From positions 1 through 37,906 of the forward strand of contig CALKDI010000151.1 in assembly GCA_938084065.1 (NCBI GenBank): a stretch of DNA of 37,906 nucleotides, read 5' to 3'. The DNA is from an uncultured Alphaproteobacteria bacterium (GTDB taxonomy: Bacteria > Pseudomonadota > Alphaproteobacteria > Bin95). This document shows positions 1-37,906 of the stretch, one piece after another (the first letter of the stretch is position 1; each line of letters starts with the position of its first letter). A program made the position numbers and the translations under genes. Under the pieces are notes generated by a model. That model did no database searches and had not been told where the DNA came from. It saw only the letters and a list, made by a program, of their open reading frames with translations.

Positions 1-1
1 C

Positions 2-340
2 TCAGCAGGGGGATTAGCGGCGTTCTGTTTGGTCTTGCCATTGGTCCAGCCGTCTGTTCTTGGCCCCTCCTACCAAGCAGCAGCGCCGGTCATCCAACTG
101 GCGGGGTTGGTGCTGGCTGCACGGTGCTTTGTCGCCGGTCAGTGGATCGAGTTGACTGCCCGCCAACTTGAGACCTGCCGGGCACGGGCGTCCTGGCTGT
201 TGCTGGGGATATTCATCGCATTGGCCTGGCCACTGACTGTGCAGTTTGGAGCGTTCGGAGCCATGGCTGCGCACCTGCTGGCGCTTGGGCCGATTGCCGC
301 GTTGAGTGGACGGAGTTTGGCCCGCGCTCGCCAGCGCTGA
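2..340 (+). CDS. C-terminal part of a membrane protein, probably an oligosaccharide flippase (5' end outside window)
   Basis: The frame is open from the first bases of the window, so the true start lies upstream; the first possible start inside the window (TTG at 29) is not convincing. The visible 112 codons hold two hydrophobic stretches, one around QLAGLVLAARCFVAG and one around LLLGIFIALAWPLTV followed by GAMAAHLLALGPIAAL, and end in a basic tail (RSLARARQR). This looks like the last transmembrane helices of a Wzx/MATE-type polysaccharide flippase, in which the C-terminus is cytoplasmic and basic. The family call is inference from hydrophobicity pattern and length only. It ends 22 bp before lutA on the same strand, so the two may be cotranscribed. 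Another multi-TM transporter is equally possible. Confidence 0.4.
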   Translation, partial: SAGGLAAFCLVLPLVQPSVLGPSYQAAAPVIQLAGLVLAARCFVAGQWIELTARQLETCRARASWLLLGIFIALAWPLTVQFGAFGAMAAHLLALGPIAALSGRSLARARQR

Positions 341-362
341 GCCGGGGCGCTAGAACATCTGC

Positions 363-1127
363 ATGACGATAGAACACCCCCATGTCGGATTGCTGGTCAC
401 ATGCTTGGTCGATGCTATGCGGCCAGAGATCGGCTTTGCGACGCTGAAACTGCTGGAGCAGGCCGGCTGCCGCGTCTCGGTGCCGGAGGTTCAGACCTGC
501 TGCGGCCAGCCTGCCCTGAACTCTGGCGCGAGAGATGAGGGGAAGACTCTGGCCAAGCGCCTGGTCGCAGCGTTTGAGCCATTCGATTATGTGGTTGCGC
601 CGTCAGGCTCCTGCCTTGGCACGGTCAAGACGCACTACCCGGAATTATTCGCCAACGAGCCAGAGTGGCGGATGCGGGCTGAGCGATTGGCGGAAAAATC
701 ATACGAGATTCTCTCCTTCCTGGCAGATTTGTGCCAATGGCAGCCGGAGGGCGTACGCTTCCCAGCCAAAGCCACCTACCACCACACCTGCGCTGGCCTG
801 CGAGAACTCGGCATCTATGCCCAGCCGCTGAAGCTGTTGGAACAAGTCGAAGGCCTTGAATTGGTTCCGCTGGAGGCTGAGAACGCGTGCTGCGGCTTCG
901 GCGGCACGTTTGCAGTGAAATACCCGGAGATTTCCACCGCCATTGTCTCTGACAAAACGCGCCAGATCGCGGCGACCGGCGCGGATACGCTGCTGGCCGC
1001 CGATCTCGGCTGCCTGATGAACATCGCCGGAAAGCTCTCCCGCGAGGGCCGGGGGGATATCCGTGTGTTTCATCCGGTCGAAGTCCTGGCTGGAATGGCC
1101 GACGGCAAGGGAGTGGCCGGCAAATGA
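363..1127 (+). CDS. lutA: L-lactate utilisation protein LutA (LldE), CCG-domain Fe-S protein
   Basis: LutA is one of three subunits (LutABC, also LldEFG) of the iron-sulfur L-lactate oxidation complex, which converts L-lactate to pyruvate in the cytoplasm. The 254-residue length is normal for the family. Two cysteine-rich CCG repeats are visible: Cys14 with Cys46-Cys47-Gly48 (TCCGQPALNSG), and Cys143 (HHTCAGL) with Cys176-Cys177-Gly178 (CCGFGGTFAVKYPEIS). These are the hallmark of the heterodisulfide-reductase-like cluster-binding domain. The ATG at 363 gives the expected N-terminus, with a weak ribosome site. The stop overlaps the lutB start as ATGA, indicating translational coupling. A glycolate oxidase GlcF-type protein is the main alternative, but the following lutB and lutC make LutA much more likely. 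Confidence 0.93.
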   Translation: MTIEHPHVGLLVTCLVDAMRPEIGFATLKLLEQAGCRVSVPEVQTCCGQPALNSGARDEGKTLAKRLVAAFEPFDYVVAPSGSCLGTVKTHYPELFANEPEWRMRAERLAEKSYEILSFLADLCQWQPEGVRFPAKATYHHTCAGLRELGIYAQPLKLLEQVEGLELVPLEAENACCGFGGTFAVKYPEISTAIVSDKTRQIAATGADTLLAADLGCLMNIAGKLSREGRGDIRVFHPVEVLAGMADGKGVAGK

Positions 1128-2548
1128 GCACCGCGCTCCGCTCTCCAGCCAATTTCAAGCGTGACGCGGCTGAGGCTGTCACCAAGCCCTCGCTGAAGAT
1201 CGCGCTCGATCGCACCACCGGCCTGCTCCAGAGCCGCCGCGTCGACGTGCTTAAGGCCTATCCCGAGTTCGAAGTAACCCGGGACGTTGGCGCTCGCATC
1301 AAGGACCACACGCTCGCCCACCTTGATCACTACTTGGCCGAGTTCGAGAAGAACGCCACCGCCGCCGGTGCGGTCGTGCACTGGGCGGAAACGCCGGAAG
1401 AGGCCTGCAAGATCGTCATCGACCTCTGCCGCCAGGCCGACGCCAAGTCGGTAACGCGGGTCAAGTCCATGCTGGGGGAGGAGATCGGCCTGCCCGGCGC
1501 TCTCGCTGCTGCCGGCATTGAGCGGGTCGAGACCGATCTGGCCGAACACATCATCCAACTAGCCGACGAGCCGCCCTCGCACATCGTCATCCCGGCCATG
1601 CACAAAACGCGAGAGGAAGTCGCCGACCTCTTCGCCGAGCACCATCGTGAGCCGAAGATCGATGGTGAAGTTGGCACACTGGTGGAGAGTGCCCGCGGAG
1701 AACTCCGGCCGAAATACGTCGCCGCAGACGTTGGTATTTCCGGCGCGAACTTCTTGATTGCCTCAACCGGCAGCATCTGCACCGTCACGAACGAGGGCAA
1801 TGCGGAGCTGACCACCGAACTGCCGCGCATGCACATCGTCACCGCTGGCATCGAGAAAATCGTGCCGGAGCCAGAGCATGCATTGGTGTTGCTGCGCCTC
1901 CTGGCTCGGTCTGCTTTGGGCACGGAGTTTACGCAGTACACCAGCTTCTTCACTGGCCCCCGCCGGGCTGACGAGACCGTCGGACCGGAGTCCATGCACA
2001 TCGTGTTGGTGGATAACGGCCGCACGCAAATGCTGGCGACCGAGATGCGCCCGATGCTGCGTTGCATCCGCTGTGCTGCCTGCATCAACCATTGTCCAGT
2101 CTATGGCGCAATCGGCGGCCACCCCTATGGCGCAACCTATCCGGGGCCGATGGGCAGCGTACTGACGCCAGCGCTGCTGTCGCTGGAGGTGGCCAAGGAC
2201 CTGCCGCACGCCTGCACGTTGAATGGCCGCTGCCAGGAGGTCTGCCCGGTCAAAATCCCACTGCCGGACCTGATCCGCTCGCTGCGGGACGACACATGGC
2301 GGCGCAAGTTAGTGCCGAAGCCGGCGCGGCTGGCGGTGCAAGGTTGGGCTTGGGTGGCGGCGAGGCCGACGCTCTACCGCTTGACTTCTGGGATGGCGAA
2401 CCGGGCGCTGCGGCTTTGGTCACGAGGGCGCCCGATGATTGCGAAGCTGCCGCTGGCCGGCGGCTGGACTCAAGGGCGGGACTTCCCAGCCCCGACCGGC
2501 CCAACCTTCATGCAGCAATACAAAGCGCAGCAGAGGGCCAAGCGATGA
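1124..2548 (+). CDS. lutB: L-lactate utilisation protein LutB, LUD domain plus two [4Fe-4S] sites
   Basis: LutB is the large iron-sulfur subunit of the LutABC L-lactate oxidation system. The 474-residue protein has an N-terminal LUD (DUF162) domain over roughly residues 70-300. A ferredoxin-like segment follows, with two classic cysteine sets: Cys314, Cys317, Cys320, Cys324-Pro, and Cys364, Cys370, Cys374-Pro (NGRCQEVCPVKIP). Beyond about residue 395 is the basic C-terminal tail usual for LutB. It starts with ATG inside the lutA stop (ATGA) and ends with the same overlap into lutC, so the three subunits are translationally coupled. No residue expected for cluster binding is missing. The identification is secure from motifs and gene order. 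Confidence 0.95.
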   Translation: MSTALRSPANFKRDAAEAVTKPSLKIALDRTTGLLQSRRVDVLKAYPEFEVTRDVGARIKDHTLAHLDHYLAEFEKNATAAGAVVHWAETPEEACKIVIDLCRQADAKSVTRVKSMLGEEIGLPGALAAAGIERVETDLAEHIIQLADEPPSHIVIPAMHKTREEVADLFAEHHREPKIDGEVGTLVESARGELRPKYVAADVGISGANFLIASTGSICTVTNEGNAELTTELPRMHIVTAGIEKIVPEPEHALVLLRLLARSALGTEFTQYTSFFTGPRRADETVGPESMHIVLVDNGRTQMLATEMRPMLRCIRCAACINHCPVYGAIGGHPYGATYPGPMGSVLTPALLSLEVAKDLPHACTLNGRCQEVCPVKIPLPDLIRSLRDDTWRRKLVPKPARLAVQGWAWVAARPTLYRLTSGMANRALRLWSRGRPMIAKLPLAGGWTQGRDFPAPTGPTFMQQYKAQQRAKR

Positions 2549-3183
2549 GTAATGCCCGCAGCAAGATATTCGCCCGCATTGCGGAGGCTCGGGGCGAACC
2601 CTTGCCCTCTGCGCAAGCCATCGCCGCCGAGCGCGCCGCTCTGGTGCCTGATGCCAGCGCCACGCAGCCGACGTTTACCGAGCAAGACACCCTCACCCGC
2701 TTTGAAGCCATGGCAACGTCCGAGCGGTTGACCGCGACGGTCGCTCATATCGCGACATTGGAGGATGTGCCGGGAGCCGTCGCAGCCTATCTGGCAGAGA
2801 AAGGCTTGCCCGCAGAGGCCGCCATCGCGCCGGTGCTCGCGGGATTGGACTGGAGCGGTATCGCCGCCTCCGCCGCCATCACGCCTAACCAGCCAGTAGC
2901 CGTGACCTTGGCAGAGGGCGGGGTTGCCGAGACCGGCAGCCTGATCTTCCGCTCCGGCCCAGACACGCCGATGCTGCACAATTTCCTGGGCCTACATCAT
3001 GTGGCTGTGGTGCGTAAAGACGGCATCAGCCGCTATCTGGAAAGCGTCTTCGCGCCGGATGCTCCAGAATTGCCCCGCATCATGAGCCTGGTCACCGGCA
3101 CCAGCGGCACGGCTGACATCGAAGCCGTCAATATCCGGGGAGCGCACGGGCCGCGGTATCTACATATTTTGATGGTGGGATAG
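2545..3183 (+). CDS. lutC: L-lactate utilisation protein LutC, LUD-domain subunit
   Basis: LutC is the third subunit of the lactate oxidation system and is essentially a single LUD (DUF162) domain. The ATG at 2545 overlaps the lutB TGA (ATGA), which fixes the start and gives 212 residues, usual for LutC; the open frame continues further upstream but only as a shadow of lutB. Family features include SNARSKIFARI at the N-terminus, the glycine-rich LAEGGVAETGSLIF segment in the middle, and the SGTADIEAVNIRGAHGPRYLHIL segment near the C-terminus, which is strongly conserved in LutC/LldG proteins. There are no Fe-S cysteine motifs, as expected. It is last in the lut unit, and only 19 bp separate it from the GIY-YIG gene downstream. 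Confidence 0.93.
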   Translation: MSNARSKIFARIAEARGEPLPSAQAIAAERAALVPDASATQPTFTEQDTLTRFEAMATSERLTATVAHIATLEDVPGAVAAYLAEKGLPAEAAIAPVLAGLDWSGIAASAAITPNQPVAVTLAEGGVAETGSLIFRSGPDTPMLHNFLGLHHVAVVRKDGISRYLESVFAPDAPELPRIMSLVTGTSGTADIEAVNIRGAHGPRYLHILMVG

Positions 3184-3202
3184 ACCATCTGAAGGCTGTG
3201 CG

Positions 3203-4030
3203 ATGGCATCTCTTCAGTTCAATTGTCTACTCGGCCTCGAAGGAATTGATCCAGCGAAGGTGATTGTACTTCGGCATCGCCCTAAAGAAAAAAAGCTGCG
3301 CCGTGTGCTGCCTTGGCTGGCAGCTGAGCAGCCCAATCTATTCAACGCCTATCAACAGGTGCAGGGACCGAAGCTTGAGAAAGCATTTCTGTCGATCGAT
3401 TTTATTGCAGCATTCATAGGCTATGCGTCGGGCCGCGCTGTCTTTGTTGGGCTTTTCAGACGAAAAGGTCAGGAATTGGTCACGCGGAACACATTCCTCC
3501 AAAAGCCCGCGGTCAAGCGTCTGACGGAAATGGGTATGGCTGATGCCGATATTCGAGATACCCGATATTGGTTCGATCTAGAGCGAACTGACCTGCTGAG
3601 AGATTACATTGGTCGCCTGGTCATAAATTGGCCGGGAGGCGAACTTTCCTGGTGGCGACGGTCGGAGCGCAATCATCTTCAGGTGTTAGCGATTTCTGAG
3701 CACGATACACTCACAACCGACGTGCCTTTGTGGAACGAGCTTGTTCTGAATTGGACCGAATTGCAACACCTGCCTATGTCTTGGAAACTCACTCTCGGAC
3801 AATGGCGAGCGATCTACCATGTTTTTGATACGCATAGCCGCCGCGGCTACGTTGGTTCTGCATATGGTGAACAGAACTTGCTGCAACGATGGCAGGAGTA
3901 TGCTGCAAGTAGCCATGGCGGTAATGTTGGGTTACAGGGGCTTGATGCCCGCAATTTTCGCTTCTCAATCCTGCAATTACTAGCACCCGATCTGGACGCA
4001 ACCGATGTAATCGTGCTGGAGAACACCTAG
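3203..4030 (+). CDS. GIY-YIG nuclease family protein, cut short by an in-frame TAG
   Basis: The first 200 residues form a domain seen in a family of orphan GIY-YIG proteins (VIVLRHRPKEKKLRRVLPWL near residue 20, LFNAYQQ near 50, FVGLFRRKG near 80, GRLVINWP near 137). The C-terminal nuclease domain runs from Ile204-Tyr205 (AIYHVFD, the GIY position) through Gly215-Tyr-Val-Gly218 (the YIG position) to an Arg-containing helix (LLQRWQEYAASSHGGN). In the family as I recall it, the protein should continue past LEN(T)W into a conserved LHTR-x-FGLN tail. Here the Trp position is TAG at 4028-4030, and the matching tail follows in the same frame to 4075. The ATG at 3203 has AAGG seven bases upstream. 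Base composition is visibly lower in GC than the neighbours. The biological role is unknown; a DNA nuclease, perhaps restriction-like, is the inference. Confidence 0.8.
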   Translation: MASLQFNCLLGLEGIDPAKVIVLRHRPKEKKLRRVLPWLAAEQPNLFNAYQQVQGPKLEKAFLSIDFIAAFIGYASGRAVFVGLFRRKGQELVTRNTFLQKPAVKRLTEMGMADADIRDTRYWFDLERTDLLRDYIGRLVINWPGGELSWWRRSERNHLQVLAISEHDTLTTDVPLWNELVLNWTELQHLPMSWKLTLGQWRAIYHVFDTHSRRGYVGSAYGEQNLLQRWQEYAASSHGGNVGLQGLDARNFRFSILQLLAPDLDATDVIVLENT

Positions 4031-4075
4031 AAAAACCGCATGCACACCCGTGAATTCGGGCTAAACAAGAAATAA
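4031..4075 (+). other. In-frame continuation of the GIY-YIG gene after the TAG
   Basis: After the TAG at 4028-4030 the same frame reads KNRMHTREFGLNKK and then TAA at 4073-4075. HTREFGLN matches the conserved end of this GIY-YIG family, in which the tail supplies structural residues after the catalytic core. A single base change (TGG to TAG) would therefore explain the interruption. Whether the gene is a recent pseudogene, is read through, or carries a sequence error cannot be decided here. Confidence 0.75.
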
Positions 4076-4114
4076 AATTTACCTGCAATATTTACATATT
4101 CCGATGTTTAGAGA

Positions 4115-4297
4115 GTGGTTGCAGCCCAACTCGAAGAGGACCTTCGCCAGCAACGACTGCCTGACATCGCGGCCCTGCGCGCGCTCATTGCACCGTCACC
4201 GGACAGCGTGCCCGCGATTGCAGTCCACCTGCCGGAGCTGTCGTCCTACAACCAGCTTCTGAACAATACGCTGATCACAGAGGGGGCTGTAGCATGA
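4115..4297 (+). pseudogene. IS21-family transposase IstA, C-terminal remnant
   Basis: Sixty codons with a recognisable IstA C-terminus: an acidic helix (QLEEDLRQQRLPDIAALRALIAPSP) followed by the VHLPELSSYNQLL segment that precedes the stop in one IS21 subgroup. Everything upstream, including the helix-turn-helix and DDE catalytic region, is absent; in this frame a stop sits immediately upstream at 4109-4111. The remnant begins about 35 bp after the end of the GIY-YIG frame. Its TGA overlaps the ATG of the istB fragment, preserving the native istAB coupling. It cannot make an active transposase. Confidence 0.7.
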
Positions 4298-4350
4298 CAT
4301 CGTCTGACATAGACGCGGCTCGCCTCACCCTTGCCCTGATGACTAGGTGA
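4294..4350 (+). pseudogene. IS21-family helper ATPase IstB, N-terminal stub
   Basis: The ATG at 4294 overlaps the istA stop (ATGA), as in intact IS21 elements. The frame reads SSDIDAARLTLALM, matching the start of IstB proteins (IDxxRLxxAL), then breaks into a stop at 4348-4350. From about 4347 the sequence is IS3-type instead, so istB was cut after about 17 codons by insertion or recombination. The AAA+ ATPase domain is entirely missing. Confidence 0.6.
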
Positions 4351-4394
4351 ACCGGGACTTCACGGCCCAGTCGCCAAACCAGCTCTGCCCTTAC

Positions 4395-4412
4395 GGCGAT
4401 GCCGGCATCGCC
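4395..4412. repeat. Perfect 18-bp palindrome inside the IS3 remnant
   Basis: The sequence GGCGATGCCGGCATCGCC is identical to its reverse complement. It lies in about 30 bp of foreign sequence that separates CTCTG from GGTAACAGAT; joined, these would encode the expected NQLWVTDFTY of the IS3 transposase. The palindrome is therefore in inserted material, not in the original transposase reading frame. Confidence 0.8.
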
Positions 4413-4523
4413 TACCGGGTAACAGATTGAAGATTTTACCTATGTAACAACATGGCAAGGCATGGTTAATGTCGCTTTCATTACCGACGTCTTTGCCCGC
4501 AAGAGCGTCGGTTGGCGGGTCTC

Positions 4524-4550
4524 GACGTCCATGACGTCCATGACGTCCAT
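4524..4550 (+). repeat. Three tandem copies of a 9-bp unit (GACGTCCAT)
   Basis: Three exact copies at 4524-4532, 4533-4541 and 4542-4550 encode a repeated Thr-Ser-Met inside the IS3 transposase remnant, where intact relatives have a single S-S/T-M. Being in-frame it does not itself shift the frame. It looks like replication-slippage expansion in a gene no longer under selection. Confidence 0.9.
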
Positions 4551-4765
4551 GACAACCTTGTTCGTGCTGGACGCGCTGAACCAGGCGGTCTGCCAGCGAC
4601 GGCCACAGAAAGGTGGTGGACTGATCCATCATTCCGCCACATCATTCAGACCGCGGCTCCCAATATCTATCCGTTCGCTATACAGAGCGTTTGGTTGACG
4701 CTGGCATCGATCCATCGGTCGGCACTGTCGGCGACTCCTACGATAACGCCATGGCCGAGAGCATC

Positions 4766-4970
4766 GAAGCGCTGCAGGCCGATCTTGATGAGTGGCTGCG
4801 CCAGTACAACCACGAGCGCACGCACCAGGGCAAAATCTGTTGCGTCAGAACGCCGATCCAGACCCTGATCGACGGCAAAGAGATCTGGAGGGAAAAGTTC
4901 ATCACCTGAACTTGACCCGACAGACACCGCCCAAAACCGCCGACTGTCAGATGACGTCTGAACTACTACA
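4766..4970 (+). pseudogene. IS481-type transposase C-terminus and probable element end
   Basis: Directly after the IS3 segment and in the same frame, the protein becomes EALQADLDEWLRQYNHERTHQG, then RTPIQTLIDGKEIWREKF, ending with TGA at 4907-4909. This is the C-terminal signature of IS481-like integrase-core transposases, and not that of the IS3 OrfB upstream, so the frame is a chimera of two families. About 60 bp further, the segment 4944-4970 (CTGTCAG ... CTACTACA) looks like an IS481 terminal sequence, with the terminal ACA at 4968-4970. The end assignment rests on recall of IS481 termini and is tentative; the transposase C-terminus is firmer. Confidence 0.6.
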
Positions 4971-5056
4971 TGTGAGGGCAGCCGGGGATCGCCGTCAATC
5001 CGGCGCGCCGTGCGCTCGCTGAAGCCTGCACGAGCGGCGGCGATGAACGCGGTCAT
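4971..5056 (-). pseudogene. IS21-family IstA, N-terminal remnant on the opposite strand
   Basis: Reading down from the ATG at 5056 on the minus strand gives MTAFIAAARAGFSERTARRI then DGDPRLPSH, matching the N-terminal helix-turn-helix start of the IstA subgroup with AARAGFS...RLxxDPRLPS. The match stops where the putative IS481 end begins (4970), suggesting that the IS481 element inserted into istA. The istA C-terminus at 4115-4297 lies on the other strand, so the two IS21 pieces cannot be halves of one simply interrupted gene unless there was an inversion. Confidence 0.6.
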
Positions 5057-5182
5057 TCATGTAGAAGCTCACTTGCTGGTCGGTTACGGGTTTGCCCGGC
5101 ACGGTCAGACCTCAATGACAACACCGCCACAAACATCCCTGGGCGGAATTCGGCCATAAACGTCTTTTTCAAAGGCCTGGTA
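5057..5182. other. Junk between IS remnants and tatD; no gene seen
   Basis: These 126 bp follow the end of tatD (read on the minus strand) and precede the IS21 remnant. I see no open frame with family resemblance, no RNA gene and no clear hairpin with a T-run that would terminate the metG-tatD transcript. It may include the outer end of the IS21 element, but I could not identify a terminal repeat. Confidence 0.5.
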
Positions 5183-5968
5183 CTAAAGAGCGCTCCGCTC
5201 AATCTTAGAAAACAGCCGAAAGAAGTTCTCCGAGGTCGCAAACCGCATATCGGTATCCGCAACGCCATGAACCTCAGCCAACTGGGCCAGGGTAAAGGCC
5301 GTAAACGCCGGTTCATTGGATTTTCCGCGCTTTGGCACCGGTGCCAAATACGGCGCATCGGTCTCAACCAACAAACGGTCCATCGGCAATGCGCGAGCGG
5401 TCTGGCGAATAGCTTCTGAATTGCGGAATGTCAGGATCCCTGAAAACGACACGTAGAGCCCATGGCCAACCGCATGCTCAGCCAATCCCTGGGTAGAACT
5501 GAAACAGTGCAGCAGACCGGGCACAGGCTCCGCACCGCAGGTTTCATCCAAAATCGCGGCGGTATCAGCGTCTGCGTTGCGTGTGTGAACGATGAACGGC
5601 AGACCGGTCAGCCGAGCAGCCTCGATATGGTTGACAAAGCTGGCGCGCTGCAAATCGCGAGGGCTTTTGTCATAATGATAATCCAGACCAGTTTCGCCGA
5701 TCCCAACGACCTTGGGATGCTCCGCCCAGCTGGCAATCTCCTCAACCGACAGCACACCGTGCGCCTCAACATTGTGTGGATGGATGCCAATCGCTGCAAA
5801 GACCTGAGGATAGCGCTCTGTAATTTCAAGCACTTTCGGGATCGCCGCCACACTCGTACAGATCGTCAGCATGCAGCCGATGCCGGCGTTTCCAGCCCGC
5901 GCTATGACAGCGTCGAGATCATCATAGAGTTGCGGGAAATCGAGGTGGCAGTGGCTATCAACAAGCAT
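5183..5968 (-). CDS. tatD: TatD-family metal-dependent hydrolase
   Basis: TatD proteins are TIM-barrel metal-dependent DNases/3'-5' exonucleases of the amidohydrolase superfamily, acting in the cytoplasm in DNA repair or turnover. The ATG at 5968 gives MLVDSHCHLDFP with the H-x-H metal pair at His6/His8. The other family motifs follow: GIHPHN, the GETGLDYHY metal Glu segment, PFIVHTRNAD, LLHCF, and the LVETDAPYLAP Asp near residue 210. The length of 261 residues is normal. A longer reading of the frame (to 6262) only shadows metG. It starts 7 bp after metG, an arrangement common in alphaproteobacteria, so it is cotranscribed. The IS scrap-yard lies immediately after its stop. Confidence 0.95.
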   Translation of the reverse strand: MLVDSHCHLDFPQLYDDLDAVIARAGNAGIGCMLTICTSVAAIPKVLEITERYPQVFAAIGIHPHNVEAHGVLSVEEIASWAEHPKVVGIGETGLDYHYDKSPRDLQRASFVNHIEAARLTGLPFIVHTRNADADTAAILDETCGAEPVPGLLHCFSSTQGLAEHAVGHGLYVSFSGILTFRNSEAIRQTARALPMDRLLVETDAPYLAPVPKRGKSNEPAFTAFTLAQLAEVHGVADTDMRFATSENFFRLFSKIERSAL

Positions 5969-5975
5969 CGGTCCG

Positions 5976-7520
5976 CTATGCCGCCTCTTCAACGAAACGT
6001 GGGAACACGCCTTGAGGCTTAGGCAATGCGGTACCAGGTTGCAAAGCTCCGCATTTACCTGCACTTGCGAACGATCGGTTCTCCACAGGGACAGCCAACT
6101 GATCCAATATTTTATCGGATGTTTCTGGCATGAAAGGTAAAGTCGCCAAACCCAAATGCCGGATCGTCTCAGCCAGCACATAGAGCACGGTTCGCATCCG
6201 CGGCTCGTCGGTCTTTCGCAAGGCCCAAGGCGCCTGGTGATCCACATAGCCATTGGCGGCACGGATCACCACCCAGATGGCCTCGAGCGCCTCATGGAAG
6301 GCCTGGCGGTCCATCAATGGCCGCATGGTTTCGACGAGGCGTTCGGCCGGCTCTAACAAAGCCCTATCTTCATCTGTAAAGGCGCCGGGTTCTGGCACTG
6401 CTCCGCTGCAATTCTTGCTGACCATACTCAGGCTGCGCTGGACCAAATTGCCGTAATCATTGGCCAATTCATGGTTCATACGGCTAATCATCGAGGCATG
6501 AGCAAAATCCCCATCATTGCCGAACGGCACCTCGCGCAGAAGGAAGAACCGCACTTGGTCCAACCCGTATTGCTCAACCAAATCATCCGGTTTGATCACA
6601 TTGCCGAGGCTTTTGGAGATCTTCTGCCCCTCATTCGTCCACCAGCCGTGTGCGTAGACCCTGGTCGGCGGCGCGATGCCAGCAGCCATGAGGAAGGCTG
6701 GCCAGTACACGGCATGGAACCGGACAATGTCCTTACCGACCATGTGAAGGTTGCATGGCCAAAACGTTGTAAAATCGTCGGATTCCATATCTGGAAAACC
6801 AACCGCCGTCGCATAGTTAGTCAGCGCGTCCAACCAAACATACATAATGTGATCCGGATCGTTGGGCACCGGCACACCCCACTTAAAGGATGTACGGCTG
6901 ACGGAGAGATCTTGCAAACCGCCCTTCACAAAGCTCATCACCTCATTGCGGCGGCTGGCTGGGCCGATGCAATCTGGGTTGGCGTCGTAATATCCCAGCA
7001 ATCGGTCGCCCCAGGCTGAAAGGCGGAAGAAATAGCTCGGCTCCTCCACCCATTCAACTGGTGCACCTGTGGGAGCTAGCTTTTCGCCATTGGGTCCGTC
7101 GGTTAGCTCGCCAACCGTATAAAACGCTTCATCCCGAACTGCGTACCAGCCGGCATAGGCACCCAGATAGATATCGCCCGTTTCCACCAGTTTGGACCAC
7201 AGAGCCTGACAGGCTTTCGTGTGCCGTTCCTCTGTCGTGCGGATGAAGTCATCGTGGGAGAAGTTCATCTTCTCCGCCAGATCGCGGAAGTTTTGGCTCA
7301 CCCGATCAACAAACGTCTGCGGGTCAACTCCCGCGACCTCCGCAGCTTTCTCTACCTTCTGGCCGTGCTCGTCGGTACCAGTCAAGAAATGCACACGGTA
7401 GCCGTCCATTCGTTTGAAACGCGCGAGCACATCGCACGCCAACGTGGTGTAGGCGTGGCCGATATGGGGGGCATCGTTCACATAATAGATCGGCGTGGTG
7501 ATGTAGTATGGCTGTGCCAT
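5976..7520 (-). CDS. metG: Methionyl-tRNA synthetase
   Basis: This class I aminoacyl-tRNA synthetase charges tRNA-Met and is essential for translation. The Rossmann catalytic core begins with YYITTPIYYVNDAPHIGHAY, with the HIGH motif at residues 19-22; the KMSKS loop is KISKS at 300-304. The connective-peptide region (AYAGWYAVRDEAFYT) lacks the zinc-knuckle cysteines, placing it in the short type without a C-terminal dimerisation domain; 514 residues is typical. The anticodon-binding helical domain occupies roughly residues 350-500. The ATG at 7520 is preceded by GAGGG at good spacing. It lies 119 bp below the TPR gene and 7 bp above tatD, so it could have its own promoter in that gap. Confidence 0.97.
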   Translation of the reverse strand: MAQPYYITTPIYYVNDAPHIGHAYTTLACDVLARFKRMDGYRVHFLTGTDEHGQKVEKAAEVAGVDPQTFVDRVSQNFRDLAEKMNFSHDDFIRTTEERHTKACQALWSKLVETGDIYLGAYAGWYAVRDEAFYTVGELTDGPNGEKLAPTGAPVEWVEEPSYFFRLSAWGDRLLGYYDANPDCIGPASRRNEVMSFVKGGLQDLSVSRTSFKWGVPVPNDPDHIMYVWLDALTNYATAVGFPDMESDDFTTFWPCNLHMVGKDIVRFHAVYWPAFLMAAGIAPPTRVYAHGWWTNEGQKISKSLGNVIKPDDLVEQYGLDQVRFFLLREVPFGNDGDFAHASMISRMNHELANDYGNLVQRSLSMVSKNCSGAVPEPGAFTDEDRALLEPAERLVETMRPLMDRQAFHEALEAIWVVIRAANGYVDHQAPWALRKTDEPRMRTVLYVLAETIRHLGLATLPFMPETSDKILDQLAVPVENRSFASAGKCGALQPGTALPKPQGVFPRFVEEAA

Positions 7521-7639
7521 AGCACCCTCGCGTGCGCGGATTGAAATCTGAAACTAGGGTATAGGCCGATGCAGCGTAGGGCGAAAGCCTAGCGAGCCGC
7601 CTGCCCCAGCGTCTCATCGAAGCGCTTTTAGGATGAGGC

Positions 7640-8923
7640 TCAGGCGACAGCCATTCCCGCAACCGGCGGGTTCGCCGACTGCACAGGTCGCCGAAGGGCT
7701 AACAACCGTCGTGCCTCGTCGCTGCGCCCAAGTTTGAGCATGACGGCCAGCATTGAATGGTCCAGCAGGTCGCGCTGCGCCCGGCTGCCGCCGATGCGAG
7801 CATGGTCGGCCATGGCTGCGGCCAGATGATCTGCAGCGCCACTCCAATCCTCGGCAGCAATCGCCTGAAAAGCTGCTGCAGCCTCCTTCACAACGTCACC
7901 GGCGGGGCCGGCCGGATTGGCAATGATCCTGGACAGAGCGTCAGTCTCGCCAGTCATCGCATAGGCAAGTGCCGCATGGACGTCGGCAAAAGCGACGCCA
8001 CAATTGGGGAAATGTTTGTGGGCGTAGTCGCTGACCACCTTCCAACGCTCTACCGGCACAGGCACGCCGGCCAATTCCGCCCGATAGAGGATCGCGGCAT
8101 AGTCGGTCAGCACGATCAAGGGAAATGCTTGCGACGCGCTCGGCCGGATGTACTGGTCGACAAGTGACCAGACCCCATCGATATCGCCCTGGCCAAGCTT
8201 CCATAGCGCCAAATGCCAGGATAGATGGCTGTGCATGAGGCCGGCCTGGTCATAGTCCGGCAGCCATCCTTCCAGGAAAGACATCCCGGCAGCCGGCTCC
8301 CCAGCCTCGTAATAGACGTGCGCGCGGACATGAGCGCCGTGGGCGTTGCGTGGGTTCACGACGAGTGCCCGGTCAATCATTTCGTCGGCGCGGTCTAACT
8401 GGCCGGTTTCACAGAACGAAAACGCGTGTTGGCTGAGAAACCACCAGTCGTCGCCATAATGCGGCGCCAAGCTGGTTGTGTAGGCGAGCAATTCCGCTTC
8501 ACGCCCCGGACGGCCGGAAAACCCGATCAGGCCGAACACGCTGGTGCAGGTCTGTGCGACGAGCACGTCACGGGGATGCTCGGCCACATGTTGGCGGATC
8601 GCTGGATAGGCTGCAGCGCCATTGCCATCGATCAAAAGGCCCAGGGCGTTGATGTGCGCTGCGTCTTTCGCGCTCAAACCTTCCGTCAGGGACCGTGCCG
8701 TCGCCATAGCAGCTTTGGCGGCGGTCGGATCTCCCTTAATCTGACAGGCACGGGCTAAGCTACTATGGCCAAGGGCAAAGTTCGGATCCGATGCGGTGAC
8801 AGCCTCGAACGCCTCGCGCGTGTCCGGCGCGGCGCCTAGCAGTTTATCAACCGCGTCAACATAGAGGTCGCGCGTTTCAGTAGACCTTGTCGCCAATTCA
8901 TTGCCGTAGCGATCTGTCAGCAT
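7640..8923 (-). CDS. Tetratricopeptide-repeat protein, TTC38-like family
   Basis: A soluble helical-repeat protein of about 427 residues, with no signal peptide or transmembrane segment. TPR-like helix pairs run through most of it (for example FEAVTASDPNFALGHSSLAR, the FSFCETGQLDRADEMIDRAL region and HVRAHVYYEAGEPAAG). The WFLSQHAFSF and HSHLSWHLALW segments are characteristic of proteins related to eukaryotic TTC38. Function is unknown; repeats of this kind usually mediate protein binding. I chose the ATG at 8923 (MLTDRYGNEL) over the upstream TTG at 8938, because relatives begin at this methionine and GAGG lies upstream. It sits between dihydroorotase (23 bp) and metG in one orientation. 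Another, differently built TPR protein lies at 14447-16087. Confidence 0.8.
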   Translation of the reverse strand: MLTDRYGNELATRSTETRDLYVDAVDKLLGAAPDTREAFEAVTASDPNFALGHSSLARACQIKGDPTAAKAAMATARSLTEGLSAKDAAHINALGLLIDGNGAAAYPAIRQHVAEHPRDVLVAQTCTSVFGLIGFSGRPGREAELLAYTTSLAPHYGDDWWFLSQHAFSFCETGQLDRADEMIDRALVVNPRNAHGAHVRAHVYYEAGEPAAGMSFLEGWLPDYDQAGLMHSHLSWHLALWKLGQGDIDGVWSLVDQYIRPSASQAFPLIVLTDYAAILYRAELAGVPVPVERWKVVSDYAHKHFPNCGVAFADVHAALAYAMTGETDALSRIIANPAGPAGDVVKEAAAAFQAIAAEDWSGAADHLAAAMADHARIGGSRAQRDLLDHSMLAVMLKLGRSDEARRLLALRRPVQSANPPVAGMAVA

Positions 8924-8946
8924 CTGCCTGATCCTCAAATTGTTAT

Positions 8947-10284
8947 CTAGTCGGTTGTGCGCTCCAGTGTATCATGGAAGCGCATTGGCTCACCAATCGC
9001 TGTGCCCAACACCTCACCATCGCGCATGACATGGTGTCCACGGATGATAGTGCCGACCGGCCAGCCCTTGCACTTATGGCCGGTATAGGGCGACCACCCT
9101 GCCCGGCTGGCGAGCCAATCCTGCTCAATCACACGTTCGGCCATCAGGTCAACCACGGTGAAGTCCGCGTCATAACCGATTGCGATACGGCCTTTATTCG
9201 CAATGCCAAATACCCGGTTTGGCCCGTGCGCCATCAGATCGACAAGCCGTTGCAGGGTCAACCGTCCTTCCGCGACATGGGTCAGCATCAAGGGCAATGT
9301 TGTTTGCACACCTGGCATTCCGGATGGGCTGCCGGGGTAGGCCTTGGCCTTTTCCTCTGCCGTATGCGGCGCGTGATCGGACCCCAAAATATCCACGGTT
9401 CCGTCGGCCACCGCCTGCCAGATTCTAGCCTGATGCGTTGCATCCCGAACCGGTGGGTTCATCTGAGCGTTTGTGCCAAGGCGGTCATAGCAATCCGGTG
9501 CTGTCAGGGTTAGGTGATTGGGGGTGACCTCGACCGTGGCGATATCCTTATGGTCGACGAGGTAGTCCATCTCGTCACCAGTCGAGATATGTAGCACATG
9601 AATGCGCCGGCCACTTTTTCGGGCGAGTTCAACGATTTGCCGCGTTGCGTTGAGAGCAGTTGTCGGGTCACGCCAGTCAGGGTGAGCTCGCGGATGACCG
9701 GCGGATTGCGCAATCGGATTGCGCTCCCGCAGCCGTGCTTCATCTTCCGCATGCACAGCAACGCGACGGTGGCCGTTCCGCAATACGCCAGCGATGGCGC
9801 CCGGTTCTTCGACCAGAAGCGACCCCGTGGACGATCCCATGAACAGCTTCACGCCACAAGCGCCTGGGAGGCGTTCCAACGATGGCAGTGCTGTGATGTT
9901 GTCCGGTGTCGCGCCGACGTAGAACGCGTGCTCGCACCACATCCGGCCTTTGGCTCGGTCGAGTTTGTCTTTCAGAGCTTCCGGGGTGCTGGTCGAAGGG
10001 TTGGTATTTGGCATCTCAAAGACGCCAGTAATCCCGCCCAAAACCGCAGCTTTTGAACCGGTTGCAAGGTCTTCCTTATGTTCACCACCAGGTTCCCGGA
10101 AGTGCACCTGCGTGTCGATCATGCCAGGGAGTATCGTCAGGCCTGTCGCATCGAGTTCGGTGGCGCCCTGCCCGGCTGGGATAGGTCCCAACTTGGCGAT
10201 TTTTCCACTGCGCACACCTATATCACAAGGCAACAACCCGGCGGGCAGCATGACTTGGCCACCGCGAATCACGAGATCGTACAT
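8947..10284 (-). CDS. pyrC: Dihydroorotase-family amidohydrolase (class I type)
   Basis: Dihydroorotase cyclises carbamoyl aspartate to dihydroorotate in pyrimidine synthesis. The 445-residue protein has the cyclic amidohydrolase layout: an N-terminal beta-sandwich part (MYDLVIRGG), the metal segment DTQVHFREPGGEHKEDLATG, the Lys of GVKLFMGSSTG, His in VAVHAEDE and IHVLHIST, and the catalytic Asp in DILGSDHAPHT. The first His of the usual H-x-H pair is Gln59 (Q-V-H61). I recall this as a feature of an alphaproteobacterial subgroup, but it leaves some doubt about metal binding. The ATG at 10284 follows GAGAG. It is 24 bp below coaD in the gyrA run. An allantoinase or hydantoinase relative is the alternative. 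Confidence 0.85.
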   Translation of the reverse strand: MYDLVIRGGQVMLPAGLLPCDIGVRSGKIAKLGPIPAGQGATELDATGLTILPGMIDTQVHFREPGGEHKEDLATGSKAAVLGGITGVFEMPNTNPSTSTPEALKDKLDRAKGRMWCEHAFYVGATPDNITALPSLERLPGACGVKLFMGSSTGSLLVEEPGAIAGVLRNGHRRVAVHAEDEARLRERNPIAQSAGHPRAHPDWRDPTTALNATRQIVELARKSGRRIHVLHISTGDEMDYLVDHKDIATVEVTPNHLTLTAPDCYDRLGTNAQMNPPVRDATHQARIWQAVADGTVDILGSDHAPHTAEEKAKAYPGSPSGMPGVQTTLPLMLTHVAEGRLTLQRLVDLMAHGPNRVFGIANKGRIAIGYDADFTVVDLMAERVIEQDWLASRAGWSPYTGHKCKGWPVGTIIRGHHVMRDGEVLGTAIGEPMRFHDTLERTTD

Positions 10285-10308
10285 AAGGAAAACTCTCTAA
10301 CTGGTTAT

Positions 10309-10851
10309 TTAATAAGCCTTGGAGGCAGCGCCCGCCTGGACTGTTTTGCCGGAGCCAAACTTGTCGTGCAGCCGTTTGGCGACCAGGGGCGAGACGAAGT
10401 CATCGATCTTGCCGTCAAGCGAGCCAATCTCTTTGACGAAGCGGGACGAGATGAACTGGTGTCGGTCGCTTGCCATTAAGAAGATGGTTTCGATACCAGA
10501 GTCTAAAGACTTGTTCAGGCTGGCCATCTGGATTTCGTACTCGAAATCTGACACGGCCCGTAAGCCACGTACCAACACTGTTACACCCAGTTTTCGGGCG
10601 CTGTGTACCAACAGGCCATCGACGACAACGACGGAGATATTCGCAGCCAGTGTGCGGTTCTCCATCGCGTCGATTTCGTCCTGAACCATGGAGACGCGCT
10701 CTTCAACGCTGAACAGTGGCCCCTTGCCAGCGTTGCCCGCGACCCCGACATACAGCTTGTCGACTACGGCTGCGGCCCGCTTGATAATGTCAGTATGGCC
10801 TTTGGTTGCCGGGTCGAAGGTTCCCGGATAAAGCGCGATGTGCCCGTCCAC
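10309..10851 (-). CDS. coaD: Phosphopantetheine adenylyltransferase
   Basis: CoaD transfers AMP from ATP to 4'-phosphopantetheine, the fourth step of coenzyme A synthesis. The nucleotidyltransferase motif is at the N-terminus (ALYPGTFDPATKGH, with the T-x-G-H signature), and the ISSRFVKEI motif lies near residue 130, both canonical. The length of about 180 residues is slightly long because of a C-terminal tail. The start is GTG at 10851, giving the standard N-terminus. It lies 60 bp below gyrA and 24 bp above the dihydroorotase gene, all on one strand; the gyrA-coaD order is familiar in alphaproteobacteria. Confidence 0.96.
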   Translation of the reverse strand: MDGHIALYPGTFDPATKGHTDIIKRAAAVVDKLYVGVAGNAGKGPLFSVEERVSMVQDEIDAMENRTLAANISVVVVDGLLVHSARKLGVTVLVRGLRAVSDFEYEIQMASLNKSLDSGIETIFLMASDRHQFISSRFVKEIGSLDGKIDDFVSPLVAKRLHDKFGSGKTVQAGAASKAY

Positions 10852-10911
10852 AATGGGTACTCTCTGTTGCTGCGTGATGTCTGATACAGACGGCGCTTTG
10901 CGCGCTGCACC

Positions 10912-13572
10912 CTATTCTTCTTCGGCGATCCTGGAGACCGAGACTACCCGTTCGCCCTCGCCCAGCGAGAACAAGCGGACACCGCGGGTGGAGCGCCTAG
11001 CTATACGGATATCCTCGACTGGCACGCGAATCAATTGCCCGCCGTCCGTCACCAGCACCAAACCATCTGTATCGCTGACCGGGAAGGCGGCCACGACGCC
11101 GGCTTTGGGCATCAGATCCATCAGGTCGATGCCCTTACCGCCGCGCTTGGTGACGCGGTAGTCATAGGCGCTGGTGCGCTTGCCATAGCCATCGTCGGCG
11201 ACTGAGAGGATGAGTTCCTCTGCCTCGAGCAACTGCGCGAACACGGCCTCATCCAGCGGTTGGTCGTCGCCCAGATCGCCACTTTCATCACGACGGCGGG
11301 CGGCGGCCATGCGCAGATAGTCGTCACGTGTGTCCGTATCGATCTCCGCACCGTGCAGGATCGTCAGCGAGATCACGTGGTCCTTGGGTGCCAGTGCAAT
11401 GCCGCGGATGCCGTTTGAGGCGCGACCGGCAAAGACCCGAACATCGGTCACGGGGAAGCGGATGGCCTTGCCTTGGTGGCTCGCCAGCAGGAAGTGGTCC
11501 GTTGGTGCGGCCAGTGCGACGCCGATCAGGCTATCGCCCTCGTCCAGCTTCATCGCGATCTTGCCGTTCGACATGACGTTGGTGAAGTCGGAGAGCTTGT
11601 TGCGGCGCACGTTGCCGGTAGCGGTGGCGAAGACGATGTCCATCTCCTCCATGCCCTCAGAATCATCATCGGGCAGCGGCAGAGGCAGTACGGTGGAGAT
11701 TGTTTCCCCATCGCTGAGCGGGAGCAGGTTGACCATCGCCTTGCCGCGGGCCTGGGGTGTGCCTATGGGTAAGCGATAGGTCTTGAGCTTGTAGACCATC
11801 CCGCGCGACGAGAAGAACAGCACGGGTGAGTGGGTGTTGGCGACGAAGACGTCGGCGACGAAATCCTCATCCCGCGTGGACATGCCGGATCGGCCTTTGC
11901 CGCCGCGGCGCTGCTCACGATAGCTGGTCAGCGGCACGCGCTTGATATAGCCCTGCTGGCTGACCGTGATGACCATGTCCTCACGCTGGATCAGGTCTTC
12001 GTCGTCCTGGTCGGCATCCGCATCCATGATTTCGGTGCGGCGTTCATTGCCGAACCGGGTGCGGACCTCTTCTAGCTCCTCACGCATGATGCCGAGGACG
12101 CGTTCGCGATTACCGAGGATGTCGAGATAATCCTCGATATGGGACACGGTTTCGCGCAGGTCAGAATCAATCTTGTCCCGCTCCAGCCCAGTTAGGCGGT
12201 GCAGGCGCAGGTCGAGAATGGATTGAGCCTGGACCTGGCTGAGCTGATAATTGCCGTCATCACGAGACGTTGCGCTGTCATCGACTAGGGCGATAAGAGG
12301 TGCGACTTCACCAGCCGGCCAGAGGCGAGCCATCAGGCCTGCGCGCGCTGTTGCCGGGTCTGGCGCCTCACGGATCAGGGCAATGATGTCATCGAGGTTG
12401 GCGACGGCCACTGCTAGAGCCAGCAAGATGTTCGCACGCTCCCGCGCTTTGCCTAGCTCGTAGGCGGTGCGGCGGGTGATGACTTCCTCACGGAAGCGGC
12501 AGAAGGCGTGCAGTACGCCCTTAACCGGCAGCAATTCTGGCCTGCCCCCGTTTAGCGCCAACATGTTGTAGGAAAACGTGCTTTGCACCGGCGTGAAGCG
12601 GAACAGTTGGTTCAGCACCACATCAGTGACAGCGTCGCGTTTTAGCTCAACCACGACGCGGATACCGCGACGGTCACTCTCGTCGCGCAGGTCGCTGATA
12701 CCCTCGATCAGCTTGAGGTTCACCACCTCGGCAATGCGCTCCACCATTTTGGCTTTGTTGGTCTGGTAGGGCACATCGGTGAGGATGATGGCTTCGCGGT
12801 TGTTTGGCCGCTGCTCAATCTCGTGGCGGCAGCGCATGATGACGGTGCCGCGACCGGTGGCGAAGGCCTGGCGGATGCCGCCGCGGCCCATGACTAGCGC
12901 GCCAGTGGGGAAGTCTGGCCCCGGCATAATCTCCAGCAGCTCCTCAAGGCTGAGCTCCGGATCATCCATGTAGGCGAGGGTGGCGCTGACGACTTCTGAC
13001 AGGTTGTGTGGTGGGATATTGGTCGCCATGCCAACCGCGATACCGCCGGCGCCGTTGACCAGCAGGTTCGGGAAGCGGGCGGGGAGAACGGTGGGCTCCC
13101 TCTCGGATTCGTCGTAGTTTGGTTGGAAATCGACGGTGTCTTTGTCGATGTCCGACAGCAGCGGTTCAGCCGCCGCGGCGAGCCGGGCTTCGGTGTAACG
13201 CATCGCCGCCGCTGGGTCGTTATCCAGCGAGCCGAAATTGCCTTGGCCAGAGATCAGCGGCAACCGCATGCTGAAGGGCTGGGCCATGCGGACCAAGGCG
13301 TCATAGATCGCAGTATCGCCGTGCGGGTGGAACTGACCCATGACGTCACCGACGATACGCGCTGATTTGCGGTAGGGCCTGGCCCAATCATAGCCGCCGA
13401 CGCGCATGGCGTAGAGGATGCGCCGATGCACCGGTTTCAGGCCATCACGCACATCTGGAATGGCGCGCGCCACGATCACGCTCATGGCGTAATCGAGGTA
13501 GGAGCGCTGCATCTCTTCTTCAATGGAGACAGGCGCGATATCGCTGCCCTGTGCTCTGGGTTCGTCCACCAA
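10912..13572 (-). CDS. gyrA: DNA gyrase subunit A
   Basis: GyrA is the DNA-cleaving subunit of gyrase, which introduces negative supercoils. The 886-residue length is normal. The active-site Tyr is Tyr126 ([12 protein letters not shown]) and the quinolone-determining segment is [17 protein letters not shown], with Thr87 at the E. coli Ser83 position and Asp91 at the Asp87 position. The GyrA box QRRGGKG, needed for DNA wrapping, is present at the start of the C-terminal beta-pinwheel domain. The start is a TTG at 13572 or a GTG directly after it at 13569; AGAGGAA lies about 8 bases above the TTG. The 370-bp gap upstream should hold its promoter. Coordinates and identity are secure apart from the exact first codon. 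Confidence 0.97.
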
Positions 13573-13791
13573 GCTTAAAGTTCCTCTGCCCTAACGCGTG
13601 TCACGCTACATCTGGCGATTGTTTGCCCGGGGGCCACGCTAGATCTTGTAGCATCGCCTTTTCTGAGCTGACGCTAATCGTAACAGTTTGAGGACGCTAT
13701 GGCTAGAACTTAGGCGAAAGCTTGAGGTATCAGGATAGTGCGGGTTGCAGAAGGTTCGCAAATATTTACAAACCTTAACGAGTGTCAGTAA

Positions 13792-13797
13792 ATTATA
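13792..13797 (-). promoter_or_regulatory. Candidate gyrA -10 element (TATAAT)
   Basis: A consensus TATAAT reads toward gyrA on the minus strand within the AT-rich part of the gap, about 220 bases above the start codon. I could not find a good -35 hexamer at 16-18 bp spacing, so this may be a chance match in AT-rich DNA. Confidence 0.25.
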
Positions 13798-13890
13798 TTA
13801 AATTTCAATTAGTTAGATTGGTCGTAAAAGTTTATTCTCATTCACATTAGGGCGATGGTCATTGCGCTTTGTTCGCATCCAAGCACGTCA

Positions 13891-13921
13891 GAGAATCGGC
13901 TTGGGCAATTAGGCGATTCTC
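13891..13921. repeat. Inverted repeat downstream of the deaminase gene
   Basis: GAGAATCG (13891-13898) and CGATTCTC (13914-13921) are exact 8-bp complements with a 15-base loop. It lies just past the deaminase stop on the minus strand, where a terminator would be, but no T-run follows in that direction. It could be a weak terminator, a transcript-stabilising hairpin or a protein-binding site. Confidence 0.4.
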
Positions 13922-13942
13922 ATTCAAGAACATATGACGCCG

Positions 13943-14434
13943 TCAAGCATGACGCTGAGCGAAGGAGGTGAAGATCGCCACAGACTCCCCCTGCCCTTCC
14001 CGTTCCATCGGCATATACGGGCGCGCATCAACCGGCAGCCCGACCTGTTCGCGCAACTGCGCCATGGAGAACCGGCGGCGTGCTGTGGGGTTTTTGGCAG
14101 ACAGTTTGCCCATGAAGGCCGCGCTATCCTCCGCATCCGCCGCATACACCAGCTTTGCAATGCCTGCGAGCAGCATGGTGGCAACGCACATGGAGCATGG
14201 CTCCGCCGTTGTGTACATGATCGCGCCATTGAGATTTGTTGTGCCCAGGCGCTTGCAGGCGTCGCGGATCGCCTCAACCTCGCCGTGGCTGGTGGGGTCA
14301 AACAAAGCCATGGCGCGGTTCAGCCCCTCCCCGACGATTTTGCCGTCGAGCACGACGACGGCGGCATACGGCAGGGCGCCCTGTTCGTCGGCAGCAGTCG
14401 CTGCAATTTCGAGGGCGCGGTTCATGGGAGACAT
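13943..14434 (-). CDS. Nucleoside/nucleobase deaminase of the cytidine deaminase-like superfamily
   Basis: A 163-residue zinc-dependent deaminase of the guanine deaminase / tRNA-adenosine deaminase type. The zinc-binding and catalytic residues are visible: His and Glu in TSHGEVEAIRDAC and the two cysteines of EPCSMC. In most relatives the first motif is HAE; here it is HGE, which keeps both key residues. The C-terminal part (RRFSMAQLREQ and beyond) lacks the TadA tail, favouring a free base or nucleoside substrate; the exact substrate is unknown. The ATG at 14434 has AAGGGG seven bases upstream and was preferred over the ATG at 14425. It begins 12 bp after the TPR gene and is probably cotranscribed with it. 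Confidence 0.82.
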   Translation of the reverse strand: MSPMNRALEIAATAADEQGALPYAAVVVLDGKIVGEGLNRAMALFDPTSHGEVEAIRDACKRLGTTNLNGAIMYTTAEPCSMCVATMLLAGIAKLVYAADAEDSAAFMGKLSAKNPTARRRFSMAQLREQVGLPVDARPYMPMEREGQGESVAIFTSFAQRHA

Positions 14435-14446
14435 TCTATAACCCCT

Positions 14447-16087
14447 TCAGGCGGCTGCGCGGCCACGGCAGAAACAAGAAGCTTGGATTGGCACCTCTGC
14501 TCTGGCGACCGCTTTGTCTAACTGTTGTTTCACATAGAGCGCCTCAGCCGCTTCACCGCGGCGTTGCAGGCACTCGTGTAAGCCGTGCAAGCTCCAGACG
14601 TTGTTTGGGTGCTGGCAGGCGCGGCTGAGGGTTGAGTCGAGGCCTAGGTCAGCCCGATAAACAGCTTCGGCTTCGTCGAAATGCCCCTGTTCCAGCAACA
14701 GCGCGCCGAGTGCGTGGCGGGTGGGTTGCATCCAGCCCCACGGCTCGTCATAGGGGAGGTTATCGTCGATCTCAACCGAGCGGCGGAGATGCGCGAATGC
14801 AGCCTCGTGGTCGCCCTTGTGATACGCCAACTCGCCCAGCAGCATTTGCTCCGCAACCCCCAGGATATCGTGGCAGGTGTTGTTGAACAGCATCCGGCTT
14901 TCAGGCATCCGGGCACGCGCCGCATAGAACAGATCACGCTCTGCTTCCGCAGCCGCAATCTGACGCGTGTTGGCCAGAGCGACGGTGCGGGCGTAGTGCA
15001 TCATGGCGGTGGTAACGGCGAACAACTCCTGATCCCCCGGCATCGCCTGGGCGAGAATGTCGTCCCAGCGGCCAAAGCGGATGAGGACGTGCTGTTTCAT
15101 CGGCACGAAGGCCTCAAACCAATCCGCCATGGGGCGAAGGGTTTCGGCAGGCAAAGTCTCGATCAGTTCCTCTGCCGCCTCTAGCGCTGCGCGGGGTTGG
15201 GCGAGGAACATCGCGCCATAGATTTTGAAATGATAATTGTGGCAGCGATAGACCGAATAGAAATTCTCCGCCCCAGCAGCGGCGAGGTATTTGCGGTCGG
15301 CGACGATGGCGCTGTGATTGCGGGAGACGACGTTCATGTAGTCGCCGCACAGGACGTCTATGTGCGTTGCCATGTGCAGCAAATGGCCGGCGTCCGGCAC
15401 TAGCGTACTGAGACGATCGCCTTGGCGCAATGCGCGCTCTGGGTGGGGCGACATCTCCATCAGGTGGATATACATATGCAACAGGCCCGGATGATCCCAG
15501 GCCCCAGCCAGCCCATCGAACGCACCGTCAAGCACAGCAACGGCCTCTAGCGTGTTAGCGCCCGCTGCCGGTTGGCCAGTCGCCAGATCCCACAGCTGCC
15601 ACGGTGTGCGGTTCATGATGGCTTCGGCGAACAGGGCGGAGATATCGAGGTCGTTCGGGTGCGCCTTGTGAACCGCCCGCATGGCATCGGCATACCGATC
15701 ATTCCAAGGGCTGAAATCCTCGATGGACGGATCGTCAGGATAGCGGTGCTGTAGGGCATCGATAACCGCTTGTTCCGAGGGCGTCAGGCTCGGTTTCAGA
15801 GCCTGGGCCTTAGCCAGTGCCGTTTGGGCTACGGCGAGCGCATCGGGCTTTTCCTCGGGCTCAAATGCCTCCCACGGCTTGTTGTAGTTAGGGCCGATGC
15901 AGTAGGCGATGCCCCAGTGGGCCATGGCACAATCGGGATCAGCCGCTATGGCTTTTTCAAAGCAGACAATGGCTTCTTCGTGATGGTAGGCGTAGGTCCA
16001 GACTAGCCCGCGATCGAACCACAATTGGGCGTCTGGTGAAGATGTGGTTACCGTGCGTGAATAGGTGCCCAGATTGTAATAGTCCAT
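14447..16087 (-). CDS. Large tetratricopeptide-repeat protein of unknown function
   Basis: A 546-residue soluble protein. TPR helices are clear at the N-terminus (LWFDRGLVWTYAYHHEEAIV, then CFEKAIAADPDCAMAHWGIA) and again near the C-terminus (ALLLEQGHFDEAEAVYRADL). The middle part is rich in His and Met (HPGLLHMYIHLMEMSPHPER and DAGHLLHMATHIDV), a pattern seen in this bacterial TPR family whose role is not known. No signal peptide is visible. The ATG at 16087 has AAGGAG seven bases upstream; an upstream GTG at 16132 lacks this and was rejected. It lies 67 bp below the SDR gene and 12 bp above the deaminase gene on the same strand. Confidence 0.75.
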   Translation of the reverse strand: MDYYNLGTYSRTVTTSSPDAQLWFDRGLVWTYAYHHEEAIVCFEKAIAADPDCAMAHWGIAYCIGPNYNKPWEAFEPEEKPDALAVAQTALAKAQALKPSLTPSEQAVIDALQHRYPDDPSIEDFSPWNDRYADAMRAVHKAHPNDLDISALFAEAIMNRTPWQLWDLATGQPAAGANTLEAVAVLDGAFDGLAGAWDHPGLLHMYIHLMEMSPHPERALRQGDRLSTLVPDAGHLLHMATHIDVLCGDYMNVVSRNHSAIVADRKYLAAAGAENFYSVYRCHNYHFKIYGAMFLAQPRAALEAAEELIETLPAETLRPMADWFEAFVPMKQHVLIRFGRWDDILAQAMPGDQELFAVTTAMMHYARTVALANTRQIAAAEAERDLFYAARARMPESRMLFNNTCHDILGVAEQMLLGELAYHKGDHEAAFAHLRRSVEIDDNLPYDEPWGWMQPTRHALGALLLEQGHFDEAEAVYRADLGLDSTLSRACQHPNNVWSLHGLHECLQRRGEAAEALYVKQQLDKAVARAEVPIQASCFCRGRAAA

Positions 16088-16154
16088 GTCCGCACTCCTT
16101 GAATGCTGTTCACTTTGCAAACATTCTACCATATTCGGCTTTTGTTGGGGATTC

Positions 16155-17069
16155 CTATATCGGGTCCCAACCCAGTACTTCGGCGGAGTTCTGCATGGAC
16201 GTGAAGGCCGGGCGCATCGCTGGGATGGCTTGTTCGTGAACGGCGAGTGGCGTCCAGCCCTCAGCGCGGTGGACCGAGCGGACGATGCGGCTCTGGTTGT
16301 AGAGGTAGATCTCGTTCAGGCGGCAGCCGAAGATTTGGCCGCTGATGTCCTTCGCCAGATCAGACATCAGATAGACGCTGAGCGCGGCGATTTTGGTCGG
16401 CAGCATTTGTTGCTGACGGGCAACGCGCTGCTGCTCCTCTGGCGTGCGGGCGACCATGGTGGAAGCCATGCGGCTCCAGGCGTGCGGGGCCATGCAGTTG
16501 GAACGGACGCCGAAGCGTTGCATGTCCATGGCGATGCCGCGGGAAAGGCCAACTATTCCCATCTTCGCCGCCGCGTAATTCGCCATGCCATGATAGCCGA
16601 TCAGGCCGGCGGTGGAGGCGGTGTGAACATAGGCACCGCTCTCCTGCGCGCGGAAATGGTCGGCGGCAGCGCGGGACACGTTGAACGTGCCCTTCAGGTG
16701 CACGCCGATGACCAAGTCGAAGTCTTCCTCTGTCATTTTATGAAAGAAGCCATCGCGAGCGATGCCGGCAATGTTGGCGACGCCGTCGATGCGCCCGAAA
16801 CTGTCGACGGCCTGGGCGACCATGGCTTTGGCGTCAGCAAACGAGGAGACATCGCCGCCGTGAGCTGAGGCCTGACCGCCTGCATCGCGGATTTGCTGGG
16901 CGACGGCCTCTGCAGCGGCGCTGTCCCTGCCTTCGCCCGCTGTGGACGCGCCAAGGTCATTGACTAGAACGGCCGCACCTTCTTGAGCAGAGAGTAGGGC
17001 GATTTCCTTGCCGATGCCGTGGCCGGCGCCGGTCACGAGAACGGTTTTGCCTTCGAGAATGCCGGGCAT
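16155..17069 (-). CDS. SDR-family NAD(P)-dependent oxidoreductase
   Basis: A classical short-chain dehydrogenase/reductase. The cofactor loop TGAGHGIG is at residues 13-20, the structural NIAG motif follows around residue 95, the catalytic Ser lies in TASTAGLIG, and the Tyr/Lys pair in YHGMANYAAAK. The segment VNDLGASTAGEGRD after the second strand resembles hydroxyacyl-CoA dehydrogenases of the HSD17B4 type. At 304 residues it is longer than a minimal SDR (about 250), with a C-terminal extension. The ATG at 17069 follows AAGGAG and gives the normal N-terminus. It faces the acyl-CoA dehydrogenase across a 141-bp divergent gap, so a role in acyl-CoA breakdown is plausible but inferred. Confidence 0.88.
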   Translation of the reverse strand: MPGILEGKTVLVTGAGHGIGKEIALLSAQEGAAVLVNDLGASTAGEGRDSAAAEAVAQQIRDAGGQASAHGGDVSSFADAKAMVAQAVDSFGRIDGVANIAGIARDGFFHKMTEEDFDLVIGVHLKGTFNVSRAAADHFRAQESGAYVHTASTAGLIGYHGMANYAAAKMGIVGLSRGIAMDMQRFGVRSNCMAPHAWSRMASTMVARTPEEQQRVARQQQMLPTKIAALSVYLMSDLAKDISGQIFGCRLNEIYLYNQSRIVRSVHRAEGWTPLAVHEQAIPAMRPAFTSMQNSAEVLGWDPI

Positions 17070-17210
17070 GCGTACGGCTCCTTGCGGTGAGTCGCGAAAT
17101 ACTGGGACGGCCATGGTGATACGGCGGACGCAATGCTGCAACCGCTTGTCGTTGGTGCGCTCGCGAGGTTAGAGTTTTGCAACCCCTCTTCCCTTCGCAG
17201 GATCAAGCCC

Positions 17211-18446
17211 ATGACCGCCATCGCCGCAATATTGCCCGAAGAGTTGGTGCCGATCACCTATGCGGTTGAGGCCTTTTGCAAGGCCGAAGTGATTGGCCGG
17301 CATGAGAAGCACCACGACTTGCTCAACGATCCGCGCAACACCTTCCGTCTGGATGGGCGATTGGAGGATGCGGTAGTTGAACATATCCGGGCGGTGCGGA
17401 TGGCGTCTGCCAAGGCTGGGTTTTTCAATGTCTCGGTGCCGGCCTCGCTGGGCGGTGCAGACCTGGGGATGATCGCGTATTACACGCTGATCGAGCACGT
17501 CTATCGCCTGTGCGGGCCACACAACTGGCTGTGCGATTTTGTGATTTCACATTGGGCTTTTGGGCCGAGCGCGGTGCTCTCTGCCGTGACCGAGGAGGCG
17601 CGGGCGCAGATCCTGCCGGGCATGATGGCCGGCGAGAAGATGATGTGCTTTGGCATGTCAGAGCCCGGCGCGGGCTCTGATGCAGCGATGTTGCAGACGC
17701 GCGCGGTGCCGGACGGGGACGGTTGGAAGATTAGTGGGCGCAAGATCTGGACGACACACATCCCCATCGCCGACTATTGCATTGTCTTCGCACAGACCGA
17801 CCCGGAACTGGCTGCGAAAAAACGGGGCGGGATCAGCGCGTTTTTGGTGCCTACCTCTGCGCCTGGGATTGAAGTGGAAAGCATCATCCGCATGCATGGC
17901 CATATCGGCGGCTATGAGGGCATTACGGTGTTCGATGAGGTCAAGGTTGAGCCTTGGCAGTTGGTCGGAGAGCTGCACAACGGCTTTAAGATCGGGCTGT
18001 TGGGCGTTTCTATGGGCCGGATTTACAACTCAGCGCGCGCGGTAGGGTTGGCGCGGTGGGCGCTGGAGATGGCGATTGAATATGCCCAGCAGCGGCAGGC
18101 TTTTGGCGGCCCGATCTCTGACTTGCAGGGTGTGTCCTTCCCTCTGGCGGATGCCGCGACGGAAATTCACGCTGCGCACCTGATGGGGATTAATGTGGCA
18201 CAACTGCTGGATCGGGGCGAGCGGGCGGTGAAGGAGCTGTCGATGACCAAGTCCTATTCCGTACAGGCTGCAACGAGGGCTATCGACCAGGCAATCCAGA
18301 CCCATGGCGCTATGGGCTTCACCAACGAGTTGGGCCTGCATGAGGCCTACGCGCGGGTGCGGCAGGCCAATGTGGCCGACGGCACCAACGAGATCCTGGC
18401 GCGGACGATTGCGCAGCGCCTGTTTAAGGGCGATGTGGAGCTCTAG
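17211..18446 (+). CDS. Acyl-CoA dehydrogenase family protein
   Basis: An FAD-dependent dehydrogenase introducing a double bond into an acyl-CoA. The three domains can be followed in 411 residues: an N-terminal helical part, the beta-domain with MCFGMSEPGAGSDAAML (flavin/substrate loop) and GWKISGRKIWTTH, and the C-terminal helical domain with the QTHGAMGFTNELGLHEAY segment. The loop that carries the catalytic Glu in many relatives (Y-E-G-T) is here V-A-D-G-T-N-E, with Asp390 at that position, as in ACAD10/11-like branches. The ATG at 17211 is preceded by GCAGGA. The substrate is unknown. The neighbouring divergent SDR suggests a shared catabolic pathway. Confidence 0.9.
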   Translation: MTAIAAILPEELVPITYAVEAFCKAEVIGRHEKHHDLLNDPRNTFRLDGRLEDAVVEHIRAVRMASAKAGFFNVSVPASLGGADLGMIAYYTLIEHVYRLCGPHNWLCDFVISHWAFGPSAVLSAVTEEARAQILPGMMAGEKMMCFGMSEPGAGSDAAMLQTRAVPDGDGWKISGRKIWTTHIPIADYCIVFAQTDPELAAKKRGGISAFLVPTSAPGIEVESIIRMHGHIGGYEGITVFDEVKVEPWQLVGELHNGFKIGLLGVSMGRIYNSARAVGLARWALEMAIEYAQQRQAFGGPISDLQGVSFPLADAATEIHAAHLMGINVAQLLDRGERAVKELSMTKSYSVQAATRAIDQAIQTHGAMGFTNELGLHEAYARVRQANVADGTNEILARTIAQRLFKGDVEL

Positions 18447-18455
18447 CGTCGGACC

Positions 18456-19592
18456 CTAGATCACCGGCAATTCAGCAAGCGTGCGGCGGCTGAGCAGTTC
18501 CGGTGGGCCGTCGCGGATGACGATGTTTTCTTCGTGCACCAGCATGTGGCCGGGTGTGACCGTTACGCTGGGCTCCAGGGTGATGATCATGCCGGCCCGC
18601 AATACCGTGTTGTCGAAGGTGGCGAGTGAGGGGGGCTCCGTCAATTGAATACCCAGGCCGTGGCCCATGCGACCGACGTCGCTATCCACCTGGCCGATGA
18701 CTTTTGCCATAGCCCTGTGCAGGTCCGATGCGCGGATGCCGGGGCGGGCGATGGCAAGGGCTGCCTCTGTCGCTCGATAGAGGGTGCTGTGGGCGGCTTT
18801 GGCTGTGTCGCTGGCATGGCCGATGGCGAAATTGCGGTCGAAGTCGCAGAAATAGCCCTGCAGTGTTGCTCCGGTGTCGAGCATGAAGACGTCGCCGGGT
18901 TGCAGGCGTTGCTCACCCGGTGGGGAGATAACGTCGGCGTAACCACCCTGCCCTGCTCCACCGACGAGATAGGGGACGTCTTCGACTCCCAGGCGTAAGA
19001 GCGCGATTTTGGAGGCCCGGAAGGCGTCGGACAGAGTTTGGCCTTCGTGAAATAGCGACGGAGCCTCGGCGAAAGCGTTGGAGGCAATGGTGCAGATCGC
19101 GCGGGTCTTGGCGATTTCGGCCTCAGACTTGATCATGCGCTGCGCCTTGACGAGCGGTGAGGCATCCAGGAATTCTATGCCGGGCAACTGAGCGCGGAGA
19201 GCTTGAAAGTCATGGAATGACATACGCAGGCTGCTCTCAGCGCCCATGAGCATGCCGACTTTGGGGAAGCTACGGAGAACCGAAGCTAGCTGCGAGACGC
19301 CGTCGTCACTGGGGTGTGGCGACGACCAGGTGCGGATGTCTTCCACCCAGGTTTGCGCCATCAGCGCGGCACCGATCTCCGGAACCACGGCAATGGGGCG
19401 GCTCTGCCGAGGCACTACCAGGAACCAGGGTCGCGTTGGGCTTTGCCAGAACAGGGTGCGGAAGCCGGTGAAGTAGCGAACCTCGGCTTCTGTCGTGAAC
19501 CACAAAGCGTCGAGGCCGGCCGCGTGCATCGCTTGCTGCGCCCGCTCTAGACGAGCGGCGTATTCCTGCGGTGGGAAGTCTGGCGCTGACAC
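18456..19592 (-). CDS. M24-family metallopeptidase (Xaa-Pro aminopeptidase/creatinase-like)
   Basis: A 378-residue pita-bread-fold protein. The N-terminal creatinase-type domain (ALWFTTEAEVRYFTGF) is followed by the M24 catalytic domain with the metal ligands in DTGATLQGYFCDFDRNF (two Asp), GHGLGI (His), TLEPS (Glu) and HEENIVI (Glu). All five ligands are present. The substrate could be a proline-containing peptide, or a small molecule as in creatinase and DddP; sequence alone does not tell. The start is GTG at 19592, only 6 bp below the hydrolase stop, so translation is probably coupled. The stop lies 9 bp from that of the convergent acyl-CoA dehydrogenase. Confidence 0.88.
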   Translation of the reverse strand: MSAPDFPPQEYAARLERAQQAMHAAGLDALWFTTEAEVRYFTGFRTLFWQSPTRPWFLVVPRQSRPIAVVPEIGAALMAQTWVEDIRTWSSPHPSDDGVSQLASVLRSFPKVGMLMGAESSLRMSFHDFQALRAQLPGIEFLDASPLVKAQRMIKSEAEIAKTRAICTIASNAFAEAPSLFHEGQTLSDAFRASKIALLRLGVEDVPYLVGGAGQGGYADVISPPGEQRLQPGDVFMLDTGATLQGYFCDFDRNFAIGHASDTAKAAHSTLYRATEAALAIARPGIRASDLHRAMAKVIGQVDSDVGRMGHGLGIQLTEPPSLATFDNTVLRAGMIITLEPSVTVTPGHMLVHEENIVIRDGPPELLSRRTLAELPVI

Positions 19593-19598
19593 CGGGGG

Positions 19599-20489
19599 CT
19601 AAGGCTTGGCCGGTAGGTAATGCTGGAACCAAGCCACAGTCTCATCCATCACCTGGCTGAAGGCCGGCTCAACATACACCTCGTAATGGCCAACGCCTGT
19701 CAGCGTCACTAGCTTTTTCGGCTCGCCGGCTTTCTCATAGAGCGAGTATGACTCCTCAGGTGGCACCAGCCGGTCGTCATCGGAGGTGATGAACAGGATC
19801 GGGCGCGGAGAAATCTTGTCGACCACCCATTCCGGGTTGAATTGCAAGGTCTCGTCAATGTACTCCATCGGCAGGGTATTGATAGCGTTGGGATTATTAG
19901 CGCGAGCCGCAGCCGCAAGTTCAGCCGATTGACGATCGGGCAGCAGAATCATGCTGCGTTCGCCCCACTCCGACTGGCCATCCAGGACGCGTTTTTCGCG
20001 GTCAGCTTTGGCCAGGGCGTGCAGGTCAACCCACTCGTCTGGTCGGCGCACACTGCGCATCCAGCGCGCGCCATGGGCAACGCCAACGCAGGAAACGATG
20101 CACTTGACCCGCGGATCAACCGCGCCGACCCAGGTAACGGTCGCGCCGCCATAACTGGTGCCGTAAATGCCAAGTTGATCCTCGTCGACGCAATCCTGCA
20201 GGCCGAGATAGGTCATGGCCGCCTGCACATCGGCGACGCGGCTGTAGGGTGCGAGGCGTGATCGTGAGCCTTCGCTAGTCCCCCAGCCCTTGTAATCGAA
20301 GGTCAGGACGACATACCCGGCCTCGTTCAGGACGCGGGCGTTGTCCGGCAGATAGAGATCTTTCACGCCGGTATAGCCGTGGCACAGCACGATGCCGGCG
20401 CGCTGCTCGCCCGGTTTCAGGTCGGCGGGCAGGTAGAGGTCGCCGGAAAGTTTGTGGCCCTCGCTATAGAAATGAATGGGGGTTGCCAT
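19599..20489 (-). CDS. Alpha/beta hydrolase
   Basis: A 296-residue serine hydrolase. The oxyanion strand is IVLCHGYTGVKD, the nucleophile elbow GTSYGG, the acid DDDRLVP and the catalytic His VGHYEVY, so the triad is complete. A helical lid region lies between about residues 130 and 200. It resembles dienelactone hydrolase or acyl-peptide hydrolase-like enzymes; the substrate is unknown. I took the ATG at 20489 (MATPIHFYSEGHKLSGDLYLPAD) because the fold begins there; the further upstream frame lacks similarity. It is the first gene of a two-gene minus-strand unit with the M24 peptidase, and is divergent from nrdA across about 165 bp. Confidence 0.87.
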   Translation of the reverse strand: MATPIHFYSEGHKLSGDLYLPADLKPGEQRAGIVLCHGYTGVKDLYLPDNARVLNEAGYVVLTFDYKGWGTSEGSRSRLAPYSRVADVQAAMTYLGLQDCVDEDQLGIYGTSYGGATVTWVGAVDPRVKCIVSCVGVAHGARWMRSVRRPDEWVDLHALAKADREKRVLDGQSEWGERSMILLPDRQSAELAAAARANNPNAINTLPMEYIDETLQFNPEWVVDKISPRPILFITSDDDRLVPPEESYSLYEKAGEPKKLVTLTGVGHYEVYVEPAFSQVMDETVAWFQHYLPAKP

Positions 20490-20580
20490 GGGATTGTGCG
20501 CCTTCAAAAATACTGGATGGTGCAGGCTATCAGGCGGCCTCCAGGGATGCAATTTCGACGATTAGAGGGTTTTGTAACAC

Positions 20581-20609
20581 TTGCAGTCCGCCCTTGTTCC
20601 TTCTATGTT
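20581..20609 (+). promoter_or_regulatory. Candidate sigma-70-type promoter for nrdAB
   Basis: TTGCAG (20581-20586) and TATGTT (20604-20609) are separated by exactly 17 bp and lie 30-70 bases above the nrdA start. Both hexamers differ from consensus by two bases. I see no NrdR-box pair next to it. The gap is the only reasonable place for the nrd promoter. Confidence 0.4.
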
Positions 20610-20653
20610 CAAATACCGCACCACATGTCGGCGCGTTGATGCGCAAAAGGATC

Positions 20654-22504
20654 ATGGACCGACCTGCACCTCCCACCATATCCGCCCTGGAAACGCCTGA
20701 CGAACCGTCGCTGTTTCAACGGGATGAATACCAGGACCAGAGCAATCGCGTTCACATTGATCGTGGCCGCGACGCGCTGTTGACGGCGTTTGGTAAGGCG
20801 ACGCTGGCGGATCGGTATTTGCTGCCTGGCGAATCGTTTCAGGACAGGTTTGCTCGAGTTGCAGCCTATTTCGCTGATGATTCGGCGCATGCGCAGCGGC
20901 TGTATAATTATATCTCAAAGCTGTGGATGATGCCGTCTACGCCGGTGCTCTCGAACGGGGGCACAACGCGTGGGCTTCCGATTTCCTGCTATCTGAACGA
21001 GGCGAGCGACGATCTGGATGGCATAGTCGGGCTCTGGACCGAGAATGTGTGGCTGGCGGCGCGCGGTGGCGGCATTGGCAGCTATTGGGGCAATCTGCGC
21101 TCTATCGGCGAGAAGGTCGGGCAGAATGGCAAGACGTCTGGCGTGGTGCCGTTCATCCGCGTGATGGATTCGCTGACCTTGGCGATCAGCCAAGGCAGTC
21201 TGCGACGAGGGTCTGCGGCGGTGTACCTGCCGATCCATCATCCGGAGATCGAGGAATTCATTGAGCTGCGGCGGCCGACCGGCGGCGACTACAACCGCAA
21301 GGCCTTGAATTTGCACCATGGTGTGGCGGTGACGGATGCGTTTATGCGTGCCGTGCAGGCCGACGCGATGTGGCCGCTGGTGAGTCCGCGCGACGGTACC
21401 GTGCAGCGTACGGTGTCGGCCCGTGGACTATGGATTCGGCTGTTGACGGCACGTGTAGAAACGGGCGAGCCCTATCTGATATTCATCGATCAGGTGAACC
21501 GCGGCCGGCCAGAGCATCACAAATTGGCAGGATTAGAGGTGAAGACCTCTAACCTGTGTTCCGAGATCACGCTGCCGACGGGCAAGGACCATTTGGGTGG
21601 AGAGCGCACGGCGGTCTGCTGCCTGACCTCGCTCAATCTGGAACATTTCGAGGATTGGGAGGGGCATCCGACCTTTGTTGAGGACGTGATGCGCTTCCTC
21701 GATAATGTGCTGCAGGATTATATCGACAACGCGCCGGATAGCATGGCTAAGGCGAAGTACGCCGCCATGCGCGAGCGCAGCGTTGGCCTGGGCGTGATGG
21801 GCTTCCACTCGTTCTTGCAGGAAAAGAGCATTCCGTTTGAATCGGTGATGGCCAAAGTGTGGAACACCCGCATGTTCCGCCACATTAAGTCTGGCGCGGA
21901 CACGGCCAGTCAGGTGTTGGCGGCGGAGCGCGGTGCGTGCCCTGATGCTGCAGATTATGGGGTACAGGAGCGGTTCAGCCACAAGCTGGCGATTGCACCG
22001 ACGGCCTCAATCTCGATCATCTGCGGCGGTGCCTCGCCAGGGATTGAGCCAATTGCGGCGAATGCGTTTAACCACAAGACCCTGTCAGGCTCGTACCTGG
22101 TGCGCAATCGCGCGCTGGCTGGCGTTTTGGCAGCGCACGGGCGGGACAACGACGAGACCTGGTCCTCCATCACGACTCATGAGGGTTCAGTCCAGCATCT
22201 GGATTTCTTGAGCGATCATGAGCGGGACGTGTTCAAAACTGCGTTCGAACTGGATCAGCGCTGGGTGATCGATCATGCGGCGGACCGGCAGCCGTTTATC
22301 TGCCAATCGCAGTCACTGAACCTGTTCTTGCCAGCCGACGTGCACAAGCGCGACCTGCACCAACTTCATGTGCGAGCGTGGGAAAAAGACTGTAAGAGCC
22401 TGTATTATGTGCGTTCTAAGTCGTTGCAAAGGGCCGATGTGGTGAGCATCGCGCCGCCGCCTCTGCTAGCCCGAGATGATGATGATTGCCTGGCGTGTCA
22501 GTGA
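20654..22504 (+). CDS. nrdA: Class Ia ribonucleotide reductase, alpha subunit (no ATP-cone)
   Basis: NrdA reduces ribonucleoside diphosphates to deoxyribonucleotides. The radical-site cysteines can be seen: Cys112 (ISCYLNE), Cys302 in NLCSE, Cys322/323 (AVCCLTSLNL), and the C-terminal redox pair C-L-A-C at residues 612 and 615, with the Tyr pair near SLYYVRSK for radical transfer. At about 616 residues it is much shorter than E. coli NrdA (761). The N-terminal ATP-cone that senses the dATP/ATP ratio is missing; the protein starts directly before FGKATLADRYLLPGES. This short form is known in alphaproteobacteria. Start choice is open: ATG at 20654 has AAAAGG close upstream, ATG at 20639 is in frame. 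nrdB follows after 6 bp. Confidence 0.94.
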   Translation: MDRPAPPTISALETPDEPSLFQRDEYQDQSNRVHIDRGRDALLTAFGKATLADRYLLPGESFQDRFARVAAYFADDSAHAQRLYNYISKLWMMPSTPVLSNGGTTRGLPISCYLNEASDDLDGIVGLWTENVWLAARGGGIGSYWGNLRSIGEKVGQNGKTSGVVPFIRVMDSLTLAISQGSLRRGSAAVYLPIHHPEIEEFIELRRPTGGDYNRKALNLHHGVAVTDAFMRAVQADAMWPLVSPRDGTVQRTVSARGLWIRLLTARVETGEPYLIFIDQVNRGRPEHHKLAGLEVKTSNLCSEITLPTGKDHLGGERTAVCCLTSLNLEHFEDWEGHPTFVEDVMRFLDNVLQDYIDNAPDSMAKAKYAAMRERSVGLGVMGFHSFLQEKSIPFESVMAKVWNTRMFRHIKSGADTASQVLAAERGACPDAADYGVQERFSHKLAIAPTASISIICGGASPGIEPIAANAFNHKTLSGSYLVRNRALAGVLAAHGRDNDETWSSITTHEGSVQHLDFLSDHERDVFKTAFELDQRWVIDHAADRQPFICQSQSLNLFLPADVHKRDLHQLHVRAWEKDCKSLYYVRSKSLQRADVVSIAPPPLLARDDDDCLACQ

Positions 22505-22510
22505 GTTAGC

Positions 22511-23470
22511 ATGGCTCTTCTAGATCCAAAACCAACCTACAAACCCTTTGATTATCCATGGGCGTATGAGGCGTGGCAGTTGCAGCAGCGGTTGCACTGG
22601 CTGCCCGATGAAGTGCCGTTGGCTGATGACGTCAAAGATTGGCAACGCACGCTAACGGATGGCGAACGCAATCTGTTGACCCACATTTTCCGCTTTTTCA
22701 CCCAGGCGGATGTTGAGGTAAACAATTGTTATATGAAGCATTATGCACGTGTGTTTGAGCCGACCGAGGTGCAGATGATGCTGGCGGCGTTCTCGAATAC
22801 CGAGACGATCCACATTGCCGCCTATAGCCATCTGCTCGACACGATTGGCATCCCTGAGATCGAATATTCGGCTTTTCTGCGCTATCAAGCCATGCGTGAT
22901 AAGTATGATTATATGCAGGGGTTTAGCACAAATTCCAAACGCTCCATCGCACTAACCATGGCGGTGTTTGGCGGCTTTACCGAGGGCGTGCAATTGTTTG
23001 CCAGCTTCGCGGTGCTGCTGAACTTTCCGCGCTTTAACAAGATGAAGGGCATGGGGCAGATCGTGGCGTGGTCAGCGCGCGATGAAACCCTTCACACACT
23101 CAGTATTATCAAATTGTTCCGAGCGTTTGTTGAGGAATACTCTGAGGTATGGGATGATAGCCTGATCGCTGAAATTCGGGAGGCATGCAGCACCATTATC
23201 GGCCACGAAGACGCCTTTATCGACCTGGCGTTTGAACTGGGCGAGGTGGAGGGGCTCTCATCTGAGGAGGTGAAGGCCTATATCCGGTTTATTGCAGACC
23301 GACGGCTGGTGCAGTTGGGTTTAGATCCGATGTTCAATATCGAAACTAACCCATTGCCCTGGATGGATGAAATGCTCAATGCGGTGGAGCATGCCAACTT
23401 CTTTGAGAACCGCGCGACGGAGTATACGCGCGGCGCCACACAGGGAACATGGGACGAGGCGTTCGCCTAG
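22511..23470 (+). CDS. nrdB: Class Ia ribonucleotide reductase, beta subunit
   Basis: NrdB holds the diiron-tyrosyl radical used by NrdA. In the ferritin-like helical fold the first ligand set is Glu98 and His101, and the radical Tyr is Tyr105 (NTETIHIAAYSHLL), with the same Glu-to-Tyr spacing as E. coli (115/122). The second iron set is in ARDETLH. The 319-residue length and lack of a C-terminal ATP-cone match the short alphaproteobacterial NrdB. The ATG at 22511 is 6 bp beyond the nrdA stop, so the subunits are cotranscribed. Its TAG shares the palindrome CTAG with the stop of the convergent gene at 23467-23709. Confidence 0.95.
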   Translation: MALLDPKPTYKPFDYPWAYEAWQLQQRLHWLPDEVPLADDVKDWQRTLTDGERNLLTHIFRFFTQADVEVNNCYMKHYARVFEPTEVQMMLAAFSNTETIHIAAYSHLLDTIGIPEIEYSAFLRYQAMRDKYDYMQGFSTNSKRSIALTMAVFGGFTEGVQLFASFAVLLNFPRFNKMKGMGQIVAWSARDETLHTLSIIKLFRAFVEEYSEVWDDSLIAEIREACSTIIGHEDAFIDLAFELGEVEGLSSEEVKAYIRFIADRRLVQLGLDPMFNIETNPLPWMDEMLNAVEHANFFENRATEYTRGATQGTWDEAFA

Positions 23471-23709
23471 TTGATTGCCCAGTTCAGAGGGTCGGCTTTG
23501 CGCACTATAACATTCTCAAAAACACTGGGTGCCCAGTAGAATATGCGGAGCCCGCCGCGAACCGCGCCGACGGTGGCGTCTTTGATCAAGACGTCGGTTT
23601 CCGGCGCCGCCATGGCGCTTTGCATGGTGTGGGAGGCAAACAGCATTACGCCCAGCACCAAGCCTATGCCAAAATATATCCGCAACAACCATCCGAGTAG
23701 GCTACGCAT
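23467..23709 (-). CDS. Small membrane protein of unknown function
   Basis: An 80-residue frame with one strong hydrophobic helix at the N-terminus (LLGWLLRIYFGIGLVLGVML), which may be a signal anchor. A short soluble part follows, with a hydrophobic/aromatic patch (GGLRIFYWAPSVFENVIV). I do not recognise the family. The ATG at 23709 has GAGAG upstream. It converges on nrdB so tightly that both stop codons fall in one CTAG (23467-23470). The lack of other coding potential here and the plausible membrane profile support it as a real gene, but the evidence is modest. Confidence 0.5.
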   Translation of the reverse strand: MRSLLGWLLRIYFGIGLVLGVMLFASHTMQSAMAAPETDVLIKDATVGAVRGGLRIFYWAPSVFENVIVRKADPLNWAIN

Positions 23710-24364
23710 TGTCTCTCAACCTGTTTGTCTTGCAGTTCGAATATCCCTATGGGAGGCCAAGTTCGTTGCCCGATCAAGTAGAAATCCTCTCGCGCCGCCG
23801 CGGGTTCGCCGGTTTCAACACGCTGGACGTCCTGTCGTTGCAGCACGAACAGTTCGCTGGCGGCTTAGGACACCCCATTGAGCGGGAGATTATCGAGCGC
23901 GGCAACGCTGTCTCCCTGGTGCCTTATGATCCATGGCGAGACGAAGTTGTCCTGATTGAGCAGTTCCGAATTGGTGCGTTTGTTGCTGGCCAGCACCCTT
24001 GGCTCATCGAAGTCGTCGCCGGTCGTATCGATGCGGGAGAATCGCCGGAGGATGTGGCGCGGCGCGAGGCTGTAGAGGAAATCGGCCGGCCAGTGGACCG
24101 GCTGGAGCGCATGGCGCATTACTTGGTCAATCCTGCTAGCTCGACGGAAACCATACGACCTTCGTTGGCCGGGTTGACGCTAGCGACGCTGGTGGCGTGC
24201 ATGGGCTGCAGCACGAGGGCGAGGATATTCGGGTGTTCACGATGCCGGCCGAGGAGGTCATCGGTTGGATCGGCACCGAGAAAATCACCAACGCCACATT
24301 CCTGATCGCGATGCAGTTTTTTGCGGGGAACCGTCAACGTCTGCGCGAGATATGGCGGGATTGA
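23709..24364 (+). pseudogene. NUDIX hydrolase, ADP-ribose pyrophosphatase type, broken by a frameshift
   Basis: The first frame encodes an NudF-like protein. It has the FERGNAV-like IERGNAVSLVPYDP segment, EVVLIEQFRIGAF, and a complete NUDIX box (GRIDAGESPEDVARREAVEEIG) with all catalytic glutamates. After AHYLVNPASSTETIR the frame turns to nonsense and stops at 24305. The expected continuation (FVGRVDASDAGGVHGLQHEGEDIRVF, then TMPAEEVIGWIGTEKITNAT) is present in the adjacent frame to TGA at 24362-24364. One extra base near 24160-24163 (a T in CCTTC) would restore it. The TTG at 23709 is the first possible start, but TTG at 23766 fits the family N-terminus better. It is either a recent pseudogene or a sequence error. 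Confidence 0.8.
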
Positions 24365-24416
24365 GCCAAAGCGGGTATGACACTCGCACGGATGAATAGG
24401 AAAGCGAGTTGAAGCT

Positions 24417-25130
24417 ATGGAGCTAGTGTTCCGCGACGATGCCTACGCGACCGAATGCCAGGCGACGGTGGTCTCCGCCGGCCCCGACGGGGTGGTGCTG
24501 GATCGGACGGTGTTTTATCCCACAGGCGGCGGGCAGCCGGGCGATAGTGGCGTGCTCATAGGCCCTGATGGCGGTGAGATTGCGGTGGTTGAGGCGATCA
24601 AAGGCGCAGGGCCAGAGGATGTGCTGCACCGGGTTGCTGAGGGCGCAGCGCTGCCGGTAGTCGGGTCAACCGTCACAGCAAAAATCGATTGGGTGCGGCG
24701 GCACAAGCACATGCGCATGCACACCTCTATGCACCTGCTCTGCGCGATGATCCATCATGGCGTTACTGGCGGGCAGGTCGGGGCAGAGAAGAGCCGGCTG
24801 GACTTCGATTCCGGCGATCATGCCTATGACAAAGAAGAGCTGACCGAAAAGCTCAACGGCTTGATTGCAGAGGATTATCCTGTGGTGCCGCGCTGGATCG
24901 AGGAAAGCGAACTGGACGAGAATCAGGACCTGGTCCGCACACTCTCCGTCCAGCCGCCACGCGGCACGGGCCGCATCAGGCTGATGGCGGTGGGCGACGG
25001 CGTCATCGACCTGCAGCCCTGCGGTGGCACGCATGTCGCGCGGACCGGCGAAATCGGCAGGGTGCGCATTGCCAAGATCGAGAACAAAGGCAAGCGCAAC
25101 CGCCGCATCAACATCGTTTTTGATGAGTGA
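24417..25130 (+). CDS. Alanyl-tRNA editing protein of the AlaX-M type
   Basis: AlaX proteins are free-standing copies of the AlaRS editing domain that hydrolyse mischarged Ser- or Gly-tRNA-Ala in trans. At 237 residues this is the medium form, with an N-terminal beta-barrel (TVFYPTGGGQPGDSG) before the editing domain. The zinc ligands are His102 and His106 (RMHTSMHLL), and Cys202 with His206 in PCGGTH. The GQVG and SRLDFD motifs lie between them. The ATG at 24417 gives the standard start. It is 52 bp beyond the broken NUDIX gene and 60 bp before the GFA gene, all on the plus strand. Confidence 0.93.
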   Translation: MELVFRDDAYATECQATVVSAGPDGVVLDRTVFYPTGGGQPGDSGVLIGPDGGEIAVVEAIKGAGPEDVLHRVAEGAALPVVGSTVTAKIDWVRRHKHMRMHTSMHLLCAMIHHGVTGGQVGAEKSRLDFDSGDHAYDKEELTEKLNGLIAEDYPVVPRWIEESELDENQDLVRTLSVQPPRGTGRIRLMAVGDGVIDLQPCGGTHVARTGEIGRVRIAKIENKGKRNRRINIVFDE

Positions 25131-25190
25131 AATGATGCTTGGAACGTCTCTCTAGTCCGGCGTACCAACGGTTATCCAGGAGTTTTTCCC

Positions 25191-25604
25191 ATGCATATCG
25201 ACGGTCAATGCCTTTGCGGGCAAGTCACATATGAAGCCGACATCGACCCTGAACGCATCGCCATATGCTACTGCGCCGACTGCCAGCGTAGCTCTGCATC
25301 CGCTTATCGGATCGTCGCAGGCGTGGAAGGCGAGAGCTTCCGACTGCTTACTGGCACGCTCAAAACCTGGGTCAAGACCGCCGACAGTGGAAACAAGCGA
25401 GAGCTGGCCTTTTGTCCGGAATGCGGCACCAATCTCTATGGTAAACCAGTCGGCGAAAAGGGCTCGTTCTTCAGTTTGCGCGCGGGCACCGTCAACCAAC
25501 GGGCAGACCTCTCGCCCAAATTACAGGTTTGGTGCGCATCGCGGCCAGCATGGGTGCAATTGGTCGATGGCATTCCCGCATATGACCGGGGTATTCTCAA
25601 ATAA
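25191..25604 (+). CDS. GFA/CENP-V family zinc protein
   Basis: A 137-residue protein with the Mss4-like zinc fold of the glutathione-dependent formaldehyde-activating family. The first cysteine pair is Cys7/Cys9 (QCLCGQVTY), the second set is Cys26, Cys28 and Cys31 (CYCADCQR), and the last pair is in FCPECGTNLYG. Family members bind two zinc ions; most have no proven reaction, so a formaldehyde role should not be assumed. The ATG at 25191 fits the family start. It sits between the AlaX and SseA genes on the same strand, with gaps of about 60 bp. Confidence 0.92.
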   Translation: MHIDGQCLCGQVTYEADIDPERIAICYCADCQRSSASAYRIVAGVEGESFRLLTGTLKTWVKTADSGNKRELAFCPECGTNLYGKPVGEKGSFFSLRAGTVNQRADLSPKLQVWCASRPAWVQLVDGIPAYDRGILK

Positions 25605-25669
25605 CCGCGCGATGCTCATAATTGAGCTTCTCGAAAAATAACGCTCCCTGACCGCAAGGCCCCTTCCCC

Positions 25670-26533
25670 ATGTCCGACCCCGGTTACAAAAATCCCGACG
25701 CGCTGGTCTCCACTGATTGGCTGGCTGCGCACCTGGATGCGCCCGACCTGCGCATTATCGACGCCTCGCACCACCTGCCGACCACTGGCCGCAATGCGAA
25801 GGCCGAGTATGACGAGCAGCATATTCCCGGCGCAATCTTCTGGGATATCGATGCAATTTCCGACCACTCCAGCGACCTGCCGCACATGCTGCCGGATGCA
25901 GACCAGTTCGCCCGACAGGTCGGCGCGCTCGGCATCGGCGACGGGCACAAGATCGTGGTCTATGACACGGTGAGCGCGACCGGCGCGGCGCGAGTCTGGT
26001 GGACGTTCCGGGTGTTCGGGTATCGCGATGTGGCGGTGCTGAACGGCAGCATGCGCAAGTGGCTAGACGAAGGTCGGCCTGTGACCAGCGAGGTCAAAAC
26101 CTACGGCGAGCGCTCGTTTACAGCGCGCAAGAATAACACGCTGGTGCGTGACCGCCAGCAGATGCTGGCGAATATCGACGCCAAACGCGACCAGGTCATC
26201 GACGCCCGCGCCGCCGGCCGCTTCCTGGCGCAGGAGCCGGAGCCACGGGCCGGCATGCGCGGCGGTCACATTCCAGGCTCCTGCAACGTGCCGTTTCCGA
26301 ACCTGCTGAACAAGGACGGCACCTATCGCAGCGTCGACGAACTGCGCGCCGCGTTTGAGCAGGCTGGCGTTGACATCAAAAAGCCGGTGGCAACCACCTG
26401 CGGCTCCGGCGTGACGGCCTGCACGCTGGCGCTGGGGCTTTACCTGATCGGGGATACAGAGACCGCCGTCTATGACGGTTCGTGGAGCGAATGGGGCAGC
26501 CGCCAAGACACACCCGTGGAGACAACAGCGTGA
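25670..26533 (+). CDS. sseA: 3-mercaptopyruvate sulfurtransferase
   Basis: SseA transfers sulfur from 3-mercaptopyruvate to a thiol or cyanide acceptor. Two rhodanese domains are present in 287 residues: an inactive N-terminal one (residues about 10-130, LRIIDASHHLP and EYDEQHIPGAIFWDID) and an active C-terminal one (about 160-285, VIDARAAGRF and HIPGSCNVPF). The catalytic loop CGSGVTA with Cys244 is the type for mercaptopyruvate rather than thiosulfate. The TGA overlaps the GTG start of metC (GTGA), so the two are coupled into a sulfur amino-acid unit. A link to cysteine breakdown is inferred from this pairing. Confidence 0.94.
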   Translation: MSDPGYKNPDALVSTDWLAAHLDAPDLRIIDASHHLPTTGRNAKAEYDEQHIPGAIFWDIDAISDHSSDLPHMLPDADQFARQVGALGIGDGHKIVVYDTVSATGAARVWWTFRVFGYRDVAVLNGSMRKWLDEGRPVTSEVKTYGERSFTARKNNTLVRDRQQMLANIDAKRDQVIDARAAGRFLAQEPEPRAGMRGGHIPGSCNVPFPNLLNKDGTYRSVDELRAAFEQAGVDIKKPVATTCGSGVTACTLALGLYLIGDTETAVYDGSWSEWGSRQDTPVETTA

Positions 26534-27711
26534 GCAAGAACTTAAAGGGCAAACAGCCCGAAACCGTCCTGACCCACTCGGGCCGCGATCCGCTCGCCCA
26601 TTTCGGCGCGGTCAACACGCCGGTGTTCCGGGCCTCCACCATCCTCGCGCCGAGCTATGCCGACCGCAAGCGCGAGAAAGGCGAGCGGGAGCCTCGCTAT
26701 GGCCGCCGCGGTACGCCGACGACCTTCACACTGGAGGATGTGCTGGCGGATATCGAAGGCGGGGATCAATGCGTCCTTTGCCCGTCGGGCCTGAGCGCCG
26801 TTACGACGGCCATTTTGCCGTTCGTTAGCCAAGGCGACCACATCCTGATGGCCGATTGCGTCTATGGCCCAGCACGGAATTTCACGACCAAGTTCCTGCC
26901 ACGCTATGGCGTCGAGACCACATTCTTTGACCCGGCTGTGGGCGGGGGCATTGCTAGCCTGATCCAGGACAACACAAAGGTTGTGTATCTGGAGGCGCCA
27001 GGCTCACAAACTTTCGAGATGCAGGATATGCCGGCTATCGCAGCGGCAGCGCATGCCCGCGGTTGCATCGTCATTACCGATAATACCTGGGCGACCGGGC
27101 TGTTCTTCAAACCGTTCGCGCACGGCTGTGATGTGTCCGTGCACGCAGCGACCAAGTATATCGTAGGCCACTCGGATGCGATGTTGGGTGCTATCACCTG
27201 CACCGAGGCCACCTATGGCCCCATCCGCGAGATGTGGAGCTTGCTGGGCGTCGCGGCGGCGCCTGACGATGTCTATCTGGCCACTCGTGGTGTTCGCACC
27301 ATGCAGGTGCGGTTGGAGCAGCATCAGAAGAACGCGACTGAGGTGGCCAAATGGCTGCAAGGCCGGGCTGAGGTGGCGCGCGTGCTGTATCCGGCGTTGG
27401 AGAGCGACCCCGGCCACGCCCTCTGGAAGCGCGACTTTACCGGCGCCAGCGGCCTGTTTGGTGTGGTGTTGCAGCCGGCGAATGAGGCGCAGCTAGAGGC
27501 GTTCTTCGATGCGCTGGAGCTGTTCGGCATGGGCTCCAGCTGGGGCGGGTATGAAAGCCTGGCAATCCCGGCGGACCCAGGCGGCAACCGCACGGCGACG
27601 AAATGGGCGCCGGAGGGTCCATTGATCCGCTTGCATATCGGGTTAGAAAACCCGGCGGACCTTATGGCCGACCTGGACGCTGGGTTTGCGGCGATGAAGA
27701 CGGTCGGGTAG
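26530..27711 (+). CDS. metC: Cystathionine beta-lyase (PLP-dependent)
   Basis: MetC splits cystathionine into homocysteine, pyruvate and ammonia in methionine synthesis, and can also act on cysteine. The 393-residue protein shows the Cys/Met-metabolism PLP fold: YGRRGTPTTFTLE at the cofactor/substrate entrance, the CPSGLSAVTTA and DCVYGPARNF segments, ITDNTWATG with the ring-binding Asp, and the Schiff-base Lys209 in HAATKYIVGHSD. The C-terminal RLHIGLENPADL is canonical. The GTG at 26530 overlaps the sseA stop; an upstream in-frame extension is only sseA shadow. The stop is 10 bp from that of the convergent GT39 gene. Confidence 0.94.
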   Translation: MSKNLKGKQPETVLTHSGRDPLAHFGAVNTPVFRASTILAPSYADRKREKGEREPRYGRRGTPTTFTLEDVLADIEGGDQCVLCPSGLSAVTTAILPFVSQGDHILMADCVYGPARNFTTKFLPRYGVETTFFDPAVGGGIASLIQDNTKVVYLEAPGSQTFEMQDMPAIAAAAHARGCIVITDNTWATGLFFKPFAHGCDVSVHAATKYIVGHSDAMLGAITCTEATYGPIREMWSLLGVAAAPDDVYLATRGVRTMQVRLEQHQKNATEVAKWLQGRAEVARVLYPALESDPGHALWKRDFTGASGLFGVVLQPANEAQLEAFFDALELFGMGSSWGGYESLAIPADPGGNRTATKWAPEGPLIRLHIGLENPADLMADLDAGFAAMKTVG

Positions 27712-27721
27712 CGACGCCGAA

Positions 27722-29470
27722 CTATCGCACCAGCCGCACAAGGCGGAGCGAGACGCGCTTGCCTTTGGAATAGTTCAGGCCGTCGATTGTTTCCAATGTC
27801 TCAATCAGCTGACCGGCGAGCGCGGCTTCGAACTTTGGCCATTGGCGAGCCTCAACAGCTGCGAGTGTGCAGATGGGATCGGCGGTCAGCAGAGGGATCG
27901 CTGCCTCTGCGCCCACGGCGGCTGTGTCTGTACCTCCCAGGAAGATGAGGCTGGGTTCACCATAGCCTGCCGTCACCAGACGAGCGGGGCGGGTGCATTC
28001 GGCAGGAGTATTGGCAACCACGGCCTCAGTAAGGCGGGACGAGACCCAGAGGTCTGAGAGGCTGGGCAGCACCTGCGTGTAGGCAGGCCAGTATGCCAAA
28101 CCGGCCGTCAGAATAATGATGCCCAAAGGAAACGGTGCGGTGTAGGCGCGGCGACCAAAGCGGAATAACGCAAAGGCCATTACCGCAAAAGCAACGGTGG
28201 CGGCCAAAGCACCAACGGTAATACCGGCACCCAAGAATGGCGGACCAACCAACATTCCGAGGGACAGGCCCGCTGCTACGAATACGGCGATCCACACTGG
28301 GGCTCGCACTGCTTGGGCCACCCACGCGCGGTGAGGACGTTGTCCAGCGCGGACAAGCATATAGGCGGCCAGCAGGGCAATGGCCGGATAGGTCGGCAAG
28401 ACATAATGCGGCAGCTTGGTCGCGACGGCCTCAAACACCAGCCAGTTGGGGATGATCCAGGCTAGGCAGAATTGTACGGCTGGCGCGGCTCGTCCCCGCC
28501 ATGCCCCTAGGACTGCGAAACCAATGAGTGCAGCGGCGGGCCAGAAGGTTGCCCAGACGGCCAACAGGTAGTAGCCGGGCGGGCCGCCATGACGCTCTTG
28601 CCCCGCATCGATCTTGGCGAGGAAATCGCGGCCGACAGCCTCATCCCAGAATGCGCCGTCGGTGGCTATGTGGATGGCGACGAACCAGGGGATGATCACG
28701 ACAAGGGCAAGCGGCAGGCCCCAAAGCGGGCGCAACGCCAACAACCACCATCCGCGCCAGCGCCAGGTGGCGAGCGACATTGCTGTTAGGGCTGCGATCA
28801 AGATGATCACCGGCCCTTTGACCAACACCCCTGCACCAATAGCAAGCCAGAATGCAGCAGCGACCCAGGGGCCAGTGCGGACCTCACCACGGGCGGTATC
28901 GGGATTTGTTGCCATCCAACATCGGGCGAGCGCCCATTGCGCTGCCAGAATTAGCGCCAGCAGCACAGCGTCAGTTTTGGCGAGGTGGGCCTCGACACCA
29001 GGCAATACGGCGACGGCGAACAACGCCGCGGCGATTGCGCCGACCGGCCCTTTGAACAGCGTGCGGCCAATGCCGGCGATTAGCAGGACGCTCAGTACCA
29101 TGGCCAGGTAAGAGGGTAAGCGGTAGGCCCAGAGCGCGGTTGGCTCGTCTGGCGCTAACACGGCAGCAGAGGCGCTCTGCAGCCAGTAGATGGCGATGGG
29201 CTTTTTTAGCCGGGCTTCATCTTGAAAGGAGATCTCGATGAAATTGCCGGTCTCGACCATCTGCTTAGAGGCTTGGGCGAACCGTGGCTCATCGCGGTCA
29301 AGCGGCGGGACTTCTAGCTGTCCCGGAAAATAGAGGATCGCGGCCAGGAGGGCGAGGAGTGGATAGAACGCCCAGGGCCGGCCTGCCAGCCAGATCGCCC
29401 AAGAGGGGAGCCAGGGCTTTGCCGGTGGGGCTGTGGAACCCGCTAAGCTATTTGTCGGAAGCGCTGACAT
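27722..29470 (-). CDS. Glycosyltransferase family 39, ArnT-like integral membrane protein
   Basis: A polytopic GT-C glycosyltransferase of about 582 residues that would use a lipid-phosphate sugar on the periplasmic side. The catalytic acidic motif of the first periplasmic loop is Asp58-Arg-Asp60-Glu61 (PPLDRDEPRF). The KKPIAIYWLQ segment after it is typical of ArnT/PMT relatives. About 11-12 hydrophobic helices follow, then a soluble C-terminal part of about 120 residues. The ATG at 29470 overlaps the end of the LAB_N gene by 23 bp; an earlier ATG at 29509 would overlap more. The donor is probably made by the GT2 protein two genes upstream; the acceptor (lipid A, glycan or protein) is unknown. 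Confidence 0.85.
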   Translation of the reverse strand: MSALPTNSLAGSTAPPAKPWLPSWAIWLAGRPWAFYPLLALLAAILYFPGQLEVPPLDRDEPRFAQASKQMVETGNFIEISFQDEARLKKPIAIYWLQSASAAVLAPDEPTALWAYRLPSYLAMVLSVLLIAGIGRTLFKGPVGAIAAALFAVAVLPGVEAHLAKTDAVLLALILAAQWALARCWMATNPDTARGEVRTGPWVAAAFWLAIGAGVLVKGPVIILIAALTAMSLATWRWRGWWLLALRPLWGLPLALVVIIPWFVAIHIATDGAFWDEAVGRDFLAKIDAGQERHGGPPGYYLLAVWATFWPAAALIGFAVLGAWRGRAAPAVQFCLAWIIPNWLVFEAVATKLPHYVLPTYPAIALLAAYMLVRAGQRPHRAWVAQAVRAPVWIAVFVAAGLSLGMLVGPPFLGAGITVGALAATVAFAVMAFALFRFGRRAYTAPFPLGIIILTAGLAYWPAYTQVLPSLSDLWVSSRLTEAVVANTPAECTRPARLVTAGYGEPSLIFLGGTDTAAVGAEAAIPLLTADPICTLAAVEARQWPKFEAALAGQLIETLETIDGLNYSKGKRVSLRLVRLVR

Positions 29471-29780
29471 TCCGCTTTTCCGCCCAAATGAAGTAGATGT
29501 TGCGGGCATAGATGATCAGGCCAAGCCCCTGCCCCGCGATAAAGACCGGGTCCGCGCGATGAATGGCGTAGGCCAGAAGGGTCACGCCGCCGAGCACGCT
29601 AAAATACCAAAAGACCTCTGGAACAACGGATCGGCGGGCGCGTTCAGAATAGATCCATTGCATGACAAAGCGCATCATGAATAGGAATTGTGCGCAGAAT
29701 CCCAGGATGATCCAGAACAATTCCGGACCGGTCAGCCCGTCATACCAGGCGGCAAAGGCGGCGAGTGTATCTTGCAACAT
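29448..29780 (-). CDS. LAB_N domain membrane protein (lipid-A-disaccharide synthase N-terminal-like)
   Basis: A 110-residue protein consisting of one LAB_N domain. Three hydrophobic helices are clear: ELFWIILGFCAQFLFMMRFV, VFWYFSVLGGVTLLAYAI and VFIAGQGLGLIIYARNIYFI. The conserved QWIYSERARRSVVPEVFWYFS loop between the first two identifies it. The domain is named for its fusion to LpxB in some bacteria, but free-standing copies commonly lie between GT2 and GT39 genes as here. Function is unproven; a role in handling the lipid-linked sugar is a reasonable guess. Its ATG at 29780 abuts the GT2 stop directly and its end overlaps the GT39 start, so all three are coupled. Confidence 0.9.
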   Translation of the reverse strand: MLQDTLAAFAAWYDGLTGPELFWIILGFCAQFLFMMRFVMQWIYSERARRSVVPEVFWYFSVLGGVTLLAYAIHRADPVFIAGQGLGLIIYARNIYFIWAEKRNVSASDK

Positions 29781-30515
29781 CTAGTCGTCGCTCGCCTCAT
29801 AGGGAAATGGTGCTGCAGCCCGCGAGCACAGCCAGACGACACCCAGCAGATCCCGCACAGCCACTAGGGCGCGGCCCCAATTGGTGTATTTTGATGTGCC
29901 GGCGGCACGGGCGCGGTGGTTAACATCGATAAACCGGGTGGCATACCCATAGGCAGGCGCCAGGGCTGGCAAATAGCGGTGCAAGCCGCGAAAGTTCGGC
30001 AGGTCAATTAAGAGCTCTCTGCGGATGGCCTTTAGCGAACAGCCCGTGTCGCGGCAATTGTCGCGCAGCACGGCTTGGCGGATGGCGTTGGCGGCGCGCG
30101 AGACCAGGCGGCGGGCAAACACGTCCTGCCGTTTGAGGCGCAAGCCGCCGAGCAGGCCGAGAGGCGGCTCTGTTGGCGCATTCTCCAAGAGAGAGAACAG
30201 TTTCGGGATATCGGCAGGGTCATTCTGGCCGTCGCCATCCATGGTCACCACCCAGTCATAATGGGCGATTTTTGCACCGTTGCGGATGGCGGCAGACTGT
30301 CCGGCATTTTGACGGTGGCGCAGGAGGCGAACGCGGTTGTCCTCGGCACGCATGGCCAGGACGGCGTCGGCAGTCGCATCGCTGCTGGCGTCGTCAATGA
30401 AGATCACTTCAAAGACAGCGTCTGCCGGCAAGACCGTCAGAATCTCACGCGCTAACGGGCCGACATTGTCAGCTTCATTGTAGGCGGGGATGATAATGGA
30501 GAAAGGCGGCAGCAA
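29781..30515 (-). CDS. Glycosyltransferase family 2, dolichol/undecaprenyl-phosphate sugar synthase type
   Basis: A GT-A glycosyltransferase of 244 residues, expected to transfer a sugar from a nucleotide donor to undecaprenyl phosphate at the inner face of the membrane. The N-terminal SIIIPAYNEADNV, the Asp41-Asp42 of FIDDASSD, GQSAAIRNG and the metal-binding MDGDGQNDP motif are all present, as is the CRDTGCSLKAIRRE acceptor segment. It lacks the two C-terminal helices of ArnC/GtrB, which makes the following LAB_N membrane protein a possible anchor. The only start that fits is TTG at 30515. It heads the GT2-LAB_N-GT39 unit and is divergent from the S49 peptidase gene. Confidence 0.88.
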   Translation of the reverse strand: MLPPFSIIIPAYNEADNVGPLAREILTVLPADAVFEVIFIDDASSDATADAVLAMRAEDNRVRLLRHRQNAGQSAAIRNGAKIAHYDWVVTMDGDGQNDPADIPKLFSLLENAPTEPPLGLLGGLRLKRQDVFARRLVSRAANAIRQAVLRDNCRDTGCSLKAIRRELLIDLPNFRGLHRYLPALAPAYGYATRFIDVNHRARAAGTSKYTNWGRALVAVRDLLGVVWLCSRAAAPFPYEASDD

Positions 30516-30682
30516 GGGCGAAACGTGCTCCGGGCGGCTGGCAGATCATGGCCGTAGCCTATGGCTGGGTGCGGGTCAACTGCGGCTCACCCGCCCGCCT
30601 GCCGCAGCGTGGGGTTGGCGCGGGGTGACAAGCGGGCTACATGCGAGGGTAGGACTCGAATGCAACCGCCTGGGAGCGACCT

Positions 30683-31498
30683 TTGAAATTCTGGAAACGC
30701 CCGCCACGGGTGCCGTTGGTACGGCTTAGCGGCATGATTGCTGCCGGTGGCGGCAGCTTGCGCCGTAGTTTGAGTCTGGAATCGGTCGCGCCATTGTTGC
30801 AGCAGGCGTTTGAGATGCCGCGGGCCAAGGCCGTAGCCCTGGCAATCAATTCGCCCGGCGGCTCGCCGGTGCAGTCGGCGCTGATTGCAACAAGGATTCG
30901 CACGCTGGCGGCAGAAAAGTCACTGCCGGTGTTGGCGTTCGTTGAAGATGTGGCGGCATCCGGGGGTTACTGGCTGGCGACCGCCGCGGATGAGATTTTC
31001 GCTGATGAGGCCAGCGTGGTTGGCTCCATTGGCGTGATCTCTGCTGGATTTGGCTTTACCGAGGCGATTTCCAAACTGGGGGTCGAGCGGCGGGTCTATA
31101 CCGCGGGCGAAAACAAGAGCATTCTGGACCCATTCAAGCCCGAAGATCCGAAAGATATCGCCAGGCTGAATGAGCTTCTGAACGAACTGCACGGCGTATT
31201 TCGGGCTCAGATTGAGACCCGGCGAGGAGCCAAGCTGGCTGTCGACGATCCTGAGATTTTCTCCGGCGCGTTTTGGACTGGCCGTGGCGCTTTAGAACGA
31301 GGGCTGATCGATGGTATTGGCCACTTCCGCCCGGTGCTGCGCCAGCGATTCGGCGACAAGGTTCAGATTGTTCCCATCAAGGCGAAGCAGCCGTTGATCA
31401 AACGCCTGAGCGGCGGTGGGTTTGGAGCGGACCATTTGGTCGAGGAGGTGGGATTACACCTCGACGAGCGGCTGGCCCGCCAGCGGTATGGAGGATAA
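30683..31498 (+). CDS. sppA: S49 family peptidase (signal peptide peptidase SppA type)
   Basis: A ClpP-fold serine-lysine protease that degrades signal peptides or other membrane fragments. The nucleophile is Ser93 (VAASGGYWLATAADEI) and the general-base Lys is Lys145 (TAGENKSILDPF); the spacing of 52 residues equals that of the short Bacillus SppA. NSPGGSPVQ and the VGSIGVISAGFGF segment are also typical. At 271 residues it is the short form with one protease domain. The N-terminus (KFWKRPPRVPLVRLSGMIAAG) has only a weak hydrophobic helix, so it may be cytoplasmic or peripheral. It begins with TTG at 30683 preceded by GGGAG. A small membrane protein follows after 3 bp. Confidence 0.92.
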   Translation: MKFWKRPPRVPLVRLSGMIAAGGGSLRRSLSLESVAPLLQQAFEMPRAKAVALAINSPGGSPVQSALIATRIRTLAAEKSLPVLAFVEDVAASGGYWLATAADEIFADEASVVGSIGVISAGFGFTEAISKLGVERRVYTAGENKSILDPFKPEDPKDIARLNELLNELHGVFRAQIETRRGAKLAVDDPEIFSGAFWTGRGALERGLIDGIGHFRPVLRQRFGDKVQIVPIKAKQPLIKRLSGGGFGADHLVEEVGLHLDERLARQRYGG

Positions 31499-31501
31499 GC
31501 C

Positions 31502-31705
31502 ATGTTTGGACTGAGCATTTCCAAGCTCCTGGTACTGGGGCTTGCTGTCTACGGCGCATGGCAATTGTTCAAATGGATTGAACGAAGAAACATTGCCAAG
31601 CCCCCTGCCCCGCCGGAAGCGCCAGTTGCGCCGCCGGAAGAGGACAAGGCCGTGGAGATGGAGCAGGACCCGAATACCGGTGTGTGGCGGCCCAAGCGGG
31701 ACTGA
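31502..31705 (+). CDS. Small single-pass membrane protein with a proline-rich tail
   Basis: A 67-residue protein: one N-terminal transmembrane helix (SKLLVLGLAVYGAWQLFKWI), a basic stop-transfer (ERRN), then a Pro/Glu-rich tail (PPAPPEAPVAPPEED) and a short acidic end with DPNTGVWRPK. The ATG at 31502 has GGAGG seven bases upstream, lying inside the end of the S49 gene. The tight spacing suggests a partner of the peptidase, but no function is known. In related small proteins next to S49 genes a cysteine motif often follows the helix; it is not seen here. Confidence 0.7.
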   Translation: MFGLSISKLLVLGLAVYGAWQLFKWIERRNIAKPPAPPEAPVAPPEEDKAVEMEQDPNTGVWRPKRD

Positions 31706-31712
31706 TGCTGCT

Positions 31713-32993
31713 CTATTCCGCCAAAACGCGCTCCAGCCATGCGGCATGAGCCAAGGTCTCATGTGCCCGACCAGCGGCACCGACGCACTGCACACCGACC
31801 GGCATGCCAGCTGGACCTTTGAGGCCAGGAACCGAGACACAAGGAACGCCTAGCACCGTCCACAGGCGGTTAAAGTTTGGCGAGCCTGTGAACGCAAGGT
31901 TCTTTGGCGCTTCGCCCGGGGCCGCTGGTGTTAATACCGCGCCAAAGCGCTGGAACACTTGCCAGAACGTGGCCTTGCACGTGGCCTGGACGTTACGCGC
32001 CCAATCATACCGCTGGCGGGTGTGGTCTCCGCCGGAGGAGATGGCGTCTTTGAGTGCCACCGACATTTTGTCTGCATGGAAGCAGCGCTCATATGCCAGG
32101 CCACGCCAGGCCTCGTAGGTCATGATGACGTCTTGGGCTTCCAGCGCGTCTTTGAAGGCAGGGGGCAGTTCGATTTCGACGACGGTGCCGCCTGCACCCT
32201 GCACACGCGCTATGGCCTCTTTCATGGCGTTGCGGGTGCCAGCTTCGGCCTCTGCCCAACAGGGGGAGCGGGTGAAGGCGAAGGCTGGGGCGGGGCCGAC
32301 ATCGGACAGACTCTGGATCGGTGACGCCTCCATAACCGAAGCAAAGGCGTTGGCATCTGCAACCGACCGCGCCATACAGCCAATAGTGTCAAGACTTTCA
32401 GCCAGAACTTTCATCCCATTGCGCATGATCCGGCCATGGGTTGGCTTGTAGCCAACTACGCCGCAAAAACTGGCCGGACGGATGATGGAACCGGACGTCT
32501 GGGTGCCAATACCAAGTGGGATCTGGCAATCGCCGACACCAGCCGCAGAGCCGCTGGACGAGCCGCCGGGTGTGCGGGTGGGATCGTGCGGGTTGCGGGT
32601 TGGGCCGGGGTTGCGCAGGGCAAACTCCGTCGTCACCGTCTTGCCCATGACCACCATGCCGGCATCCCGCAACAATGCCACACAAGCCGCATCGTTTGAT
32701 GGATGGTTGTTCGGGTAGATTGGTGACCCATGGGTCGTTGGCATGTCGTGGGTGTCGAGAATGTCCTTCACACCGACAGGCACACCGTGCAGCGGCGAGC
32801 GGGGCCGCTCCGAATCACGCATGCGGGCCTCAGCCAGAACTTGGTCGGGGTCGAGATGCGCCCAGGCACGGACAGCATCATCACGGCTATCAATCCGCTC
32901 CAGCAGTGCTTGGGTCAACTTTTCCGAGGTTAGTCGCCCGCTCGCAATCTCTTTGGCGGCTGCGAGGGCGGTCAATTCGGTGGGATCGGACAT
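31713..32993 (-). CDS. Amidase-signature family amidase
   Basis: A Ser-cisSer-Lys hydrolase of 426 residues related to GatA. The catalytic Lys76 is in GVKDI, the cis-Ser in TPGGSSSGSAAG (residues 141-151) and the nucleophile Ser169 in TQTSGSIIRPA, followed by VVGYKPTHGRI. The substrate is unknown; many such genes act on amides or amide-linked small molecules. It is not likely to be GatA itself, because the C-terminal tRNA-amidotransferase motifs and gatC/gatB neighbours are absent. The ATG at 32991-32993 is preceded by GAGAG. It is divergent from the first Ldh-family gene across a 101-bp gap, which hints at linked regulation. Confidence 0.9.
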   Translation of the reverse strand: MSDPTELTALAAAKEIASGRLTSEKLTQALLERIDSRDDAVRAWAHLDPDQVLAEARMRDSERPRSPLHGVPVGVKDILDTHDMPTTHGSPIYPNNHPSNDAACVALLRDAGMVVMGKTVTTEFALRNPGPTRNPHDPTRTPGGSSSGSAAGVGDCQIPLGIGTQTSGSIIRPASFCGVVGYKPTHGRIMRNGMKVLAESLDTIGCMARSVADANAFASVMEASPIQSLSDVGPAPAFAFTRSPCWAEAEAGTRNAMKEAIARVQGAGGTVVEIELPPAFKDALEAQDVIMTYEAWRGLAYERCFHADKMSVALKDAISSGGDHTRQRYDWARNVQATCKATFWQVFQRFGAVLTPAAPGEAPKNLAFTGSPNFNRLWTVLGVPCVSVPGLKGPAGMPVGVQCVGAAGRAHETLAHAAWLERVLAE

Positions 32994-33094
32994 GGTTGTA
33001 TGCTCTCTGCTTGGCTCTGCGCTTTGGGTGGGCCATAGTCTGCCGTCAGAAGGCCATTCGCGCCAAGCCGATTTCGTCAGTTGAGATCCTTATC

Positions 33095-34186
33095 ATGTCC
33101 GACCCGTCCGCGATCCATTATATTCCAGGTGATGCCATCCGCGAGCAGATCGAAGCGGTGTTCACAGCCTGGGGCGTCAACGCCGAGCAGGCGGCGACAG
33201 CAGCGGAGGCGTTGTCCGATGCCGATATGCACGGCGTCGATTCGCACGGTATCGGCTTGGTTCCGATGTACGACCAGCGCCGTGGCGAGGGCCGGATCAA
33301 TGTCAGTGCTCAGCCAAAGGTCGTTCGGGAGAAGGGCGCGGTGGCCCTGATCGATGCCGATAAGTCGCTGGGGCACCCGGTGTCGGTTATGGCGATGCAG
33401 ATGGCCTGTGCCAAGGCGCGGAAGACCGGCGTGGCCCTGGTGGGGGTGCGCAACTCCAACCACTTTGGCGCTGCGGGCTACTATTCCCGATTAGCGGCGA
33501 AAGAGGGCGTGATCGGCATGGCGATGACCCATGCGCCGGGCTCCGCCATCGTACCCACGTTCGGGCGAGATGCGGTGCTGGGGACGAACCCGATTGCCTT
33601 TGCGGCCCCTGGCCGCGCGAACAAGCCGTTTGCGTTGGACATGGCGACCTCAACCGTGGCGCTGAATAAGGTGCGGAACTATGCCCGTCGCGGCATGCCT
33701 ATCCCGGAAGGTTGGGCGATGGACCAGAACGGTCAGCCGACGACTGATCCGGACGTGGGCTATAAGGCGAGGCGCGTCGCTCCGGTAGGCGGCACGCGCG
33801 AACTTGGCAGCCACAAGGGCTATGGCTTGGCGATGATGGTTGAAATCCTATGTGCCGTGCTGACAGGGGCGTGGGCCGAACCGGGGCAAACGGATGCCAA
33901 CGGCCATCCGGTCAAAAGCCCAACTCAGACCGGGCACTTTTTCCTGGCCATTGATCCCAACCTGCTGCGCGGTGGCGAAGAATTTGGCGAAGACCTGGAC
34001 CGGATGATCGACATGCTGCACGCAACGCCGCCAGTCGATCCAGGCAAGCCTGTGTTGGTCGCCGGCGATCCCGAGTATGCGACCTTCGCCGAGCGCTCCG
34101 CCAACGGCGTGCCACTGCCGCAATCGCTGTTGGATGAGGTGCGGGAGGTGGTTAGCCGCTGCAATGCGCCGTATCTGCTGGGCTGA
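33095..34186 (+). CDS. Ldh-family NAD(P)-dependent oxidoreductase (malate/L-lactate/ureidoglycolate type), copy 1
   Basis: A 363-residue member of the LDH2/MDH2 family, which oxidises 2-hydroxy acids or reduces imines. Family motifs are HGVDSHGIGLVPMY near residue 45, VRNSNHFGAAGYYSRLA near 125, GTNPIAFAAPG near 165, DMATSTVALNKV near 182 and SHKGYGLAMMVEIL near 240. The ATG at 33095 gives the normal N-terminus; a longer upstream frame only shadows the amidase. The exact substrate cannot be told from sequence. A second, related copy lies at 36111-37187. Its stop is 9 bp from that of the convergent cytochrome gene. Confidence 0.92.
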   Translation: MSDPSAIHYIPGDAIREQIEAVFTAWGVNAEQAATAAEALSDADMHGVDSHGIGLVPMYDQRRGEGRINVSAQPKVVREKGAVALIDADKSLGHPVSVMAMQMACAKARKTGVALVGVRNSNHFGAAGYYSRLAAKEGVIGMAMTHAPGSAIVPTFGRDAVLGTNPIAFAAPGRANKPFALDMATSTVALNKVRNYARRGMPIPEGWAMDQNGQPTTDPDVGYKARRVAPVGGTRELGSHKGYGLAMMVEILCAVLTGAWAEPGQTDANGHPVKSPTQTGHFFLAIDPNLLRGGEEFGEDLDRMIDMLHATPPVDPGKPVLVAGDPEYATFAERSANGVPLPQSLLDEVREVVSRCNAPYLLG

Positions 34187-34195
34187 TGCGAAACC

Positions 34196-34675
34196 CTATT
34201 TCTGTCGGGCATTCATAGCTGCGTGGCGCTGGCGAATTTCCAGTGGCCAAGTGCTTTTGATATAGGCGAGCGAGGCGGCGATCTCTCGATCGGATAGCAC
34301 GCCGTCGAAGATTGGCATGTCGGTTTCAACTGGCCGGCCTGAGACCTTAGCGATGCCGAATTTGGTTAAGTTAAACAGCAAGTCATCGGCGTGATGCCAG
34401 GTATGGCCGCTGGCATCATGTGGTGGTGCCGGCAACCTGCCCGAGGGCTTGCGTTGCTGCCAATTGGGCTCACCCTGCAGGTTTGCGCCGTGGCAGGCGG
34501 CACACTGCGCCTGGTAGACCTGCCGTCCGAGGGTGACCAGGGCAGCATCATTGGCGTCAATCGCTGGAGGGGTGCCGCTGGCGGTTGATTGCTGGGTGAA
34601 ATACCACCAAGCCCCGGCGCCAATCGCGAGTGCAATGGCGATTGAGGCCATTAGGATTGCGGGCTTGCCGGGCAT
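34196..34675 (-). CDS. Monohaem cytochrome c, membrane-anchored
   Basis: A class I cytochrome c of about 159 residues. An N-terminal hydrophobic helix (ILMASIAIALAIGAGAWWYF, residues 7-26) lacks a clear cleavage site and probably anchors the protein in the membrane, with the haem domain in the periplasm. The haem motif is Cys58-Ala-Ala-Cys61-His62, and the likely axial Met is in ETDMPIF. The DREIAASLAYIKSTWP helix that packs on the haem is present. The ATG at 34675 was preferred to a GTG at 34684. The partner is unknown; the small two-TM gene upstream is on the same strand. Confidence 0.9.
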   Translation of the reverse strand: MPGKPAILMASIAIALAIGAGAWWYFTQQSTASGTPPAIDANDAALVTLGRQVYQAQCAACHGANLQGEPNWQQRKPSGRLPAPPHDASGHTWHHADDLLFNLTKFGIAKVSGRPVETDMPIFDGVLSDREIAASLAYIKSTWPLEIRQRHAAMNARQK

Positions 34676-34747
34676 GGGACGCACTTTCTGAATCTATGAT
34701 TGGCAACGATGAGGTTTTATCGGCAAACGCGAGCGGAAGCGCAAGGT

Positions 34748-35017
34748 TTAGACTTGATCGTCAGACGCTGGAGGCTCTGACGCCAGGAAATCTGCGACGT
34801 GGTCAGCAATATGCAATGCCATGCCGCTCAAGAGACACAGGCATGCGAAAAGCGCTATCGCCTCGCCGGATGACCAGCCGAACAGCCCCCACAGGACCGT
34901 CGGCACCAGCATGACACTGATCGCGACAAGGCCAAATGCCCAGAGTGTGACCCGCCCGGCCCGGCGTTGTGGGCCGGATCCGTGCGGGACGAGGGTTAGG
35001 GGCGAGCGAGGTAACAT
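34748..35017 (-). CDS. Small two-helix membrane protein of unknown function
   Basis: An 89-residue protein with a basic N-terminus (PHGSGPQRRAGR), two transmembrane helices (VTLWAFGLVAISVMLVPTVLW and AIALFACLCLLSGMALHIA), and a short acidic tail ending in DDQV. I do not recognise the family. The ATG at 35017 has a GAGAG-type ribosome site. It precedes the cytochrome c gene by about 70 bp on the same strand, so they may share a transcript. The clear membrane pattern favours a real gene over chance. Confidence 0.55.
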   Translation of the reverse strand: MLPRSPLTLVPHGSGPQRRAGRVTLWAFGLVAISVMLVPTVLWGLFGWSSGEAIALFACLCLLSGMALHIADHVADFLASEPPASDDQV

Positions 35018-35070
35018 GAAGCTCTCGAATTTCAGTCAGGCAATGACCAATATCCAAGCATCTTCAAATA

Positions 35071-35883
35071 CTACAACCGTCCCAGCAACTCCGTCTTTTT
35101 CGTGGTGTAGTCGGCCTCAGAAAGCGCGCCGGAATCGCGGAGGGCTGCCAGGCGCTCAATGATTGCCAGGATATCCATGGCGCTGGCGGTGGATGGCGCG
35201 GCGGAGGTTGCTTGTGGCACTGCCGGGGCAACAACCGCTGGCGGCTCTTGCGGAGCCTCTGGCGGCGGCACGATTTCCGGCGCAACCGGGGTTGGCTCCT
35301 GTTGTTGCTGCGGCGCCTCACCCGCAGGTTTGACTCGCGGCAAAGATGACAGCGCGAATTGGCCGAATTGGCTGGAGAAGGTAATGCCGACGAACGGATC
35401 ACCCGGGCCAGACTGCTGCTGGCTGAAGCCGCCAATCTGGTGGTTCTGCGTATCCAGTATAATCACCGGCTGGCCATTGCCCGGATCGAAGGCGATACGG
35501 CAGGCCTGCGGGAAATAGGCATAGCGGGTCTGGTTCTGCCCACCGACAGAACTGGGCTGGCCCAGATCCTCTGGCCACCACGCAGAGCCGGAAATGGTCT
35601 GCTGGCGCTTGAAGAACGAGCCGCTCGCCATAGCGTTCGAAAGCTCACCGCACAGGTTGCTGACGGTGCCTTGCAGGCCATAGTTGAACATGTCGCCGAC
35701 CATGGTCATGCCGCCGGCCATCCACTGGCCGTTGCCACCCAATTCCTGAATGTTGAACTGCGCCATGGAGCCGCCACCAGCAGAAACAGCGCGGGCCATC
35801 TGCTCCACAGCGCTCTGAGATAGGCCATAGCGGCCGGCGATCTCTGCAATGATCTGGTGACCGTTGTCGGTGAGATCTGTCAT
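35071..35883 (-). CDS. SHOCT-tailed protein with a proline/glutamine-rich linker
   Basis: A 270-residue soluble protein in three parts. The N-terminal 170 residues are unfamiliar, beginning with a possible helix-turn-helix-like segment (AEIAGRYGLSQSAVEQMARA). A linker of about 60 residues follows, rich in Pro, Ala and Gln (residues about 175-235). The end is a SHOCT domain (DILAIIERLAALRDSGALSE and following), a short helical motif that usually mediates oligomerisation. The ATG at 35883 has AAAGGA eight bases upstream; an upstream frame to 36051 lacks this and was rejected. It is divergent from the second Ldh gene. Function is unknown. Confidence 0.75.
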   Translation of the reverse strand: MTDLTDNGHQIIAEIAGRYGLSQSAVEQMARAVSAGGGSMAQFNIQELGGNGQWMAGGMTMVGDMFNYGLQGTVSNLCGELSNAMASGSFFKRQQTISGSAWWPEDLGQPSSVGGQNQTRYAYFPQACRIAFDPGNGQPVIILDTQNHQIGGFSQQQSGPGDPFVGITFSSQFGQFALSSLPRVKPAGEAPQQQQEPTPVAPEIVPPPEAPQEPPAVVAPAVPQATSAAPSTASAMDILAIIERLAALRDSGALSEADYTTKKTELLGRL

Positions 35884-36110
35884 CACGATTGTCCTTTGGG
35901 AGGGCCCATCGGAACGCTCCCTCCCATTGAGGCGAGCGTTTGAACGGGCTGTGAGCCCTAAATGGGGCTGGGCGAGCCGAATGGAAACAGGATTATAGTG
36001 CAACGCACAAATACCCGGGCCAAATCGCGCCGATCCGGTTGACCGAAGCACAAGACAAGCCCGCGCAAGGCCGCTAAACTCCCCACAAATTCCGCCTTGG
36101 AGCCAGTGCC

Positions 36111-37187
36111 TTGCCGCAAATTGCCGTCCATACCATCAAAGCCCAGATTGCCAGCGTGCTGACCGCCTGGGGCATGCCGGCGGATCACGTCGCCACCACT
36201 GCCGACCTGATGGTCGAGGCCGATATTCGCGGTATCGACAGCCACGGCATCGGCATGCTGCCGCAATACCACGACCGCCGCAAAGATGGCCGCATCATCG
36301 TGCCGGGCGAGATCCGCGTGCTGAAGGACTTGCCGGCCATGACCTTCATCGACGCGGGCCACGCCCTCGGCCACGTTCCGGCGAAAATGGCGATGCAGAG
36401 CGCGATTGCGAAGTGCAAGGACATGGGCGTCGCTGTTGGCGTGGTGAAGGACTCGAACCATTTCGGTGCCGCCGGCGTCTATTCCACCATGGCGCTGGAT
36501 GAGGGATTGATCGGCATCTGCATGACCGGCACCTCGCAGCGCTCCATCGTGCCGCCGCGGGCGCGGGAGCCGATGTATTCCACCAACCCGATTGCTATGG
36601 CAGCGCCGGCGAAGCGCAACCCCGACTTCTCGCTGGATATGGCGACCAGCACGGTGGCGGTCGGCAAGCTCAACATCTACCGCCGCGCTGGCAAGGAAAT
36701 GCCGGTTGGCTGGGCGTTGAAAGAGGACGGCACGCCGGAAACCAACGCCGAGGCCGCTTTCTACTCCACACCCAAGCGGATGACGCCCTTGGGTGGCACG
36801 CAGGATGGTGGCAGCCACAAGGGCTATGGCCTGGCGATCATGGTGGACATTCTGTGCAGCGTGCTGTCGGGCTCGTTCTTTGGCGGGCACAACCTGAAGA
36901 CCGGCAAACCCGGCGACTTCATCAATGTCGGCAGCTTCTTCCTGGCCATCGACCCGGTCTTCTTCCGCGGAGAGCCGGGTGCTTTTGAGGCGGATATGGA
37001 CGCGCTCATCGACCAACTCCACGGCACCGCGCCCCTCGATCCGGCCCAACCGGTGTTGGTGCCGGGTGAGCCGGAGGAAGCGGCACGTGCGGTCAGGATG
37101 GCTGAAGGCGTACCCATGACCGACACATTGTTTGGCGAGGTTAAGCGGGTGGCAGGGGAGAGCGGTGTGCCGTTCTTATTTGGCTGA
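36111..37187 (+). CDS. Ldh-family NAD(P)-dependent oxidoreductase, copy 2
   Basis: A 358-residue paralogue of the gene at 33095-34186, with the same motif series: RGIDSHGIGMLPQY, VKDSNHFGAAGVYSTMA, STNPIAMAAPA, DMATSTVAVGKL and SHKGYGLAIMVDIL. The two differ most in the region after residue 190, where this copy has FYSTPKRMTPLGG, and before the C-terminus. That makes a different substrate more likely than simple redundancy. The start is a TTG at 36111 with GGAG eight bases upstream. The 227-bp gap to the divergent SHOCT gene holds no other gene and presumably the promoters. Its stop is 40 bp from that of the convergent PEP-CTERM-like gene. Confidence 0.91.
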   Translation: MPQIAVHTIKAQIASVLTAWGMPADHVATTADLMVEADIRGIDSHGIGMLPQYHDRRKDGRIIVPGEIRVLKDLPAMTFIDAGHALGHVPAKMAMQSAIAKCKDMGVAVGVVKDSNHFGAAGVYSTMALDEGLIGICMTGTSQRSIVPPRAREPMYSTNPIAMAAPAKRNPDFSLDMATSTVAVGKLNIYRRAGKEMPVGWALKEDGTPETNAEAAFYSTPKRMTPLGGTQDGGSHKGYGLAIMVDILCSVLSGSFFGGHNLKTGKPGDFINVGSFFLAIDPVFFRGEPGAFEADMDALIDQLHGTAPLDPAQPVLVPGEPEEAARAVRMAEGVPMTDTLFGEVKRVAGESGVPFLFG

Positions 37188-37227
37188 CGAAGCCCTCACA
37201 TCATTACCAATCCGAAATACCTCGCTA

Positions 37228-37716
37228 CTAAACGTTTTTCAGCCTGACGTATGAGAGCGCCAATATTCCCGATGCGAATAGCAGCAACGCACTTACCTCG
37301 GGGGTCGCGGTGATCTTGTCTATGCTCACTTCGCTGGATATTCGGATGAATTTCGGCGGTACGATCGGATCGCCAACAATCCATACAGACTGAACTCCGC
37401 TCATCTCCATCTTGGTGATCTTCGCGTTAGCAAACAGGTTTTGCGTTACCGTGATATCTGCCAGCGCAACTTGCCCAATCGGAATATCGAAGTGCAGGTC
37501 GGTCATAGCGAATGTGATTGCGTACTCACGCGGGAAATCTACCACGCTCAGTCCCATTTCAACCACACCAGGGCCAGCAATAGTGCCCTCCAACTCAGCC
37601 GCACCAGGGTTGGCGATTGAACTGACATCGATGGTCACCCCGTGCGAAGGCGCAATTCCGATCGTCAGCAAAGCCGCAGCAATCGGACCAATCAAAAGCG
37701 GTTTAAGGCGTAACAT
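37228..37716 (-). CDS. Secreted protein with a probable PEP-CTERM-like sorting signal
   Basis: A 162-residue exported protein. The N-terminus is a signal peptide (basic LRLK, then GPIAAALLTIGIAPSHG). The middle is a beta-rich domain with alternating hydrophobic residues (AITFAMTDLHFDIPIG and the following strands). The end has the three-part layout of an exosortase signal: T-P-E-V-S near residue 139, a hydrophobic helix (ALLLFASGILALSYV), and a basic tail (RLKN). The usual first motif is V-P-E-P, so this is a variant. The ATG at 37716 follows GGAG. If correct, the protein would be processed by an exosortase (EpsH-type) encoded elsewhere and moved to the cell surface or extracellular polymer. 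The IS5-type remnant lies directly upstream. Confidence 0.65.
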   Translation of the reverse strand: MLRLKPLLIGPIAAALLTIGIAPSHGVTIDVSSIANPGAAELEGTIAGPGVVEMGLSVVDFPREYAITFAMTDLHFDIPIGQVALADITVTQNLFANAKITKMEMSGVQSVWIVGDPIVPPKFIRISSEVSIDKITATPEVSALLLFASGILALSYVRLKNV

Positions 37717-37783
37717 TTTGAGTCTCCGATGTCGTCATGAGCCAACGAGACCTGACCAGGACATCAGAGCCTGACTCAAAAGT

Positions 37784-37906
37784 TCAGTTGCAATAGCAAT
37801 ACCTTGCCAGGCGTCTGGTCATGAGGCGAATGTTGGCGACATAGGCCCAAGCGGTCGAGCTTTCGATTGTCGTTTCCCAGTCTTTGGCCAATCGGCGGCA
37901 GCGTCC
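37784..37906 (-). mobile_element. IS5-type transposase, C-terminal end (continues past the window)
   Basis: The last 40 codons of a transposase run in from beyond the right edge on the minus strand: CRRLAKDWETTIESSTAWAY, then VANIRLMTRRLARYCYCN and TGA at 37784-37786. The R-R-L-x-K-D-W-E-x-T-I-x-S-S-x-A-W pattern is the C-terminus of IS5-family DDE transposases, including the segment after the catalytic Glu. The stretch around 37767-37783 (AGAGCCTGACTCAAAA) may be the element's inverted repeat. Whether the copy is intact cannot be judged here. Confidence 0.8.

Follow-up and report, generated by a model that had tools for sequence, protein, structure and literature searches.

Uzume is an anti-phage system that is assigned by PADLOC to a single gene, uzuA, and reviews citing Millman et al. 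2022 place it among the systems of unknown mechanism (PMC12926258; PMC10482375); no phage assay for the UzuA clade studied here was found in the literature searched. The GIY-YIG superfamily is recognized by its fold together with an active site of Tyr, Tyr, Arg, His/Tyr, Glu, and Asn, as in the homing enzyme I-TevI, whose nuclease domain is N-terminal. In R.Eco29kI, mutation of the equivalent Asn left about 10% of the activity and weakened DNA binding (PMC1952068). Two further precedents concern the coupling of such nucleases to sensors: CMoRE (PD-T4-3), a 5hmC-dependent GIY-YIG restriction enzyme (PMC12923530), and the type IV enzymes in which PUA-superfamily sensors are fused to nucleases (PMC7897488; PMC7641849).

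Here, we describe a uzuA gene from an uncultured alphaproteobacterium, located in a contig of 37,906 nucleotides (the window, i.e., the whole stretch of DNA that was analyzed). The initial annotation had noted a GIY-YIG gene interrupted by an amber codon and offered two readings, a recently inactivated restriction- or defense-like nuclease and amber readthrough. The end-to-end match to UzuA, the loss of the conserved catalytic tail, and the presence of a single stop favored the first of these. We think it likely that this uzuA copy, situated after lutABC and beside insertion sequence (IS) debris, was acquired by horizontal transfer and has recently become inactive as a defense nuclease. The features of the locus are listed in Table 1.

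Table 1. Coordinates of the uzuA gene, its parts, and its immediate surroundings (positions refer to the window)
Feature	Coordinates	Strand	Evidence
lutA (363-1127), lutB (1124-2548), and lutC (2545-3183), intact, upstream of uzuA	363..3183	+	Pfam CCG, LUD_dom, LutB_C
Gap between lutC and uzuA, 19 bp, with GAAGG at 3191-3195 as a plausible ribosome-binding site	3184..3202	+	Sequence
uzuA, truncated ORF, 275 aa, stop TAG	3203..4030	+	PADLOC UzuA PDLC03973, E 5.1e-66 for the truncated product
N-terminal domain (residues 1-190), a putative sensor that weakly matches PUA/ASCH-like folds	3203..3772	+	AF2 pLDDT 93; Foldseek PDB
GIY-YIG nuclease domain of the read-through frame, residues about 202-290	3806..4072	+	1ln0 profile match, E 8.7e-6; Pfam PF01541; Foldseek to I-TevI
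In-frame amber codon, residue 276; Trp/Tyr/Phe column in all relatives	4028..4030	+	Residues in 91 aligned relatives: W 77, Y 12, F 2
Untranslated in-frame tail KNRMHTREFGLNKK + TAA; carries N288; last residue Lys, Asn in relatives	4031..4075	+	
Frameshifted IS transposase remnant, rve integrase core	4441..4692	+	Pfam rve, E 1.5e-6

The uzuA frame starts at an ATG and, as initially described, is interrupted by the TAG and then resumes for 14 more open codons to a TAA at 4073-4075; it is otherwise open, with this one stop codon as its lesion. When the tail was included, the Pfam GIY-YIG match improved from E 0.0079 to 1.7e-4 (16.9 to 22.2 bits with TAG read as Trp), and the PADLOC UzuA score rose from 221 bits for the truncated product to 250 bits. 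The tail is therefore real homologous sequence and not a chance open frame. The tail motif that the initial annotation had given for this family (Trp, then LHTR and FGLN) proved correct. The TAG column was read from an alignment of 92 sequences drawn from species genomes, plasmids, IMG/VR, and same-class genomes (L079 excluded). In the other 91 relatives, this column held Trp 77 times, Tyr 12 times, and Phe twice; there was no stop among them, and none of these homologues ended naturally at the position. In L079, a Solibacter MAG, uzuA carries a frameshift near 7744, right after the catalytic Glu and in the same region as the stop studied here.

The read-through product matched the PADLOC UzuA profile PDLC03973 with an E value of 1e-74 over residues 4-289 of 290 and profile positions 3-277 of 278, whereas Pfam and NCBIfam returned only weak GIY-YIG matches. 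All 59 of 59 aligned members hit the same pair of UzuA models and, at E 1e-5, none of the remaining PADLOC families, membership being defined here by a profile built by others. The gene thus resembles uzuA of Uzume from end to end, as a single gene with a C-terminal GIY-YIG domain, but it lacks 15 residues, has AIY in place of GIY, and finishes in Lys. Its nuclease domain is incomplete at the C-terminal end, where the TAG at residue 276 cuts off the tail together with N288. We, therefore, class the studied copy, on the basis of its sequence, as a further, broken member of the already known UzuA family.

The nuclease fold was established for the read-through frame. The AlphaFold model was confident (pLDDT 94), and its C-terminal domain matched I-TevI in Foldseek. 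Y205, Y216, R229, Y233, E273, and N288 aligned with I-TevI Y6, Y17, R27, H31, E75, and N90, so that the fold and all six active-site positions have counterparts, and so does the Trp at the TAG column, W276 corresponding to W78 in the profile alignment (1ln0, E 8.7e-6; the I-TevI chain used is a mutant at R27). The UzuA copy differs from I-TevI in having Tyr for H31; the Gly of the GIY motif is Ala, and N288 lies only beyond the stop. In the truncated product, the Glu is kept while the Asn and part of helix 266-279 are lost. From these losses and the behavior of the R.Eco29kI Asn mutant, we infer that truncated UzuA should be inactive or nearly so, although some residual activity after the loss of 15 residues is conceivable.

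It had been suspected that the N-terminus was a domain of the PUA/EVE/SRA type. This received weak support from structural matches to PUA/ASCH folds, but sequence searches of Pfam and the PDB gave nothing worth noting and no PUA/ASCH match. The AlphaFold model of the N-terminal domain alone was confident (pLDDT 93), and Foldseek searches of the PDB returned CMoRE (9u75) as the best match (E 0.019, probability 0.97, with low TM-scores of 0.34/0.28), followed by ZmASCH (5y6c), a member of the ASCH/PUA superfamily that went undetected by sequence (E 0.022, probability 0.82, TM-score 0.41 at best); other ASCH proteins scored lower. The matches to PUA-like folds were weak overall, with E values of 0.019-0.06 and TM-scores of 0.28-0.41. 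The part of CMoRE that was matched is not displayed in the Foldseek output; since the query did not contain the nuclease domain, the sensing domain of CMoRE is the likely partner. Like CMoRE, UzuA is a single-gene GIY-YIG defense enzyme with a putative separate sensing domain, but the domain order is reversed. Taken with the known fusions of PUA sensors to nucleases, the CMoRE and ASCH matches suggest, with moderate confidence, that intact UzuA is a modification-sensing, type IV-like nuclease, which we propose by analogy as its most likely way of working. The PUA/ASCH-like N-terminal domain would recognize invading DNA, possibly via a modified base, and the C-terminal GIY-YIG domain would then cut the recognized DNA.

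We also compared uzuA with its surroundings. As initially noted, the gene follows lutABC after a gap of only 19 bp and is lower in GC than its neighbors (50.9%, GC3 52%, versus 61-64.5%, GC3 73-79%, in lutA, lutB, and lutC). The reported IS mosaic downstream was confirmed for the rve fragment, but Pfam recognized nothing in a 60-aa fragment at 4115-4294. Within the integrase remnant, the 9-mer GACGTCCAT is present in three tandem copies (4524-4559). No convincing target-site duplications flanked the putative insertion. Among 13 other genomes of the same family, there were only two distant partial matches to uzuA. In the survey of homologue neighborhoods that the initial annotation had proposed, the neighbors of UzuA relatives varied, and some relatives lay near type I specificity subunits, Mrr, RAMA, or prophage genes. 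No neighbor family was common to the whole UzuA clade, the recurrent neighbors tracing to one Rhodobacterales syntenic block, and uzuA therefore stands alone, without a conserved partner, as is characteristic of Uzume. This block (L081, L083, L087, L092, L140-L142, and L146) derives partly from viral contigs and has phage genes among the scanned neighbors. On an Ensifer adhaerens plasmid (L054, 7857-10162), a second GIY-YIG protein is encoded about 0.7 kb downstream of UzuA. In the window itself, the only other matches to defense profiles were QatD (TatD-like) and a dCTPase, both of which are probably housekeeping proteins. The varied neighbors and the rarity in family genomes fit a mobile, stand-alone defense gene, and we envisage that the uzuA copy was gained by horizontal transfer and inserted downstream of lutABC next to the IS debris. 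A nonsense mutation at residue 276 would then have removed the tail, catalytic Asn included, along with part of the last helix, probably leaving a recently dead defense gene.

The stop could instead be a single wrong base in the draft, the gene being intact in the organism, and the assembly of 399 contigs and the otherwise open frame with its one lesion are compatible with a sequencing or assembly error. We regard this as unlikely, because the gene is odd apart from the TAG base. In a leave-one-out count with 52 close relatives, the studied protein departed from 8 of the 65 columns conserved at ≥90% (tied for the most; median 2) and from 6 of the 47 conserved at 95%, where it was alone at the top (median 1). 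The departures included G203A in the GIY motif and were spread over the gene, with residues 70, 85, and 135 in the N-terminal domain among them, and the final residue, Asn in 89 of the 92 rows, was Lys. Other UzuA relatives are also damaged, some of them on finished plasmids, which likewise speaks against an error.

The tree tip of the studied copy was 0.84 changes per column long, compared with 0.34 for the median end branch; it was the second longest in the 53-row group. A simulation of neutral change yielded about 1 stop at 0.03 substitutions per site and about 4 at 0.12, and a single stop fits roughly 0.005-0.08 neutral substitutions per site. Wholly neutral divergence should have produced several stops, yet only one is present, so most of the divergence probably arose while selection still acted on the gene, with little neutral change since its inactivation; the stop would accordingly be recent, or else a draft error.

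At least six other UzuA copies were broken, at varying places: by nonsense codons early in L007 and L057 and midway in L068, and by frameshifts near the C-terminus in L079, L146, and the Rhizobium copies L055/L056. The search was anchored on the catalytic domain and hence biased toward copies broken elsewhere than mid-domain. In L055 and L056, on two Rhizobium plasmids (7998-9476), an apparent one-base deletion shifts the frame before the catalytic Glu and joins UzuA in frame with a second GIY-YIG protein encoded downstream. L068, a betaproteobacterial MAG, has TAG at 7433-7435 and 7454-7456, both in Trp columns; a recoded contig was rejected, as the neighboring genes are intact under the standard code. 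The late truncations around the catalytic Glu/Asn (the studied copy, L079, L055/L056, and L146) might have been selected, with the toxic nuclease switched off and the sensor kept, or with a rare full-length product made by recoding, but we give this little credence.

The second of the initial readings, amber readthrough, would make the stop an attenuator of a toxic nuclease, with a few percent of ribosomes yielding the full protein. Downstream of the stop, the frame stays open and homologous throughout, and other copies (L057, L068) often have TAG in a Trp column as their nonsense codon; in the alignment, this holds for four of the five interior nonsense codons when the studied copy is counted. 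Ordinary mutation is enough to explain this, since 19 of the 42 routes by which a sense codon of this frame can become a stop through one transition lead to TAG (10 from Trp and 9 from Gln). A Dcm-type hotspot was dropped as a cause, because the studied stop lies within CCTAG and the L057 and L068 stops lie outside such a context. The stop position was shared by none of the 91 aligned relatives, and the read-through product would still finish in Lys, not Asn. TAG was also the commonest stop in the window, ending 14 of the 27 supported genes (gyrA, nrdB, and metG among them), and RF1 was present above the profile cut-off; genome-wide reassignment of TAG was rejected on these grounds. No tRNA-CUA was found by pattern search or ARAGORN; none of the nine pattern matches was a suppressor tRNA, two being tRNA-Glu matched outside the anticodon, but the pattern is a weak test, as a control pattern for the Trp anticodon gave mostly background. 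The readthrough reading is, therefore, very improbable. Least plausible of all is that tail-less UzuA was retained to act as a decoy or to regulate by binding DNA: the N-terminal domain is complete and L079, L055/L056, and L146 are also broken near the C-terminus, but the anchored search biases the break sites, L007, L057, and L068 break elsewhere, and the departures from conserved columns are gene-wide.

A recently inactivated, horizontally acquired uzuA could be missed or misnamed by annotation, as its truncated product falls below the Pfam GIY-YIG cut-off. The locus illustrates the gain and loss of a single-gene defense system. As a by-product, it offers a testable idea for Uzume, namely, that a PUA/ASCH-like sensor may be joined to a GIY-YIG nuclease in the reverse order to CMoRE.
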